Assembly (NCBI GenBank): GCA_022828105.1
Contig: JAJEJC010000008.1
Location: forward strand, 310,001 to 374,000
Source: Dehalococcoidia bacterium
Lineage (GTDB): Bacteria > Chloroflexota > Dehalococcoidia > Bin125
Direction of reading: 5' to 3'
DNA length: 64,000 bases
Position numbers and translations under genes: made by a program. The notes beneath the pieces were generated by a model. It made no database searches and was not told the DNA's origin. It saw nothing but the letters and a program-made list of their open reading frames with translations. Positions 1 to 64,000 of this stretch are shown here, piece by piece (within the stretch, counting starts at the first letter, position 1; every line of letters begins with the position of its first letter).

Positions 1-1
1 G

Positions 2-625
2 CGAGCAGTGCTCTTCGACTTCGGCGGCGTCCTGATCCGCATGGACTGGGACGGGTACGACGAGTTCGGCAAGCGCTGGAATCTGCCGCCAGGCACGCTG
101 GTCGACGCCTTCTACCGCACGCCCGAATGGCACGCCATCGAGACCGGCCGCGGCAACTGGGAGACCTGGCAACGCGGCGTCGAGCAAAGCCTCGCGCCGT
201 ACCTGCAGGGCGATGCCGCGACCGAAGTCCAGAGCCTGCTTGACGCCTGGTACGCCCAACCCTGGCAGTACCACCATCCCAACTTCGAGCTCGCCCGCGA
301 CCTCCAGGCCGCCGGACACAAGATCGGCGTCCTCTCCAATGCCCCCGACGACCTGCGCGACCGCTTCCTCAGCAACCTCCCGGTCGAGGTCGACTGGGAC
401 GCGATCGTCGTCTCGGGCGAAATCGGCATGCGCAAGCCCGATCCCGGCATCTTCCACCACGCGGCCGAGGCGATCGGCGTCGCTCCCGAGCACTGCTTCT
501 TCATCGACGACCTGGAGGAAAATGTGCTCGGCGCGCAGGCGGTCGGAATGAGCGGCTACCACTTCACCAGGAACAACTACCGGGCGCTCAGGATCGCGCT
601 GCGGGCATCCGGTATCGACAGCTAG
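2..625 (+). CDS. HAD-superfamily hydrolase, 5' end cut by window
   Basis: Haloacid dehalogenase-like phosphatase, subfamily IA type. Motif I is FDFGGVL with the nucleophilic Asp, motif II is the Ser of GVLSNAPDD, motif III is the Lys of GMRKPDP, and motif IV is FIDDLEENV, which supplies the Mg-binding acids. The helical cap lies between motifs I and II. The ORF track starts at an internal GTG, but the frame is open to the first base and family members have a few residues before VLFDFGGV, so the true start is probably just outside the window. The stop shares the bases CTAG with the convergent channel gene. The substrate cannot be told; small phosphoesters are usual for the family. Confidence 0.85.
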   Translation, partial: RAVLFDFGGVLIRMDWDGYDEFGKRWNLPPGTLVDAFYRTPEWHAIETGRGNWETWQRGVEQSLAPYLQGDAATEVQSLLDAWYAQPWQYHHPNFELARDLQAAGHKIGVLSNAPDDLRDRFLSNLPVEVDWDAIVVSGEIGMRKPDPGIFHHAAEAIGVAPEHCFFIDDLEENVLGAQAVGMSGYHFTRNNYRALRIALRASGIDS

Positions 626-1389
626 CCGCCCTCGGGCGCACCCCGATCGCGCAACAGCGCAAAGAACACCGACGCAAACACCGCGCCCAGACTCGGCGCG
701 ACCCAGTAGACCCAGTGGTTGTCCCAGAACCAGGCGATGGCAGCCGGACCGAACGCGCGGGCCGGATTCATCGACGCGCCCGAGACCGAGCCGGCCATCG
801 TCACTGCCGCCGCCACGTACAGACCCACAGCAATCGCGAACACGGTCGCGCCGCGGCCCCGGTCGGCCAGCATCAGGATCGCGTAGACCAGGAAAAACGT
901 GATCACGATCTCCGTGCCGAAGGCCTGGATCACGGGGCCGGTGCTGAAGTTGGCGCCCAACCAGGACTCGCCCTCGCCCGTGTGATTGCGGAACAGCCCG
1001 TGCATCACCGACGACGCGATCAACGCGCCCACTAACTGCGCGCCCACGTACGGCGCGAGCTTGCGTCCCGGTAGTTTGCCCGTCAGCCACAGTCCCAGCG
1101 AGACCGCCGGATTCAGATGCGCGCCCGAGACCGCCCAGAAGGCGAAGATCATCACCGCCACGCCGAACCCGTTGACCAGCCCCACACCCAGCGCGCCCAG
1201 CGATCCGCCCGACCACCAGTTGACGTGCGCCGATCCGGCGCAGAACAATACCAGGCCGAACGTGCCCAGCACCTCCGCCATCAGTTGCCTGGCGCCGGCC
1301 TGGTTGCTCGCGCGGTCAAGCCTCAGCCGTCCCAGCAGCGGACTCGCCGCACGGACGACAGGAGCCAATGCCCGTTCAATCGGACTCAT
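622..1389 (-). CDS. MIP-family channel (aquaporin/glyceroporin-like)
   Basis: Six-helix membrane channel of the major intrinsic protein family, 255 aa. Both half-helix signatures are intact: SGAHLNPAVS (NPA at about 93-95) and SGASMNPARAF (NPA at 208-210, followed by the selectivity Arg211). A basic, non-hydrophobic stretch of about 35 residues precedes helix 1. Counting back from Arg211 by comparison with AqpZ, the filter His position is Val and the Thr position is Ala. The pore therefore looks wider and less polar than a strict water channel. Glycerol, other small solutes or metalloid hydroxides are possible, but the substrate is inference. Confidence 0.85.
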   Translation of the reverse strand: MSPIERALAPVVRAASPLLGRLRLDRASNQAGARQLMAEVLGTFGLVLFCAGSAHVNWWSGGSLGALGVGLVNGFGVAVMIFAFWAVSGAHLNPAVSLGLWLTGKLPGRKLAPYVGAQLVGALIASSVMHGLFRNHTGEGESWLGANFSTGPVIQAFGTEIVITFFLVYAILMLADRGRGATVFAIAVGLYVAAAVTMAGSVSGASMNPARAFGPAAIAWFWDNHWVYWVAPSLGAVFASVFFALLRDRGAPEGG

Positions 1390-1479
1390 GATCGAAGCCT
1401 CCTGCCGACATCATGAATTCGACCGAAACGCTAACAGTCGACCGCCAACCTCCGGTGTGCGCGCTGTTAAGGTTGAGCC

Positions 1480-3594
1480 ATGCCAAATCGACTCGCCGGG
1501 GAGACCTCTCCCTACCTGCTGCAACACGCCAACAATCCCGTGGACTGGTATCCGTGGGGCGACGAAGCCTGGGCTCGCGCCCGCGCCGAGGACAAGCCCG
1601 TCCTGGTCAGCGTCGGTTACGCCGCCTGCCACTGGTGCCACGTGATGGAGCGCGAATCGTTCGAGGACGAACAGATCGCCGCGCTTCAAAACGAACTCGT
1701 CGTCAGCATCAAGGTCGACCGCGAAGAACGTCCCGACGTGGACGAGATCTACATGGACGCCCAGCAGATGCTGCACGGGCACGGCGGCTGGCCGCTCAAT
1801 GTCTTTTGCACGCCCGACGGCCGTCCCTTCTTCGGCGGCACCTACTTCCCGCCTCAGCGCCGGACCGGCATGCCCGGCTGGACCGACGTGCTGCGGGGCG
1901 TCGCCCGCGCCTTCCGCGAGCAGCGCGACCAGGTCGAACAGCAGGCCACGCAGCTCACCCAGCACCTCAACCTGCGGGTCGAGCTGGCCGGCGAGGAGTT
2001 GAGCGAATCGCCTGCACAAGTCCGCTCCAGAGCCGCCACCGCATTGCTTCAGTCCGCCGACCGTAGCCACGGCGGATTCGGCGGCGCGCTCAAGTTTCCA
2101 CAGCCCTACTACCTGCAACTGCTCGTGCAGCAAGCGCTCGACGATTCGGCCGGCAACCGCCACGACGCCCGCAGTCACCTCGTCCACTCGCTGCGCAAGA
2201 TGGCCGAGGGCGGCATCTACGACCAGCTCGCCGGCGGCTTCCACCGCTACGCCGTCGACCAGATCTGGCTCGTTCCGCATTTCGAAAAAATGCTCTACGA
2301 CAATGCGCTGCTGATCCCGCTCTACCTCGACGCACAGCGTCTGACCAACCCGCGATCCCATCTCCCCCCCTCTGGGGAGGAGATGCCGAAGGCAGAGGGG
2401 GGGCGCTCCCTCTTCGCGCGCATCGCCCAGGAAACCGCCGACTACCTGCTCAACGAACTGCAGACGCCCGACGGCGCGTTCTACGCCTCGACCGACGCGG
2501 ACTCGGAAGGGGTTGAGGGCAGGTACTTTGTCTGGACGCGAGACGAACTGCACGAACTGTTGGACCCGCAGGACGCCGAGATCGCCTGCCGCGGCTGGGG
2601 CGTCGATGTCGGCGGCAATTGGGAGGGCAACTCGATCCTCACTGCCGCGCAATCCGCCGAGGATGTCGCGCGCTGGCTCGATCTGTCGCTCGCCGACGTT
2701 GAGGTCTCGCTCGAACGCAGCCGCCGAAGACTGCTGGAACATCGCGCCACGAGAATCCCGCCGGCCGCCGACACCAAGATCATCGCTGCCTGGAACGGCA
2801 TGGCGATCGATGCCTTGGCCAAGGCCGGAGCAGTGCTGGAAGAGTCGCGCTTCACCGAGGCCGCCGAACGCGCCGCGCGATTCATCCTCGACCGCATGCG
2901 CACTCCGGACGGCGGCCTGTTGCGCATTCACTCGGCCGGCCGCGCCTCCGTCGACGCATTCGTCGAAGACTACGCCGCCCTTGCCGACGGCATGATCTCG
3001 CTCTACGAAACCACCGGCGACGACACCTGGTATCTCGAAGCACGCTCGATGATCGACGCGATGATCGAACGGTTCTGGGACCACGAAGGCGGCGGATTCT
3101 TCACCGTCGGCCGCGACGGCGAGCAGCTCATTGCGCAGCGCAAGCCAGTCCAGGACGGCGCGACGCCCAGCGGCAATTCGCTCGCCGCGCGCGCGCTGGC
3201 GCGAATGTACGCGCTCACCGCCGAGGGGCGCTATGCCGACCTGATCGAGGCGATGCGCGAGTCCTTTTCCGCCTACCTGAGCAAGGCGCCGACCATGCTC
3301 GGCCTGTTCGTCTCAGTCGAGGATTGGCTGACGGATCACCGCTCGGTCGCCCTGGTCGGACCGGCCGGCGACCCTCGGATCGCTCGAATGCGGCGAGACC
3401 TCTGGACCGGAGCGCCTCGGCCAATGGTCCTCATGCAGCGCGAAGGAGAGAGCGTCGTACCGCAGCTCTCCGACAAGCCAATGCAACACGGCCGACCGAC
3501 CGCCTACGTCTGCCAGGCCTTCGCCTGCTCGGCTCCGGTCCATACGGCCGCCGATCTGGCACGAGTTCTCGACGAGCCCTTACCGAACGGATAA
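1480..3594 (+). CDS. DUF255 thioredoxin-domain protein (YyaL/SSP411 family)
   Basis: 704 aa. The N-terminal thioredoxin-like domain (about 1-165) carries the family signature NPVDWYPWG and a CHWC redox motif at 50-53, followed by HGGWPLNVF. The rest resembles an (alpha/alpha)6 barrel of the N-acylglucosamine 2-epimerase type, with [10 protein letters not shown] and [12 protein letters not shown]. The cellular role of the family is not settled. At about residues 293-310 the peptide [14 protein letters not shown] is encoded by a copy of the dispersed GC-rich repeat, which adds residues without breaking the frame. The upstream gene is divergent and the next gene starts 32 bp downstream. Confidence 0.9.
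2359..2410 (-). repeat. Dispersed GC-rich hairpin repeat, copy inside a gene
   Basis: The bases ATCTCCCCCC-CTCTGGGGAGG-AGATGCCGAAGGCAGAGGGGG match, in reverse orientation, the intergenic repeat at 22963-23020 (CCCCCTCGGCCTTCGGCATCTCCCCCC). Here the repeat lies within the DUF255 gene and is translated. Confidence 0.8.
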
Positions 3595-3626
3595 GCTACA
3601 CCGTCGTAGACCGATTGGAGACCCAC

Positions 3627-4037
3627 ATGCCCCACCAGACCGTTGTTCCAACGCTTCGCTATGACGACGCCAACGAAGCGATCCGCTGGCTGCACGAGGC
3701 GTTCGGGATCACCGAGCACTTCGTGGTCCGCAATGAGGCGGGACGCGTCGAGCACGCGCAGCTTGCCTGGCGCGGTTCGATCGTCATGCTCGGCGACGCT
3801 ACCGATGATGTGCACAGCCTGCCTCACCGCCACGGATCAGTCAGCATGACCGCCGAGTCGGCCGAGCAGGTGGACGAAACCTTCGCCCGCGCCGTCGCCG
3901 CCGGTGCGAAGGTGATCCAGCCGCTGACCGACACCGACTACGGCTCGCACGCCTTCACCGTCGCCGACTACGAGGGCAATCACTGGCACCTGGGCACCTA
4001 CGACCCGTTCGTAACCCAGGACCAACAGGACGGATAA
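3627..4037 (+). CDS. VOC-family protein (glyoxalase/PhnB-like)
   Basis: 136 aa, start chosen at ATG 3627 with GGAG 6 bases upstream; the longer ORF in the track runs back through the previous gene. It has the beta-alpha-beta-beta-beta folds of the vicinal oxygen chelate superfamily: YDDANEAIRWLHEAFGI at the N-terminus and DTDYGSHAFTVADYEGNHWHLGTY at the C-terminus. The next gene is a close paralog 4 bp downstream, so this is a tandem duplication. The typical role is a metal-dependent lyase, isomerase or dioxygenase, or small-molecule binding. The substrate is unknown. Confidence 0.85.
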   Translation: MPHQTVVPTLRYDDANEAIRWLHEAFGITEHFVVRNEAGRVEHAQLAWRGSIVMLGDATDDVHSLPHRHGSVSMTAESAEQVDETFARAVAAGAKVIQPLTDTDYGSHAFTVADYEGNHWHLGTYDPFVTQDQQDG

Positions 4038-4041
4038 TGCC

Positions 4042-4449
4042 ATGCCGCACCAGACAATCGTTCCCGCATTCCGCGCCAACGACGCTCAGGCGCTCATCGA
4101 GTGGCTTTGTCATACGTTCGACTTCACCGAGCGCATGATTGTGCCCGACGGCAACGGCGGCGTCGCGCACGCCGAGTTGGAGTGGCGCGGCAGCCTGGTC
4201 ATGCTCGGATCAGTCCGCGGCGAGGATGACCCGCTCAACGAGTCAATGGGCAAGGCATCCGTCAGCTTGGCCGCAGAGTCGAGCGAACAGGTCGACGAGC
4301 TGTATCAGCGAGCCCAGAATGCGGGCGCCGCCATCGCATTCCCGCTCGAAGACACAGACTACGGCTCGCACGCGTTCACGGTCCGCGATCCCGAAGGCAA
4401 CTTCTGGCACTTCGGCACCTACGACCCGCTCGCGACGCAGACGGAGTAG
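4042..4449 (+). CDS. VOC-family protein, tandem paralog
   Basis: 135 aa, clearly homologous to the preceding gene: both begin MPHQT-VP and share the SSEQVDEL/SAEQVDET and DTDYGSHAFTV stretches. It follows 4 bp after the previous stop and is probably cotranscribed. VOC fold with paired beta-alpha-beta-beta-beta modules. The C-terminal DPEGNFWHFGTY contains the Glu/His region that often supplies metal ligands. Substrate not identifiable. Confidence 0.85.
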   Translation: MPHQTIVPAFRANDAQALIEWLCHTFDFTERMIVPDGNGGVAHAELEWRGSLVMLGSVRGEDDPLNESMGKASVSLAAESSEQVDELYQRAQNAGAAIAFPLEDTDYGSHAFTVRDPEGNFWHFGTYDPLATQTE

Positions 4450-4456
4450 GACACTA

Positions 4457-4933
4457 ATGAACATGCCAGACCCCGAACGACCGCATATGCCGGACAGCTT
4501 CGGCTTCAGCATCGAGGACTACCCCTTCGAGCCGATGTCGTGGCAGTGGGTTACCGAACAACTTACAGCGGCGCGCAACTATTGGGTCGCCTCGACCCGG
4601 CCCTCGGGCCGACCCCACTCCGTGCCCGTCTGGGGCGTCTGGGTCGATGACGCCTTCCACTTCGCCACCGATCCGCGCGGGGTCACGGCTCAGAATCTGA
4701 TCAAGAATCCCGAGTCGGTCGTCAACCTCGAGTCGGGCGACGAGGTGGTCATCCTCGAGGGCAGGTTCGAGCTGCACGACTCCACGCCCGGCATCCAGGC
4801 GGCCTTCAATGCCAAGTACGACATGCCCTGGGGGGCGGAGGAGACGATCCCGGTCTTCACGCTCACGGTCAAGAAAGCGCTCGCCTGGACCGAGGCCAAC
4901 TTCCCCAGCAACGCCACCCGCTGGCGATTCTGA
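4457..4933 (+). CDS. PNPOx-like split-barrel flavin/F420-binding protein
   Basis: 158 aa from ATG 4457, 7 bp after the VOC gene; the track's longer ORF is an out-of-frame extension. The sequence RNYWVASTRPSGRPHSVPVWGVWVDDAFHFAT followed by LIKNPESVVNLESGDEVVILEG is characteristic of the pyridoxamine-phosphate-oxidase-like split beta-barrel. Members bind FMN, F420 or heme and reduce or oxidise small molecules. It is the last gene of the VOC-VOC-PNPOx operon and converges on an enoyl-CoA hydratase. The cofactor is not determined by the sequence I can read. Confidence 0.8.
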   Translation: MNMPDPERPHMPDSFGFSIEDYPFEPMSWQWVTEQLTAARNYWVASTRPSGRPHSVPVWGVWVDDAFHFATDPRGVTAQNLIKNPESVVNLESGDEVVILEGRFELHDSTPGIQAAFNAKYDMPWGAEETIPVFTLTVKKALAWTEANFPSNATRWRF

Positions 4934-4947
4934 CCAGCCGGTCTCTG

Positions 4948-5721
4948 CTAGCTGCCCGTGAACTCCGCCGTGCGGCGTTCGTTGAACGCCGCGACGCCTT
5001 CTTGCATGTCATCGGTGTAGGCCAGACGCTCGAAGTAAAGCTGCTCGATCCGTAGCCCCTCATCCAGCGAGGTCTGCATCCCGCGCACCGCCGCCGACTT
5101 GCAGGCGCGCACCGCGAGCGGCCCGTTGCGGTTGATCCGCTCAGCCATCGCCCGCGCTGCGTCCATCAACTCGTCCGCCTCAACCACCCGATGCACCAAC
5201 CCAATCTCATACGCTCGCTCGGCCGACAGCGGGTCGCCGGTCAGGATGATCTCCATCGCCCGGCTCTCGCCCAGCAGTCTCGGCAGCCGCTGCGTCCCGC
5301 CCCAACCAGGAAGCAAGCCCAGCCCGACCTCAGGCTGGCCCATCTGAGCCCCGCTCGCCGCGATCCTGATGTCGCAGGCCAACGCGACCTCGAGGCCGCC
5401 GCCGAAGGCGTAGCCGTTAATCGCCGCGATCAACGGCTTGGCAATGTACATCCCGCGCATGATCGAGGCTGGCAGCTCAAACCGCTCCTTCGACGGCTCG
5501 TCCATCAGCGCCGGAATCATGTCGCGCAGGTCGGCCCCGGCCGAAAACGCCCGCTCGCCCGCGCCGGTGATGATCGCGGTCCAGGCCTCGTCGTCGTCCT
5601 TGAACCGCGCGCAGGCATAGGCGAACGCCGCGTACTGCTCGCGATCGAACGAGTTGAGCGCTTTCGGGCGGTCGAGCGTGATCGTCGCGATGCGCTCGGA
5701 GACTTCGTAGCTGACGGACAT
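4948..5721 (-). CDS. Enoyl-CoA hydratase/isomerase (crotonase family)
   Basis: 257 aa from ATG 5721. A GTG at 5727 also opens the frame, but it overlaps the ribosome site GGAG, which sits 5 bases before the ATG. Crotonase landmarks are complete: GERAFSAGADLRD and GYAFGGGLEVALACD form the CoA-oxyanion pocket. Both catalytic glutamates of the hydratase type are in place, in MGQPEVGLG and RAMEIILTG. It probably hydrates 2-enoyl-CoA in fatty or aromatic acyl-CoA breakdown. It is divergent from an LLM oxidoreductase across a promoter region containing a long inverted repeat. Confidence 0.9.
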   Translation of the reverse strand: MSVSYEVSERIATITLDRPKALNSFDREQYAAFAYACARFKDDDEAWTAIITGAGERAFSAGADLRDMIPALMDEPSKERFELPASIMRGMYIAKPLIAAINGYAFGGGLEVALACDIRIAASGAQMGQPEVGLGLLPGWGGTQRLPRLLGESRAMEIILTGDPLSAERAYEIGLVHRVVEADELMDAARAMAERINRNGPLAVRACKSAAVRGMQTSLDEGLRIEQLYFERLAYTDDMQEGVAAFNERRTAEFTGS

Positions 5722-5758
5722 GGGCACTCCTGATCATCAATCCTGCATGTGCTGCAGG

Positions 5759-5799
5759 CAGCCTAATTGCGGACCGCCGGCACGGTCGCCGTTAGGCTG
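5759..5799. promoter_or_regulatory. Imperfect inverted repeat in divergent promoter region
   Basis: CAGCCTAA and TTAGGCTG form an 8-bp inverted repeat with 25 bases between. A second nested pair, GACCG and CGGTC, gives a two-step dyad centred near 5779. It lies between the divergent enoyl-CoA hydratase and LLM genes. It may be an operator or an RNA hairpin; no function is shown. Confidence 0.5.
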
Positions 5800-5837
5800 A
5801 TTGTGAGTAACCACGACTACTTGACGAGGAACGACAC

Positions 5838-6845
5838 ATGAGCCGCCGCATTGGCATGGGTTTCGACTGGCAGGGATCGATCAACCGCGAAGACGCGCTG
5901 AAGCGGGCGCAGGCCGCCGACGAGGTCGGGATCGACTCGCTCTGGGTCGCCGAAGCCTGGGGACAGGACGCCTTCACCACGCTCGTCCAGCTCGCCGAGC
6001 GGACCAGCAATGTCCAGGTCGGGACCAGCATCGTCAACATCTACTCGCGCACGCCGGCCGCCCTGGCCCAGCACTTCGCCACCATCGACGAGCTGTCCGA
6101 AGGCCGCGTCATCGTCGGACTGGGCAACTCCGGTCCGCAGGTGATCGAGCATTTCCACGGCGTGCCTTTCCAGCCCGCCTTCAAGCGCATGCGCGAGACC
6201 GTCGAGATCATGAAGATCCTCTTCTCCGGCGAGCGGCTCAACTACGACGGCGACATATTCAAGCTGCAGCGCGGCTTCACGCTGCGCTTCGACACCTACC
6301 GCAAGCAGCTGCCCATCTACCTCGCCACGCTCAATCCCAAGTCGGTCCAGATGACCGCCGAGATCTCCGACGGCTGGCTGCCGGTCATGATTCCCATGGA
6401 GCGGCTGAAGGAAGAGATCGACCAGGTCAACGACTGGGTCCGCGAGGCCGGCAAGAGTCCCGCCGAGTTCACGGTCCGCGCGCCCGGCGGCGTCACCGTG
6501 GCCAACACGCCCGAGGACCAGGCCCGCGCCCGCGCCGGACAGGCCGGCACGCTCGCCTTCTACTGCGCCCGCATGGGCGAGTTCTACTACCGCCAGCTCT
6601 CACGCCAGGGCTACGAGGACGAGGCCAACGCCGCCCGTCTGGCCTGGAAGGAAGGCGGCGGCGGCGCAGCGGCGGATTCCATCCCCGGCGAGATGCTGGA
6701 ACAGTTTGGGTTCGTCGGCACGACCGAGGAGTGCGTCGAGCGCCTCGAACAGGAGCAAGCCGCCGGCGCCCTGCTCCACTCCGTCAACGTGATGGAGCAA
6801 AACCCCAACGAGTTCGCCAAGATCCTCGACGCCCTCAAGGGCTAA
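5838..6845 (+). CDS. LLM-class flavin-dependent oxidoreductase
   Basis: 335 aa luciferase-like TIM barrel. It opens with RRIGMGFDWQGSINREDALKRAQAADEVGIDSLWVAEAWGQDAF and contains NVQVGTSIVNIYSRTPAALAQ and a glycine-rich VIVGLGNSGPQVIEHFHG. These features bind FMN or F420 next to the substrate. The ribosome site GAGGA is 7 bases before the ATG. It is one of four LLM genes in the window and is divergent from an enoyl-CoA hydratase. It may act as a monooxygenase or an F420-dependent reductase; the substrate is not predictable. Confidence 0.9.
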   Translation: MSRRIGMGFDWQGSINREDALKRAQAADEVGIDSLWVAEAWGQDAFTTLVQLAERTSNVQVGTSIVNIYSRTPAALAQHFATIDELSEGRVIVGLGNSGPQVIEHFHGVPFQPAFKRMRETVEIMKILFSGERLNYDGDIFKLQRGFTLRFDTYRKQLPIYLATLNPKSVQMTAEISDGWLPVMIPMERLKEEIDQVNDWVREAGKSPAEFTVRAPGGVTVANTPEDQARARAGQAGTLAFYCARMGEFYYRQLSRQGYEDEANAARLAWKEGGGGAAADSIPGEMLEQFGFVGTTEECVERLEQEQAAGALLHSVNVMEQNPNEFAKILDALKG

Positions 6846-6854
6846 CGGAGCTCA

Positions 6855-6885
6855 CAGTCCCGGCCCTGCGCCGGGACCCGCTCGG
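6855..6885 (+). repeat. 3'-end repeat, copy 1 (CAGTCCC...GGGACCCGCTCGG)
   Basis: It starts 10 bases after the stop of the LLM gene. TCCCGGC and GCCGGGA form a 7-bp stem with a 5-base loop, followed by CCCGCTCGG. Related copies are at 30649-30680 and 49654-49684, also just after plus-strand genes. It may terminate transcription, although no T-run follows. Confidence 0.7.
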
Positions 6886-6896
6886 TGCTGGCAGCC

Positions 6897-8006
6897 TCAC
6901 GCCGCCCACTCGATCCACCAGCCGTGGGGGGACGACCTGGCGAGGACTTGACGCTCGGCGGCGCCATTGGCGAAGCGGGTGATCGACAGGCTTGGCATTT
7001 GCACCTCGTCGATGTCTTCCATTCGCAGTTCCAACGTAACCAGCCAGACCGGGCGATCTCGACTGGTCTGCGTGAGCGTTCGGAAGATCTGCTCGCGCCC
7101 CTCGGCCGGGATTTGATAGAGCGCGACCGTGGAGTAGACCGTCAGGGCCGTGTCGGGCGGCGTATCGGCGATCATCCCGGGTAGCAGCTCGACGGCGTCG
7201 CCTCCGCGTAGATCGACCGGCGAGTGCCGCAGTTCGGCGGCCGCGTCGATCAGTCGTTGATGCCGTTCGACGTGCTCGGGCCAGATCAATGCCCGCAGCC
7301 AGAGCAGTTCATCCTCGTTGCGCAGGTCGATCGGGTTGAGATCGATCCCGCCGCGGAACTCGATGTCCAGCTCTTCGGCCAGCGCCGGCATCGGACTCTC
7401 GCCGCGCAGTTCCGCCTCGAGCGACACCTTCGCCCGGGGACGACCCCAGACCGCTTCCTCCTGACCGCCTCGCAGGTATCGGTAGCGATACCGGTCCACA
7501 TTCAGATTGAGGCCTGCGCTCGCTCCGATGTCGATCAGCGCCAATGGCTGCGCCGACTCCTGCTGCACCATCGAGAACGCCGGCAGCAGGCACGTGCAGC
7601 GCCGCACCACGTTGGTCTGGGTGCGCCGATTGTGAATCAGATCGAGGATGATCTCGCGGTGCGAGAGACAGAAGTCGCGAAAGGCCGGAAACGCCGGCTC
7701 CATCGGACGGTCTTCTCCCGAGACGATGGGGTAATGCAAGGCCAGTGGATGCTCCGCGTAGTCCCCGCCGCTGAGCAGCAGGCACTGCACCGAGGCGAAG
7801 AGCATGTTGGGCGCCGGCTGCCGCTGCCGCTTCTGCGCCGCTAGTTCCAGGAGCTCGTGATCCAACGAGATGCCGTACGACAGCTCGGCGTACAGCGGCG
7901 ACGCGAGATCGGGCGCTTCGACGCGGGCGAAGCAGTGGAACACGTCGCGGTAGTGCGCCACCCTCTCTGAGTCGAGAGGCGCATCGAGCTGGCTCCTCGG
8001 TGACAT
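6897..8006 (-). CDS. DUF2332 family protein
   Basis: 369 aa, matching DUF2332 along its length: an N-terminal helical part (HYRDVFHCFARVEAPDLASPLYAELSYGIS), a central ALIDIGASAGLNLNVDRY and a C-terminal wall of strands with TVYSTVALYQIP. The DIGASAGLNL loop resembles the glycine-rich SAM-binding loop of class I methyltransferases. That makes a methyltransferase-like fold plausible, but no member activity is known to me. It stands alone, convergent with the LLM gene and 9 bp upstream of the next minus-strand gene. Confidence 0.8.
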   Translation of the reverse strand: MSPRSQLDAPLDSERVAHYRDVFHCFARVEAPDLASPLYAELSYGISLDHELLELAAQKRQRQPAPNMLFASVQCLLLSGGDYAEHPLALHYPIVSGEDRPMEPAFPAFRDFCLSHREIILDLIHNRRTQTNVVRRCTCLLPAFSMVQQESAQPLALIDIGASAGLNLNVDRYRYRYLRGGQEEAVWGRPRAKVSLEAELRGESPMPALAEELDIEFRGGIDLNPIDLRNEDELLWLRALIWPEHVERHQRLIDAAAELRHSPVDLRGGDAVELLPGMIADTPPDTALTVYSTVALYQIPAEGREQIFRTLTQTSRDRPVWLVTLELRMEDIDEVQMPSLSITRFANGAAERQVLARSSPHGWWIEWAA

Positions 8007-8015
8007 GTCCCCGAC

Positions 8016-8801
8016 TCAGGCGTTCAGGAACTCGCCGATCTTGCCCAGCAGCGCCTCGGGCTCCTCGACCTGCGGCATGTGACCCGAGGCCGAGAACATG
8101 GCGACCTCGGAGTTCGGAATAGCGCGGTTGAAATCCTCGGCGTATTGCGGCGGGATCAGGCCGTCGGAGGCGCCCCAGCAGATCAGCGTCGGCGACGTCA
8201 CCCGGTGAATTCGTTCGGAGAGGCGCTTGTCAGGAATCGGCCACATGAAGCGCGCGGCCGTCTGCAGCATCTTGGCCCGCTCGACCGTCACGGTGCGCAA
8301 CTCGTCCGGGTCCTCCGGCGGGGGCGCGGTCATCATCTGCGCGCCCGGATGATTCGTGTCGTGGAACAACGCCGGGACCAGCTCGTTCGGCAGCATCGCG
8401 AAGAAGTCGGCGACCGGGTAGTCGTCGTTCCACAGACCGGCCGGCGCGATTAGCACCAGCTTGGAGACGCGGCCCGGCTGCATCGCCGCCACCTCGGCCG
8501 CAAACCAGCCGCCCATCGAATGGCCGACCACGATCACGTCCTCAACGCCCAGCGCGTCGAGGAAGTCCCAGTAGAAGTAGAAGACGTCGTGATGGTCCAT
8601 CAGCCACTCGACGCCGGTCGAGTTGGCCGTGCCCGGCAGCTTGGGCGCGATCACCCGGTGGTGCTGCGAGAGCTGCTCCAGGAACGGGTCCCAGATCAAT
8701 CCGCCGGCGCCGTGAATGAAGAGCAGGTCCGGCCCGGATCCGGCCTCCATGTAGCCGACGTTGAATCGTCCATTGACGAGCGAGATGGTCTTGTCTTCCA
8801 T
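8016..8801 (-). CDS. Alpha/beta hydrolase
   Basis: 261 aa from ATG 8801, chosen because GGAGG lies 7 bases upstream; the 19 extra residues in the track are unlike the family. It is a typical alpha/beta hydrolase: the oxyanion turn FIHGAGGL, nucleophile elbow VVGHSMGGW, acid in CWGASDGLIPP and final His in SASGHMPQVEEP. Likely a C-C hydrolase or esterase acting on small molecules. The sequence follows the meta-cleavage-product hydrolase or haloperoxidase pattern, but the substrate is unassigned. Confidence 0.88.
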   Translation of the reverse strand: MEDKTISLVNGRFNVGYMEAGSGPDLLFIHGAGGLIWDPFLEQLSQHHRVIAPKLPGTANSTGVEWLMDHHDVFYFYWDFLDALGVEDVIVVGHSMGGWFAAEVAAMQPGRVSKLVLIAPAGLWNDDYPVADFFAMLPNELVPALFHDTNHPGAQMMTAPPPEDPDELRTVTVERAKMLQTAARFMWPIPDKRLSERIHRVTSPTLICWGASDGLIPPQYAEDFNRAIPNSEVAMFSASGHMPQVEEPEALLGKIGEFLNA

Positions 8802-8835
8802 CTGGATACCTCCAGGAACGCGCACGCATCGGTCA

Positions 8836-8854
8836 GCCCGCCGCACAGGCGGGC
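8836..8854. terminator. Possible hairpin terminator
   Basis: GCCCGCC and GGCGGGC form a 7-bp stem around a GCACA loop in the gap between the membrane-protein gene (upstream on the minus strand) and the hydrolase. No T-run follows on either strand, so intrinsic termination is only possible. Confidence 0.35.
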
Positions 8855-8890
8855 GCACGTACAGAGGCTATGAGTCACCCGCGATCAGTG

Positions 8891-10204
8891 TCAATCCGAC
8901 TCCGCCCGTTCGCGCCGCCGTCTGCGCCACACGATCGTGCCCAGAACCAGCAGTCCGCCGAAGACCAGCGTGCCGATAATCGCGCCCGTGCTCGACTCAA
9001 ACTCCTCGATCACCAGCAGCAGCCAGGACAGGTACACGCCCAATAGACCGAAGACCAGCGCGCCTCGATGCTCGCGCCAGACCCCGTAGGCCGCAACCAT
9101 CAACGACCAGACCAGTCCCACCACGGCCAACTCAACACTATCGACAGCCAGAATTGCCGCCGCGACCACGCCGCCCAGCAGCAGCGCCCCTTCCCAGATC
9201 GGCGTGAGCCAGTGCTCGGCAAGCGACCCCATCCACCGGCGTGACGACAGCCCTACGACCGCTAACTCCATGGTCGTGAACATCACCACCAGGGCCAGCG
9301 CAATCCGACGTTCGTCGTCCAGGTCGCAGAGGCCGCCGCCGAGCGCTCCGAGCAACAACAGCGCCGACGCCGGCAGCAGCTCTACCCGTTGACGGCGCAG
9401 CGCCCAGGCCGTCACCAGCCATCCGCCCAGCAACGAGAGCCAGTCCATCAGGGGATCGCCCGACGCGCCCGCCAGAGCGAGAATCCCGATGCCCATGCCG
9501 ACTGAAGCGCCCAGCCTGGTCCAGACGGCCAGCGGCGCAGCCGCCCACTGGCGAGCCCGCTCCAGCAGCCAGAGCAGCGCCGCGCCAATCCCCACGACCA
9601 ATCCGAGCGTGGTCCACTGCGCCCAGAGCGCGAGCGGACGCAGATCCAGTTCTCGATAGATGCCGGTATCCAGCGCGCCGCCTTCGACCGCGACCGCCAA
9701 CGGCAGCGTGGTCAAGGCCAGCGCCGAGAGGACCGCAGCGATCGGTGAACGCGCCACACGCATCATCAGGCCGCCGGTCATCAGCACCCACACGCTGACG
9801 ATGGCCCAGCCCGCCGCCTGCGATCCTTCCTCGAAGGACTCGTCCAGCACCCAGGCCACCCCGATGGCCAGCAGGATCACACCCGCCCCCGCCATCCCGT
9901 CGGACATCGCCCGCATGCCCAACGGCACTGAAACGCGGGCCAGCAACAGCGCCGCAACACCCCCGACAAACAACCACACGCCCTCGTCGTCCAGGGCAAG
10001 GAAGGTGAGCATCAGGACCCCGGCAAGCAGGATCGAGACGCCCAGGTACGACAACGCGCTCTCCATCCGACCGCTCAGCCGGCGCGTCGACCGCTCAGCC
10101 TCCCACGAGCGGATCGATGCGGCCATGTCTTCATCGAGCAATCCCGCTTCGCGCCATCGATCGAGCACCGAACGCCAGTCGTCGCGCTCGTGCATCCCGG
10201 CCAT
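8891..10204 (-). CDS. Polytopic membrane protein, DUF2157-like
   Basis: 437 aa. A soluble N-terminal segment (about 1-45, DDWRSVLDRWREAGLLDEDMAASIRSWE) resembles the DUF2157 head. It is followed by about a dozen hydrophobic helices, beginning ALSYLGVSILLAGVLMLTFLALDDEG, and a short arginine-rich C-terminus. Such proteins sit in the cytoplasmic membrane and have no agreed function. Translation probably starts at M1 or M4. The gene is divergent from a phosphohexomutase gene with 57 bp between them. Confidence 0.7.
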   Translation of the reverse strand: MAGMHERDDWRSVLDRWREAGLLDEDMAASIRSWEAERSTRRLSGRMESALSYLGVSILLAGVLMLTFLALDDEGVWLFVGGVAALLLARVSVPLGMRAMSDGMAGAGVILLAIGVAWVLDESFEEGSQAAGWAIVSVWVLMTGGLMMRVARSPIAAVLSALALTTLPLAVAVEGGALDTGIYRELDLRPLALWAQWTTLGLVVGIGAALLWLLERARQWAAAPLAVWTRLGASVGMGIGILALAGASGDPLMDWLSLLGGWLVTAWALRRQRVELLPASALLLLGALGGGLCDLDDERRIALALVVMFTTMELAVVGLSSRRWMGSLAEHWLTPIWEGALLLGGVVAAAILAVDSVELAVVGLVWSLMVAAYGVWREHRGALVFGLLGVYLSWLLLVIEEFESSTGAIIGTLVFGGLLVLGTIVWRRRRRERAESD

Positions 10205-10261
10205 CTACCGCCCCGCTTCCCCTGATCCCGATTCAATCCGCGTCCAGCCTAGAGTGATTCC

Positions 10262-11701
10262 ATGCCCGCCAGCGCGATTCCAGCCGCCATCGTCCGCGCC
10301 TACGACCTTCGCGGCACAACGCCCGATCAGATCGACTCCCGGGTCGCCAGCCGGGTCGGCAACGCGTTCGCTCAGTGGCTGCGGGATCGTGGCGCGACGG
10401 CGATGATCGTCGGCCACGACACGCGGGCGACATCCCCAGAGTTGTACGAAGCGGCCATCGAGGGCGCACTCGCCGCCGGCGTCGAGGTGTACGCCGGCGG
10501 GCTCGCTCCGACGCCGGTCGTCGGCTGGGCTGTTGACCGCAGCGGCTTCGGCGGTGGGCTGGTCGTCACCGCGAGCCACAATCCGCCCGAGTACAACGGC
10601 TTCAAGCTGCTGTCCGACGGCGCGCAACCACTGCTGCCTGAGGAGATTGCGCACGTCGCGCGCCACGCCGCGGCCGTGGCCGTCAACCGGGGCACTCGCC
10701 GCGAGTTCGACGCCATCGAGCCCTACCTGACGATGCTGCAACAGCGTTTCGGCGACCGCGGCGCATGCACCGTCGCCATCGATCCCGGCAACGGCACGAC
10801 TGCTCTGACCGCAGCACAGGCGTTGATCAACGCGGGCGCCAGGGTCCACGCGGTCCGCAACACGGCCAGGCCCACAGCGCACATCGCCGCCGACCCGCAG
10901 AACCCGGAGACGATGCGCGAGCTGGCCCGCGTGGTACGGACGACCGGCGCAGAACTCGGCATCGCCTGGGACGGCGACGGCGACCGGATCGGCGTGCTCG
11001 ACCATCTGGGCCGGCGCTACGAAGCGGACTGGTTGACCGCGCTGCTGGCGCGTCCGCTGCTGGCGCGGCGCCCGGGCGCCGAAGTGCTGCTCGACATGAA
11101 GACCAGCAGCAGCGCGATTGACGATATCCGTCGTCGCGGCGGTCAGCCACTGTCGGCGAAGACCGGGTATTCGTTCTTTCGCCGCATGATGCGCGAGCAG
11201 CGAATCGCGTTCGGCGGCGAGACCAGCGGACACCTCATGTTCGGCCCCGAGTATCGAGCGGGCGAGCATGCCCCCTGGATCGACGACGGCGTCTATGCCG
11301 CCTGCGCGCTGCTCGCGCACCTGTCGGCCTGCGGCCGAACGCTGGCCGAAGAGATGTCGGAGATCGAACCGCGTCCCATCTCGCCCGAGCTGCGTCTGCC
11401 CTGCCCCGATGCGGACAAGACCCAGGTCGCGGGCGCGCTGGGCGACTGGTTCGCGGAGCGCTACCCGCAGGCCGAGATTGATCGCGGCGACGGCGCTCGC
11501 GTGCTGCTCGACGACGGCTGGCTGCACGCGCGCGCCTCGAACACCGCGCCGGCGCTGAGCCTGCGTTTCGAGGCCCGCGACGAGCCCGGCTATCGACGCC
11601 TGGCGGAACAACTGCACGACGCACTCCGCTCGCATCCTCAGGTCGAGGACACGGATCAGTTGCGGCAACCGCCGACGATTGGGCCGCCGACGCTCACCTG
11701 A
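10262..11701 (+). CDS. Phosphomannomutase/phosphoglucomutase (paralog 1)
   Basis: 479 aa alpha-D-phosphohexomutase with all four domains. The catalytic phosphoserine is S105 in VTASHNPPEYNG, the Mg loop is AWDGDGDRIGVLD, the sugar-ring loop is GGETSGHL, and the phosphate-binding loop is RASNTAPALSLRFEA. It interconverts hexose 1- and 6-phosphates for cell-surface sugar or glycogen metabolism. A second, distinct paralog lies about 0.7 kb downstream in the same direction. Its stop overlaps by 8 bp the 3' end of an unknown convergent gene. Confidence 0.92.
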   Translation: MPASAIPAAIVRAYDLRGTTPDQIDSRVASRVGNAFAQWLRDRGATAMIVGHDTRATSPELYEAAIEGALAAGVEVYAGGLAPTPVVGWAVDRSGFGGGLVVTASHNPPEYNGFKLLSDGAQPLLPEEIAHVARHAAAVAVNRGTRREFDAIEPYLTMLQQRFGDRGACTVAIDPGNGTTALTAAQALINAGARVHAVRNTARPTAHIAADPQNPETMRELARVVRTTGAELGIAWDGDGDRIGVLDHLGRRYEADWLTALLARPLLARRPGAEVLLDMKTSSSAIDDIRRRGGQPLSAKTGYSFFRRMMREQRIAFGGETSGHLMFGPEYRAGEHAPWIDDGVYAACALLAHLSACGRTLAEEMSEIEPRPISPELRLPCPDADKTQVAGALGDWFAERYPQAEIDRGDGARVLLDDGWLHARASNTAPALSLRFEARDEPGYRRLAEQLHDALRSHPQVEDTDQLRQPPTIGPPTLT

Positions 11702-12368
11702 CAAAGAGGTCAACGCCGAGTTGTTCGGCCAGACGCTCAAGCTCGCCGGACGGCGCGTCCTCCAGCACCAACATGGCGCGGACCGTTCGCGATTGGCCGC
11801 CCAGGAGTTGTTCCGCCTCGAGCACCGCTCGCATCTTGACCAGCGCGAACAGCGCCTGCCGCAGCTCGTGCGGCTCTGCGCCTCGCGGGCGGACTTCGAC
11901 GATCAGCGCGTTCGATTCGCCGACGAACGCGGCGTCCGATTCGTCGCCGGACGGAAACCAGCGCTCGGTCACGGCCGCGGCATCCGCGGGAGCGCCGAGC
12001 GCCGCGCCATTGGCCGCGGCCCACTCCTTGAGCGCCCGGTGCGCCGAACTCTCCGGCGTGCCCGAGCGCGTCTTGGTCGGTGGCAGACCGAAGGCGTAGA
12101 TGCCGGCCGTGACCCAGTCGTAGCTCTGCAAGGCGGCAAGCTGTTCGGCGCTCGGACTGCCGGCGAGCAGCACCCGCAGGTCCGGCGCGTCGGGATACGT
12201 CTCGGACAGCCGCCGCTGCATTCCGTCCGCGACGGCGTCCAGTTCCGACGCGTCCGACAGTCCCAACCGCGCCAGCGCGGCGCCAATGTCGGCCGGCTCG
12301 CCCTTGCGCGCGGATTTGGTCAGGAAGCGGTAGAGGCTGCGCTGGCGGTCGATCTCGGTGAGGAGCAT
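11694..12368 (-). CDS. Uncharacterised protein between two phosphohexomutases
   Basis: 224 aa, not recognised. It begins MLLTEIDRQRSLYRFLTKSARKGEPADIGAAL. A later part, GESNALIVEVRPRG followed by LRQALFALVKMRAVLEAEQLL, is laid out like a PD-(D/E)xK nuclease core: a strand with ExK-like residues, then a helix with conserved Q/K. The Lys would be Arg here, so this is weak inference. The gene is convergent with paralog 1 (8-bp overlap) and divergent from paralog 2 with a 19-bp gap. Composition matches its neighbours. Confidence 0.6.
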   Translation of the reverse strand: MLLTEIDRQRSLYRFLTKSARKGEPADIGAALARLGLSDASELDAVADGMQRRLSETYPDAPDLRVLLAGSPSAEQLAALQSYDWVTAGIYAFGLPPTKTRSGTPESSAHRALKEWAAANGAALGAPADAAAVTERWFPSGDESDAAFVGESNALIVEVRPRGAEPHELRQALFALVKMRAVLEAEQLLGGQSRTVRAMLVLEDAPSGELERLAEQLGVDLFVR

Positions 12369-12387
12369 GGGCGTAGGGTAGGGAGCG

Positions 12388-13821
12388 ATGAGCGCTGCCG
12401 TGCCCCGCGAGATCTTCCACGCCTACGACATTCGCGGACGCGCCGTCGGGGCCGACGTGCCGCTGACGCCGGACCTCGCCTTGCGCGTCGGATTGGCCTT
12501 CGGCGCGCTGGTCCAGACCGGCGAGCAGGCCGAGCAAGTCGTGGTCGGCGGCGACCTGCGGCGCTCCACGCCGGCTCTACAGCAAGCCGCGATCGCCGGA
12601 CTGCTCGATGCGGGTCTCGACGTCGTCGACATCGGCCGGGCGCCGTCGCCGCTGGTCTATTGGACGACCGCGTTGCTCACACAGGAGCGGCCCACCGCCG
12701 GATTGGTCGTGACCGCCTCGCACAACCCGCCCGACGACAACGGGATCAAGCTGCTGCACACCGACGCCATGCCGCTCACGCCGGAACAGATCCAGTCGGT
12801 CGCCGACCGTGTGGCGTCGGGAGTGGCCGCTGCAGTTCGGCAAGGCGAGCGCAGACTCTGGAGCCCACGCCCGGCCTACCTCCGCAGCCTGGCGGCGTTG
12901 TTTCCGCTGCGCCGTGCGCTGCGTATCGCTATTGATCCCGGCAACGGCGTTGCCACCGTGACTGCGGCGGCAGCGTTGCGGGCGATCGGCTGCGAGGTCC
13001 TGGCGATCAACGACGACCCGGAGGAGATCGAACCGGCCCATCCCGCCGATCCGCAGCACGCCGACAATGTGGCCCAACTCGCGCAGTTCGTCGCCGACTC
13101 GAACGCCGAGCTGGGCTTCGCCTTCGACGGCGACGGCGACCGCCTGGGCCTGGTTGACGGCCGCGGACGTCGCGCGAGCCCCGACCAGGTGCTCGCCTTG
13201 CTGGCCGAGGAGTGGCTGGAACAGCATCCTCGTGACGACATCCACGTCGATGTCAAGACTTCGCAGGCGGTGATCGACCACATCGCGCAACTGGGCGGCC
13301 GGGCGCGCGTTGGGCCGGTCGGCCATTCGCTTGGCAAGTACGCAATGCGGGATCAGGGCATCGCCTTCGGCGGCGAGGCGTCGACGCATTACTACTACCG
13401 GATCGACGACCCGCCGCACATCACCGACGACGCCGTCCGAACTGCCTGCCGGATCGCGCAGCTCGCTTCGACCGGCGACCTGGAGTCTCGGCTGGATCGG
13501 ATCCCCCGCTACCGCATCTCGCCCGAGGTCAAGATTGACTGCCCGGACGATCGCAAACACGCGGTCGCAGACCGAATCGTCGCCGACGCCCGGCGAACCT
13601 GGCGCGTCAACGACATCGACGGAGCGCGAATCGACCTGTCGGACGAGGCCGCCGGCGCATGGTGCATAATCCGAGCCTCGAACACCACACCCTGTCTAAC
13701 GGTCGTGGTCGAAGCGCGAACCGATCCGGAGTACGAGCAGGTCCGGGCGCTGAGCGCGGACATCCTTACCGCGCAGGGACTGGATCCCTCGCCCCTGCTC
13801 AGTCAACCGCCGCTTGACTGA
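12388..13821 (+). CDS. Phosphomannomutase/phosphoglucomutase (paralog 2)
   Basis: 477 aa phosphohexomutase. S111 in VTASHNPPDDNGIKLL is the phosphorylated serine, FDGDGDRLGLVD binds Mg, and RASNTTPCLTVVVEA binds substrate phosphate. The sugar loop is GGEASTHYYY, unlike GGETSGHL in paralog 1, and follows the GGExSxH phosphomannomutase pattern. The two paralogs may therefore prefer different hexoses. The last 23 bases overlap the convergent LLM gene. Confidence 0.92.
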   Translation: MSAAVPREIFHAYDIRGRAVGADVPLTPDLALRVGLAFGALVQTGEQAEQVVVGGDLRRSTPALQQAAIAGLLDAGLDVVDIGRAPSPLVYWTTALLTQERPTAGLVVTASHNPPDDNGIKLLHTDAMPLTPEQIQSVADRVASGVAAAVRQGERRLWSPRPAYLRSLAALFPLRRALRIAIDPGNGVATVTAAAALRAIGCEVLAINDDPEEIEPAHPADPQHADNVAQLAQFVADSNAELGFAFDGDGDRLGLVDGRGRRASPDQVLALLAEEWLEQHPRDDIHVDVKTSQAVIDHIAQLGGRARVGPVGHSLGKYAMRDQGIAFGGEASTHYYYRIDDPPHITDDAVRTACRIAQLASTGDLESRLDRIPRYRISPEVKIDCPDDRKHAVADRIVADARRTWRVNDIDGARIDLSDEAAGAWCIIRASNTTPCLTVVVEARTDPEYEQVRALSADILTAQGLDPSPLLSQPPLD

Positions 13822-14842
13822 GACGCGCCGCAGGAAGATCGAACACGTCCGCCAGCAACTCGTAGGACCGAATCCTGGCAGCGAAGTCGTAGGTGATCGT
13901 GAGCGCGATGAACTCGTCCACGTCGTAGGTCTTGGCCAAACTCTCCAGCTTCTCGCGTACCCGCGAGGGCGAGCCGTGGATGCTGCGGTTCTGCATGTAG
14001 CCGATGTAGTCGAGCTCGGGCTGCGAGTAGGGAAAGTTCAGCGCTTCTTCGACCGAGGGGATGCCGCCGCGCGCGCCGCGATTGCCCTTGATCCGCCAGC
14101 ACCAGCGGCTCCAGCAGAGTTGCTCCGCCTCTTCGTCCGTTTCGGCGACCGTGACGGAGACGCCCAGCGAGGCACGCGGCTCGGGGCTGACCGGAGAGGG
14201 CTGGAAGCGCTCGCGGTACTTGCGCACGACCTGCTCGCCGCCCTCGGGCGAGATGAAGTGGGCGAAGCAGTGCGACCAGCCAAGCTCGGCGGCGACGTGT
14301 CCGCCGTAGTGCGACGAGCCCAGCAGCCACAGCTCGGGCATCGGCGCGTTGGGCGGCGACGCGCGCACGTCGCGGTACTGGTGGTCGTGCGGCAGGTCGT
14401 CGGCGAGCCAGCCGTAGAGGTCGAGCAACTGCTCGGGGAAGTGGTCGATGCCGAGCGCGCCCGGTCCGTGCACCAGCGCCCGCGCCGTGCGGCCGTCGGA
14501 GCCCGGCGCGCGGCCCACGCCGAGGTCGATCCGGCCGGGAAACTGCGTCGTGATCGTGCGGAAGTTCTCGGCCACCTTGAGGGAGCTGTAGTGCGGCAGC
14601 ATGACGCCGCCTGAGCCCACGCGAATCGTCGACGTGCGGGCTGCGACCTGGGGAATCAGGATTTCCGGAGAAGAACAGGCCAGCGATCCCGCGTTGTGAT
14701 GCTCGGCCAGCCAGTAGCGCGAGTAGCCCAGCCGGTCGGTCGTCTCGGCCAGCTCGAAGGTCTCGGAAATCGCATCGCCGGCCGTCCCGCCGTCGCGAAT
14801 GGGAATCTGATCAAGCACGCCGAGGCGGATCTCCTGCGCCAT
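13799..14842 (-). CDS. LLM-class flavin oxidoreductase, MsnO8-like
   Basis: 347 aa. The start IRLGVLDQIPIRDGGTAGDAISETFELA, then YWLAEHHNAGSLACSSPEILIPQVAARTSTIRVGSGGVMLPHYSSLKVAE, is the pattern of the MsnO8/YceB luciferase-like subgroup. RIDLGVGRAPGSDG forms part of the flavin site. It is a single-chain TIM barrel that probably uses reduced FMN. Its 3' end overlaps phosphohexomutase 2 by 23 bp. The promoter region is shared with the divergent aminotransferase gene. Confidence 0.9.
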   Translation of the reverse strand: MAQEIRLGVLDQIPIRDGGTAGDAISETFELAETTDRLGYSRYWLAEHHNAGSLACSSPEILIPQVAARTSTIRVGSGGVMLPHYSSLKVAENFRTITTQFPGRIDLGVGRAPGSDGRTARALVHGPGALGIDHFPEQLLDLYGWLADDLPHDHQYRDVRASPPNAPMPELWLLGSSHYGGHVAAELGWSHCFAHFISPEGGEQVVRKYRERFQPSPVSPEPRASLGVSVTVAETDEEAEQLCWSRWCWRIKGNRGARGGIPSVEEALNFPYSQPELDYIGYMQNRSIHGSPSRVREKLESLAKTYDVDEFIALTITYDFAARIRSYELLADVFDLPAARLSQAAVD

Positions 14843-14925
14843 GCCGCAAGCCTACAACCGAAGCCCGAAGCTCGCGTAAGCTGATTTCACGTCCGCCGTC
14901 GCACGACGCCAGCCCGGAGCGCCAG

Positions 14926-16239
14926 ATGACCTCAGGTTCCCAAGCCCCCGACCAGTCGCTCAGCCCGATCAGCAGTCGCGCGGCCGACGCGGCTCGCGAC
15001 GCCTGGGGCAGTTTTCCCGCGCTGCACACCGCCAACTCGACCGGCAGGGGTCTGTCGCCCGGAAGCGCGACCGCGTGGGGACTCTCCGAGCGCGCGCCGC
15101 TGACCCAGCGCCCGCCAATCTCCCTGGGCGGCGGCATCCCCGACGCCGACACCCAGCCGCGCGCCGAGCTGCTCGCGGCGATGGAGCGGGTGCTCGCCGA
15201 ACCGGGCGACGCGCCGCTGGTCTACGGCGGACCGCTGGGCTACGAACCGCTGCGCCACGAGGTCGCGCGATTCTTCGCCCGCAACCATCCGGCGAGTCCG
15301 ACCGCCGACTGGTACCTGCTGACCAACGGCGCGGCCGGCGCGATCGAGTCGATCTGCGCCGCCTTCGTCAACCCCGGCGACATCATCATCACCGAGATTC
15401 CCACGTTCACCGGCTCGCTACGCACGATGCGCGGCAAGCAGGCCACGGTGGTCGGCGTCGGCATGGACGACGAGGGACTCAAGCTGGACGAACTCGAGGC
15501 GACCATCGATCGGCTCGAAGCGGAGGGCAAGACGGTCAAGCTGATCTACACCCAGCCGACCTTCCACAATCCCACCGGCCTGACCATGACGCTGCAGCGC
15601 CGGCTCGACCTGATCGAGGTCGCCGCGCGGCGGCAGGTCCTGCTGATGGAGGACCACGCCTACTCGGAGCTCTACTTCGACGCTCCGCCGCCGCCCACGC
15701 TCTCGGAGTTGACCGACGGCTGGGGCGTGCTCACCGTCGGCACGTTCTCCAAGGTGATCGCCACGGGGTTGCGGGTCGGCTGGGTCCAGGCGCGGCCGGA
15801 GTGGATTCAGGCGATGGTGCCGTCTCGCTTCGACATGGGCAACAGTCCGCTGCTGCATCGGATGCTGCATGAGTACATGGTCCGCGGCGACTTTCGAGAC
15901 CACGTGGATCGGATGCGGCGGCTCTACCAACGCAAGATGCAGACCCTGACAGCGGCGCTCAAGCCGTACGGCGAGCCGTACTTCGAAGTGACCGAGCCGA
16001 CCGGCGGGTTCTTCCTCTGGCTGAGCCTGCGCGAGGGTCTGATTGCGGACCAGGTGCGCGACATCGCCGCCGAAGACGGGCTGATCTTTCCCTCGGGCAA
16101 CCGCTTCTATCCAGCCAACGAACCGGGCGACGACGGCGAGTCGCTGCGCCTCTCCTACTCCTGGCCGCGGATTGAAGCGCTCGAAGAGGGCGCAGAGCGC
16201 CTCAGTCGCGCGTTCCACCAGGCCGCCAACGGCGGCTGA
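14926..16239 (+). CDS. PLP-dependent aminotransferase, MocR/LysN-type
   Basis: 437 aa fold-type I aminotransferase. An unusual N-terminal stretch of about 65 residues precedes ISLGGGIPD. The domain then shows YGGPLGYEPLRHEVARFF, TNGAAGAIESICAAFVNPGD, YTQPTFHNPTGLTM (Asn/pyridine region), EDHAYSELYFD and the PLP lysine in GTFSKVIATGLRVGW. This matches 2-aminoadipate/aromatic aminotransferases and the catalytic half of MocR regulators. No helix-turn-helix is present, so it is an enzyme rather than a regulator. Amino-acid specificity is unknown. Confidence 0.88.
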   Translation: MTSGSQAPDQSLSPISSRAADAARDAWGSFPALHTANSTGRGLSPGSATAWGLSERAPLTQRPPISLGGGIPDADTQPRAELLAAMERVLAEPGDAPLVYGGPLGYEPLRHEVARFFARNHPASPTADWYLLTNGAAGAIESICAAFVNPGDIIITEIPTFTGSLRTMRGKQATVVGVGMDDEGLKLDELEATIDRLEAEGKTVKLIYTQPTFHNPTGLTMTLQRRLDLIEVAARRQVLLMEDHAYSELYFDAPPPPTLSELTDGWGVLTVGTFSKVIATGLRVGWVQARPEWIQAMVPSRFDMGNSPLLHRMLHEYMVRGDFRDHVDRMRRLYQRKMQTLTAALKPYGEPYFEVTEPTGGFFLWLSLREGLIADQVRDIAAEDGLIFPSGNRFYPANEPGDDGESLRLSYSWPRIEALEEGAERLSRAFHQAANGG

Positions 16240-16250
16240 GCGGCCGGGCG

Positions 16251-17441
16251 TTAGTCCGAGGCGGCTTCGGCGGGGGCCTGGAGGAACTCGGGGACTTCCT
16301 GGCCGGCGTCGGTGAACGCCTTGGCGAGAACGTCGTTGCGGCTGAAGGAGACCGCGCCGCCGCCTGAGGCGACCCACTGCTGCGTCCCGCGCACCGATTC
16401 GAGTTGTCCCTGGAACTTCGGCGCGACGTAGCGCGCGAAGAGTTCGTAGGACTTGCGGATGCCCTCGCGGTTGGCCCACTCGTGAGCCAACATCATCAGG
16501 CCGCCGAAGCCGCCCGAGTTCTCCTGCAGGATCTCGATCGCCTTAACCGCGTCGTCGGGGTTGCCGATGATCGCGCCGCCGGTCTCGACCGCGCCCTCGG
16601 GCGTCTCGGCCGTGCCGGGCAGGACGGCCTGCAGCGTGTCGCGGAAGTAGTCGATCTGCCAGGCGCGCCAGCCCTCGCGGGCCTCGTTGAAGGCCTGCTC
16701 GCGGGTCTCGGCGATGTACATCGGGATGACCAGACGCCACTTGTTGCGGTCGACGACCTGGCCCTCGCGCTCGGCGACCTGCTCGACTTCGGTCCACTGA
16801 CCCTCGAGGTTTGAGCGTCCGCCGGGCAGGTAGACGCCGATGCTGAGCATGCCCATGCCGTACTTGCCGGCCATCTGCCGACCGGCCGGCGAGACCGTCG
16901 AGGCGACCGCCATCTCGAAGTGCGGCTTGGTGTAGGGCGAGACCTGGAGCCGGGCGTCGGTCAGCTCGAACCAGTCGGTCTTCATGTTGACCGGCCCGTC
17001 CTGCTTGAGCAGGGCCAGGATCGCCTGCAGCGATTCGTCCATGCGCTGCCGCTGGTAGAGCGGGTCGATGCCCATCATCCGCGCGTCGGACGAGAGCGCG
17101 CCGGGGCCGACGCCCATCATCACGCGGCCACGCGTCATGTGGTCGAGCTGGATCATCCGGTCGACCACCATCAGCGGATGGTGATAGGGCAGCGAGACGA
17201 CGCCGGTGCCGAGGCGGATATTGCTGGTCCGCTCGGCCGCGGCGGCGATGAACACCTCGGGCGATGCGATCAGCTCCCAGCCAGCGGAGTGATGCTCGCC
17301 GATCCAGGCTTCGTCGTAGCCCAACTGATCGAGCCACTCGACCAGCTCCAGGTCACGGTGGATTGCCAGCGATGGATTCTCTCCCACGCGGTGAAACGGC
17401 GCCATGAAGATGCCGAAGTCCATTCGTCCGTCGGTTGCCAT
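16251..17441 (-). CDS. LLM-class flavin oxidoreductase
   Basis: 396 aa from ATG 17441 with AGGGA just upstream; the track's 52-residue extension runs through the promoter region. MDFGIFMAPFHRVGENPSLAIHRDLELVEWLDQLGYDEAWIGEHHSAGWELIASPEVF is the signature of the long bacterial-luciferase alpha-like group, and RVMMGVGPGALSSDARMMGID is the flavin phosphate region. A C-terminal part (WVASGGGAVSFSRNDVLAKAFTDAGQEV) adds length beyond the basic barrel. Divergent from a CoA-transferase gene, so the two may form one catabolic unit. Confidence 0.9.
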   Translation of the reverse strand: MATDGRMDFGIFMAPFHRVGENPSLAIHRDLELVEWLDQLGYDEAWIGEHHSAGWELIASPEVFIAAAAERTSNIRLGTGVVSLPYHHPLMVVDRMIQLDHMTRGRVMMGVGPGALSSDARMMGIDPLYQRQRMDESLQAILALLKQDGPVNMKTDWFELTDARLQVSPYTKPHFEMAVASTVSPAGRQMAGKYGMGMLSIGVYLPGGRSNLEGQWTEVEQVAEREGQVVDRNKWRLVIPMYIAETREQAFNEAREGWRAWQIDYFRDTLQAVLPGTAETPEGAVETGGAIIGNPDDAVKAIEILQENSGGFGGLMMLAHEWANREGIRKSYELFARYVAPKFQGQLESVRGTQQWVASGGGAVSFSRNDVLAKAFTDAGQEVPEFLQAPAEAASD

Positions 17442-17548
17442 CGTGTCCCTCAACTGGTTCCCGGCCCCGGGGCCGCTCGGCGTTACCTTTATCGGGAGTG
17501 TAACCACCCCTCCATCCCCGGAGGTCAGGAGGAAGCAGCAGCAGCGAG

Positions 17549-18910
17549 ATGACCACATCCCACTACCACCAGCAGCGCAGCAGCCGCTTCGATCCAACGA
17601 TCAACTGGCGCGATGTCTACGCCGAGCGCCTGGCTACGCCGGAGATGGCTGCCGCGATGTTCAACTCGGGCGACCACCTCTGGATTCCTCCGGGGCACGC
17701 GTCGCTGCCGATCCTGCAGGCGCTGGTCGCGCGCAGCGACGAGCTGGAAGGCGTCGAGGTGCGCGGGATCGTCGTGCCCGACGCAGGCTGGTTCACCGAG
17801 GAGATGATGTCGGCGTTCAAGGTCGCGCCGCAGTTCGGCACGCTGTTCGATCGCGACGCGGTCAACGCCGGGATCGCCGACTATCACCCCTACTGGCTGG
17901 TCGGAATCCACAAGGCCTGGGACGCCGGACGCGAGGACGAAGCCTGGCCGATCGACGTGCTGCAGATCCGCGCAACGCCGCCGAACGAGGCGGGATTCGT
18001 CTCGCTGGGCAGCTCGGTCTGGGACGGGGTGACATCGGCCAAGCGGGCCAAGACGGTGATCGCCGAGGTCAACGAGCACGTGGTCGAGACCTTTGGCGAC
18101 TCGTGGTTGCATGTGTCTGAGATCGATTGCTTCGTTCCGGGCGACTCGCCGGTCATGGTCAACCTCGAACATCCCGAGCCGAACCAGGTCGACCTCGGCC
18201 TGGCTCACTACGTGTCGCAGCTCGTGCAGGACGGCGACACGATCCAGGTCGGCGTTGGCTCGCATTCGGGCGCGCTGGCGCGCCTGGGCGCGTTCGACGA
18301 GCGTGAGAATCTGTCCTACTTCGCCGAACTGACGACGGAGGGGCTGGTCCCGCTGGTCGAACGGGGGATCATCACGGGTCGCTACTCCAAGACGCATCCG
18401 GACAAGTTCGTCGCCACGGTAATCGGCAACACGCCGGACGAGATTGCGACGGTGCACCGCAATCCGGCCTTCGAGACGTATTCGATCGAGTACCTGCTCG
18501 ACCCGCGTCAGATTGCGCGCAACGAGAACATCGTCGCAATCAACGGCGCGCTGACGGCCGACCTGACCGGTCAGCTCGGCGTCCACACGATCGGTCCGCG
18601 AGTCTACGCCGGCGTCGGCGGCCACCTGGCCTTTGCGATGGGCGCCTATCTCGCGCCCAAGGGCCGCTCGGTCACGGTGCTGCCCTCGACGAACCGCGAC
18701 GGGACGATCTCGACGATCATGGCGCAATTCGATCCAGGTCAGATCGTGACGGTGCCGCGAGACATCGCCGACACCGTCGTCACCGAGTACGGGATCGCCA
18801 GGTTGTTGGGCAAGACGGTGCGGGCAAGGGCGGAGGAGTTGATCTCGGTGGCGCACCCCGACTTCCGCGGGGAGTTACGCAAGGCGGCTCAGAAGCTGTT
18901 CTATCCGTAG
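17549..18910 (+). CDS. Acetyl-CoA hydrolase/CoA-transferase (4-hydroxybutyrate CoA-transferase-like)
   Basis: 453 aa, the single-chain acetyl-CoA hydrolase/transferase family with two related halves. AELTTEGLVPLVERGIITG contains the likely catalytic Glu in the second half, followed by AINGALTADLTGQLG and the late VTEYGIARLLGKTVRARAEELISVAHPDFR typical of this family. It moves CoA between carboxylic acids, probably in acyl-CoA catabolism. Translation begins after GGAGG and AGGAGG runs. A DUF488 gene follows 16 bp downstream. Confidence 0.88.
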   Translation: MTTSHYHQQRSSRFDPTINWRDVYAERLATPEMAAAMFNSGDHLWIPPGHASLPILQALVARSDELEGVEVRGIVVPDAGWFTEEMMSAFKVAPQFGTLFDRDAVNAGIADYHPYWLVGIHKAWDAGREDEAWPIDVLQIRATPPNEAGFVSLGSSVWDGVTSAKRAKTVIAEVNEHVVETFGDSWLHVSEIDCFVPGDSPVMVNLEHPEPNQVDLGLAHYVSQLVQDGDTIQVGVGSHSGALARLGAFDERENLSYFAELTTEGLVPLVERGIITGRYSKTHPDKFVATVIGNTPDEIATVHRNPAFETYSIEYLLDPRQIARNENIVAINGALTADLTGQLGVHTIGPRVYAGVGGHLAFAMGAYLAPKGRSVTVLPSTNRDGTISTIMAQFDPGQIVTVPRDIADTVVTEYGIARLLGKTVRARAEELISVAHPDFRGELRKAAQKLFYP

Positions 18911-18926
18911 TACCGTCGAACGCCGG

Positions 18927-19376
18927 ATGAAGCTCTACACGATCGGGTTTACGAAGAAGTCGGCGCGGACGTTCTTTGACGAATTGCTGGGCTCGAGTGA
19001 TGCGCGGCGGGTGGTGGATATCCGGTTGCGGCCGTCTTCTCAGCTCTCGGGGTTTGCGAAGGTATCGAATTCGGACGGTGACCTGGAGTTCCTGCTCGAG
19101 CGGTTATGCGGGTTGGGCTACGTCCACGTCCCGGCGCTGGCGCCCTCGGTGGAGCTGTTCACGAGCTACCGCGGCGGCGAGATCGAGTGGGAAGAGTACG
19201 CCGAGCGCTACACGGCATTGCTTGAGGAACGCGCCGTCGAGAATACGCTCGACCCGGCGCTGGTCGCGGACGGGGTGTTGCTGTGCAGCGAGGACACGCC
19301 GGAGCGGTGCCACCGGCGGCTGGCGGCGGAGTATCTACGTCGGCACTGGGGCGATGTCGAAATCGTTCACCTCTAG
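18927..19376 (+). CDS. DUF488 domain protein
   Basis: 149 aa. The opening LYTIGFTKKSARTFFDELL, then VVDIRLRPSSQLSGFAK, and the late LLCSEDTPERCHRRLAAEYL are the DUF488 hallmarks, including the conserved CHRR motif. The family is small, soluble and of unproven function, sometimes linked to stress or DNA-repair contexts. It sits 16 bp after the CoA-transferase gene and converges on the esterase pair with a 7-bp gap. Confidence 0.85.
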   Translation: MKLYTIGFTKKSARTFFDELLGSSDARRVVDIRLRPSSQLSGFAKVSNSDGDLEFLLERLCGLGYVHVPALAPSVELFTSYRGGEIEWEEYAERYTALLEERAVENTLDPALVADGVLLCSEDTPERCHRRLAAEYLRRHWGDVEIVHL

Positions 19377-19383
19377 CAGTGCC

Positions 19384-20304
19384 CTAAGAGTGCTCGCGAA
19401 TCCACTCACCGATGCGGTCGATGGCTTGCTGGCCTTCGGGGAGCAGGGGGGCGAAGCCCTGCCAGACGTGGAACATGTCGTCCCAGATCTCCTCGACGAC
19501 ATCGACGCCGGCTTCGCGGGCTCGGGCGGCGACCCGCTCGGTGTCGCGACAGATCAACTCCACGCTGCCGGCCTGCAACAGCAGGGGGCATATGCCGGTG
19601 TAGTCGGCGAAGATCGGGGAGAGCAGGGGATCGCGGCGGTCGGCGTCGCCGGCGTACATCGCGGCCCAGCCCTGTGAGGCCGTAATCGCGGTGGTGTTGT
19701 CGGGGATGGTTGGATCGTCGAGTCCGAACGCGGAGAGTTCCTCGGGCCCGGCGGCGAGGTCGGCCCAGGGGGAGAGGCCGATGCCGCCGCTGGGCATGCG
19801 CACGCCGCGCTCACGCGTGGCAAGCAAGGTGGCGAGCATGAGGCCGCCGCCGGCCGAGTCGCCGCCGACGAACACCGCGCCCGCCTCGCCCGGCTCGACC
19901 GGCCCGTTGTCCCAGATGTACTCAAGCGCGGCAAGTGCATCGTCGACGGCGGCAGGGAAGGGATGTTCCGGCGCCAGGCGGTAACCCAGATTGAGCGCCA
20001 CGCAACCCGACGCCCGGCAGATGTCGGCGACCAGCCGCCGGTGCGTCCCGATTGAACCCAGGACGTACCCGCCGCCATGCACATAGAGCAGGCGTCGATT
20101 GGGATCAGCACCGGGCAACACGGTCCATTCGCCCAGCACGCCATTGATGTCAACGGCCGTGAGCGAAATGTCGTCCTGCAGCGGGAAACGGAAGCCCTCC
20201 TCCATCGCTGCGCGTTGTTCGGCAATGCTGAGCTCCGCGCCAATCATGCTGGCGGCCTGAGCCTGCATCGCTTCGACGACCTGGGTGTACTGCTCCGATG
20301 GCAT
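19384..20304 (-). CDS. HSL-family alpha/beta hydrolase (esterase), downstream copy
   Basis: 306 aa from ATG 20304 (GGAG nearby); an upstream in-frame codon at 20328 is the track start. Hormone-sensitive-lipase-type esterase: oxyanion motif YVHGGGYVLGS, nucleophile VFVGGDSAGGGLML, and late HVWQGFAPLLPEG with the catalytic His. The acid is probably the Asp of RDTERVAARAREAGVDV or nearby. It hydrolyses short acyl esters or amides. It lies 36 bp after a paralog with the same layout, so the pair came from tandem duplication. Confidence 0.88.
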   Translation of the reverse strand: MPSEQYTQVVEAMQAQAASMIGAELSIAEQRAAMEEGFRFPLQDDISLTAVDINGVLGEWTVLPGADPNRRLLYVHGGGYVLGSIGTHRRLVADICRASGCVALNLGYRLAPEHPFPAAVDDALAALEYIWDNGPVEPGEAGAVFVGGDSAGGGLMLATLLATRERGVRMPSGGIGLSPWADLAAGPEELSAFGLDDPTIPDNTTAITASQGWAAMYAGDADRRDPLLSPIFADYTGICPLLLQAGSVELICRDTERVAARAREAGVDVVEEIWDDMFHVWQGFAPLLPEGQQAIDRIGEWIREHS

Positions 20305-20340
20305 GGACTCCGCTCCTGACTGCCGCACCGGCGGACCCGG

Positions 20341-21240
20341 TTACGCGTGTTGGTTGACGAACTCGCCGATGCGCTCGATGGCAGCCTGACCCTCGGGCAG
20401 CATCGGGGCGAAGGCGTGCCAGACGTGGAACATTTCGTCCCAGACCTCTTCGACGACATCGACGCCGGCGGCGCGGGCCTTCTCGGTGACTCGGGTGGTG
20501 TCGGAGAGCAGCACCTCGGCGTCGCCAACCTGGAGCAGGAGCGGCGGTAGTCCGGCATAGTCGGCGTAGAGCGGCGAGGCGAGCGGATCGGTCGCCTCGG
20601 TCGAGCCGAGGTAGGCAGAGGCCATGCCGCTGATCATCGAGGCGTCGGTGATCAGCGGGTCGGCGTCGGCGCGGGTCTGGATCGACTCGCCGGTGATCGC
20701 GAGGTCGGTCCAGGCTGAGATGCCGATGGCCGCGTTGGGCTGATCGACGCCGCGTTCGCGCGCGGCGAGCAGCGTGGCCAGGGTCAGTCCGCCGCCGGCA
20801 GAGTCTCCGGCGACGAAGACGGACTCGGCGGCGCCCGCGCCGTTGGGGCCGTTCTGCTGGACGAACTTCAGGCCCTCGATCGCGTCGTCGACAGCGGCCG
20901 GGTAGGGGTGCTCCGGCGCGAGACGGTAGTCGAGATTGAGCACGGCGCAGCCGCCGGCGCGTGCGATGTCCTCGCACAACCGCCGGTGGGTGACCGGCGA
21001 ACCGATCACGTAGCCGCCGCCGTGGACGTAGAGCAGCCGCCGATTGGGATCGGACTCGGCGACGGTGACCCACTCGCCGGGCACGCCGTTGGCGTCGACC
21101 GGCGTGACGGTTGCGGCGTCGGTGGCGGGGAATGCGCTCTCTTCCATGCCGGCGCGCATGCCCTGGATGTCGGTGGCGCCGCCACCGATGGGCCGCTCCG
21201 CCATCAGGTCGAGCACTTTCTGCAGTTCCGCTGAAGCCAT
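20341..21240 (-). CDS. HSL-family alpha/beta hydrolase (esterase), upstream copy
   Basis: 299 aa from ATG 21240; the 28 residues before this in the track are not family-like. YVHGGGYVIGSPVTHRRL supplies the oxyanion hole, VFVAGDSAGGGLTL the nucleophilic Ser, and MFHVWHAFAPMLPEGQ the His. It aligns end to end with the downstream gene and is its tandem paralog. It is divergent from an LLM oxidoreductase with 111 bp between, which holds the likely promoter. Substrate unknown. Confidence 0.88.
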   Translation of the reverse strand: MASAELQKVLDLMAERPIGGGATDIQGMRAGMEESAFPATDAATVTPVDANGVPGEWVTVAESDPNRRLLYVHGGGYVIGSPVTHRRLCEDIARAGGCAVLNLDYRLAPEHPYPAAVDDAIEGLKFVQQNGPNGAGAAESVFVAGDSAGGGLTLATLLAARERGVDQPNAAIGISAWTDLAITGESIQTRADADPLITDASMISGMASAYLGSTEATDPLASPLYADYAGLPPLLLQVGDAEVLLSDTTRVTEKARAAGVDVVEEVWDEMFHVWHAFAPMLPEGQAAIERIGEFVNQHA

Positions 21241-21351
21241 GACTTGTTCCGTTCCGGCTGGTTGCTGGTTGTTGATCTCTGCGCAGGCAAGATAGCGACT
21301 CGCCTGCGCGATACTGCAATTCACGACCGATCTGCAGAATGGAACCGAACC

Positions 21352-22254
21352 ATGCGCATCCTCTCACCACCGCTCGCCGCGACGATGGCGGGCAAGCTCG
21401 ACGCGATCCGCCAGCTTGAAGCGGACGGCTTCGACGGCGCGTATCTGCCCTCGGTCGGGCACGACGCGATGACGGTGCTGGCGCTGGCCGCGGGCGAGAC
21501 CAGCACGATCGAGCTCGGCACGTACGTGATTCCCACCTACACGCGGCATCCGGTCGCGATGGCGCAGCAGGCGTTGGCGACGAATGCCGCCGCCGGCGGC
21601 CGTTTCACGCTGGGGCTGGGCCTTTCGCACGAGGTCGTGATCCGCGATTCGTGGGGGCTGGATTTCAGCAAGGTCGTGCGGCATATGCGCGAGTACCTCG
21701 AAGTCCTGCAGCCGCTGATGCGCGGCGAGCAGGTCGATTTCGAAGGCGAGGAGTTCCGCGTCCACTCGAAGCTGGAACTGCCCGATTGCGAAGCGCCGTC
21801 GGTGATCGTCGCGGCGCTGGGTCCGCAGATGCTGCGCGTGACCGGTCGGCTGGCCGACGGCACGGCGCTCTGGCTGGCCGGGCCGAAGTGGATCGAAGAT
21901 GTCGTGATCCCCGAGATGGGCGGGGCGGCGCGGGACGCGGGCAAGCCGGAACCGAGGATCATCGCCGGTGTGCCGATCTCTATCACGTCGGACCCGGACG
22001 GCGCGCGCGAACGGATCGGCCGCGCCTACGCGATGTACAACACGCTGCCCTCGTACCAGCGCGTGATCCAGGGATCGGGGGCCGACGATCCCGCCGGAGT
22101 CTCGATCGTCGGCAGCGAGGAAGAGGTCGAGCTGGAACTCCGGCGCTGGCGCGACATCGGCGTGACCGACTTCTACGCCGCCTTCGAGGGCGCGAACGCG
22201 GAGGAGCGGCAGCGAACCCGCGAGTTCGTCGCCGCGCTCGCGCCGAGCCTCTAG
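21352..22254 (+). CDS. LLM-class F420-dependent-type oxidoreductase
   Basis: 300 aa from ATG 21352; the track start lies inside the divergent gene's promoter. The protein begins MRILSPPLAATMAGKLDAIRQLEADGFDGAYLPSVGHDAM and has STIELGTYVIPTYTRHPVAMAQQA plus RFTLGLGLSHEVV. This fits the F420-dependent LLM group (compare mer/adf-like enzymes), which uses F420H2 or FMNH2 in a TIM barrel. It is followed 36 bp later by a NIPSNAP-like gene in the same direction, probably one transcript. Confidence 0.88.
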   Translation: MRILSPPLAATMAGKLDAIRQLEADGFDGAYLPSVGHDAMTVLALAAGETSTIELGTYVIPTYTRHPVAMAQQALATNAAAGGRFTLGLGLSHEVVIRDSWGLDFSKVVRHMREYLEVLQPLMRGEQVDFEGEEFRVHSKLELPDCEAPSVIVAALGPQMLRVTGRLADGTALWLAGPKWIEDVVIPEMGGAARDAGKPEPRIIAGVPISITSDPDGARERIGRAYAMYNTLPSYQRVIQGSGADDPAGVSIVGSEEEVELELRRWRDIGVTDFYAAFEGANAEERQRTREFVAALAPSL

Positions 22255-22290
22255 TCTGCGCCCAACCGAACACTCAACCAGGAGTCCATC

Positions 22291-22962
22291 ATGGCCGTCT
22301 TTCTTGAAGTGCGACACCGAATCAAGCCGATCACCAACACCGCGTTCGACCTGTTTGTCGACTTCTACGCCGACACGGTGGTTCCCGCGATGGAACGGCA
22401 CGGGATCGACCTGGTCGGAGCGTGGAAGCTGACCGGCGGCGAGATGGGCTGGGATATGTCGTTGCAGCGCTACGAGAGCATGGCACACGCCGAGGAGTGC
22501 CTGGCCTCGCTGGGCCAGGACCAGGCGCTGTGGTCGGCAGTCGAGAAGCTGCGCGGCGAGATCGAGATTGAAGAGGTCACGAAGTTCACGCAGAGCGTCT
22601 CCTACGGCACCGCCGAGCGGCTGGAGGCCGCGCTCGAGGCGTCGTCCGAGCAGCCGCGTCAGTACATGCTGGCCGTGCTGCAGACGGCAACCGGCGGGCT
22701 GCTGCCGGCGATCGAGGCGATCGGCGGACTGGTCGAGACGATGGACTCGGCCGGCGCGCTGCAGCTCGTGACGGCCTACGCATCGAGGATCGGCCGCTCG
22801 GGAGAGTTGACCGACCTGTGGATCATGCCTCAGGGACCGGGCGGAATGATGGAGTACCGGGCGGGCGACCCGCTCAGGGAGATCATCGACCCCCTGCGCG
22901 AACACGCGCCGGAGGAGTCGATCTACTTCATGAATCCGCTGCCGTACTCGAAGCTGCAATAG
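22291..22962 (+). CDS. NIPSNAP-like protein, two-repeat
   Basis: 223 aa. The first half, LEVRHRIKPITNTAFDLFVDFYADTVVPAMERHGIDLVGAWKLTG, then MSLQRYESMAHAEECLASLGQD, has the NIPSNAP/dimeric alpha-beta barrel layout. The second half (YMLAVLQTATGGLLPAIEAIGGLVETM, then LTDLWIMPQG) looks like a diverged second copy. Such domains often bind small hydrophobic ligands or act as minor oxygenases. Probably cotranscribed with the LLM gene before it. Function unproven. Confidence 0.7.
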   Translation: MAVFLEVRHRIKPITNTAFDLFVDFYADTVVPAMERHGIDLVGAWKLTGGEMGWDMSLQRYESMAHAEECLASLGQDQALWSAVEKLRGEIEIEEVTKFTQSVSYGTAERLEAALEASSEQPRQYMLAVLQTATGGLLPAIEAIGGLVETMDSAGALQLVTAYASRIGRSGELTDLWIMPQGPGGMMEYRAGDPLREIIDPLREHAPEESIYFMNPLPYSKLQ

Positions 22963-23020
22963 CGGGGGCGGGGAGCCCCCCTCGGCCTTCGGCATCTCCC
23001 CCCGCTTCGCGGGGGGAGAG
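22963..23020 (+). repeat. Dispersed GC-rich hairpin repeat, intergenic copy
   Basis: GCGGGGGCGGGGAGCCCCCCT, then CGGCCTTCGGCATCTCCCCCC and a GCTTCGC loop closing GGGGGGAGAG. The CTCCCCCCGC/GCGGGGGGAG arms form a strong hairpin. It fills the whole gap between convergent genes. Other copies: 2359, 38781, 43153, 44873 and, diverged, 58626. Confidence 0.8.
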
Positions 23021-23025
23021 CGGAC

Positions 23026-24336
23026 TCAGGTGACCATGCGGCGGACGATCTCGTAGGTCAGTTCGACGCCCATGTTGAAGTTCTCGACGGTCATGTGCTC
23101 ATCGTTGCCGTGGAAGCCGGAGGCCTCCTCGGGGCTGAGCAGGACGGGGATGAAGCCGTAGGCGGGAATGCCCTGCTGACGGAGGAAGCGGTTGTCGGTG
23201 CCGCCGACACAGGTGGAGGGCACGACCGTGGCGTCCTCGACCGCTTCGGTGACGACCGCTTCGATGGTGTGATACAGCTCGGTGTCCCAGTCGACCTCGA
23301 CCGGCTGATCCTGGTCCCAACCGGAGAACTCGACCTCGATCCGGTCGTCGTCGATCACATCGATCACCTGCTGCCGCCAGTCCTCGCGGTCCTGCCCGGG
23401 CAGCAGCCGGCAGTCGATCACGGCCTCGGATTTGGCTGGGATCACGTTGGCCTTGATCCCGCTGTTGACCATCGTCACGTTGAGCGTGTTGATGAACATC
23501 GCGTGGATGTGCGGATGCTCGGTGATCAGCGCGGCCAGCTCGTCCTCGCTGTCGAAGGCCGGGATGTGGCCCTCGTCGACGAGGCGGTCGAGCCAGATGC
23601 GGGTCGAGGGCGTGATCGTGACGGGCCGCTCCCAGGCGGCCAGCCTGGAGAGCGCGTTGACGAGGTGGACGGCGGAGTTGTCGTAGTGCGGTCGCGAGCC
23701 GTGTCCCGGAGTGCCGATCGAGGTGAGCTGCAGCCAGCAGATGTCCTTCTCGTTGGTGGCGACGGAGAAGATGTCGGCTTCCTTGCCCATCAGTTGGGTC
23801 GAGCCGCTGCCGCCCTCGGAGAGCTCGAACTCGACATCGACGAGGTCGGGCCGGTGCTTGCACAGCCACTCCATGCCCCAGACCGAGCCGGCCTCCTCGT
23901 CGGGCACGCCGCAAAAGACGAGGTCGCGCTTGAGCGACGCGCCGTGCCGCTGGAGCAGCAGCATCGTCATCAGGTGCATAATCCCGCAGCCCTTCATGTC
24001 GACCGCGCCGCGCCCGTAGATCTTGCCGTCCTCGATCAGGCCCTCGAAGGCCGGCTTGGTCCAGTAAGCCTCCTCGACCGGGACGACGTCGAGGTGGTTG
24101 CAGAGCATCATCGGCCGCTTGGAGCCGTCGCCGCGCAACCAGGCGAAGACCGCCTCGCGCTCGGGCTGGATCTCGACATACTCGACCTCCATCCCGGCCT
24201 CGGAGAGAATCTGCCCCATCCAACGGGCAGCCGGCTTCTCGTTACCGGGCGGGTTGGTGGTGTTGATCTGCAGGTAGTTGACGAAGTGCTCCAGCGCCTC
24301 GTCGAACACGGGCTGCCAGTTGATGTTGTTGGTCAT
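23026..24336 (-). CDS. M20/M25/M40-family metallo-hydrolase
   Basis: 436 aa zinc amidohydrolase/peptidase. Metal ligands are visible: His in MLCNHLDVVPV, Asp in YGRGAVDMKGCG, the catalytic Glu pair in CGVPDEEAGS, and later STCVGGTDNRFLRQQGIPAYGF near the C-terminal ligand. A dimerisation domain (VTMVNSGIKANVIPAKSEAVIDCRLLPGQ) sits in the middle. It resembles acetylornithine deacetylase and succinyl-diaminopimelate desuccinylase relatives (carboxypeptidase/aminoacylase type). The upstream gap carries phased T-tracts and is AT-richer than the rest of the window. Confidence 0.9.
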   Translation of the reverse strand: MTNNINWQPVFDEALEHFVNYLQINTTNPPGNEKPAARWMGQILSEAGMEVEYVEIQPEREAVFAWLRGDGSKRPMMLCNHLDVVPVEEAYWTKPAFEGLIEDGKIYGRGAVDMKGCGIMHLMTMLLLQRHGASLKRDLVFCGVPDEEAGSVWGMEWLCKHRPDLVDVEFELSEGGSGSTQLMGKEADIFSVATNEKDICWLQLTSIGTPGHGSRPHYDNSAVHLVNALSRLAAWERPVTITPSTRIWLDRLVDEGHIPAFDSEDELAALITEHPHIHAMFINTLNVTMVNSGIKANVIPAKSEAVIDCRLLPGQDREDWRQQVIDVIDDDRIEVEFSGWDQDQPVEVDWDTELYHTIEAVVTEAVEDATVVPSTCVGGTDNRFLRQQGIPAYGFIPVLLSPEEASGFHGNDEHMTVENFNMGVELTYEIVRRMVT

Positions 24337-24430
24337 GGGTTGGTGCTCCTTGGGTTCTGGGGAGATCGTATCGGTGTTCGGGTGGTCAGACAGGATCTTT
24401 CCCGAGCCTCAGAAAAAACGGAACTCCAGT

Positions 24431-24520
24431 GTTTTGCTGGGTTTTTCTGGTTGGAAGTGGCTAGATTTGGTCGGTTTTGGTCGATCGAGAGTGTTCGGGT
24501 TTGTTCGATTCTGTTCGGAG
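24431..24520. promoter_or_regulatory. Ten-base-phased T/G tracts (possible curved DNA)
   Basis: Five successive 10-mers each end in TGG (GTTTTGCTGG, GTTTTTCTGG, TTGGAAGTGG, CTAGATTTGG, TCGGTTTTGG). Three GTTCG copies follow at 24493, 24503 and 24513, again 10 bp apart. T-tracts repeated at the helical period suggest intrinsic bending upstream of the minus-strand M20 gene. Confidence 0.55.
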
Positions 24521-24601
24521 TTGGGACAAGGTGGGTAGGGGTTAGGAGACGGGAGACGAGTGTCGTTCGGGACGATCGGGTCACTGTCGCGCCTGGCATA
24601 G

Positions 24602-26203
24602 CTACGCCTCTAGCTCGCCTTGTCGGCGCTGCGCGATGCGGCCGGCGAGGTAATCCATGTCGCGGTTGCCTTTGACCCGGTTGCACCAGCCGCAGAGAAG
24701 CTGAGTGTTGTCGAGGGCGTACTCTCCGCCAACCGCACCGGGGCGGATGCGGTCGATTTCGAGGAGGTGGATGGGGAGGGCGGTACCGCAGTCAGGACCG
24801 GCGCAAAGCGCGTGGGGGATGGGGTAGTCATCGGCGCTGACGGACTGTCGAGCGAACAAGACGGCTTTGAGTTCGGCGCGGCTCATGGGCGGTTCGGTGA
24901 TGTCGGTTCGTTTGGGCACAGCGCGGGTGACATTGACATCGTGGGCCCACATCGCGATGCCTTCGTCCTGCTCGCGCAGGCGCTTGCGGACGAGGATGCC
25001 GGCTCGGGGCGATCGGTCCATGCCGACCCACTGGCGATCGAGGCGCTCAGCGGCGACGCACGCGGTGGCGCAGCCGCAGAAGGGATCGAGGACCATGTCG
25101 CCGGTACGCGAGGACATCCGAATGATGCGTTCCAACAGCGCAAGCGGCTTTTGCGTATCCCAGCCCGTGTCCTCGCCCGCTTGGGCGTTGATCGAACCGA
25201 TATCGGTCCAGATTGAACCTGGAGCCTCATCGGATAGGGCGGCGAGGTAACGCTTCAAATAGGGCGTGCCTCCGCTTGTCCAGATGATCATCCCATGTGC
25301 TTCCAGCGCGTCTAGCCGCTGATGCACGCTGGATATGCGTTCGTAGTCGCTGATTATGTTCCTTGCAATCCAGTCGCCATACTCGCCGCGACCACGCGCG
25401 ATCGGGACCGACCAATGGCGGCCGATACCAGCAGGGTCGTACCCGCGCCAAGGCTGTCCACTTTCGGTGGTCGTGGTCCCGGCACCTGTCAGATCGCTGT
25501 CGCGGTAGGGACCGCGACCCTCGTTGTCGTCTCGCCGATACTTGCTCGCGACATTCTCGGAGTCAGGCGGCGATGCAGCGGCGTATGGATCGAAATGTGC
25601 ATCATCGGATTGGCTATAGAAGAGCAACACGTCGGCGATGCGTCCTAATCTCCTAGATGTCGAACGACCTCGGGTGCGTTGCCAAGTCACTTCGTTCCGG
25701 AAGTTGTTGCGCCCGAACGTCGCGTCCATGAGGGCTTTCAGCCACGCCCCCTCGGTGTCGTCGCAATGGAGCCAGATGCTGCCGGTGTGCTTGAGGATGC
25801 GACGCATCTCAACCAGTCGTTCCCATATGAATGTGAGATAGGCTTGCGTGCCGGGTCCGACGGCTGCTCCAGCGGCCGCGATCACGTATCCAGCAGGCTC
25901 GCCATTGTCCAAGAGTTCCTGCAGGGTGCGCTCATCCAGATCATCGAGAGTAAACGCGTCCTTGAACCTGTCGATTCCATTTGGGCCAATCAGATTCTCC
26001 AGGGCTTCGTCGTCGAGATCGCCGTTTCCGTCTGGCAATTCGGCGTCATCCCAGTCGAGTTCGTCGGTGCCGATCGGCCACTGATACTCGCCCCGGCTGT
26101 TGAAGGGCGGGTCGAGGTAGATCAGGTCGACGGACTCGCTGTCGATCCCGCGCAGGCGCCTGAGATTGTCGCCAATGTAGATGGTCCGATTGCGGAGGTT
26201 CAT
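24602..26203 (-). CDS. DNA methyltransferase with C-terminal HNH-like zinc domain
   Basis: 533 aa. The catalytic motif IV, LIYLDPPFNSRGEY, comes near the N-terminus and the SAM motif I, MVLDPFCGCATACVAAERL, comes later. That order is the beta class of N6-adenine/N4-cytosine methyltransferases. The C-terminal ~70 residues carry paired cysteines (CAGPDC and LLCGWC) and read like HNH: HLLEIDRIRPGAVGGEYALDNTQ, then CNRVKGNR. The first HNH histidine, normally EIDH, is Arg here, so nuclease activity is doubtful. No separate restriction gene is adjacent. Local GC is lower than flanks, consistent with transfer. Confidence 0.85.
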   Translation of the reverse strand: MNLRNRTIYIGDNLRRLRGIDSESVDLIYLDPPFNSRGEYQWPIGTDELDWDDAELPDGNGDLDDEALENLIGPNGIDRFKDAFTLDDLDERTLQELLDNGEPAGYVIAAAGAAVGPGTQAYLTFIWERLVEMRRILKHTGSIWLHCDDTEGAWLKALMDATFGRNNFRNEVTWQRTRGRSTSRRLGRIADVLLFYSQSDDAHFDPYAAASPPDSENVASKYRRDDNEGRGPYRDSDLTGAGTTTTESGQPWRGYDPAGIGRHWSVPIARGRGEYGDWIARNIISDYERISSVHQRLDALEAHGMIIWTSGGTPYLKRYLAALSDEAPGSIWTDIGSINAQAGEDTGWDTQKPLALLERIIRMSSRTGDMVLDPFCGCATACVAAERLDRQWVGMDRSPRAGILVRKRLREQDEGIAMWAHDVNVTRAVPKRTDITEPPMSRAELKAVLFARQSVSADDYPIPHALCAGPDCGTALPIHLLEIDRIRPGAVGGEYALDNTQLLCGWCNRVKGNRDMDYLAGRIAQRRQGELEA

Positions 26204-26327
26204 CGTCTCAGTCCAGTAGCATCTGGTTCGCGCGTGACATCAGGTTACCGAGCGACCAATCAGCAGCACAGGCATTCTATCTCGTGAGCAGGCGCTCGCT
26301 GCCGTCATGCCGTAAGATACGGAACAT

Positions 26328-30638
<4,311 letters not shown>

Positions 30639-30648
30639 CCTCGAACCA

Positions 30649-30680
30649 CAGTCCCGGCTCCCGTGCAAGGACCCGCTCGG
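30649..30680 (+). repeat. 3'-end repeat, copy 2
   Basis: CAGTCCCGGCTCCCGTGCAAGGACCCGCTCGG begins about 10 bases after the lhr stop codon. Compared with copies 1 and 3 the hairpin arms are damaged, but both ends (CAGTCCC and GGACCCGCTCGG) are kept. It is 6 bp from the convergent recQ stop. Confidence 0.65.
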
Positions 30681-30686
30681 TCGCCG

Positions 30687-32861
30687 CTATTCGTCGACAG
30701 GTTCAGGTGGCCGCAGATAGGCATGGACTATCGCCACTTCCGGTCTCGACAGGCGGTGTTCCAGGCGCTCGTGCAGCTTTGCCACGCTGGCGTCAGGATC
30801 CTCTCCGATTAGTCGACGGACCTCCTGCACCGCCTCAACCGGCGGGAGTGACCGCTTGAGGTCGATGTCCTGCCCGTGTCTCATCGCCGTGGTCAGATGC
30901 GAAACGACCGTACTCGGCGACAGCATCCGCCGCTCGGCGATGGCGAGGATGGTGTGGCCGTCCTCGTAAAGGTCGGCGCTGATCTGCCAGCTTGGGGTTT
31001 CTTCGCCTCGCTCTCTGCTCGGAGGGGACGGGGCGGTCGGCGTCGGCGCGGGCGATGGACGGTTGCCGAGCAGCTCCAGCAGGCGGTCGGCGTGGCGTTC
31101 CACCGCGACTGCGCCGACGCCCTCGACGGCAGCCAACGCTTGCCTGGACGCGGGCGGCGACTCGGCGAGCTTGCGCATGGCGGCGAAGCTGAGCAGGTCG
31201 GATGGATCGCACTGCTCGTCGGCGCTGGTTGCAGTTCGCCATTCGGCGAGCGCGTTGAATCGTTGCTGCCAGTCCTCGGGCGGCGCTTCGAGCGCCATCT
31301 GCCCTTCACCAGCGGAACTGTCCGATGACACGGTCGCTCCCTCCTGCGCGTGCTGCGCGACCACGTCGAGCAACTCCTTACCGAAGCGCGCGGCTTTGCG
31401 ATGGCGGATGCCTTTGATCTCCATCAACTCGTCGATCGTGCGCGGCCGGCGGCGGGCGATGTCGGCCAGTTCGCGGTTGCTGGCGACGATGTAGGCGGAG
31501 ACCGCGTCGCGGTTGGACAACTCCGCGCGGCGCTCACGCAGCGCCTCGTAGAGCCGATCCTCTTCCGCCGACAGCGGCCTGGGCTCGCCGAGACCTGGTG
31601 GATCGGGCGGGTCGTCGGGGTTGACGGTGCGCGGCGACTCCCCGATCGGCTCCTCTTGCTCGCTCAGGCAGTTGTTGCAGTGGCCGCACCGGGCCGAATG
31701 GGGCTGCTCGCCGAAGTACTTGAGGATCGTCGCCCAGCGGCACTGCTGCTGCTCGCAGAAGCTCATCATCGTGCGCAGGCGGTTGATCCGCTGTTGACGC
31801 TCCGCTTCGTCGCTGAGTTGCCTGATGAAGTACATCTGCTGATGCCAGACGCCCTTGGTGTAGAAGAGCAGGCACTCGGACGCTTCGCCGTCGCGTCCGG
31901 CCCGGCCTATCTCCTGGTAGTAGGCCTCGACCGAGGAGGGCATGTCGAGGTGGGCGACCAGGCGGATGTCGGGCTTGTCGATGCCCATGCCGAACGCGAT
32001 CGTGGCGCAGATCACGGGCGTCTCGCCGCTCAGGAATCGATCCTGCACCGCGTGACGCTCCGCGCCGTTCATGCCGGCGTGATAGCACTCGGCCCTGATC
32101 CCGCGGCCACGCAGGTCGGCGGCGGTCTTCTCGGTGTTCTTGCGCGAGAGGCAATAGACGACGGCCGAACCGGAGGTCAGCCGCTGCAGTTTCACGGCCA
32201 ACCGATCCAGGGCCTTGCGCTTGGGCACAACGCGCAGGGTGAGGTTGTCGCGCATGAAACTGGTCAGGAAGGTCTGCATGCGCGGACGGTCGAGCTGGTC
32301 GACGATGTCGCGCTGGACCTGCGGCGTCGCGGTGGCCGTGCAGGCAACGGTGGGCACATCGACGAAGCGCTCGGTCAGCCGCCGCAGGACGCGGTAGTCG
32401 GGCCGGAACTCGTGACCCCACTCGGAGATGCAGTGCGCTTCGTCGATCGCGATCAGTCTGGGATTGCGGCGCTCCAGCAGCGCGCGGAAGCGATCGGTGT
32501 TGACCCGCTCGGGCGCGACGTAGAGCAGGCGCACGTCTCCATTGGCGACTGCTCGCTCGACCTGCGCCGTCTCCATCGGCGAGAGCGTGCTGTTCAGATA
32601 GTGGGCGCTGGCGCCCGCTCGCTGGAGCGCCGTGACCTGGTCGCGCATCAGCGCGATCAGCGGAGAGACGACCACGGTCAGACCGTCGGAAAGCATCGCC
32701 GGGAGTTGGTAGCAGAGCGACTTGCCGCCGCCGGTCGGCATCAGGACCAGCGCATCGCCGCCGCCGCGCACATGCTCAATCGTCTCGCGCTGCTGCGGTC
32801 GGAAGGCGTCGTAGCCGTAGTTCGACTGCAGGGCGTCCAACAGGAGGTCCGGTTCGGTCAC
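30687..32861 (-). CDS. recQ: RecQ helicase with two HRDC domains
   Basis: 724 aa ATP-dependent 3'-5' DNA helicase. Motif 0 FRPQQRETI, Walker A MPTGGGKS, DEAH (IDEAHCISEWGHEFRPDY), ATP-loop and GRAGRDGEASECLLFY are all present. The zinc site is CRWATILKYF...CGHCNNC. An HRDC domain (LYEALRERRAELSNRDAVSAYIVASN) is followed by a second HRDC-like domain (FNALAEWRTATSADE through VERHADRLLELL), a low-complexity proline linker, and a C-terminal HTH_40-like segment (YEDGHTILAIAERRMLSPSTVVSHL). It acts in recombination and fork repair. Convergent with lhr. Confidence 0.94.
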   Translation of the reverse strand: MTEPDLLLDALQSNYGYDAFRPQQRETIEHVRGGGDALVLMPTGGGKSLCYQLPAMLSDGLTVVVSPLIALMRDQVTALQRAGASAHYLNSTLSPMETAQVERAVANGDVRLLYVAPERVNTDRFRALLERRNPRLIAIDEAHCISEWGHEFRPDYRVLRRLTERFVDVPTVACTATATPQVQRDIVDQLDRPRMQTFLTSFMRDNLTLRVVPKRKALDRLAVKLQRLTSGSAVVYCLSRKNTEKTAADLRGRGIRAECYHAGMNGAERHAVQDRFLSGETPVICATIAFGMGIDKPDIRLVAHLDMPSSVEAYYQEIGRAGRDGEASECLLFYTKGVWHQQMYFIRQLSDEAERQQRINRLRTMMSFCEQQQCRWATILKYFGEQPHSARCGHCNNCLSEQEEPIGESPRTVNPDDPPDPPGLGEPRPLSAEEDRLYEALRERRAELSNRDAVSAYIVASNRELADIARRRPRTIDELMEIKGIRHRKAARFGKELLDVVAQHAQEGATVSSDSSAGEGQMALEAPPEDWQQRFNALAEWRTATSADEQCDPSDLLSFAAMRKLAESPPASRQALAAVEGVGAVAVERHADRLLELLGNRPSPAPTPTAPSPPSRERGEETPSWQISADLYEDGHTILAIAERRMLSPSTVVSHLTTAMRHGQDIDLKRSLPPVEAVQEVRRLIGEDPDASVAKLHERLEHRLSRPEVAIVHAYLRPPEPVDE

Positions 32862-32934
32862 GGCAACCTATTCGTCTCGCTTCAGCGGCTGGCCAGAGAG
32901 CGGAGCGTAGCAACAGTGTTCGAGCACGGCGAGT

Positions 32935-34263
32935 CTATGGACGCTCGCCGGCGAGGTAGGCGGTGGCGTGGCTGAGGCCCTGGGCTCCGCCGGGATTGCG
33001 GGTTTGCTGACCCCAGGTGGGGCCATCGACCCAGAAGCCCTCGGGAATGATGAAGCCGCGCATCATCAGCAGCGGTTGATCGCCCACTTCGGCGATCCGA
33101 TGGCCGATCTGCAGCAGGGCCTGACCGAGGGCGGTTTGCTCGAAGATCCAGGTGTGCATGTCGTGCTGCGACGGCGGCCTGGTGCCGGGCCGCGAGGTGA
33201 CCGCCTCCTGGTAGAAGGCGCGCAGGTCCTCGACGGCGTAGCGCAGCAGCATCGGCATCGGGTGGATCCAGTTCGGTTCGGAGGCGGCCGCCGGGACCTC
33301 CGAGAATCCCTCGCCCTCGGCGCAGGCGGCGACGAGGGAGACGACGGCATCGATCTGCTCGGGCGTCGCGCCGCTCATGCCGATTGTGGTTCGGCCCCGG
33401 CTTCGGCGGGTCTCCTCGTACCAGGGCATGAGCAGATCGACTTCGCGTCGCAGCGCCGACTCGAGGTCGCTGACATCGGGCTCGGGCATCGTGATCGAGC
33501 AGGCCCAGACGCCGTTGCCATTGCCGTCCGGCGCTTGGCGGGGGAAGTCGGCGATCGTCGGTTGGGTCGCCGTCTCCAGCAGCCGCAGGGCGCTGCGCAA
33601 GACATCGGTCTGGAACTCGGAATCGTCGGCGACGCCGAGCGGTCGTCCGAGCGGGAACGGCACCCAGAGCGCGCGCGGCGGATTGACGACTTCGCTGTGC
33701 TCACGAATCAGGCTGATCCCGGTGGTCGCGATGCCCTCGGCCTCGAGCAGGAATGAGAGGGTACCGACGGTACCCGTGCAGGCCGGTCAAACGGGAGTCA
33801 GCATTGCGCAGTCGACACCGGAGTCGCGCATGCGTTGGGCCAGGTCGGCGGCCGCGTCCTTGAGCAGGTAGGGATTGGGGTTGGAGCCGAGCACGGAGTA
33901 GTGCCACTCGGAGACCGCGCCAATCTCGCCGGCCTGGGCGAGTTCGCGCATCCGATCGAGCGGCAGGACGACATTGACGTCGCGCTGGTAGTGGGTACGG
34001 TCGAAGTTGACGCTGACCTGGGTCTGGACGAGGTCGGCGGGATCCACGTCGTTGGGGATGATCCGATAGCCCTGGTCGCCGAAGCGGAACGGCCGGTCGT
34101 CGCGGCGGTGCAGGCCGGCGGAGGTGATCAGCGCGATCGTCGCCTCGGCCAGCGGCGGCGGCGTCACGAACGGCGTGTCATCGAGCGGCATCTGCGCAAA
34201 GCGCTCGCCCATGTTGCGCATGTGCTGCGCTTCTTCGGGATGCAACTCACTGAGAAGAACCAT
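32935..34263 (-). CDS. GrdB-family selenoprotein (read through in-frame TGA)
   Basis: The track lists two ORFs (33787-34263 and 32935-33663), but they are in one frame, separated by a single TGA with no other stop between. Read as Sec, this gives 442 aa with Sec159 in MLTPV-U-PAC, a UxxC redox motif. The N-terminal part shows the glycine/sarcosine/betaine reductase subunit B pattern (VSVNFDRTHYQRDVNVVLPLDRMRELA) and the C-terminal part continues it (VNPPRALWVPFPLGRPLG). AAGGAG precedes the ATG. It is the last gene of a TPR-clpS operon. The substrate may be a small amine or peptide-like compound; true glycine reductase activity is not implied. Confidence 0.85.
33759..33775 (-). promoter_or_regulatory. 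SECIS-like hairpin after the TGA
   Basis: On the minus strand, GGGTACC-GTC-GGTACCC forms a perfect 7-bp stem with a 3-base loop whose first two bases are GU in the RNA. The loop begins 18 bases after the TGA, within the spacing and loop rules described for bacterial SECIS elements (loop 16-37 bases away, G among the first two loop bases). Confidence 0.75.
33787..33789 (-). other. Predicted selenocysteine codon (TGA)
   Basis: In-frame TGA after CTG ACT CCC GTT (LTPV), followed by CCG GCC TGC (PAC). Family members carry Sec or Cys at this position. Neighbouring genes end in TGA and encode Trp with TGG, so TGA is not reassigned to Trp here. Confidence 0.82.
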
Positions 34264-34292
34264 GCCGCGCTCCTTCCGCTCAATGTCCGAGG

Positions 34293-34637
34293 CTAAGGCG
34301 CTTCCTCGATCGTTGCCGAGAGCGAACCCCGGCAGTGGGGAATTCTCGGATCCGGACCCCAGCCGTGAATCTGATCCTGGTGCTTCTTGACCGTCTCGTA
34401 GTCGGCCGTCTCGACGATCCCGCGTCCGTGTCCGTCGATCATCGAGGCGATGGCGAACGCCTTCTCCTTCGAGTAGCCGAACACCGCGCCGAGCATCTCA
34501 ATCACGTACTCGTAGGAGTGGTCGTCCGAGTCGTGCAGAAAGAGGTGATAGCGCTTCTCCAGCTCGCTGCCGCGTTCGGCGTCGACATCGTCCTCGACGA
34601 CGACATCGGGTCGCGGGACGGAGGGTTGCGAGGTCAT
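34293..34637 (-). CDS. clpS: ClpS-like Clp protease adaptor
   Basis: 114 aa from ATG 34637; the track's longer ORF is a shadow of the preceding gene. After a flexible acidic N-terminus of about 28 residues comes YHLFLHDSDDHSYEYVIEMLGAVFGYSKEKAFAIASMIDGHGRGIVETADYETVKKHQDQI, the ClpS fold, with HDSDDHS in place of the NDD substrate-binding turn. ClpS hands N-degron proteins to ClpA/ClpC, and a clpC gene lies 26 kb away. The start overlaps the TPR gene's stop (ATGA), showing translational coupling. The selenoprotein gene follows 29 bp later. Confidence 0.82.
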   Translation of the reverse strand: MTSQPSVPRPDVVVEDDVDAERGSELEKRYHLFLHDSDDHSYEYVIEMLGAVFGYSKEKAFAIASMIDGHGRGIVETADYETVKKHQDQIHGWGPDPRIPHCRGSLSATIEEAP

Positions 34638-36064
34638 GCGGCGGCCTCGTGCAGGGCGCGCAGTTCCGGCGCGTCGGTGTCTGCGCCGGCCCACCGCTCG
34701 GCGGCCTCGCGGATTGCCAGTTTCGCCTCGTCCATTTCGTCTCTGGCCGTGAGCGCCCGACCCCAGCGGAACAGGTCGCGGGCCGTCGCGCCGCGATCCA
34801 GGCGCTCGCGCAGCAGCTCGAGGGCGGCCTCGCTGCGGCCAGAGCGCAAGTTGGCTTCGACCAGGGTCTCCTCGAACACGTCGCGCTGCGCGTTCGATCC
34901 GCCCAGCGTGACCAGCAGCTCGCGAACGTCCGACAAGCCGTCGGCCGCCGCCTCGTAGTCGCCCTGCCCGAAGGCCGAAAGCGCTTCGACCACGGGCGCG
35001 ACCACCGATCCGGCGGTCGGATGTCCTCGCTCCGCCGCCTCGCGCAATCCGTCGATCAACGCGCCCAGCCCCACTTCGTCGCCGAGCGCCGCCAACGCCA
35101 TGGCGCGATGCACATCCACCCAGGCCGTGCCAGCCTTCGGGAAGGCCTGATCTGCCACCTCGGCAATCGCTCGCCAACCGTGATCGTCCGCCCGCTGCCC
35201 GGCGACGGTGTCGTGCAGTCGGCAGCGCCATAGCAGCGATGCGCCGTCGGCAACCGCGCCCAGCGCGTCGCCGTGTTCGTCTGCGCCGGGACGGATCGTG
35301 TCGTCGTGCAAGGCCAGCGCCTCCGAGCGCTTGCCGTTAGCAAGCAGGAAGAGGGCCTGGTGCCAGGTCAGATGACGATAGAAGCCGGCCCGCTCAGGGA
35401 ACTCCGTCAGCCATTCACCGAGGAATCCCGCGCCGCCGTCGATGTCGTGCTCCTCGAAGAAGACATGCGACATCGCGTGCGCCGCCTGACCGTTCTGCCG
35501 TCGCAGGTCAAGCGAACGCTGCACAAGTTGGCGGGCCCGTTCGAGCTGATCCATCTCGTGATTGGCGAACGCGTGCCAGCTCAGGAACCACCAGTCCTCG
35601 CCAAAGGCCGGCGCGAGGCGGTCGAACTGCTCCAGCATGCGCTCGCGCTTCTCGACCCCGCCGCCGTAGAAGTTGCCGCCCAGCCACTGCAGGACGATCG
35701 GCGCGTCGCGCGGCGTGTCGTTGAGGTGTGCGTCGATCAGCGCCGGCGCCTCCGACGCCTTGCCTCGTGCCGCCGCGCCGAGAATCGCAGCGTGCCGCTG
35801 CTCGCGCGGGCTCGCCTTCTCGGCCAGTTCGTGGGCCTTGTTGGCGAGTTCGGCCGCCAGCTTGCCGTTGCCTCGGAAGAGGTGGAACAGTCCAAGCTGC
35901 GAGTGCGCCAGCGCGAAGTTCGGATCCAGCTCAATCGCCCGGCCCAGCGCCTCGTCGACCCCCAGGCGGTACGACAGCATCCGGTCAACGCCCTGGCGGT
36001 AGGCCTCCGCCGCTTCCTCCGAGGTCGTCAGCGGCAGGCCCCAGGCATCGGTGGGCAGTGTCAT
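34634..36064 (-). CDS. TPR protein of the TTC38 family
   Basis: 476 aa from ATG 36064, six bases after AGGAG; the track's GTG is one codon earlier. The opening DAWGLPLTTSEEAAEAYRQGVDRML, then AIELDPNFALAHSQLGLFHLFRGNGKLA, and the central AHAMSHVFFEEHDIDGGAGFLGEWL followed by YRHLTWHQALFLLANGKRSEAL, match TTC38-like tetratricopeptide proteins. These are helical scaffolds without a proven enzyme activity. It is the first gene of an operon with clpS and the GrdB-like selenoprotein, so a link to protein turnover or redox metabolism is possible but inferred. Confidence 0.82.
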   Translation of the reverse strand: MTLPTDAWGLPLTTSEEAAEAYRQGVDRMLSYRLGVDEALGRAIELDPNFALAHSQLGLFHLFRGNGKLAAELANKAHELAEKASPREQRHAAILGAAARGKASEAPALIDAHLNDTPRDAPIVLQWLGGNFYGGGVEKRERMLEQFDRLAPAFGEDWWFLSWHAFANHEMDQLERARQLVQRSLDLRRQNGQAAHAMSHVFFEEHDIDGGAGFLGEWLTEFPERAGFYRHLTWHQALFLLANGKRSEALALHDDTIRPGADEHGDALGAVADGASLLWRCRLHDTVAGQRADDHGWRAIAEVADQAFPKAGTAWVDVHRAMALAALGDEVGLGALIDGLREAAERGHPTAGSVVAPVVEALSAFGQGDYEAAADGLSDVRELLVTLGGSNAQRDVFEETLVEANLRSGRSEAALELLRERLDRGATARDLFRWGRALTARDEMDEAKLAIREAAERWAGADTDAPELRALHEAAA

Positions 36065-36161
36065 CACGAACTCCTCGCGTCGCGGCGGTCACGGTTCAGC
36101 GTAGTCAGACTAATCGGCGTCCATCATTGGGGTCGCTGCGGCCAGCGCCTACGCTGACCGC

Positions 36162-37148
36162 ATGACCACCTTCAACGACCCGGGCCTGGTTCGCCATGCG
36201 CCGCAGCTTGCCAATCTGATTGAATCCTGCGGGAACGGCCCCGTCGATCCCGAACGCGCGCGCGGCGTGATGCTCGGCCTCGCGGCGGGCAACCTGCTGG
36301 GACTGCCGGTCGAGGGCGCCGGCCGAAACACGATCGAACGGCGCTTTCCTCAGGGCATCCGCGACATCGACTCGCGCGAAGCGCAGCGTCCGATGGACGA
36401 CGACCTCGCGCAGGCCGTTGACCTGGCTGAAGCGCTCGTGCACGACGCGGATCCGGTGACTGGATTCGCGGATCGACTGGTCAGTTGGCGCAGGGACAAC
36501 GGCCGCGGGATCGGGATTATGACTGCGACGGTGATCGACTACCTGGAAGTGGGGCTGGGCGCGCCGGGCGCGGCGAAGGCGTTTTGGCAGGAGCGCGGCA
36601 GTCCTGAAACCCAGCCCAACGGCGCGCTGATGCGCTGCGCTCCGGTGGCGCTCAGATTCGCGATGCAGCCGCAGCAACTGATCGCGCAGACGGCCGCGAC
36701 CTGCGCCGTCACGCACTTCGCGCCCGGCGCTCAGTGGTCCTGCATCCTCGTCAACGCGGCCATCGCCATGCTGCTGCGCGGGGCCGAACCGCGCCGCGAC
36801 GACCTCGTCCTTGCCGCCAGCCAGGACAGCGCGCCGGCCGAGATGATCACCTGGTCGCTCGCCATCCCTGAAGACATCGGCCGCCGGATCGAAGAGGAAC
36901 GGGTCAGCGGACACACCTACCTCTGTCTGCAGGCCGCGCTCTGGTGCCTCGATGCCGGCGACAGCCTGGAAGAGGCGTTGATCCGGATCGTCAGCGCCGG
37001 CGGCGACACTGACACCAACGGCGCGGTGGCCGGCGCGGTCCTGGGCGCGCGCGACGGCGCATCGTCGATCCCGCAGCGCTGGCTGGATTGCGTTCCGGAG
37101 CGGGCGCGAATCGATCAGGCAACCCGAGCATTGCTGAGCGCGGGATAG
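36162..37148 (+). CDS. ADP-ribosylglycohydrolase (DraG/ARH family)
   Basis: 328 aa all-helical di-Mg hydrolase. RARGVMLGLAAGNLLGLPVEG is the usual opening, MDDDLAQAVDLAEAL replaces the common TDDT metal loop, NGALMRCAPVAL is the conserved middle motif, and SAGGDTDTNGAVAGAVLGA is the second metal-binding motif. Members remove ADP-ribose from Arg residues or cleave related ADP-ribosyl compounds. No ADP-ribosyltransferase partner is seen nearby. It converges on the SDR pair with a 3-bp gap. Confidence 0.88.
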   Translation: MTTFNDPGLVRHAPQLANLIESCGNGPVDPERARGVMLGLAAGNLLGLPVEGAGRNTIERRFPQGIRDIDSREAQRPMDDDLAQAVDLAEALVHDADPVTGFADRLVSWRRDNGRGIGIMTATVIDYLEVGLGAPGAAKAFWQERGSPETQPNGALMRCAPVALRFAMQPQQLIAQTAATCAVTHFAPGAQWSCILVNAAIAMLLRGAEPRRDDLVLAASQDSAPAEMITWSLAIPEDIGRRIEEERVSGHTYLCLQAALWCLDAGDSLEEALIRIVSAGGDTDTNGAVAGAVLGARDGASSIPQRWLDCVPERARIDQATRALLSAG

Positions 37149-37151
37149 CAA

Positions 37152-37958
37152 TCAAACGCGGGCGGTGGCCGCGCCGTCAACGGCGATTGTCTCGCCGGTG
37201 ATGAAGCCCGAATCGGCCGCGAGACCCACAACGGCGGCGCCTACGTCGTCGGGCTTGACCAGTTCCTTGGCCGGCAACATCCGCGCGACTTGCGCGACGG
37301 CGTCGGGATCATCGCCGAAGCCGTGCTGACCCTCGTAGATGCCGACCTGCAGTGCGTTGACCGTGATCCCGGCGCGGGCCCATTCCTGGGACAGCGAACG
37401 CGTGATCGCCAGCACCCCGGCGTGCGCGGCGGCATAGGCCGACGTATTGGCGACGCCTCGGGCGGCCAGCACGGACACGACATTGATGATCCGGCCGTAG
37501 CCGTTGACCCGCATCACTCGGGCGGCGGCGGTTGCCAGCATCGCCGGTCCGAGCAGATTGGCGGTCAGAATCGCCTGCCAGTCCGACGGGCTCAACTCGT
37601 CGATCGGCGCGGCGACCGGCAGGTCGGCCGCGTTGACCAGGATGTCCAGCCGGCCCAGCTCGGACGCGGCGCGGGTGATCGCCGCGTCGACGCTGTTCCG
37701 GTCGGTCGCGTCGAGCGTGATCGCCGCGTTCTTGCGGCCCAGCGACCAGATTTCGTTGGCGACCGAGTTGACCCGAACCAGCTCCTGCGGCCCGGCGCGC
37801 AGGCTGGCCACGGCGACGTCCGCGCCGGCCTCGGCCAGCGCCACCGCCGACGCGCGGCCCAGCGGATCGCCTGCGCCGACGACGAGCGCGGCGCGGTCCT
37901 TGAGCAGGAACGGATCCGCGGGTTCTTCGGGATTGGGAGTCGGGACGAAGTCGGACAC
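37152..37958 (-). CDS. SDR-family subunit lacking catalytic Lys (pair 1, downstream)
   Basis: 268 aa, GTG start after GGGAG. Short-chain dehydrogenase/reductase fold, but with altered core motifs. The coenzyme loop is VVGAGDPLGRA instead of TGxxxGxG, and the active site is TSAYAAAHAGVLAITRSLSQEW, where the YxxxK lysine is His. NAADLPVAAP replaces NNAG. The C-terminus FITGETIAVDG is normal. It lies 10 bp after a canonical SDR gene. In the BbsCD dehydrogenase, one SDR subunit is likewise inactive and forms a heterotetramer with an active one, so a structural role is a reasonable inference. Confidence 0.85.
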   Translation of the reverse strand: MSDFVPTPNPEEPADPFLLKDRAALVVGAGDPLGRASAVALAEAGADVAVASLRAGPQELVRVNSVANEIWSLGRKNAAITLDATDRNSVDAAITRAASELGRLDILVNAADLPVAAPIDELSPSDWQAILTANLLGPAMLATAAARVMRVNGYGRIINVVSVLAARGVANTSAYAAAHAGVLAITRSLSQEWARAGITVNALQVGIYEGQHGFGDDPDAVAQVARMLPAKELVKPDDVGAAVVGLAADSGFITGETIAVDGAATARV

Positions 37959-37968
37959 GGCGGCTCCC

Positions 37969-38775
37969 TTATGTCGGCTCGGTCAGGCGCACGCGCGGCG
38001 CCCAGCCGGTCGGACCGATCGCCGCCAGGCCGCCGCCGTCCTGGGCGATCGTCTCACCGCTGATTCCGGCCCCGGCGTCGGACGAGAGGAAGACCGCCAG
38101 CGGTCCCATCTCCCAGGCCACGCCGGCCCGGCCGACGGGAATGTAGCGTCCGCCGCGCCAGCGCTCCAGAGCCTGCGGCGTGTGCGGGAAGATGCCCGGC
38201 GCGATGCAGTTGGTGCGCACGCCGGCGGGTCCGTAGGTGACGGCCAGTGAACGGGTCAGGTTGACGACGCCGGCCTTGGCCGAGACGTACATCCAGTTGT
38301 CGCGTCCGCCGCGCAGGCCGAAGCCGCTGGCCACGTTGATGATCACGCCGGAGCCGCGCTCGGTCATGTGTGGCAGCACCGTCCGGGCGCAGAGCATCTG
38401 CGAAGTCAGGTTCATGTCGATGCCCCAGCGCCACTGCTCGTCGGTGAGCTGTTCAAGCGGCGCGCCATCGCCGTCGGCGCCGCCGCCGGCGTTGTTCATC
38501 AGGATGTCGATCCGGCCGAAGCGGTCGATGGCTTCCGACACCATCGCCTCGACGGCGGCGGGATCGGTCACGTCCGTGGCGATCGAAATCGCCTCGCCGC
38601 CGCGCTCGGCGACCAGTTCGGCCGTCTCCTCCAGTTGCGACACCGTGCGCGAAGCGCCGGCTACCTTCGCACCGGCGTCGGCGTAGGACAGGGCCATGGC
38701 GCGACCCAGCCCGCGTCCCGCTCCGGTGAGCAGGACGACCTGACCGTCGAGCCGGAATCGATCGGGAGTAGCCAA
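37969..38775 (-). CDS. SDR-family oxidoreductase, catalytic type (pair 1, upstream)
   Basis: 268 aa with the classical SDR set: TGAGRGLGRAMAL, NNAGGGADG, Ser of NVASGFG, and YVSAKAGVVNLTRSLA with both Tyr and Lys. The C-terminus GGGLAAIGPTGWAPRV closely recalls that of the upstream gene of pair 2 (GGGLAGGLAPTGWDV), so the two pairs are paralogous. NAD(P)-dependent oxidation of a hydroxyacyl-CoA or similar alcohol is likely. An enoyl-CoA hydratase gene lies upstream, beyond a dispersed repeat copy. Confidence 0.9.
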   Translation of the reverse strand: MATPDRFRLDGQVVLLTGAGRGLGRAMALSYADAGAKVAGASRTVSQLEETAELVAERGGEAISIATDVTDPAAVEAMVSEAIDRFGRIDILMNNAGGGADGDGAPLEQLTDEQWRWGIDMNLTSQMLCARTVLPHMTERGSGVIINVASGFGLRGGRDNWMYVSAKAGVVNLTRSLAVTYGPAGVRTNCIAPGIFPHTPQALERWRGGRYIPVGRAGVAWEMGPLAVFLSSDAGAGISGETIAQDGGGLAAIGPTGWAPRVRLTEPT

Positions 38776-38780
38776 GCCAG

Positions 38781-38831
38781 CCCCCCTCTGTCGCTACGCG
38801 ACATCTCCTCCCCCGCTCTGCGGGGGGAGAG
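38781..38831 (-). repeat. Dispersed GC-rich hairpin repeat, intergenic copy
   Basis: CCCCCTCTGTCGCTACGCGACATCTCCTCCCCCGCTCTGCGGGGGGAGAG. The first box varies (TCGCTACGCGA replaces GCCTTCGGC), while the CTCCCCCGC/GCGGGGGGAG hairpin is kept. It sits between an SDR gene and the crotonase gene upstream of it. Confidence 0.75.
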
Positions 38832-38837
38832 TGAAGC

Positions 38838-39719
38838 CTAAGTTGCGGAGGCTTTGCGCTGTTGGGCGGCGGCCGAGCCTCGGCCGTCGCCGAAGCGGTT
38901 GTCGCGCCACTCGAGCGCCGCCTTGAGGCCCTTCTCGCGGGACATCTTGCCGAACTCCATGACCGCCGGCGCGAGGTGCGCGCGGGCGTCGTTCTCGGAG
39001 GCCAGACGCTGTAGCGTACGCGCGCCCATGATCTCGAGACCGAGGTTGACGATCCGCTTGTTGGCCGAGAGCAGCTCGTGGTCGATCATCGCCATCTTGT
39101 CGGCAAGTTCCTCAACCTCTTCGTCGAGTCGATCGGCGGGGACGGCGTCGTAGACCAGGCCGCGACGCGCCGCTTCGGCGCCGGAGATGCTGTCGCCGGT
39201 CAGCAGCATCCGCTTGGCGAACTGCGGACCGCCGTGGTAGAGCCACATGTGTGCCGGCGGCGCGCCCATCGCGCGGACCGGCGGGAAGCCGATCACCGCG
39301 TCCTCGGCGGCAATGATAATGTCGGAGAGCAGCACCAGGTCGGTCCCGCCGGCGAGGCAGTAGCCGTGCACCTTGCCGATCACCGGCTTGTGCATGTCGA
39401 AGATCGCCATCCGCGCGCGCTGCGCCTTCTCCATGCCCCAGGTGTCGTCGTCGAAGGTGACCCGGCCGCGGTAGACCTTGTCGTAGGTCTCCTGCGAGTC
39501 GCGGGTCGAGCCGGTCAGGTCGTAGCCGGCTGAGAAGGCGCGGCCCGCGCCGCTGAGAATCACGCAGTGGACGGCAGTGTCGTTGTCCGCCTCCCACATC
39601 GCTTGCGACAGCTCGTCCTGCAGCGCAATCGAGAGCGCGTTCAGCTTCTCCGGACGGTTCAGCGTCACATAGGCCTTGCGGTCCTCAACGCGGTAGAGGA
39701 TGTTCTCAAAGTCGGTCAT
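38838..39719 (-). CDS. Crotonase-family protein without the usual catalytic glutamates
   Basis: 293 aa. The oxyanion elements are kept: AGRAFSAGYDLTG and GYCLAGGTDLVLLSD. At the two positions where hydratases have glutamate, this protein has VIGFPPVRAMG (Pro) and AKRMLLTG (Arg), so simple enoyl-CoA hydration is unlikely. Hydrolase, isomerase, lyase or decarboxylase variants of the fold remain possible. A longer C-terminal tail ends in a Ser/Ala-rich segment. It is followed downstream by SDR pair 1, suggesting a shared acyl-CoA pathway. Confidence 0.85.
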   Translation of the reverse strand: MTDFENILYRVEDRKAYVTLNRPEKLNALSIALQDELSQAMWEADNDTAVHCVILSGAGRAFSAGYDLTGSTRDSQETYDKVYRGRVTFDDDTWGMEKAQRARMAIFDMHKPVIGKVHGYCLAGGTDLVLLSDIIIAAEDAVIGFPPVRAMGAPPAHMWLYHGGPQFAKRMLLTGDSISGAEAARRGLVYDAVPADRLDEEVEELADKMAMIDHELLSANKRIVNLGLEIMGARTLQRLASENDARAHLAPAVMEFGKMSREKGLKAALEWRDNRFGDGRGSAAAQQRKASAT

Positions 39720-39758
39720 CGGATGATCTCCTGGAACGTAGAGGTTGGCAGCGCCAGT

Positions 39759-40970
39759 CTAAGGGACGAGTCCGACACGGTGGCCGATCGTCGGCTGCGA
39801 GTCGAGCCGGATGATCAGGTCGAGCAGTCCCGACGGCTCCCAACTGCGGCGGCTGGGCGGCTGATCGTGAATCGGGACCAGGACGCCGGCGGCCTCGAGT
39901 TGGCGCAGACCCTGATCGACCGCCGGCAGGGAACGACCGCTGAACTCCGCCGCGTCGGCCCGATTCAGGACCGGGTAGGCAGGAAGCTGATCGAGGATGA
40001 TCCAGGCGGCCGCGTCCGAACGGGGATTCGTGTGGTCGCGCAACCGCTGCCGCCACTCAGCCGCCAGTTCGGCGACGGAGGTCCGATATCGCTCGGCCAA
40101 CGCCACGCTGCTGAGGACAGCCACGGCGAGTGTCCCGAGCCATTCTTCGAGGTCGTCTTCGCGATACGCATTCAGTCCTCGGATGTAGGCGTCCCTGGCG
40201 TGCGAGAGCGCCACGCTGACCGGCGGCGTCACGCGAGGCGCAAGCCCGCGCCGACGCAGGAGAATATGGATCAGCGCCCGACCGGTGCGCCCGTTGCCGT
40301 CGTCGAACGGGTGAATGGTCCCGAACTGCGCGTGCGCGACCGCAGCCTGAAACAGCGGCGGCGTCTGGTCGGAGTTGCAGAACTCGCACAGGTTCTCGAT
40401 CAGCGCCGGCACCTGCTCGGGCGGCGGAGGCACGAAATCGGCGCCGCATGGGGTGTAGTCGTTGCCGCCGATCCAGTTCTGCACCGTGCGCAGTTGCCCC
40501 GCCGTCTGCAGGTGGCCGCGCATGAGCACCTCGTGGATGTCGAGCAATTCGCGCCGACCCAGTCGTTCCACCGCCGCCGCGCGCCCGATCGCGACCTGCA
40601 TAGCCTCGACATTGCCGATCACTTCTCGCGCCCGCGAACCGACCCTGCGGCCGATCCGCCGCCTCGCCTCGGCGCGGGCGAGGGCGCGGGCATCGAGCTG
40701 GATGCCTTCGATTCTTGAGGACGCAACCGACTCGCTGCGCATCAGCAAGCGGGTGAGCGGTTCGAGCAGTCGGTCGTCCGGATACTGCAGCCGCTGCAGC
40801 GCGGCTTCCGCGTCGGCGAGGTCGGCGGCAAGCTCCACCGGCAGTCGGAAGGCGGCATCGTCGATTGCGTCGGGGATGAACGCGGCGTATTCGCACGGTC
40901 GGCGAAAGCGGCGCGGCGCCAGGCTGTCCGTCCTGGGCTGCCAGACTCGATGGACAAGTGCGCCGCGCAT
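39759..40970 (-). CDS. Fic-domain protein (class II) with C-terminal winged helix
   Basis: 403 aa from ATG 40970 (GGGAG upstream). The track's 33 extra residues would be encoded by the operator region. The active site HPFDDGNGRTGRAL is intact, so AMP-transfer is likely. The N-terminal inhibitory helix has SSRIEGIQ, matching the (S/T)xxxE(G/N) pattern of class II Fic proteins. The segment YPVLNRADAAEFSGRSLPAVDQGLRQLEAAGVLVPI near the C-terminus is a winged-helix module. The gene separates a crotonase gene from SDR pair 2. Two dyad sites upstream suggest it is regulated, perhaps by its own winged helix. Confidence 0.9.
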   Translation of the reverse strand: MRGALVHRVWQPRTDSLAPRRFRRPCEYAAFIPDAIDDAAFRLPVELAADLADAEAALQRLQYPDDRLLEPLTRLLMRSESVASSRIEGIQLDARALARAEARRRIGRRVGSRAREVIGNVEAMQVAIGRAAAVERLGRRELLDIHEVLMRGHLQTAGQLRTVQNWIGGNDYTPCGADFVPPPPEQVPALIENLCEFCNSDQTPPLFQAAVAHAQFGTIHPFDDGNGRTGRALIHILLRRRGLAPRVTPPVSVALSHARDAYIRGLNAYREDDLEEWLGTLAVAVLSSVALAERYRTSVAELAAEWRQRLRDHTNPRSDAAAWIILDQLPAYPVLNRADAAEFSGRSLPAVDQGLRQLEAAGVLVPIHDQPPSRRSWEPSGLLDLIIRLDSQPTIGHRVGLVP

Positions 40971-40998
40971 GGATCCGTTGTCTCCCGCTTCCTGAAGA

Positions 40999-41068
40999 CA
41001 AAGGTTAGCACCTATCCTTTGCTTTGGGCACCATGAACACAAAGGATATCCCCGTTCCTTTGTGTTCA
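40999..41068. promoter_or_regulatory. Two dyad operator-like sites upstream of fic
   Basis: Site 1 is CAAAGG-N11-CCTTTG at 40999-41021; site 2 is CAAAGG-N11-CCTTTG at 41040-41062. Site 2 extends to a perfect 13-bp inverted repeat, TGAACACAAAGGA and TCCTTTGTGTTCA, 9 bases apart (41034-41068). Centres are 41 bp apart, close to four helical turns, so both would face the same side of the DNA. They lie 30-100 bp upstream of the Fic start. Confidence 0.7.
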
Positions 41069-41096
41069 CAGAACAGCAGACAATGGATACGCGGCC

Positions 41097-41891
41097 CTAC
41101 AGGTGCTTGAGCACCCCGCCGTCGACCTGGATGGTCTGGCCGGTGATGTAGCCACTCACCTCGGACGCGAGGTAGACGGCCAGCGGCGCGGCATCCCAGG
41201 CCTCGCCGAAGCGGCGCATCGGGATGAAGCGCAAGAGCAAGTTCTCGTCGGCGCTCGACGGCCCACGACCGGGCGTCGAATCGGTCCAGCCGAGGACGAT
41301 CGCATTGACCGTCGTCCCTGACGGGGCCAGTTCCTGGCTCAGCGCCCGCACGAGCCCAATCACGCCCGACTGCGCCGCGCTGTAGATACTGAGGTTGGTC
41401 AGACCACGCACCGCCGACGCATCGAGCACGGCGACTAGCCGACCGGGCCTGCCGCGGAACTCACGGCTGGCGCTGCGGAAGGCGGCGTAGGTCCCGCCCA
41501 GGTTGGCCATCAGGACGCGCTGGATATCGGCGTCGAGCGTCTTGCGGATCGGCGCGGCGTGATAGAGCTGCGGCACGACCACGGCCGCGTCGAGACCGCC
41601 CAGCTCCTTGCTGATCTTGCGCGTGGCAACCTGGATGTTGGTCCCGTTGGACAGATCGACGGACTCGTTCGGCCCGCCGTCGGCCGCCTTTTTCAGGCGG
41701 AAGAGCGAGGTGCCATCGGTGTTGGCGCTGGTCACGCCGACCGACGCGCCGGCCTCGCGCAGACCCTGCACGATCGCCGTGGCGGCGGGCTTCTCCGCGC
41801 CATAGACGATCACGCGGCGTCCGCCCAGGTCGAAGCCCTGCAGCGCGCCGTCGCTGACCTCGGGCGGCGGGAGCGGATTCTGCAGGCTCAC
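41097..41891 (-). CDS. SDR-family subunit lacking catalytic Lys (pair 2, downstream)
   Basis: 264 aa, GTG start overlapping the upstream stop (GTGA). The SDR fold is recognisable by length and by the C-terminal YITGQTIQVDGG. The coenzyme loop is badly altered (IVYGAEKPAATAIV), NNAG is absent and the active site reads LSIYSAAQSGVIGLVRALSQEL, with Gln for Lys. It is therefore probably not catalytic alone. It mirrors the lysine-less gene of pair 1, again placed downstream of a fuller SDR. A BbsC-like structural partner is the best analogy. Confidence 0.85.
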   Translation of the reverse strand: MSLQNPLPPPEVSDGALQGFDLGGRRVIVYGAEKPAATAIVQGLREAGASVGVTSANTDGTSLFRLKKAADGGPNESVDLSNGTNIQVATRKISKELGGLDAAVVVPQLYHAAPIRKTLDADIQRVLMANLGGTYAAFRSASREFRGRPGRLVAVLDASAVRGLTNLSIYSAAQSGVIGLVRALSQELAPSGTTVNAIVLGWTDSTPGRGPSSADENLLLRFIPMRRFGEAWDAAPLAVYLASEVSGYITGQTIQVDGGVLKHL

Positions 41892-42715
41892 GAGACCACG
41901 CCCCCGATTCCCGATTGCACGTCCCAGCCGGTCGGCGCGAGTCCCCCGGCGAGCCCGCCGCCGTCGATGGTGAACGCCTCGCCGGTCATGTAGGACGAGG
42001 CGTCGGAGGCGAGATAGACCGCCAGCGGGCCCAGCTCCCAGGCCTCGCCGACGCGGCGAATCGGAATCCGCGAACCCTGGTTGCGGGCCAGTTCAATCTC
42101 GTCCTGGTCTTCCAGGGTCTTCTGCAGGACAAATCCGGGCACGATGCAGTTGGCGCGGATACCGTCCCGCGCGAGCTGCACGGCCAGGGACTGTGTCATA
42201 TTGATCACCCCAGCCTTGGCCGCGCCGTCGACGAAGTAGACGGGGCCGCTGCCGCGCAGAGACGTGCCCGACGAGACGGTGATGATGTTGCCCGGCTTGC
42301 CCTCGGCGAGGAAGTGCCGCACCGCTGCGCGGGCGCTGTAGAAGACGCTGGAGAAGTTGATGTCGACGGTCTCGCGCCAGTCCTCGTCGCTGATCTCGGT
42401 CACGTGCTTCATCGAGGCGGGACCGCTGGCGCCCGCGTTGGCGAGCATCACCTCGAAGCCGCCCCACGCGTCAATCGTCTGCTGGACCATCGCGTCGACC
42501 TGGGCCGAAACGCTGACATCGGTGGGGATCGCGAGGGCGCGACGGCCCTTCGCCTCGATTTCTTCCGCGACACCCGCGATCTGCGACTGCGTGCGCGCCG
42601 CGCAGACGATGTCCGCGCCTGCGTCGGCAAGATGCAGCGCCATCTGTCGACCCAGTCCGCGACCAGCGCCGGTGACGATGACGCGCTTGCCGTCCATGCG
42701 CAGCGATTCGAGCAT
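41888..42715 (-). CDS. SDR-family oxidoreductase (pair 2, upstream)
   Basis: 275 aa. TGAGRGLGRQMALHLADAG binds NAD(P) and TVSSGTS supplies the Ser. The lysine is present in GAAKAGVINMTQSLAVQLA, but the residue four before it is Asp rather than Tyr (PVYFVDGAAK). That layout recalls 2,4-dienoyl-CoA reductases, which also lack the usual Tyr. The stop overlaps the start of the lysine-less partner, so translation is coupled. The C-terminus LAPTGWDVQ resembles the pair 1 catalytic gene. Confidence 0.88.
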   Translation of the reverse strand: MLESLRMDGKRVIVTGAGRGLGRQMALHLADAGADIVCAARTQSQIAGVAEEIEAKGRRALAIPTDVSVSAQVDAMVQQTIDAWGGFEVMLANAGASGPASMKHVTEISDEDWRETVDINFSSVFYSARAAVRHFLAEGKPGNIITVSSGTSLRGSGPVYFVDGAAKAGVINMTQSLAVQLARDGIRANCIVPGFVLQKTLEDQDEIELARNQGSRIPIRRVGEAWELGPLAVYLASDASSYMTGEAFTIDGGGLAGGLAPTGWDVQSGIGGVVS

Positions 42716-42837
42716 GTCGGCAGTCTACGCGCTGATCGCCGTGTCCCCGATTGAGCGGGCGCTAACATGTTGCCCGAACACGTCCACACTCGATGCGGCG
42801 CTCGCCGCACTGTGCAACGAAACGAACGGAGCTGGAT

Positions 42838-43128
42838 ATGGCAATCGGATTGACCGTGGAATTCACAATCGGCGACGGCCAGAACGACGCCTTCGAGGCC
42901 TTCATGGCCGGCGCCACGGCGAAGGTCAAGGCGGAAGACGCGGGTTGCAACAACTACGACCTGTTCCGTTCGGTCGACGACGACACCCGCTATCTGCTGT
43001 TCGAGAACTGGGCCACCGAAGACGACCTGACCGCGCACGGCACGTCCGAAGCGATGGCCGGTATGGCCGGGATCCGCGAGTTCACGACTGGTCGCCCGGT
43101 GCTGCACCGCTACGAGGTTCCCGACTAG
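42838..43128 (+). CDS. ABM-type dimeric alpha/beta-barrel protein
   Basis: 96 aa from ATG 42838 with GGAG 6 bases upstream. AIGLTVEFTIGDGQNDAFEAFMAGATAKVKAEDAGCNNYDLFRSVDDDTRYLLFENWATEDDLTAHGTSEAM is the antibiotic-biosynthesis-monooxygenase pattern, seen in putative quinol monooxygenases such as YgiN. They form dimers and oxidise or bind aromatic compounds without a cofactor. It precedes the ThDP enzyme gene, and a dispersed repeat copy lies between them. Confidence 0.82.
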   Translation: MAIGLTVEFTIGDGQNDAFEAFMAGATAKVKAEDAGCNNYDLFRSVDDDTRYLLFENWATEDDLTAHGTSEAMAGMAGIREFTTGRPVLHRYEVPD

Positions 43129-43152
43129 CCCGGGACTGGAGAGCAACAGGCA

Positions 43153-43200
43153 GAGGACCCCCTCAGCCTTCGGCAGATCCCCCTGCCAGGGGGATCTGGA
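43153..43200 (+). repeat. Dispersed GC-rich hairpin repeat, intergenic copy
   Basis: GAGGACCCCCTCAGCCTTCGGCAGATCCCCCTGCCAGGGGGATCTGG. The CCCCCTC-GCCTTCGGC box is close to the 22963 copy. The right arm is AGATCCCCCTG/CAGGGGGATCT, a perfect inverted repeat. It lies between the ABM gene and the ThDP enzyme gene, just before the latter's ribosome site (AAGGA). Confidence 0.75.
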
Positions 43201-43221
43201 ATACTTGGAAAGGACCACCAC

Positions 43222-44865
43222 ATGCCTGAGCAGATGGGCTCGGAACTGCTGGCCCGCCAGATGGTGAATGAGGGCGTCGAAGACCTCTTCTACATCATGG
43301 GCGGACCGATCATCGAGGCGGCAGGCTTCGCCGCCGAGCACGGCATTCGCACGATCGATTGCCGTCACGAACAGGGCGCCGCGATGGCCGCGCACGGCTA
43401 CGCGCGCGTCAAGCGGGCACCGGGCGTCTGCATGGCCGCCTCCGGCCCGGCGACGACCAATCTCTTGACCGGCGTCGCCAATGCCTATCTCGACGGCGTG
43501 CCGATGGTCGCCCTCGGCGGCGCGGCGGCGTTCTCGTCGTTCGAACGCGACGATTTCCAGGAATACGACCAGCTTGCGATGGCGGTGCCGGTCACACGCT
43601 GGGCCAGCCGCGTGACGCACTCGGCTCGGATGCCCGAGTTCTTCAACCTCGCCTACCGCGAGGCGCAGGGTCCGAAGCCGGGGCCGACCTACCTCGACCT
43701 GCCCGGCGACACGCTCTATCAGCAATCCGACGACGAGACCGTCTGGTTCCCCGACGCGGGCGCAGCTCGCTCGCGTCCCGGCGCCGACCCCGACCAGGTC
43801 AAGGAAGCGATCGAACTGCTGGATCAGGCCGAACGGCCGATTGTCCTGACCGGCACCGGCATCTTCTGGTCCGACGCCTCGGCCGAGCTGCGGGAGTTCG
43901 TCGAGACGACGGGCATCCCCTTCTACACAACCCCGCAGGGCCGCGGTGTGGTGCCCGAGGACCACGACCTGTGCTTCATTGCGGCCCGTTCCAAGGCCTT
44001 CCGGGAGGCCGACGTAGCGCTGGTCGTGGGCACGCGGCTCAACTTCGTCGTGGGCTCGGGCCTGCCGCCGCGCTGGGCGCCGGATCTCAAGGTGATCCAC
44101 GTCGACACCGATCCGACCGAGATCGGACACAACAAGGAAGCGGCGGTCGGCATGGTCGCCGACGCCAAGCGCGCGCTGGTCGCGTTGACGGCCGCGGCCA
44201 GAGAGGCCAACCTCGCGCCGCCGACCGACTGGGTGGCCGAACTGCGCGAGTCGGACGACAACCGCCGCCAGCAATCGCTTGAGATTGCGCAATCGTCGAC
44301 CGTGCCGATCCATCCGCTGCGCCTGGCCGACGAGGTCGTGCAGCGCATGGACCGCGACGCGGTCGTCTGCGTCGACGGCAACGCCACGCTCGCCTTCGCC
44401 CGCCAGTACATTCCTTCTTACGCCGAGGGCGGCCGGCTCAATCCCGGCCCCAACGGCTGCATGGGCGTGGGTCTGCCCTTCGTGCTCGGCGCGAAAGCAG
44501 CCGCGCCCGAGCGCCAGGTGATCGGCTTCGTCGGCGACGGCTCGTTCCTGATGAACGTGCAGGAGATCGACACAATGGTGCGGCACAACCTGCCGGCGAC
44601 GATTGTGATCTCCAACAACGCCGGTTGGACGGCGGGCTCCAACGACACGCCAGGCCGGCCACTGGGTTACGGCCAGCGCTACGAGGACATCGCGGTCGCC
44701 CTCGGCGGTCACGGCGAGCACGTGACCGAGCCCGATGAGATTGGTCCGGCGATCGAGCGCGCCATGGAATCCGGTCTGCCGGCCGTTGTCAACGTCGAGG
44801 TCGAGCAGCACGCGATGCCCGGCCAGGCCCGCTTCGGCGGCTACTCGGCGACGCTCAGCCGCTAG
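43222..44865 (+). CDS. ThDP-dependent enzyme, oxalyl-CoA decarboxylase/2-hydroxyacyl-CoA lyase-like
   Basis: 547 aa with the acetolactate-synthase-type three-domain fold. The activating Glu is in DCRHEQGAAMAAHGYAR, the central domain contains RPIVLTGTGIFWSDASAELREF and VVGTRLNFVVGSGLPPRW, and the ThDP-Mg motif is FVGDGSFLMNVQEIDTMVRHNLPATIVISNNAGW. The VGTRLNF-GLPPRW region follows oxalyl-CoA decarboxylase and 2-hydroxyacyl-CoA lyase rather than acetolactate synthase. No small regulatory subunit is adjacent. It likely cleaves or decarboxylates an acyl-CoA; the exact substrate is open. Confidence 0.88.
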   Translation: MPEQMGSELLARQMVNEGVEDLFYIMGGPIIEAAGFAAEHGIRTIDCRHEQGAAMAAHGYARVKRAPGVCMAASGPATTNLLTGVANAYLDGVPMVALGGAAAFSSFERDDFQEYDQLAMAVPVTRWASRVTHSARMPEFFNLAYREAQGPKPGPTYLDLPGDTLYQQSDDETVWFPDAGAARSRPGADPDQVKEAIELLDQAERPIVLTGTGIFWSDASAELREFVETTGIPFYTTPQGRGVVPEDHDLCFIAARSKAFREADVALVVGTRLNFVVGSGLPPRWAPDLKVIHVDTDPTEIGHNKEAAVGMVADAKRALVALTAAAREANLAPPTDWVAELRESDDNRRQQSLEIAQSSTVPIHPLRLADEVVQRMDRDAVVCVDGNATLAFARQYIPSYAEGGRLNPGPNGCMGVGLPFVLGAKAAAPERQVIGFVGDGSFLMNVQEIDTMVRHNLPATIVISNNAGWTAGSNDTPGRPLGYGQRYEDIAVALGGHGEHVTEPDEIGPAIERAMESGLPAVVNVEVEQHAMPGQARFGGYSATLSR

Positions 44866-44872
44866 ACAGTTC

Positions 44873-44901
44873 GACATCTCTCCCCCCGCTGTGCGGGGGG
44901 C
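44873..44901 (+). repeat. Dispersed GC-rich repeat, partial copy
   Basis: GACATCTCTCCCCCCGCTGTGCGGGGGG keeps only the right-hand hairpin of the family (CCCCCCGC-TGT-GCGGGGGG). It lies 8 bp after the ThDP gene stop and may work as a terminator-like stem, although no T-run follows. Confidence 0.65.
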
Positions 44902-44948
44902 GACCCGACGGCACGGCGCCGTCGCAGTAGCGCCAACAGGAGTTCGTC

Positions 44949-45773
44949 ATGGCATCCGTTCCCGCTGAACACGCCGACCTGGTCGGCGCGCCCAACTTTG
45001 CCCATCTCGTCACGGTCAACCGCGACGGCTCACCGCAGTCCTCGCCGATCTGGATCCGCCCGGGCCGCATCGCGGCCGACGGCGCGGTCGAGTCGATCTT
45101 CTTCGTTACCGGCCTGCGCTACCGCAAGTCGCTCAACATGCAGCGCGAGCCGCGCGTGGCGCTCTCGATTCACGGCGCAGACAACCCGTACCGGATGCTG
45201 GAGATTGTCGGCAGGGCGTCGTTCGAACCGCGCAGCTCGTGGGACGAGCTCGACGCCATCTCGAACCAGTACATGGGCCGCGACTACCCGTTCAAGGGCG
45301 ATGATCCGGCCGGCTGGCACGTAACTGTCGAGATCGACCGCGTGACGCTGCCCAACGGCGGCGAACAGCCGCCTTCGGTCGAGACGCCCGCCGCCGGCTC
45401 CGACCTGCTGATGCCGCCGCACTTCGCCCATGTCGCCACGGTCAGCTCAACCGGTCAGCCGCGATCGTCGGTGGTCTGGCACCGGCGCTCGGAAGGCGGC
45501 GGCGAGCACGACATCGAGTTCTGGACCTCGGCCGAGACGCTCAAGACCCGTCACTTGCGCAACAACCCCGCGATCGCGGTCAGCATCCACGACGAGGCCG
45601 ACCCCTACCGCTACACGGAAGTCCGCGGACGCGCGGTGATCACACCGATCGACGGGCGTCAGATGGCGAACGAGCTGACTCGGCTCTACTGGAAGCTGGA
45701 CGAGTTCCCGATGGACGTCGGCGAGATGAACAGCGTCGTTATCCGCGTGGACACGACGCATCGGGTCGGATGA
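44949..45773 (+). CDS. Tandem two-domain PNPOx-like protein
   Basis: 274 aa made of two split-barrel domains. Domain 1 has FAHLVTVNRDGSPQSSPIWI, then YRKSLNMQREPRVALSIHGADNPYRMLEIVGRA. Domain 2 has FAHVATVSSTGQPRSSVVWHRR, then RHLRNNPAIAVSIHDEADPYRYTEVRGRA. The clear internal repeat shows duplication and fusion. Each domain could bind FMN, F420 or heme; family members often reduce xenobiotics or heme products. The gene follows the ThDP enzyme gene and converges on the VOC array. Confidence 0.85.
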   Translation: MASVPAEHADLVGAPNFAHLVTVNRDGSPQSSPIWIRPGRIAADGAVESIFFVTGLRYRKSLNMQREPRVALSIHGADNPYRMLEIVGRASFEPRSSWDELDAISNQYMGRDYPFKGDDPAGWHVTVEIDRVTLPNGGEQPPSVETPAAGSDLLMPPHFAHVATVSSTGQPRSSVVWHRRSEGGGEHDIEFWTSAETLKTRHLRNNPAIAVSIHDEADPYRYTEVRGRAVITPIDGRQMANELTRLYWKLDEFPMDVGEMNSVVIRVDTTHRVG

Positions 45774-45787
45774 AGGTCGGCCGAGGC

Positions 45788-46258
45788 TCACTCCATTGCG
45801 TCGATCGCGGCCTGCGCTTCTTCGCTGCTGACGACCGCTATCTCCTGGTGGAACCACCAGTTGCCGCCCTCGGGATCGACGGCGCGATAGGTGCGATCGC
45901 CGTAGAACTGGTCTTCCGGCTCCTGCAGGATCGTCGCGCCTGCGGCCGCGGCCTGGGCGTGGTGCGCGTCGACATCGTCGACGTAGACCATCACGCTCGC
46001 GTGCAGGTGCGGCAGCCTGCCCGGGCCGCCGAGTCCACCCTCCGGATACGCCGTAGCCAGCGTCACCTCTTCGCCGTCGTAGATCAGTGACGCATGGCCG
46101 ACGCTGCCGTCGGGCATGTCGAGCCGGAAGCGCTCCTCGAATCCAAACGCTCGGCAGAGAAACTCGATCATCGCCGGCGCGTCGTCGTAGGACAGCGCCG
46201 GGACGATCCGCTGTCGCCGCCCGGCGCTCAGGTCTGGTTGATCAGCTTGGTCCGCCAT
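45788..46258 (-). CDS. VOC-family protein, array member 5
   Basis: 156 aa. RIVPALSYDDAPAMIEFLCRAFGFEERFRLDMPDGSVGHASL, then VTLATAYPE, VMVYVDDVDAHHAQAAAAGATIL and DQFYGDRTYRAVDPEGGNWWFHQE follow the same scheme as its four neighbours. It is the last gene of a five-gene minus-strand array (48202 to 45788), with a 4-bp gap to the gene before it. Function unknown; PhnB-like VOC proteins usually bind a metal and a small ligand. Confidence 0.85.
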   Translation of the reverse strand: MADQADQPDLSAGRRQRIVPALSYDDAPAMIEFLCRAFGFEERFRLDMPDGSVGHASLIYDGEEVTLATAYPEGGLGGPGRLPHLHASVMVYVDDVDAHHAQAAAAGATILQEPEDQFYGDRTYRAVDPEGGNWWFHQEIAVVSSEEAQAAIDAME

Positions 46259-46262
46259 TGTC

Positions 46263-46724
46263 TTACTCCCTTGAATCCATTTCGGCCATCGCTGCGGCCA
46301 TCTCCTCCGGCGTTACGTCACGGACGTGCTGATGAAAGTCCCAGCCGACGCCCTCCGGATCGACGGCGCGGTAGGTGCGGTCGCCGTAGAACTGGTCGGC
46401 GGGCTCCTGGGTGATTTCGGCTCCGGCCGCGCGCGCCCGTTCGCAATGGGCGTCGAGGTCGTCGACGTAGACCACCACCTGCGCGTGTATGCCGCCGAGC
46501 GCCTGCGGGCTGTTCAGGCCCATCTCGGGGAAGGCGCTGGCGAGCATCAACGTCTCGCCGTTCATCTGCAGCTCGCAGTGCCCGACGGTCCCATCGGGCA
46601 TCTCCAGCAGCAACCCCTGCTCGAAGCCGAAGGCGTTCTTGAGGAACTCGATCACGGCGGGCGCGTCGGCGTAGTTGAGATAGGGCAGGATGCGTTGGCT
46701 GCCTGCTGGTGGATTCTGAACCAT
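46263..46724 (-). CDS. VOC-family protein, array member 4
   Basis: 153 aa from ATG 46724 (AGAGG 8 bases upstream). The track's 63 additional residues overlap the previous gene's end. SQRILPYLNYADAPAVIEFLKNAFGFEQGLLLEMPDGTVGHCEL and VVVYVDDLDAHCERARAAGAEI are typical. It is most similar to the following member, sharing the DQFYGDRTYRAVDPEG stretch, which points to recent duplication between these two. Confidence 0.85.
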   Translation of the reverse strand: MVQNPPAGSQRILPYLNYADAPAVIEFLKNAFGFEQGLLLEMPDGTVGHCELQMNGETLMLASAFPEMGLNSPQALGGIHAQVVVYVDDLDAHCERARAAGAEITQEPADQFYGDRTYRAVDPEGVGWDFHQHVRDVTPEEMAAAMAEMDSRE

Positions 46725-46749
46725 CGTGGTGTCCTCTCGCTCGGTTCGG

Positions 46750-47154
46750 TCAGTCGTGCGACTCGTCGGTTGGCTGCATGAAGGCCCAGCGATGGCCTTC
46801 AAGGTCGTTGGCTTCATACAATCGAGCGCCCCAGGGCTGGTCGACTGGTCCATAGCGTATCGCCGCGCCCGCCGCCTCGGCCCGCTGGAAGTGCGCATCG
46901 ACATCGTCGACATGGATCAGCACATGGCTGGGCAGCTCGTCAAGCAGCTTCGGCGAGCAGTACCCGCCGCCCTCGAACAGCGAGGCCAGCATCACCTGCG
47001 CGCCCTCAAGCGACAGCGACGCATGGACCACGCGCCCGTCGGGAATCGTCTGCACGTCCACCCGCTCGAATCCGAACACGCGGCAGAGCCACTCGATCGC
47101 AGCGTTGGCGTCCTCGTAGGCCAGGTAGGGGAACACCCGTTGCGATTCCGCCAT
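46750..47154 (-). CDS. VOC-family protein, array member 3
   Basis: 134 aa, ATG two bases after the preceding stop (TGA-CG-ATG), so translation is coupled. ESQRVFPYLAYEDANAAIEWLCRVFGFERVDVQTIPDGRVVHASLSLEG and VLIHVDDVDAHFQRAEAAGAAI, then DLEGHRWAFMQP, are VOC motifs. The C-terminus is short and ends soon after the last strand, unlike members 4 and 5, which carry an extra helix rich in Ala and Glu. Confidence 0.85.
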   Translation of the reverse strand: MAESQRVFPYLAYEDANAAIEWLCRVFGFERVDVQTIPDGRVVHASLSLEGAQVMLASLFEGGGYCSPKLLDELPSHVLIHVDDVDAHFQRAEAAGAAIRYGPVDQPWGARLYEANDLEGHRWAFMQPTDESHD

Positions 47155-47156
47155 CG

Positions 47157-47621
47157 TCAGCCCTCGTCGCTCGCGATCTTCAGCATCTCCGCCGCCGACT
47201 CGGTGTCCGGCACCTGCCTGAGCTGCTGCTGGAACGTCCAGCGGTGCCCCTCCAGGTCCTCGACCCAGTAGGTGCGACCGCCCCAGAATTGATCCGCCGG
47301 TTCCGCCAGGATGTTGGCGCCCTCGCCGCGCGCCCTCGCGTGGTGCGCATCGACATCGTCGACGTAGACCGTGATCTGCTGATGCAGCGCGGCCAGCTCG
47401 CGGGGCGACTTCGTGCCGGCCTCGTCGAACGGCGACGCCAGCATGATCTGCTCGCCGTTGAAGCCGAGTGCGGCATTGCCGATGCGGCCATCGCCGACTT
47501 CCATCCGCCGGATCTCCTGGAATCCAAACACGCGGCACAACCACTCGATGGCCGCAGGCGCGTCGGCGTAGGTGAGCGCCGGGACGATCCGCTGATGGCC
47601 CAAGTCGCTGTGATCCGGCAT
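47157..47621 (-). CDS. VOC-family protein, array member 2
   Basis: 154 aa if translation starts at ATG 47621 (MPDHSDLGHQ). Starts at 47639 or 47651 are also open, and none has a strong ribosome site. HQRIVPALTYADAPAAIEWLCRVFGFQEIRRMEVGDGRIGNAALGFNGEQIMLASPF and ITVYVDDVDAHHARARGEGANI, then DLEGHRWTFQQQLRQVPDTES, show the VOC fold plus the short C-terminal helix. Confidence 0.82.
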   Translation of the reverse strand: MPDHSDLGHQRIVPALTYADAPAAIEWLCRVFGFQEIRRMEVGDGRIGNAALGFNGEQIMLASPFDEAGTKSPRELAALHQQITVYVDDVDAHHARARGEGANILAEPADQFWGGRTYWVEDLEGHRWTFQQQLRQVPDTESAAEMLKIASDEG

Positions 47622-47719
47622 GGCAGCACCCAACGTCATCGAATCGCGCAATCGCGACTCACGTTAGCGCTTATATGTTCGGAAATGCAAGCGGGCCGCG
47701 ACGCGCGCTCACCAGGTTC

Positions 47720-48202
47720 TCACCAGGACTGCAGCCGCTTCCGGACTCCCTCCTGGGGCACCGACCGGACCCGCTCGAAGAAGCTCCACCAGTGGCCTTC
47801 CAGGTCCAGCGCGTGATACTCACGCAGACCCCAGAACTGGTCATCGAGCGGGAAGATGACTCCGACTCCTTCGCGCACCGCGCGATCGTAGTGTGCGTCG
47901 ACATCGGAAACGCGGACGTGAATCCGCGAGATCGAGTACGCACCCGGCTTGGCGGCTCGGTTGACGTACTGCGTCAACCTGGACGAGAGCATGATGACCT
48001 GACCCTCCAGCGAGAGCGCGGCGTGCGCGACCCGGCCGTCGGGGGTGGACAGGACTTCGTCCGGCGTGAAGCCGAAGGCGCGCCCGAGCCAGTCGATCGC
48101 CTCGGGCGCGTCGTTGTAGATCAGGTAGGGGAACACGCCCTGCCGGTCGACTCCCGCCTCGATGGAGGTCCGTTCCCGGTTCACGACTTGTGCATCGACC
48201 AT
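47720..48202 (-). CDS. VOC-family protein, array member 1
   Basis: 160 aa from ATG 48202 with AGAGGA upstream; the track's extra residues lie in the intergenic region. QGVFPYLIYNDAPEAIDWLGRAFGFTPDEVLSTPDGRVAHAALSLEGQVIMLSS, then IHVRVSDVDAHYDRAVREGVGVIFPLDDQFWGLREYHALDLEGHWWSFFER. It is the first gene of the array, with 98 bp before member 2, and is transcribed away from the acyl-CoA dehydrogenase gene. Confidence 0.85.
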   Translation of the reverse strand: MVDAQVVNRERTSIEAGVDRQGVFPYLIYNDAPEAIDWLGRAFGFTPDEVLSTPDGRVAHAALSLEGQVIMLSSRLTQYVNRAAKPGAYSISRIHVRVSDVDAHYDRAVREGVGVIFPLDDQFWGLREYHALDLEGHWWSFFERVRSVPQEGVRKRLQSW

Positions 48203-48514
48203 GTCATCGTCCTCTCCATAGTTGCAACCTCGAGCAGGTGCTCTGAGATCGAATGTAGAGGGCTGAACCGGTCGCGAATTCGTGAGCCGATTCACAAGTT
48301 CACAAAGGCTCAGACGCCGTGTAACCCACTTACCGCTTCACGTCCGCCGCCGCCCCGAAACGATGAGTTGCCGACCGTGAACCAATCGTTGCCTCGCCGT
48401 CTGGCGCGATAGGCGGGTATCCGATAGCCTCGTAACCGTTGCGCGTTCGCGCGTGCCCATTTCCAGCGCATAAGCGGACCCGTCTGCGGACGACGGGTCT
48501 CGACGGAGGATGAC
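48203..48514. promoter_or_regulatory. 312-bp divergent promoter region
   Basis: The gap between VOC array member 1 and the acyl-CoA dehydrogenase. GACCCGTC (48477-48484) and GACGGGTC (48492-48499) form an 8-bp hairpin with a 7-base loop, ending about 15 bases before the dehydrogenase ATG and just before its ribosome site (GGAGG). No convincing gene, RNA gene or paired promoter boxes are visible elsewhere in it. Confidence 0.5.
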
Positions 48515-49645
48515 ATGGACCTCGGACTGACTGAAGAGCAGGAACTGCTGAAGAATTTCGCCCGCGATTTCCTCACCAACGAGTGCACGGAAAAGCTCGT
48601 CCGCGACATGGAAGAGGACGAGCGCGGCTACACCGACGACCTCTGGAACGGCATGGCTAACCAGGGTTGGATGGGTCTGATCACCGCTGAGGAACTCGGC
48701 GGCGCCGGGCTCAACTTCCTCGACCTCTGCGTGCTGCTGGAGGAATTCGGCCGCGCACTGGTTCCGGGACCGTTCATCAACACCGTGCTCAGCTCCGGAC
48801 TCGTTGAGGCGGTAGGCAGCGACGCGCAGAAGCAGCAGTACTGCACCGCCGTTGCCGCCGGTCAGCACGTGATGACGCTCGCCCTGACCGAGCCATCGGC
48901 CCGCTTCGACAGCTCCGGCATCGAGGCCACCTGCGCGCCGGACGGCGACGGCTATGTGCTCAACGGCACCAAGCTGTTCATCCCCGACGCGCACGTCAGC
49001 GACACCATCGTCGTGGTCGCCCGCGCCGCGGGCTCGCAAGGCGACGAGGGCGTCTCGATGTTCCTCGTGCCCGGCAACGCCGAGGGCCTCTCGACCACCG
49101 TCCTGCAGACCATCGCCGCCGACAAGCAGTGCGAAGTCACGCTGAACAACGTTCGCGTCGGCGCAGACGCGCTGCTCGGCCCCGAGGGCGGCGCCTGGCC
49201 GATCATCGAGATCGCCAAGCGCTACTACACCGTCGCCTACTGCGCCTACATGGTCGGTCTGGCCCAGCGCGACTTCGAGATCTCGGTCGACTACGCCAAG
49301 GAGCGCATCCAGTTCGGCCGCCCGATCGGCTCATTCCAGGCGATCCAGCACAAGGCCGCCGACATGATCACCGACGTCGATGGTTCGCGCTTCATCATGT
49401 ACCGAGCCGCCTGGGCCGTGACCGAGGACGAGGACGACGCCGACTTGCAGGTCGCGATGGCCAAGGCCTGGTGCTCCGACGCCACCCGCCGTGTCGTGGC
49501 CCACGGTCAGCAGATCCACGGCGGCATCGGCTTCACCAAGGAGTACATCATCCAGCTCTACTTCCGCCGCCAGAAGATGGCCGAACTGATGTGGGGCGAC
49601 GCCGATCACCACCGCGAGAAGGTCGCCGAGCTGCTCGGCATCTAG
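48515..49645 (+). CDS. Acyl-CoA dehydrogenase family protein
   Basis: 376 aa FAD enzyme with N-terminal helical, middle beta and C-terminal helical domains. FAD/CoA region: MTLALTEPSARFDSSGI, then VLNGTKLFIPDAHVSDTIVVVA and ERIQFGRPIGSFQAIQHKAADM. At the place of the usual catalytic Glu (IYEGT in MCAD) it has IIQLYFRRQKMAELMWGDADHHRE, the pattern of subunits in heteromeric acyl-CoA dehydrogenases such as the steroid-type FadE pairs. No partner is adjacent. The 3'-end repeat and a terminator follow. Confidence 0.88.
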   Translation: MDLGLTEEQELLKNFARDFLTNECTEKLVRDMEEDERGYTDDLWNGMANQGWMGLITAEELGGAGLNFLDLCVLLEEFGRALVPGPFINTVLSSGLVEAVGSDAQKQQYCTAVAAGQHVMTLALTEPSARFDSSGIEATCAPDGDGYVLNGTKLFIPDAHVSDTIVVVARAAGSQGDEGVSMFLVPGNAEGLSTTVLQTIAADKQCEVTLNNVRVGADALLGPEGGAWPIIEIAKRYYTVAYCAYMVGLAQRDFEISVDYAKERIQFGRPIGSFQAIQHKAADMITDVDGSRFIMYRAAWAVTEDEDDADLQVAMAKAWCSDATRRVVAHGQQIHGGIGFTKEYIIQLYFRRQKMAELMWGDADHHREKVAELLGI

Positions 49646-49653
49646 CCAGCACC

Positions 49654-49684
49654 CAGTCCCTGCTTCACGCAGGGACCCGCTCGG
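49654..49684 (+). repeat. 3'-end repeat, copy 3
   Basis: CCAGTCCCTGCTTCACGCAGGGACCCGCTCGG begins 9 bases after the dehydrogenase stop. GTCCCTGC and GCAGGGAC give an 8-bp stem with a TTCAC loop, the best-preserved hairpin of the three copies. Confidence 0.7.
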
Positions 49685-49697
49685 CCAAGAACCCCTG

Positions 49698-49733
49698 AGA
49701 GGGCGACCCTTGCGGTCGCCCTCTTCTGGTTTG
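49698..49733. terminator. Intrinsic terminator between convergent genes
   Basis: AGAGGGCGACC and GGTCGCCCTCT form an 11-bp stem with a CTTGC loop (49698-49724), followed by TCTGGTTT on the plus strand. It lies between the acyl-CoA dehydrogenase and the convergent small membrane protein gene and could serve both. Confidence 0.75.
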
Positions 49734-49738
49734 CGCGG

Positions 49739-49945
49739 CTACTGTTCGGCGTCGACCCGCGACCTCTTGCGCAGGAACCACCAGCCGATCAACAGACCGA
49801 CCAGGCTCAGACCGATCGCCACGATGATCGCCGCAATCCACGTCCAGAGCGGCACGGAGTAGCGGCTGTGCGCGTCGGCAAGCGCGGGGGCAATCGTTGT
49901 CAGCCAGGCGGCGAGCGCCAGGCTGAGGGCGAAGATCCGACTCAT
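49739..49945 (-). CDS. Small membrane or secreted protein with one C-terminal TM helix
   Basis: 68 aa from ATG 49945, seven bases after GAGAGG; the track's longer version runs into the divergent gene. MSRIFALSLALAAWLTTIAPALADA is a signal peptide with a plausible cleavage after ADA. WTWIAAIIVAIGLSLVGLLIGWWFLRKRSR is a membrane helix followed by a positive tail, so the protein is probably anchored with a short outside part. It is 16 bp from the divergent membrane-protein gene. No recognised family. Confidence 0.7.
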   Translation of the reverse strand: MSRIFALSLALAAWLTTIAPALADAHSRYSVPLWTWIAAIIVAIGLSLVGLLIGWWFLRKRSRVDAEQ

Positions 49946-49961
49946 CGGATAGCCTCTCAAT

Positions 49962-50573
49962 ATGGCCCGCAGACGACGAAGGCGAAGCAAGGACGCGCCC
50001 GAACCGGCGCCGCCGAAGACGCGATCATCCATCGTCCGTCTCTCCTACCCCGATCAGGATACGCTCCGCCTGCGCACCTTCTGGTCGCCGTTGCCGAACT
50101 GGGCATACGGCGCGATCCCGGCAATTGCCTGCGCGCTCATCGCCATCGCGGCGTTCGGCGGCGACGACTGGCTGGGCGCCGCAGTGATTGGACTCGCTGC
50201 CGGATACTTCGGCGGCGGCATCATCTGGGCAATTCTCGGCGTGGTCGGCGGCGATGTGCTTGAGATTGACTTCGATCTGTCCGACGACATCGCGCGTGTG
50301 CACCAATCGATCCTCTGGGCATTCAACCGCGACTGGGACTTCGACCTCTACGACGTCGAGACCGTCACCATGACCGAGAAGCGGGCCCGTCCCATGCTGC
50401 TTCAGTTCGGCGGGTCGCACAGCGCCCACCTCGCGTTCTCCGACGGCCGGCAAATGCGAATCGGCCGCTTCCCCACGCATCAAGAGGCTCTCGATCTGGG
50501 CAGTGCCGTCGCCGATTTCATCGGCGTACAACTCGAGCGATCCGAGCGTGATCAGCGCGGAGCCGAGCGATGA
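49962..50573 (+). CDS. Membrane protein with PH-like C-terminal part
   Basis: 203 aa. An Arg/Lys-rich N-terminus precedes two hydrophobic helices (WAYGAIPAIACALIAIAAFG and WLGAAVIGLAAGYFGGGIIWAILGVVGG). The remainder (VLEIDFDLSDDIARVHQSILWAFNRDWDFDLYDVETVTMTEKRARPMLLQFG, then HLAFSDGRQMRIGRFPTHQEAL) is beta-rich and reads like a bacterial PH-type domain, which is inferred. The stop overlaps the next start (ATGA), so it is translationally coupled to the yqeK-like and ruvB genes. Confidence 0.7.
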   Translation: MARRRRRRSKDAPEPAPPKTRSSIVRLSYPDQDTLRLRTFWSPLPNWAYGAIPAIACALIAIAAFGGDDWLGAAVIGLAAGYFGGGIIWAILGVVGGDVLEIDFDLSDDIARVHQSILWAFNRDWDFDLYDVETVTMTEKRARPMLLQFGGSHSAHLAFSDGRQMRIGRFPTHQEALDLGSAVADFIGVQLERSERDQRGAER

Positions 50574-51166
50574 GCCCGACGCTGACGGATCCTGAGGAGA
50601 TCCGAGCGGCATTCGAGGTGGAGATGGCCAGCCGCCCGGGGAAACTTCAGAAGCACGTCAACCGAGTCGAACGCGGCGCGAGCCGGCTTGCGGCGATCCA
50701 CGAGCTCGACCGCGAAGTGTGCACCGCCGCCGCGGCCGGTCACGACCTGTTCCGCCACTGCAGCGACGCCGAACTGCTCGCGCTGTCACGGCACTACCGA
50801 GTGACCATTGGCCGCGACGAGGAGGACGCTCCGATCATTCTCCACGGCCCGCTCGCAAGCGCCTACTCGCGGGACGTGCTCGGCGTCGATCACGAGATCA
50901 TCCTCGACGCCATTGCCTTCCACACCACCGCGCATCCCGAATTCTCCGCCGAGGCCCTGGCCGTGTTCCTCGCCGACAAGATCGACCCGAGGAAAGTACA
51001 GCGTGATCCCGGACTCGCCGCCGTCGCGGCTGCCGCTGAGCAGGACCTCCATGCCGCCGCCGCGCTCTTCCTCGAGCGCCGCCTGTCCGTTCAGCTCAAC
51101 AGCGGCCAAACGTTGCACCCGCTGGCCGTCGCCAGTCGCAACGCCTTCCTGCGGCGCTTGACATGA
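50570..51166 (+). CDS. YqeK-like HD hydrolase
   Basis: 198 aa. HD metal residues: His29 in [16 protein letters not shown], His58-Asp59 in AAAGHDLFR, and later [50 protein letters not shown]. This is the order seen in YqeK, which cleaves diadenosine tetraphosphate symmetrically. It begins in an ATGA overlap with the membrane protein gene and ends in an ATGA overlap with ruvB, an unusual placement next to recombination functions. Confidence 0.8.
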
Positions 51167-52242
51167 CCACGGCAGACGAGGACACCGGCGCAACCAGCGA
51201 CGAGGGCGCGGCCGTCGGACGAGTGATCGACGGGGCCGAGTCCGAACCCGACATCCAGGATCGCGCCCTGCGTCCTGCGCGGCTTGAGGACTTCGTCGGC
51301 CAAACGACGGTGCACGAATCGATTCGCATCGCCGTCGACGCCGCGCGCGGCCGCGACGAAGCGCTCGACCACCTGTTGCTCTACGGTCCGCCCGGACTGG
51401 GCAAGACCACGCTCGCGCGGATCGTCGCCCGCGAGCTCGGGGTCAACCTTCGTCCGACCAGCGGGCCCGCAATCCAGCGCGCCGGCGACATCGCCGCGAT
51501 CCTGACCACGATGCAGACCCACGACGTGCTCTTCATCGACGAGATCCACCGCGTGCCGCGCTCGGCCGAAGAGGTGCTCTACTCGGCGATGGAGGACTTC
51601 CAGCTCTTCATGATGATCGGCAGCGGTCCTGCCGCCCGCAGCGTGCAGCTCTCGGTCAAACCCTTCACGCTGATCGGCGCGACCACCCGCTATGCGATGA
51701 TCTCGCCGCCCTTGCGCGATCGCTTCGGCATGGTCCAGCGACTCGACTTCTACAACACCGACGAACTCGAGCAGGTCATCGTTCGATCTGCCGCCGCGCT
51801 CGAGGTCGAGTTGCAGCCCGCCGGCGCGCGCGCGCTGGCCGAGCGAGCCCGTGGTACGCCGAGGGTCGCCAACCGGCTGTTGCGCCGCGTGCGCGATTAC
51901 GCCGAGGTCCGCGCCGACGGCGTGATCACGCGGCAGGTCGCGGACCAAGCGCTGCGAGGTCTCCGCGTGGACGAACTCGGCTTGGACGAGCACGACCGCA
52001 ACCTGCTGCGGGCCCTGATCGAGGGCTTCAACGGAGGACCGGTCGGCCTCGACACCCTCGCCGCCTCAATCGCGGAGGACGCCGACACCGTCATGGATGT
52101 CTACGAGCCCTACCTGATTCAGCTCGGCTTCCTCGCCCGAACCCCTCGTGGCCGGGTCGCCATGCCCGCCGCCTGGACGCACCTGGGGCTCACGCAAAAG
52201 AACTCGCCCCCCGACCAGGGAGCCTTGTTCGAGTCCGTCTAG
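51163..52242 (+). CDS. ruvB: Holliday-junction branch-migration helicase RuvB
   Basis: 359 aa. An N-terminal tail of about 30 residues is longer than usual, then [17 protein letters not shown], Walker [14 protein letters not shown] (75-82), Walker [24 protein letters not shown], sensor [18 protein letters not shown], and the winged helix [33 protein letters not shown]. The hexamer drives branch migration with RuvA; ruvA and ruvC are not in this window. The stop shares CTAG with the convergent ABC transporter gene. Confidence 0.95.
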
Positions 52243-54254
52243 TCCAACGCCAGCGCCGGCTCGCTTGAATCCGTGCGCGAGCCTGTCCCGTTCGTCCCGT
52301 TGCGGCCGTTCGCGCTTGTCCGTTCCCGCATCCGGTCGAGCACCGCCAGCGCCGCATCCTCGTCGAACTCGACCGACTCCTGCGCCGCGTACATCATCCG
52401 GTAGAGCTTGGCGTAGTAGCCGTCCTCGATCCGGAGCAGTTCCTCGTGCGTGCCCTGCTCCATGATCCGGCCATACTCCAGCACGATGATCCGGTCGACT
52501 GAGCGAATCGTCGACAGCCGGTGCGCGATCACGAACGCCGTCCGACCGCGCAGCACGCGCGCGATCGCCTGCTGGATCAGCGCCTCGGTCTGCGAGTCCA
52601 CGTTCGCCGTCGCCTCGTCCAGGATCAGGATGCGTGGATCGCTGAGGATCGCTCGGGCGAACGCGACGAGCTGACGCTGCCCAATCGAGAGGTTCTGCGC
52701 CCGTTCCGCCAACGGCGTGTCATAGCTCTGCGGCAATCGCTCGATCCACTCGTCGGCGCCCACTACTCGGGCTGCATCAATCGCCTGCTCGCGGGTCGCG
52801 CCGAGATTGCCGTACATGATGTTGTCCAGCACCGTGCCCGAGAACAGGAACGGATCCTGCAGGACCACACCCACGCGCTGGACCAGCGACGCCCGCGTGA
52901 CCTCGCGCACGTCGTGCCCGTCGATCCGCACCTCACCCTCGGTCACCTCGTAGTTGCGGGTGATCAGCGAGGTGATCGAGGTCTTGCCCGCACCGGTCTC
53001 TCCGACCAGCGCGACCGTCTCGCCCGGCTGCACTTCCAGGTCGAGGTCGAACAGCACCCGCACGCCGTCGACGTATTCGAGCGACACGTTGTCGAAGTGG
53101 ACGTGCCCGGCGATGTCCGGCAGATCCTCCGCGTTGGGCGCGTCCTCGATCTCGGGCTCGGTGTCGAGCACTTCGAAGACCCGCTCCGCTCCGGCCATCG
53201 CGCGCTGGAACATCGTGTACTGCAAGACCAGGTCGCGGACCGGGTCGAAGAAGCGTTGGATGCCGATGGCAAAGGCGATGATCGCCGCCACGCCGACCGC
53301 CTCATCCAGATTTCCGCCGCTCAGACGCACCGCCGCGACCACGATGATCAGCGCCGTGGCCAGCGCGATCAGGATTTCCACCAGCGGCATGATCGCCGCC
53401 GAGAGCAGTCCCGCCCGCCGCGTCGCGCGCAGGTTCCAGTTGTTGATCCGGTCGAAGCGCTTGGCATTCTCCGACTCTCGGTTCAGGCTCTGCACCACGC
53501 GAACGCCGTTGAGGTCCTCGTTCAAGGTCGAGTTCACCGCCGCAATCGCCACGCGCGTCTCGAGGAACGCCATCCGCGCGCGTTTGCTCCACCAGGCCAT
53601 CGAGACGATCAGGATCGGCAGCACGGCGAACGCCACGAGCGCGAGTTGCCAGTCAATGAACAGCATCACCGCCATGATGATCGCCAGACCGAAGATGTCG
53701 CCGATCACGGTCAGCACGCCCGAAGTCAGCATCTCCTGCAACACCTGCACGTCCGACGTCACGCGAGACATGATCGCCCCGACTTCGCCGCGGTCGTAGA
53801 AGCGATGTTCCAATTTCATCAGGTGATCAAACACGTCCTGGCGCATCCGCCTCAGGATCGGGTGGCCCACGTTGGCCATCAGCCATTGACGCAGGAACTC
53901 GGCGCCCCAGGACACCATCACGATCGCGCCGAACGCGATCGCGATGCGGTCCAGTTCGGAGAGAATCCCGTTCTCCAGCGCGCCTTGCAGCGCCTGGTAG
54001 ACGACCAGCACCTGGATATTGAATGCCACGGCGAAGAACGCATTGGCCACGATTGCCGCGCCCAGGCGCTTCTTGTGCGGGCCGATGTAGCGGCCGAAGC
54101 GTCGCACGAGCCGCGGGTTGTAGAGCGTGCCGTATTCCTTGTCCCAGCCGTCGGCCATCGATGCCGAACTCGCCCAGGCGCTGCGCGGACCATGCCCGCC
54201 GCCGCCCAGGTTGGAGGTCCAGCCTCCGGCCATGCCGCCGCCCATCATGCCCAT
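52239..54254 (-). CDS. Heterodimeric ABC exporter half, canonical-site subunit
   Basis: 671 aa: a six-helix type IV transmembrane domain followed by the nucleotide-binding domain. Walker [10 protein letters not shown], signature LSIGQRQL (not LSGGQ), Walker [13 protein letters not shown] with catalytic Glu, switch His in IAHRLST. The N-terminus [22 protein letters not shown] is Gly/Met-rich, and a hydrophilic tail of about 60 residues ends the protein. The gene starts directly after the partner gene's stop (TAG then ATG). Together they likely export lipids, peptides or drugs. Confidence 0.92.
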
Positions 54255-56129
54255 CTAGCCGCTCCCGCCCGCTGCCGCGACCGCTTCGGCCGGCTCGGCC
54301 TCGTGAGCGCCGGCCGACTCCTGATCGCGCAGCTCCAACTCGTAGATCTCGCGGTACAGCCCGCCCTGCTGCAGCAGTTCGTCGTGCTTGCCGCGCTGGA
54401 CGATCCGGCCCTGGTCGAGGACCAGGATCTGGTCGGCCTCGCGCAGCGAGCGCAGCCGGTGGGCAATCACGAACGTCGTCCGGCCACGCATCAGCGCCGC
54501 CATCGCCTGCTGGATTTCAAACTCGGTGGCCGCGTCCACCGACGAGGTCGAGTCGTCGAAGATCAACACGCGCGGGTCCATCAGCAACGCCCGGGCGATT
54601 GCGATCCGCTGTTTCTGCCCACCAGAGAAGTTCGCCCCGCGCTCGCCGACCCAGGTGTCGTACTGCTCCGGCAGGCGGTTGATGAAGTTATGGATTCGGG
54701 CCAGCTTGGCCGCCGCTTCGATCTCCTCGTCGGTCGCGTCGGGCCGGCCATAGGCGATGTTTTCCTTCAGCGTCGCCGCAAACAGGAAGACTTCCTGCTG
54801 CACAATCGCGACCTGCCGGCGCAGCGCCTCCAGCGGCCAGTCGCGCACGTCCTGGTCGTCGAAGGTCACCCGACCGGTGCTCACGTCGTAGAAGCGAGGG
54901 ATCAGGTTGACGACGGTGGTCTTGCCGCTGCCGGTCAATCCCAACAGCGCGATCAGCTCACCCGGCTTGGCCTCGAAGTCGATGTTGCCCAGCACCGGCG
55001 AGCGCGGGTCGTAGGCGAAACTGACGCCCTCGAACTTGATGTGACCCTGGGGACGCTCCGGAGCGACCGCCTCGGGGTTGTCCTGCACTTCCGATTCCTG
55101 GTCGAGGATTTCAAAGATGCGCATCCCGGCGGTGGCCGCGCGCGGCACCATCATCACCATCCAGCCCAGCCCGCGAATCGGCATCTGCAGGATGGTCAAG
55201 AACATCAGGAACATGGTCAGCTCGCCGACCGTGAAGTTGCCGTTCACGACTTCCCGCCCGCCGTACCAGATCGTCAGCACGATCGCCGCCGCGCCCAGCA
55301 TCGTCATCAGCGGCATGTTGACCGCCTGCACCATCGAGGCGTCATAGGACCGCTGCTGCAGCCAGCCCGCCGCGCGGCCGAACTTCTGACCCTCGAACTC
55401 CGCCCGCCCGAACGCCTTGACCACTCGGATTCCCGACAGCGCCTCTTGCAGCACCGTGCCCAGTTGTGCCTGCGACTCCTGCACATCGTTCCAGATCGGC
55501 CGCAGCCGCCGCGCCACAAACGCGGAACGCGCGGCGATCAGGATCATGATCCCCCAGACCATCAAGGCCAGCGGCCAGTTGATCAGCAGCATGATCACCA
55601 GCGTGCCGACGCCCAGCACCAGCGTGAACGAGAGCTGGACGCCGCCGAAGTTGATGAACATCCGCACGACTTCCACATCCTGCGTCGCGCGGACCATGAT
55701 CTGACCCGTCTCGGCGCCGTCGTGATAGCGGAATGAGAGCGTCTGCAAGCGCTGATAGATGGCGTTGCGCAGGTCGTAGGCGACGGTCTGCCCAACCCAC
55801 TCGGCCAGGTAGCGCTGGACGAACATCGACGTCCCGCGCAACACCGCCGCGCCGACCAGCGCCAGGCCGGCCACCGCGACCAGCCAGCCGGTGATCGCGA
55901 TCACCGTGTCGCCGTTGACGATCTCCGTCGAAATCGCGGTGTCAATCGCCCAGCGCAGCAACCACGGCGTCGCGATTGCGAACGCCGCCGTCGCCAGGAT
56001 CGCGATTGCGGTGACCGACAAGCCCTTCCAATAGGGAAGCGCAAAGCGCAGCACGCGGCCGATGACGAGGATGGAGATCGGAACGCGCAGGCCGCGAGAA
56101 GGCTGTACGTCTGCAGTCAGTGCGGTCAA
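54255..56129 (-). CDS. Heterodimeric ABC exporter half, degenerate-site subunit
   Basis: 624 aa. Type IV exporter fold with Walker A GLTGSGKTT, signature FSGGQKQR and Walker B VLIFDDSTSSVD, where the catalytic Glu is Asp, as in the degenerate site of heterodimers such as TM287/288. Switch His is in IAHRLRSL. A TTG start is chosen because GGAG lies 6 bases upstream and no better start is near. It is the first gene of the exporter operon. Confidence 0.92.
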   Translation of the reverse strand: MTALTADVQPSRGLRVPISILVIGRVLRFALPYWKGLSVTAIAILATAAFAIATPWLLRWAIDTAISTEIVNGDTVIAITGWLVAVAGLALVGAAVLRGTSMFVQRYLAEWVGQTVAYDLRNAIYQRLQTLSFRYHDGAETGQIMVRATQDVEVVRMFINFGGVQLSFTLVLGVGTLVIMLLINWPLALMVWGIMILIAARSAFVARRLRPIWNDVQESQAQLGTVLQEALSGIRVVKAFGRAEFEGQKFGRAAGWLQQRSYDASMVQAVNMPLMTMLGAAAIVLTIWYGGREVVNGNFTVGELTMFLMFLTILQMPIRGLGWMVMMVPRAATAGMRIFEILDQESEVQDNPEAVAPERPQGHIKFEGVSFAYDPRSPVLGNIDFEAKPGELIALLGLTGSGKTTVVNLIPRFYDVSTGRVTFDDQDVRDWPLEALRRQVAIVQQEVFLFAATLKENIAYGRPDATDEEIEAAAKLARIHNFINRLPEQYDTWVGERGANFSGGQKQRIAIARALLMDPRVLIFDDSTSSVDAATEFEIQQAMAALMRGRTTFVIAHRLRSLREADQILVLDQGRIVQRGKHDELLQQGGLYREIYELELRDQESAGAHEAEPAEAVAAAGGSG

Positions 56130-56208
56130 TTTCGGCTCCCGAGCGGGCGGCTGTCAGATACCGCCACGGCGTCGGTACGCCGCTCAGACTCATTCATAGT
56201 TCAAGCGC

Positions 56209-56214
56209 ATTATA
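56209..56214 (-). promoter_or_regulatory. Candidate -10 box of the ABC exporter operon
   Basis: TATAAT on the minus strand, about 80 bases upstream of the TTG start. No good -35 box is seen at the usual spacing, so the assignment is tentative. Confidence 0.35.
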
Positions 56215-56300
56215 GTGGTCCGCCGCATACACGACACGCGGCAAGTCCGATCGGGTTAACTCGGACGCAGTCAACGCCGCCCCAACTCCAGCGCACACGC

Positions 56301-56870
56301 ATGCCCCGCACGCTCCAACTCCGACCCATGACTCTCGATGACGTCGATGCGGTCACCGACCTCGATCGCCGCGCCTTCGGCGAGTCGGGCTGGAGCCGCC
56401 GCTACTTCGTCGGCGAACTGACCGAGTCGCCGATCAGCATCTTCTACGTGCTGACCGACAGTGACCGGCAGCTCCTCGGCTACTTTGGGACCTGGCACGT
56501 CGTCGATCAGCTGCAACTCTGCACGTTCGCCGTCGACCCCGATGCGCACGGCCTGGGACTGGGCGCCATCCTGCTCAACTGCGTCTTCCGACTCGCCCAG
56601 CGCCTCGGCTGCGAGAGCGTCCAGCTTGAGGTACGCGAGTCCAACGCCGCCGCCCGCGGGCTCTATCGCAGCCGAGCCTTCAGCGAGGACGCCGTGCGCC
56701 GCAACCTCTACTCCAGTCCCCGCGAGGACGGCATCCTGATGAGCGCACCAACGCCGTCGACGATCGAGACCGGCTTCGGCCGCTCCGCCGCCGAGCGCTG
56801 GCCGGGAGGCCTCGACCTCGCCTGGGACGATCGCGGCGGCCGCGCCGCCGAGCACTGGCCGGCCGGCTAG
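56301..56870 (+). CDS. RimI-like GNAT N-acetyltransferase
   Basis: 189 aa. LQLRPMTLDDVDAVTDLDRRAFGESGWSRRYFVGEL is the RimI-type opening, and VDQLQLCTFAVDPDAHGLGLGAILLNCVFRLAQRLGCESVQLEVRESNAAARGLYRSRAFSED carries the acetyl-CoA loop (GLGLGA) and the LYRSRAF tail. RimI acetylates the N-terminus of ribosomal protein S18. The last 45 residues, low in complexity and rich in Trp/Gly/Asp, go beyond the usual length. Another GNAT substrate is possible. Confidence 0.85.
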   Translation: MPRTLQLRPMTLDDVDAVTDLDRRAFGESGWSRRYFVGELTESPISIFYVLTDSDRQLLGYFGTWHVVDQLQLCTFAVDPDAHGLGLGAILLNCVFRLAQRLGCESVQLEVRESNAAARGLYRSRAFSEDAVRRNLYSSPREDGILMSAPTPSTIETGFGRSAAERWPGGLDLAWDDRGGRAAEHWPAG

Positions 56871-56894
56871 CCGGCCTGCGATACACTTTGCGCC

Positions 56895-57170
56895 ATGGAC
56901 CTCAATCAACAGATCGAACAGCTGCTCGCGCGCTCACGCTACATCCGAGCGATCGGTCCCACGACCGACGACTTCATGCGCTGGCGGGACGCCGCCGAGG
57001 AACTCCTGAGCGACGCCGTCGGCGACGATCATCCGGTCATGGCCAGCTACCGCGACGCCATTGGGCCGCGCGAGCGCCCGGACTCCGAGGGGCTGCAGAT
57101 CCACGGCCAGTTCGGCATGGCCCCACGACTGATTGCCGCCGAAGACGTCCTGCGCGGCCTCGTCACCTGA
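56895..57170 (+). CDS. Small uncharacterised protein
   Basis: 91 aa, not recognised. It begins DLNQQIEQLLARSRYIRAIGPTTDDFMRWRDAAEELLSDAVGDDH and looks mostly helical. The gene starts 24 bp after the acetyltransferase stop and runs the same way, so cotranscription is likely. The 3' end is convergent with the kinase-like gene, 33 bp away. GC and codon use look like the rest. Confidence 0.6.
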   Translation: MDLNQQIEQLLARSRYIRAIGPTTDDFMRWRDAAEELLSDAVGDDHPVMASYRDAIGPRERPDSEGLQIHGQFGMAPRLIAAEDVLRGLVT

Positions 57171-57203
57171 ACGCGGTACTAAACGCAGCGCTGAAGGCGG
57201 GTC

Positions 57204-57905
57204 CTAAACCGCGGCGCCGGTCTTCTTCTCCATCACCGACGCGACCAGCTCCGCCGCCTGCACATAGGTCAGGTGCGTCGTGTTGATCACGACGTCGTAG
57301 AGCAGCGGCGACCAGACATCCACTTTCCAGAACTTCTCGTGGAACGCCGCCCGGCCCTTGTTGAACTCCTCGATGCTGCGCGCCGCCGCCACCTCGTCCA
57401 CGCCCTCCCACTCCTGCACGCGAGCCAACGCGACCGCAGGTTCCGCCACCAGCTGCACATGCGTCGCGTTCGGCATGTCCTTGAGAATCATCTGGCTGCC
57501 GCGGCCGATGATCACCACGTTGCCGCGCTGGGCGATCGACTCGATAATCTGCGCCGTCGTCGCCAGGATCGCGCGGTCGTCCACCACTCCCGAACCCGCG
57601 TCGGACAGCTCCTGGTAGCTCTGCGACAGCATCAGTTCCAGGTTGCCTGAGCCAAGCATCGGATCGATCGCTCCGCCCGCCGCCGAGCGCTCCAGCGCCC
57701 GCTGCAGGAAGTGCCCCATTCGCGCCCGCAGCGAGTCGGTCCGTTCGTCCTTCTCCGCCACTTCCGACACCGTCCGCCCCAGTTGCCGCGAGGCGTCCAC
57801 CAGCACCGTCTGATCGATGTACTCCAGACCCAGCGTGCGGCTCAACCGGCGCGACACGTCGCGCGCGCCCGCGCCGTACTGGCTGGATACTGTCACGACT
57901 GCCAT
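57204..57905 (-). CDS. Cytidylate-kinase-like family protein
   Basis: 233 aa from ATG 57905 with GGAGG 6 bases upstream. VTVSSQYGAGARDVSRRLSRTLGLEYID begins like the cytidylate-kinase-like family (PF13189 type), with SQYGAGAR in place of a standard P-loop, then VVIIGRGSQMILKDMPNATHVQLVAEPAVALARV and the late DVVINTTHLTYVQAAELV. A nucleoside-monophosphate or related kinase activity is the family guess. It stands alone upstream of an unknown minus-strand gene. Confidence 0.8.
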   Translation of the reverse strand: MAVVTVSSQYGAGARDVSRRLSRTLGLEYIDQTVLVDASRQLGRTVSEVAEKDERTDSLRARMGHFLQRALERSAAGGAIDPMLGSGNLELMLSQSYQELSDAGSGVVDDRAILATTAQIIESIAQRGNVVIIGRGSQMILKDMPNATHVQLVAEPAVALARVQEWEGVDEVAAARSIEEFNKGRAAFHEKFWKVDVWSPLLYDVVINTTHLTYVQAAELVASVMEKKTGAAV

Positions 57906-58007
57906 CGCGCACCTCCGCGGCTGACCTGGAGACACGCACAGGGTACTCCAACGAGGGCCCCGGCTGAGTGCAACCAGTTGGAAGGCTGTTTGAAAGCTGC
58001 TGGGAGG

Positions 58008-58571
58008 CTAGAAGTCAGCCATCATCGAGCCGAGCGGCAGCGATCGACGCAGGGACCAGCCCGACGCTCCCTCCGCCTGCTCCACGGCGTCGAAGACTCC
58101 GACGTGCGTGACCACGAGAAAGTAGCGCTGCGCCGCCAGCGATTCCGCCGCGCTGACGGCTTCCGCCTCTCGGCGAAAGCGGCCCACCGTCAAGGCGGTC
58201 CGTTCCAGCGGCGAGCGGGAGCGGATCAGCGCGTCCGGCGCCTGCTCTGGGTAGAGATCGCGATAGACGATCGACGAAATCCGCTGCGCGTCCTCGGCGC
58301 CCTGCTCCGCGACCATCTGCAGCAGGTGTTCGCCTTCGTCGTACCACGACTGCGGCGCGCCCAACTCCAGCATGAACGGATGGAACAGACCCAGGATCAC
58401 CTCCAGCATCTGCTCCAGGTCGCCCAGACCGTAGTGATCGTCGAACTGCTCGGTCAGGGGAATGTGCGGCGGCGTCGCGTCGACCTGCTCGCGGTCGTAC
58501 AGCGCGCGCACCAGGTCGATCTGCGCGCGCGCCTGCTCGTCGGGCACCAGAGCCAGCATCCGTTGCACCAT
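58008..58571 (-). CDS. Uncharacterised helical protein
   Basis: 187 aa, family not identified. VQRMLALVPDEQARAQIDLVRALYDREQ, then QFDDHYGLGDLEQMLEVILGLFHPFMLELGAPQSWYDEGEHLLQMVAEQG, and the late LAAQRYFLVVTHVGVFDAVEQAEGASGW. There is no signal peptide or membrane helix. The gene is 99 bp downstream of hsp20 on the same strand, separated by the long hairpin, so it may be outside the heat-shock transcript. Confidence 0.55.
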   Translation of the reverse strand: MVQRMLALVPDEQARAQIDLVRALYDREQVDATPPHIPLTEQFDDHYGLGDLEQMLEVILGLFHPFMLELGAPQSWYDEGEHLLQMVAEQGAEDAQRISSIVYRDLYPEQAPDALIRSRSPLERTALTVGRFRREAEAVSAAESLAAQRYFLVVTHVGVFDAVEQAEGASGWSLRRSLPLGSMMADF

Positions 58572-58585
58572 GCGATCAGATTAAC

Positions 58586-58621
58586 CCACGACGGCTCCCC
58601 CGCTCGGGGGAGCCGTCGTGG
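58586..58621. terminator. 16-bp perfect hairpin
   Basis: CCACGACGGCTCCCCC and GGGGGAGCCGTCGTGG with a GCTC tetraloop. It lies downstream of hsp20 on the minus strand. No T-run follows on either strand, so it may be a terminator, an mRNA-stabilising stem or part of a repeat element. Confidence 0.5.
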
Positions 58622-58625
58622 CTTC

Positions 58626-58672
58626 TGCTTCCCCCTGCGGGGAAGCTGTCCCGCAGGGACTGAAGGGGGGCT
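58626..58672 (-). repeat. Diverged dispersed GC-rich repeat copy
   Basis: TGCTTCCCCCTGCGGGGAAGCTGTCCCGCAGGGACTGAAGGGGGGC. It resembles the family in reverse orientation (CCCCTNTGGGGA...GAAGGNNGAGGGGGG). It also contains CAGTCCCTGCGGGA on the minus strand, recalling the 3'-end repeat. It abuts the hsp20 stop. Confidence 0.6.
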
Positions 58673-59174
58673 ATTCGCCCTCGTCGACGACCTCCGCGAC
58701 CGCCTCACTGACGGCCCCGGTGTTGATCGCGATCTTCTGCGGCTCGGGCTCTTCGCCCTTGGGCAGCGACAGCTCCAACACGCCGTTGGCCAGGTGGGCC
58801 GAGATCTTCGAGGAGTCATAGGCCGGGTCCAGCCGGAAGCTGCGGCTCAGCACCGTGCGAGTCACCTCGCGCCGGCGGTACTTGCGATCCTCGCCCGAAC
58901 CGTTCTCCGAGCTCTCGTCGCTCGCGTGCTCGGCGTGGATCGTCAGTTGACCGTCGTCGACCGTCACCGCGATCTCGTCCTCGGCGAAACCGGGCACCCA
59001 GGCCTCGATGCCGATCCCCTCGTCGTTCTCGTAGACGTTGACCGGAAGCTGCCAGGACGTGGTCGGCATGCTGCCGGCGGCCGTCCTGGCGACCCGCCGC
59101 GGGCGACGCGCGAAGGCGTTGCCAAACAGGCTGTCGAACTCGGCGAACGGGTCGCGAATCAGAATCTTGCTCAT
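58671..59174 (-). CDS. Small heat-shock protein Hsp20
   Basis: 167 aa from ATG 59174 (AGGAG six bases upstream); the first 17 residues of the track's ORF are not family-like. After a short N-terminal arm (DPFAEFDSLFGNAF) comes an alpha-crystallin domain: WQLPVNVYENDEGIGIEAWVPGFAEDEIAVTVDDGQLTIHAEH, then YRRREVTRTVLSRSFRLDPAYDSSKISAHLANGVLELSLPK. The final acidic tail keeps an IAI motif for oligomer contacts. It holds unfolding proteins during stress. Divergent from dnaJ, with shared regulatory sites in the gap. Confidence 0.92.
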   Translation of the reverse strand: MSKILIRDPFAEFDSLFGNAFARRPRRVARTAAGSMPTTSWQLPVNVYENDEGIGIEAWVPGFAEDEIAVTVDDGQLTIHAEHASDESSENGSGEDRKYRRREVTRTVLSRSFRLDPAYDSSKISAHLANGVLELSLPKGEEPEPQKIAINTGAVSEAVAEVVDEGE

Positions 59175-59260
59175 CTCGTGCTCCTCACTGCCGATGGCTC
59201 TGGGTTTGCTTCTTCGTGTGCCCATCGGCTCTAAGGAAACCTTACAGAGACCCTATCAAG

Positions 59261-59344
59261 ATTGCAAGACTTATCTGTATCCCACTCAACTTTCCTCCGC
59301 ATGAGTTGTCTTGGTAAGAGATAGTTGATAGCATCTGACTCAAG
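59261..59344. promoter_or_regulatory. HAIR-like sites and divergent promoters of hsp20 and dnaJ
   Basis: The HspR consensus is CTTGAGT-N7-ACTCAAG. Two imperfect matches with exact N7 spacing are CTTATCT-N7-ACTCAAC (59270-59290, 10 of 14) and GTTGATA-N7-ACTCAAG (59324-59344, 11 of 14). The first overlaps a minus-strand promoter TTGAGT-N17-TGCAAT for hsp20. The second overlaps the -10 of TTGTCT-N17-TAGCAT for dnaJ. The hspR gene is in the dnaJ operon. Confidence 0.55.
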
Positions 59345-59360
59345 ATTGGAACCGCACGGC

Positions 59361-60305
59361 ATGGCTCAGGACTTCTACCAGACCCTCGGCGTCACCCGCG
59401 ATGCCTCCGAGAAGGAGATCTCCTCCGCGTACCGCCGGCTCGCCCGCCAGTACCACCCCGATGTGACCGGCGGCGACAAGGACGCCGAGCAGCGCTTCAA
59501 AGAGGTCAATGCCGCCAACGACGTCCTCTCCGACCCCGACAGGCGCGCCGCCTACGACCGTTGGGGCGACCAGTGGGAGCACGCCGAGCAACTCGAAGAG
59601 ATGCAGCGCCGCAACGGCGGCGGATTCGGCTTCGCCGGCTTCGGCAACCAGCCTTTCGGCGGCGACCCCAACGTCCGCGTCGAGTTTGGCGGCGCCGACT
59701 TCGGTGAAGCCGGGGATCTCGGCGACATCTTCGGCAGTTTCTTCGGCGGCCAGCGCGCCGGCGCGCCGCACCGGCCCGCGCGCGGTCGGGACCTTGAGCA
59801 CAGCGTCAACGTGTCGCTGCGCGAAGCCTTTCACGGCACCACCCGGACCCTCCAGCGCGGCGCAGGCGGATCGCGGCTGGAACTCACGATCCCGCCCGGC
59901 GTCCGCGACGGTCAGCGGATCAAGTTCACCGGCAAGGGCGAGGAACTGCCCGACGGCCGCAGCGGCGACCTCTACCTGATCGTCAACGTCGACGACGATC
60001 CCGTCTTCGAGCGCCGCGGCGACGACCTCTTCGTCCCCGTCGACGTCTCGATCACGACCGCTGCGCTCGGCGGCGAGGTCGCCGTCCGCTCGCTCGGCGG
60101 CAGCGGACGGCTCGCCTTGCGCATCCCCGCCGGGACCCAGAACGGACGCGTCTTCCGGCTCGCTGGCCAGGGCATGCCGCGCTTCAAGCACGACGGCCGC
60201 GGCGACATCCTGGCCGAGGCCCGGCTGCGCATGCCCGACCCGCTCAGCGAGGAGCAGACCGAACTCTTCCGCCGCCTCCGCGACCTGGAAGGCGCCGACC
60301 AATGA
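59361..60305 (+). CDS. DnaJ/CbpA-type co-chaperone
   Basis: 314 aa from ATG 59361. J-domain FYQTLGVTRDASEKEISSAYRRLARQYHPDVTGG with the HPD motif, a Gly/Phe-rich linker (GGGFGFAGFGNQPFGG, GDIFGSFFGGQRAG) and two C-terminal substrate-binding domains (LTIPPGVRDGQRIKFTGKG, LRIPAGTQNGRVFRLAGQGMPRF). The cysteine zinc centre is absent, as in CbpA-type proteins. It activates DnaK, which is not in the window. The stop overlaps the hspR start (ATGA). Confidence 0.92.
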   Translation: MAQDFYQTLGVTRDASEKEISSAYRRLARQYHPDVTGGDKDAEQRFKEVNAANDVLSDPDRRAAYDRWGDQWEHAEQLEEMQRRNGGGFGFAGFGNQPFGGDPNVRVEFGGADFGEAGDLGDIFGSFFGGQRAGAPHRPARGRDLEHSVNVSLREAFHGTTRTLQRGAGGSRLELTIPPGVRDGQRIKFTGKGEELPDGRSGDLYLIVNVDDDPVFERRGDDLFVPVDVSITTAALGGEVAVRSLGGSGRLALRIPAGTQNGRVFRLAGQGMPRFKHDGRGDILAEARLRMPDPLSEEQTELFRRLRDLEGADQ

Positions 60306-60661
60306 GCGACCAGCCCGTCTACACCATTCGCATCGCCGCGAAGATGGTCGGCGTCCACCAGCAGACGCTGCGCACCTACGAGCGCGAAGGTCTGCTCACC
60401 CCCGCCCGATCCGCCGGTCGCCAGCGCCTCTACAGCGACGACGACATCGCCCGACTGCGGGTCATTCGCCGCCTGATCGACGAACTCGGCGTCAACCTCG
60501 CCGGCGCCGACATCATCCTCCGGTTGAGACACCGGATCGGCGAACTCGAAAACGAAAACCAGCAACTACGCAACGAACTCCAGCGCCGCCGCGACCAGCA
60601 ACTGCCCACGGTCCGGCCTCCGCGCCTCGAGCGACAGAAGCAACAGGAGCGACGACGATGA
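60302..60661 (+). CDS. hspR: HspR, MerR-family heat-shock repressor
   Basis: 119 aa. The MerR DNA-binding helix-turn-helix is VYTIRIAAKMVGVHQQTLRTYEREGLLTPARSAGRQRLYSDDDIARL, close to HspR of Actinobacteria and Chloroflexota. It is followed by RVIRRLIDELGVNLAGADIILRLRHRIGELENENQQLRNEL, a coiled coil, and a basic tail. HspR binds HAIR sites and represses chaperone genes. It is coupled to dnaJ and clpC by ATGA overlaps on both sides, so it represses its own operon. Confidence 0.9.
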   Translation: MSDQPVYTIRIAAKMVGVHQQTLRTYEREGLLTPARSAGRQRLYSDDDIARLRVIRRLIDELGVNLAGADIILRLRHRIGELENENQQLRNELQRRRDQQLPTVRPPRLERQKQQERRR

Positions 60662-63093
60662 TGCGACGAGACCGATTCACCAACCAGGCCCAGCAACTGC
60701 TCGAGGCTTCCCAAGAACTCGTGCGCGAGAAGAAGCACGCCCAGTGGGACGTCGAGCACCTGCTGGCCAGCATCGCCCGGGTCGAGGACGGGCTCGCCAG
60801 CGACCTGCTCAACGCGCTCGACGTCGACCGCGCCCGGCTCCGCGCCGCCGCCGACACCGCCATCGACGCCGCGCCCAGGCTCAGCTACGACGTCGTGCAG
60901 CTCACGGTCACGCCCCGCGTGGTGCAACTGCTCGAGCGGGCCAACGTCGAGGCCGAGCGCCTGACCGACGAGTACGTCGGCGTCGAACACCTGTTGATCG
61001 CCATCACCGGAGACTCCGGCGGTCCGGCCGCGCAGATTCTGCGCTCGCACCGGATCACGACCGAGCGGCTCTACGCTGCGCTCCAACAGATCCGCGGCTC
61101 GCGGCGCGTGGACCAGCCCGACGCCGAGTCTCACTACGACGCGCTCAACCGCTACGCCACCGACATCACCCGTCTCGCCTCCGAGGGCAAGCTGGACCCC
61201 GTGATCGGCCGCGACACGGAAATCCGCCGGGTCCTGCAAATCCTCAACCGGCGGACCAAGAACAACCCCGTGATCATCGGCGAGGCCGGCGTCGGCAAGA
61301 CCGCCATCGCCGAGGCCCTGGCCCAGCGCATGGCCGCCGACGACGTCCCCGACCATCTGCGCAATCGACGCTTGATGGCCCTCGACATGGGCATGCTGCT
61401 CGCCGGCGCCAAGTTCCGCGGCGAGTTCGAGGAGCGGCTCAAGTCCGTGATCGACGAGGTCCGCGAGTCCGAGGGCCAGGTCATCCTCTTCATCGACGAG
61501 CTGCACACCGTGGTCGGCGCGGGCGCCGCCGAAGGCGCGATCGACGCCGCCAACATGCTCAAGCCCGCCCTCGCCCGAGGCGAGCTACGCGTGGTCGGCG
61601 CGACCACGCTGGACGAATACCGCAAGCACATCGAGAAGGACGCCGCGCTGGAGCGCCGCTTCGCTCCCGTCTACCTCGACGAACCTTCGACCGAGGACGC
61701 CGTCGCCATCCTCACCGCGCTCAAGCCGCGCTACGAGGCCCACCACGGCGTCACGATCGGCGACGACGCGATCGACGCCGCCGTGCGACTCTCCCAGCGC
61801 TACCTGCCCGAGCGACGGCTGCCCGACAAGGCCATCGATCTGATCGATGAGGCCGCCTCGCGTATTGTGATCGCCAATCAGTCGCCGCCCGCGCGCGTCG
61901 TCGAGCTTCAGCGCCGCGTCGACGAACTGAAGGTCGAGCAGGAGGCCGCCGCCCAGCGCGAGGACTACGAGGCCGCCGCCCGGATCAAGCAGGAACTGCT
62001 CGGCATCCAGGACGAGGCACGCGCCAACCGCGAGGAGTGGGACGCCGAGCACGCCCAGCGCGACACCGTCAACGAGCGGGACATCGCCGAACTCGTCGGC
62101 GAAATGACCGGCATCCCCGTCAGCCGGATGCTCGCCGACGACGATGTCAAACTGCTGCGCATCGAAGAAGAGCTGCATCACCGCGTGATCGGACAGTCCG
62201 AAGCCGTCACCGTCGTCTCCGACGCCATCCGCCGCGCCCGCGCCGGACTCAAGGACCCCACCCGGCCGATTGGTTCGTTCATCTTCGTCGGACCGACCGG
62301 CGTCGGCAAGACCGAACTGGCCAAAGCGCTGGCCGAGTACCTGTTCGACTCGGAAGACGCTCTCGTCCGGCTCGACATGTCCGAGTACCAGGAGCGACAT
62401 ACGGTCAGCCGGATCGTCGGCGCGCCTCCGGGATACGTCGGCTACGACGACGGCGGCGGCCTGACCGAACTGGTCCGCCGACGGCCCTTCCGCGTCGTCC
62501 TGCTTGACGAGATCGAGAAGGCCCACCCCGACGTGTTCAATCTCCTGCTCCAGGTCCTCGACGACGGCCGCATCACCGACGGGCAGGGCCGCACCGTCGA
62601 CTTCCGCAACACCATCGTGATCATGACCAGCAACCTCGGCACGACTGCCCGGTTGGACAATCGGATGGGATTCGCCGGCTCGCACGAGGAACGCGCCCGC
62701 GATTGCGAACGCGCGCTCAAGGACTTCTTCCGGCCTGAGTTCCTCAACCGCATTGACGAGATCGTCTGCTTCGACCCGCTATCGGAGGAGGAGCTACTCG
62801 AGATCGTCGATCTGATCGTCAACGAGGAGCGAGCCCGGCTCGCGGACATGGGCCGCGATATCCGCTTCAGCGACGCCGCCCGCCGCCGGCTCGCCGAGGA
62901 CGGGTATGACCCTGCCTTCGGCGCGCGCCCGCTGCGCCGCCTGATCCAGCGCCGGATCGAGAACCCGCTCAGCAAGATGCTGATCGGCGGCGAGTTTCCC
63001 GAGGGCGCGACGATCGAAGTGGACTACGACGGAGGAGAATTCCGCTTCCAGACCTCGGAGTCGGGCGTGGAGGCCGAGCCGGTCACAGCCTGA
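60658..63093 (+). CDS. clpC: ClpC-type AAA+ unfoldase
   Basis: 811 aa. Two N-terminal Clp repeats ([33 protein letters not shown], then [17 protein letters not shown]), AAA domain 1 with GEAGVGKT (208-215), a short middle domain with a UVR-like [19 protein letters not shown] domain 2 with GPTGVGKT (545-552), and a C-terminal lid. The short middle region and total length fit ClpC, not ClpB. NRMGFAG after the second Walker region may be the ClpP-docking loop. It unfolds proteins for ClpP; a ClpS-like adaptor gene is at 34.3 kb. Confidence 0.9.
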
Positions 63094-63096
63094 AGT

Positions 63097-63118
63097 CGCC
63101 CCCGCGCAGGCGGGGGCG
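63097..63118. terminator. Hairpin after clpC
   Basis: CGCCCCCGC and GCGGGGGCG form a 9-bp stem with a GCAG loop, starting 3 bases after the clpC stop. No T-run follows. It probably marks the operon end. Confidence 0.5.
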
Positions 63119-63178
63119 CCCCTGCATCCACCCGGCTCGCGTATAGACTCCAGACATCAACCACTTCCTGGAGGTCCA

Positions 63179-63988
63179 ATGACTACCCTCGCACCGCCGA
63201 TGACGGAGACGCTGCTCTACGAAGAGCGCGGGCACGTCGCCATCATCACGCTGAACCGACCGGAACGCCTGAACGCGATTTCCAACGAAATGCTGGAAGC
63301 GCTCTCCGCCCAGCTGATCGCCTGCCAGCGCGAGCCCGACATCCGCGTCATCGTCCTGACCGGGGCCGGACGCGGGTTCTGCTCCGGACTCGACCTCGTC
63401 GACCAGCAGCAGCGCATGTCGACCGGCGAAGGCCGGCCCGGCTACTCGCTCTTCGACCTGCGCGACGCCCCGCCGGTTGTGCTGCAGAAGATGGACAAAC
63501 CGGTGATCTGCGCGCTCAATGGCGCGGCGGCGGGCTACGGCATGGACATGGCCTTGCTGGCCGACATCCGCGTCGCCTCCGACCGCGCCAAGATGGGCGC
63601 GGTCTTCGCACGCCGCGGCGTCCTGCCCGAGTCCGGCGGTACCTGGATCCTGCCGCGGCTGCTGGGCTGGGCCCGAGCCGCCGAGGTCGCCTTCCGCGGC
63701 CGCGTGCTCGACGCACAGGAATCGCTTGAGGTCGGCCTGGTCAACGAGGTCGTCCCGCACGACGAGCTGATGACGCGCACGATGGAGCTGGCGGAGGAGA
63801 TCGCCGCCAACGCGCCGCTCTCCGTCCAGGCGACCAAACGGATGATGCGCCTGGGCATGGACGAACCGTTCGAGGCGGCTGTTGATCACATCTACCTCCA
63901 GCTCCTGCCCCTCTTCGGCTCCGAGGACTTCAAGGAAGGCGTCCGCTCCTTCATGGAAAAGCGCGACCCCAACTTCCAGGGCCGATAG
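63179..63988 (+). CDS. Crotonase-family enoyl-CoA hydratase/isomerase, PaaG-like
   Basis: 269 aa. VAIITLNRPERLNAISNEML, then GAGRGFCSGLDL and LNGAAAGYGMDMALLADIRVA form the CoA pocket. The active-site region is AVFARRGVLPESGGTWILPRLLG, followed by ARAAEVAFRG. It has Phe at the first hydratase Glu position, keeps the second Glu, and carries an acid in the PES-GGT turn, the layout of PaaG-type isomerases. Start ATG 63179 lies 4 bases after GGAGG; a second ATG at 63200 is possible. The gene is complete and ends 12 bp before the window edge. Confidence 0.88.
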   Translation: MTTLAPPMTETLLYEERGHVAIITLNRPERLNAISNEMLEALSAQLIACQREPDIRVIVLTGAGRGFCSGLDLVDQQQRMSTGEGRPGYSLFDLRDAPPVVLQKMDKPVICALNGAAAGYGMDMALLADIRVASDRAKMGAVFARRGVLPESGGTWILPRLLGWARAAEVAFRGRVLDAQESLEVGLVNEVVPHDELMTRTMELAEEIAANAPLSVQATKRMMRLGMDEPFEAAVDHIYLQLLPLFGSEDFKEGVRSFMEKRDPNFQGR

Positions 63989-64000
63989 CTCCCTCTCCCC

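What the first reader, a model, noticed from the sequence alone, without database searches (positions are those of the whole stretch)
40999..41068. Two identically spaced operator dyads upstream of the Fic gene
CAAAGG-N11-CCTTTG occurs twice, with centres 41 bp apart (about four turns). The second copy is part of a perfect 13-bp inverted repeat. Such symmetry in a GC-rich background is unlikely by chance. The Fic protein has a C-terminal winged helix, so it could bind here and repress itself, coupling AMPylation to transcription.
Basis: partly seen in the sequence, partly recalled or inferred. Interest (0 to 1): 0.68.

Follow-up and report, generated by a model that had tools for sequence, protein, structure and literature searches.

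The report
Self-operator array of a Fic enzyme
The paired repeats are part of a phased array of six binding half-sites in front of a Fic (AMP-transferring) enzyme gene, and comparison of more than 100 related genes across several bacterial phyla shows that the enzyme's own DNA-binding tail co-evolves with these sites, so it very likely switches off its own gene.

Summary
CAAAGG-N11-CCTTTG occurs twice in the window, nowhere else in the 2.74 Mb genome, and about 0.04 times by chance. It is larger than reported: six alternating half-sites with a 41-bp period fill the gap between the upstream gene and the fic ATG. Orthologous fic genes from Chloroflexota, Dormibacterota, Gemmatimonadota and Actinomycetota carry a dyad in the same register (65 of 72 orthologs with at least 45% identity score above the 99% null). 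The half-site letters differ between lineages and follow residues of the Fic winged helix. On a tree built without the winged helix, the three best of 5474 residue-base pairs are 350-k7, 347-k8 (start of recognition helix) and 374-k13 (wing), all past Bonferroni. Four sister genomes without fic lack the array, with the flanking genes intact. Fic therefore very probably binds its own promoter; repression is inferred from site position and from the proven case of CccR (Yersinia). The principle is known (Fic-HTH autorepression); the operator geometry, the phased array and the cross-phylum recognition code appear new. DNA binding has not been measured, and coupling of AMPylation to transcription is untested.

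The parts
39759..40970 (-). fic gene, 403 aa, ATG at 40970: Fic_N (residues 50-128), Fic (139-238), C-terminal winged helix (about 321-391); class II inhibitory motif S84xxxE88G89; catalytic motif H220PFDDGNGRTGR231
   Evidence: Pfam, invariant columns, AlphaFold2 model pLDDT 89
39798..40010 (-). winged-helix DNA-binding domain of Fic (residues 321-391); recognition helix 348-360, wing loop 367-375; residues 347-350 and 374 co-vary with operator bases
40972..40981 (-). half-site 6, ACAACGGATC on the - strand, ends 2 nt before the start codon
   Evidence: sequence
40998..41007 (+). half-site 5, ACAAAGGTTA
41039..41048 (+). half-site 3, ACAAAGGATA
41054..41063 (-). half-site 2, ACAAAGGAAC; with half-site 3 forms the second dyad (centre 41051), inside the perfect 13-bp inverted repeat 41034-41068
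41080..41089 (+). half-site 1, ACAATGGATA (the third 41-bp-spaced repeat copy)
40971..41096 (-). intergenic region between the upstream SDR gene (stop at 41097) and fic: the whole operator array and presumably the fic promoter
   Evidence: absent in fic-free sister genomes

Best explanation
The dyads are the operator of the fic gene itself. The Fic protein, a class II (self-inhibited) AMP-transferase with a C-terminal winged helix, binds the 33-bp convergent dyads (half-site ACAAAGGATA in this genus) as a dimer, one recognition helix and wing per half-site. Further dimers bind at 41-bp steps on one face of the DNA, filling the gap from the upstream gene to the ribosome-binding region. Occupancy blocks the fic promoter, so Fic holds its own level low. 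Shown: the sites, their conserved register, their co-inheritance with fic, and co-evolution with the winged helix. Inferred: direct binding, dimer assignment, cooperativity, and repression rather than activation.
For: 1) Chance excluded: 2 copies vs 0.04 expected; unique in the genome. 2) Same-register dyad upstream of orthologs: 113 of 154, and 65 of 72 with >=45% identity, exceed the 99% quantile of dinucleotide shuffles. 3) Phased array: 150 extra half-sites vs 31 expected in 93 orthologs, concentrated at +-31/32, +-49/50 and 72/73 bp from the dyad centre in alternating orientation (base profile). 4) Co-evolution: top mutual-information pairs of 5502 are 350-k7, 349-k8, 374-k13, 347-k8. On a tree without the winged helix, 350-k7 (p 1e-7, 10 co-changes), 347-k8 (2e-7) and 374-k13 (4e-7) are the best of 5474 and beat all 60 within-clade permutations (best 6e-7; third-best null 1.7e-5). 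5) These residues start the recognition helix (348-360) and lie in the wing loop. 6) fic+ congeners: 9 of 10 have the motif at fic and nowhere else; 4 fic- genomes have none, with the flanking genes adjoining. 7) Precedent: CccR represses its own gene via inverted repeats, shown by reporter, EMSA and footprint (PMC9755527).
Against: No binding or expression data. No sigma-70-like promoter was found in the region and the transcription start is unmapped, so repression is inferred. One fic+ congener (G014) lacks the dyad and keeps only a half-site at the ATG. With a symmetry-only dyad choice the co-change signal weakens (350-k7 p 2.7e-6 still first, 374-k13 fifth, 347-k8 not among the top six). 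On well-supported branches alone only 4 independent pairs were available for 350-k7, about 3 of 4 concordant and none opposite, too few for a significant sign test. One residue outside the winged helix, 292-k10, also passes Bonferroni on four changes.
Confidence: 0.85

Rival explanations
1. The array binds Fic, but as an activator or as a titration/allosteric platform rather than a repressor: DNA-bound Fic changes its enzymatic state (AMPylation or deAMPylation), with the operator acting like an antitoxin.
For: Coxiella CbFic2 has DNA-binding-induced (de)AMPylation activity (PMC10628234, title); the arrays hold more sites than simple repression needs (up to six or more half-sites).
Against: Sites run into the ribosome-binding region (half-site ends at -2), which fits repression; CccR is a repressor. 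No direct data here.
Confidence: 0.1
2. The dyads are operators of another regulator, for example of the neighbouring dehydrogenase genes, and fic merely lies next to them.
For: The array lies directly downstream of an SDR gene on the same strand.
Against: The sites follow fic into unrelated neighbourhoods in other phyla, vanish in four sister genomes that keep the SDR gene but lack fic, and co-vary with the Fic winged helix.
Confidence: 0.02
3. The inverted repeat is an RNA hairpin: a terminator of the upstream SDR transcript or an attenuator.
For: The - strand folds well (-51 kcal/mol, z -3.7).
Against: No terminator-like site with a T run. Half-sites repeat as letters, not only as complements, and extend as an alternating array; the letters track protein residues.
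Confidence: 0.03
4. A chance palindrome or repeat-type element without function.
For: None beyond its shortness.
Against:: too rare by chance, conserved and phased in orthologs.
Confidence: 0.005

Closest known systems
CccR (YPK_0951) of Yersinia pseudotuberculosis, probably PDB 7xux (Nat Commun 2022, PMC9755527)
   Same: Class II Fic with C-terminal HTH that binds inverted repeats in its own promoter; our model matches the fold of 7xux.
   Different: CccR uses one pair of 10-bp boxes with a 26-bp spacer (AGATAATCAT-N26-ATGATAATCT) and is a type VI effector. Here 10-bp half-sites are 5 bp apart in a 33-bp dyad, repeated at 41 bp, with unrelated letters; overall structural match is moderate (TM 0.55) and no secretion context was examined.
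Coxiella CbFic2 (CBU_0822), PDB 8cil (PMC10628234)
   Same: Class II Fic with a winged HTH that binds DNA.
   Different: No specific operator was identified for CbFic2 (random DNA used); studied for histone modification.
Mycobacterium marinum FIC-domain protein, PDB 7cb8 (CDP complex)
   Same: Closest solved structure: sequence E 5e-57, TM 0.86 over the whole chain.
   Different: No paper holding both its code and the word Fic was found in the library searched; its operator was not examined here.
SoFic (Shewanella SO_4266, PDB 3eqx; PADLOC model SoFic)
   Same: Same domain order; PADLOC SoFic model E 1e-71.
   Different: 20% identity in the fold match, far below the NCBIfam SoFic cut-off (53 vs 550 bits); DNA binding of SoFic not demonstrated as of PMC10628234.

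Membership tests
Class II Fic AMP-transferase | HxFx(D/E)GNGRxxR catalytic motif | tested here: met
   H220PFDDGNGRTGR231; H220, D224-R228 and R231 invariant in 21 orthologs; Pfam Fic 84.5 bits
Class II Fic AMP-transferase | (S/T)xxxE(G/N) inhibitory motif N-terminal to the Fic core | tested here: met
   S84-SRI-E88-G89; S84, E88 and G89 invariant
Class II Fic AMP-transferase | nucleotide transfer activity | not testable with these tools
   needs enzyme assay
Fic-HTH self-repressor (CccR type) | C-terminal DNA-binding winged helix | tested here: met
   AF2 model, helices 321-331, 337-344, 348-360 and wing strands 364-366/376-379
Fic-HTH self-repressor (CccR type) | inverted repeats in own promoter region | tested here: met
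   geometry differs from CccR
Fic-HTH self-repressor (CccR type) | binding of the protein to those repeats | tested here: inconclusive
   indirect only: co-evolution of recognition helix and wing with half-site bases
Fic-HTH self-repressor (CccR type) | repression of own gene | not testable with these tools
   needs reporter; inferred from position
Fic-HTH self-repressor (CccR type) | secretion by a type VI system (CccR itself) | not tested
   not examined
SoFic (NCBIfam equivalog NF046030) | score above curated cut-off | tested here: not met
   53.5 vs 550 bits
Intrinsic terminator | GC-rich hairpin followed by a T run | tested here: not met
   none found, though a hairpin can form

The most novel reading that the evidence does not exclude
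Multi-dimer assembly of Fic on its phased operator array sets the enzyme's activity as well as its expression: the operator DNA acts as an allosteric brake or switch on AMPylation, so DNA occupancy, nucleotide state and toxicity form one circuit in a protein family spread across phyla.
Probability: 0.15. Interest if true: 0.8.

Novelty: new variant of a known kind. Interest (0 to 1): 0.6.

Why it matters
According to PMC9755527, class II proteins make up about 80% of Fic proteins and almost nothing is known of how their activity is controlled. One case of self-repression was known. This work indicates that self-regulation through a winged helix is a conserved property of a whole Fic family across several phyla, and gives a readable protein-DNA code (350 Ala/T, Gln or Ser/C, Arg/G at base k7; 349 Pro, Val or Gln/T versus Ala or Ser/G or A at k8; 374 Asn/A versus Tyr or Arg/T at k13) that can be tested by swapping single residues and bases.

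Tried and rejected
Terminator/attenuator reading: hairpin folds but no T run, and the letters follow protein residues. Neighbour-gene operator: refuted by empty sites and by unrelated neighbourhoods. GTG start at 41069 (436-aa ORF reading through the array): rejected, homology starts at the ATG at 40970. Sigma-70 promoter scan: nothing found. Idea that k2-k7 (TANNNT) doubles as a -10 element: no conserved -35 in the profile, left open. Sign test on supported branches only: too few pairs. Seven plasmid homologs (36-40% identity) checked: L259 and L264, perhaps L261, show dyads near -45 but with an even centre, so spacing differs in that clade; the others show none clear.

Full report
Observation. 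CAAAGG-N11-CCTTTG is present at 40999-41021 and 41040-41062 exactly as described, centres 41 bp apart, the second inside a perfect 13-bp inverted repeat at 41034-41068. Shuffled windows give 0.04 such sites with one mismatch allowed. The genome of 2.74 Mb has no other exact copy and no other copy of the longer dyad with up to three mismatches.

Anatomy. The fic gene runs from 40970 to 39759 on the - strand (Fic_N and Fic domains). Its upstream neighbour, an SDR gene on the same strand, stops at 41097, so the sites fill a 126-bp gap. Scanning with the gene's own half-site shows six half-sites in alternating orientation, with reference points at -113, -90, -72, -49, -31 and -8 from the ATG: steps of 23 and 18 bp, period 41 bp. 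The last ends two bases before the start codon.

Orthologs. Fic relatives were collected from Chloroflexota, Dormibacterota, Gemmatimonadota and several Actinomycetota. Of 154 distinct genes with enough upstream DNA, 113 have a dyad above the 99% null quantile, and 65 of the 72 with at least 45% identity. The register is fixed: an odd centre, T and A at positions k2 and k3 from the centre, mostly C at k6 and T at k12. Other positions differ by lineage: ACAAAGGATA in the window's genus, TTAGTTCAGTTTA in many Gemmatimonadota, CTTATTCAAGGTTA or CTAAGCTAAGCTT in the more distant clades. The most common centre is -35. Additional half-sites sit at +-31/32, +-49/50 and 72/73 bp from the centre, 150 seen against 31 expected. 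The spacing inside the convergent dyad is constant, while the step to the next dyad varies by one base (31 or 32). I infer that the convergent dyad is the dimer site and the array is made of neighbouring dimers.

Who binds. In 108 orthologs with clear dyads the half-site letters were compared with every protein column. Mutual information ranked 350-k7, 349-k8, 374-k13 and 347-k8 first (z 13.5, 9.7, 7.7, 6.0). The contingency tables are sharp: Ala350 with T (77.5 of 80), Gln or Ser350 with C (10 of 10), Arg350 mostly with G; Pro, Val or Gln349 mostly with T at k8, Ala or Ser349 with G or A; Asn374 with A at k13, Tyr or Arg374 with T. With a tree made only from the enzymatic part of the protein, co-changes along branches again put 350-k7, 347-k8 and 374-k13 on top of 5474 pairs, all below the Bonferroni limit; 60 within-clade permutations never reached the best value or the third-best value. 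Caveats: choosing dyads by symmetry alone weakens this (350-k7 remains first), supported branches alone give too few independent pairs, and one residue outside the domain (292) also passes on four changes. Pairs of orthologs of 40-60% identity share 42% of half-site letters when none of residues 347-350 agree and 70% when all four do. The AlphaFold2 model (pLDDT 89) places 347-350 at the start of the recognition helix (348-360) and 374 in the wing. These are the places where a winged helix touches DNA (general knowledge of the fold), and nothing in the covariation analysis was told so.

Natural deletions. Of 15 genomes in the genus, 10 carry this fic. Nine of these have the dyad, each only at fic; the exception, G014, keeps a half-site at its ATG. 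Of the five without fic, four (G001, G002, G004, G007) have no dyad, and there the SDR gene is followed directly by the enoyl-CoA hydratase gene that lies beyond fic in the window. The fifth (G012) keeps a single relic dyad behind the SDR gene with other sequence following. So fic and its operator array behave as one cassette placed between two metabolic genes. The fic stop codon in the window lies in a TAGACTGGCG stretch that is shared with the empty sites.

Mechanism and known relatives. Fic-HTH self-repression has been proven once that I could find, for CccR of Yersinia pseudotuberculosis, by reporter, gel shift and footprint, with boxes AGATAATCAT-N26-ATGATAATCT (PMC9755527). Coxiella CbFic2 binds DNA through a winged HTH, without a known specific site (PMC10628234). 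The nearest solved structure to our protein is 7cb8 of Mycobacterium marinum. The protein has both the catalytic and the inhibitory motif of class II Fic enzymes. The best explanation is self-repression by cooperative binding to the array. Binding is supported by comparative evidence, repression by position and precedent, and coupling to AMPylation is open. PADLOC's SoFic model matches, so the gene may be listed as a defence candidate; I did not test that role, and the NCBIfam SoFic cut-off is not met.

Verdict. The kind of system is known in principle; the new parts are the phased array, the different geometry and a protein-DNA recognition code that holds across phyla.

Noticed in passing
L256 about 185-400 (G000:C7:168185-168400), upstream of a second Fic gene of the same genome: Four near-identical direct repeats (TTGGAATAGTCG, TTTGGAATAGTCG, TTGAATAGCGA, TTTGAATAGCGACT) precede this paralogous Fic gene, which may be a different kind of operator array.
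   Followed up: no
window 39700-41100 compared with L252-L255: fic plus operator is a cassette between an SDR gene and an enoyl-CoA hydratase gene; four sister genomes show the empty site. The fic stop codon overlaps a TAGACTGGCG stretch that may be part of the hydratase promoter.
   Followed up: partly
L251 (G012:C107:4944-4966): A lone dyad remains behind the SDR gene in a genome where fic is absent from that place: probably a relic operator.
   Followed up: partly
L033/L008 upstream of fic (G009:C51:386064-386183): In this congener the two dyads lie 97 bp apart instead of 41, with unrelated sequence between them.
   Followed up: no
Fic residue 292 (long helix 274-313), window 40095-40097: Residue 292 co-changes with operator base k10 on four branches; it is not in the winged helix and the reason is unknown.
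   Followed up: no
L259, L264 (actinobacterial plasmid Fic genes): More distant Fic genes (about 36% identity) have upstream dyads centred near -45 but with an even centre, suggesting a second operator spacing in that clade.
   Followed up: partly
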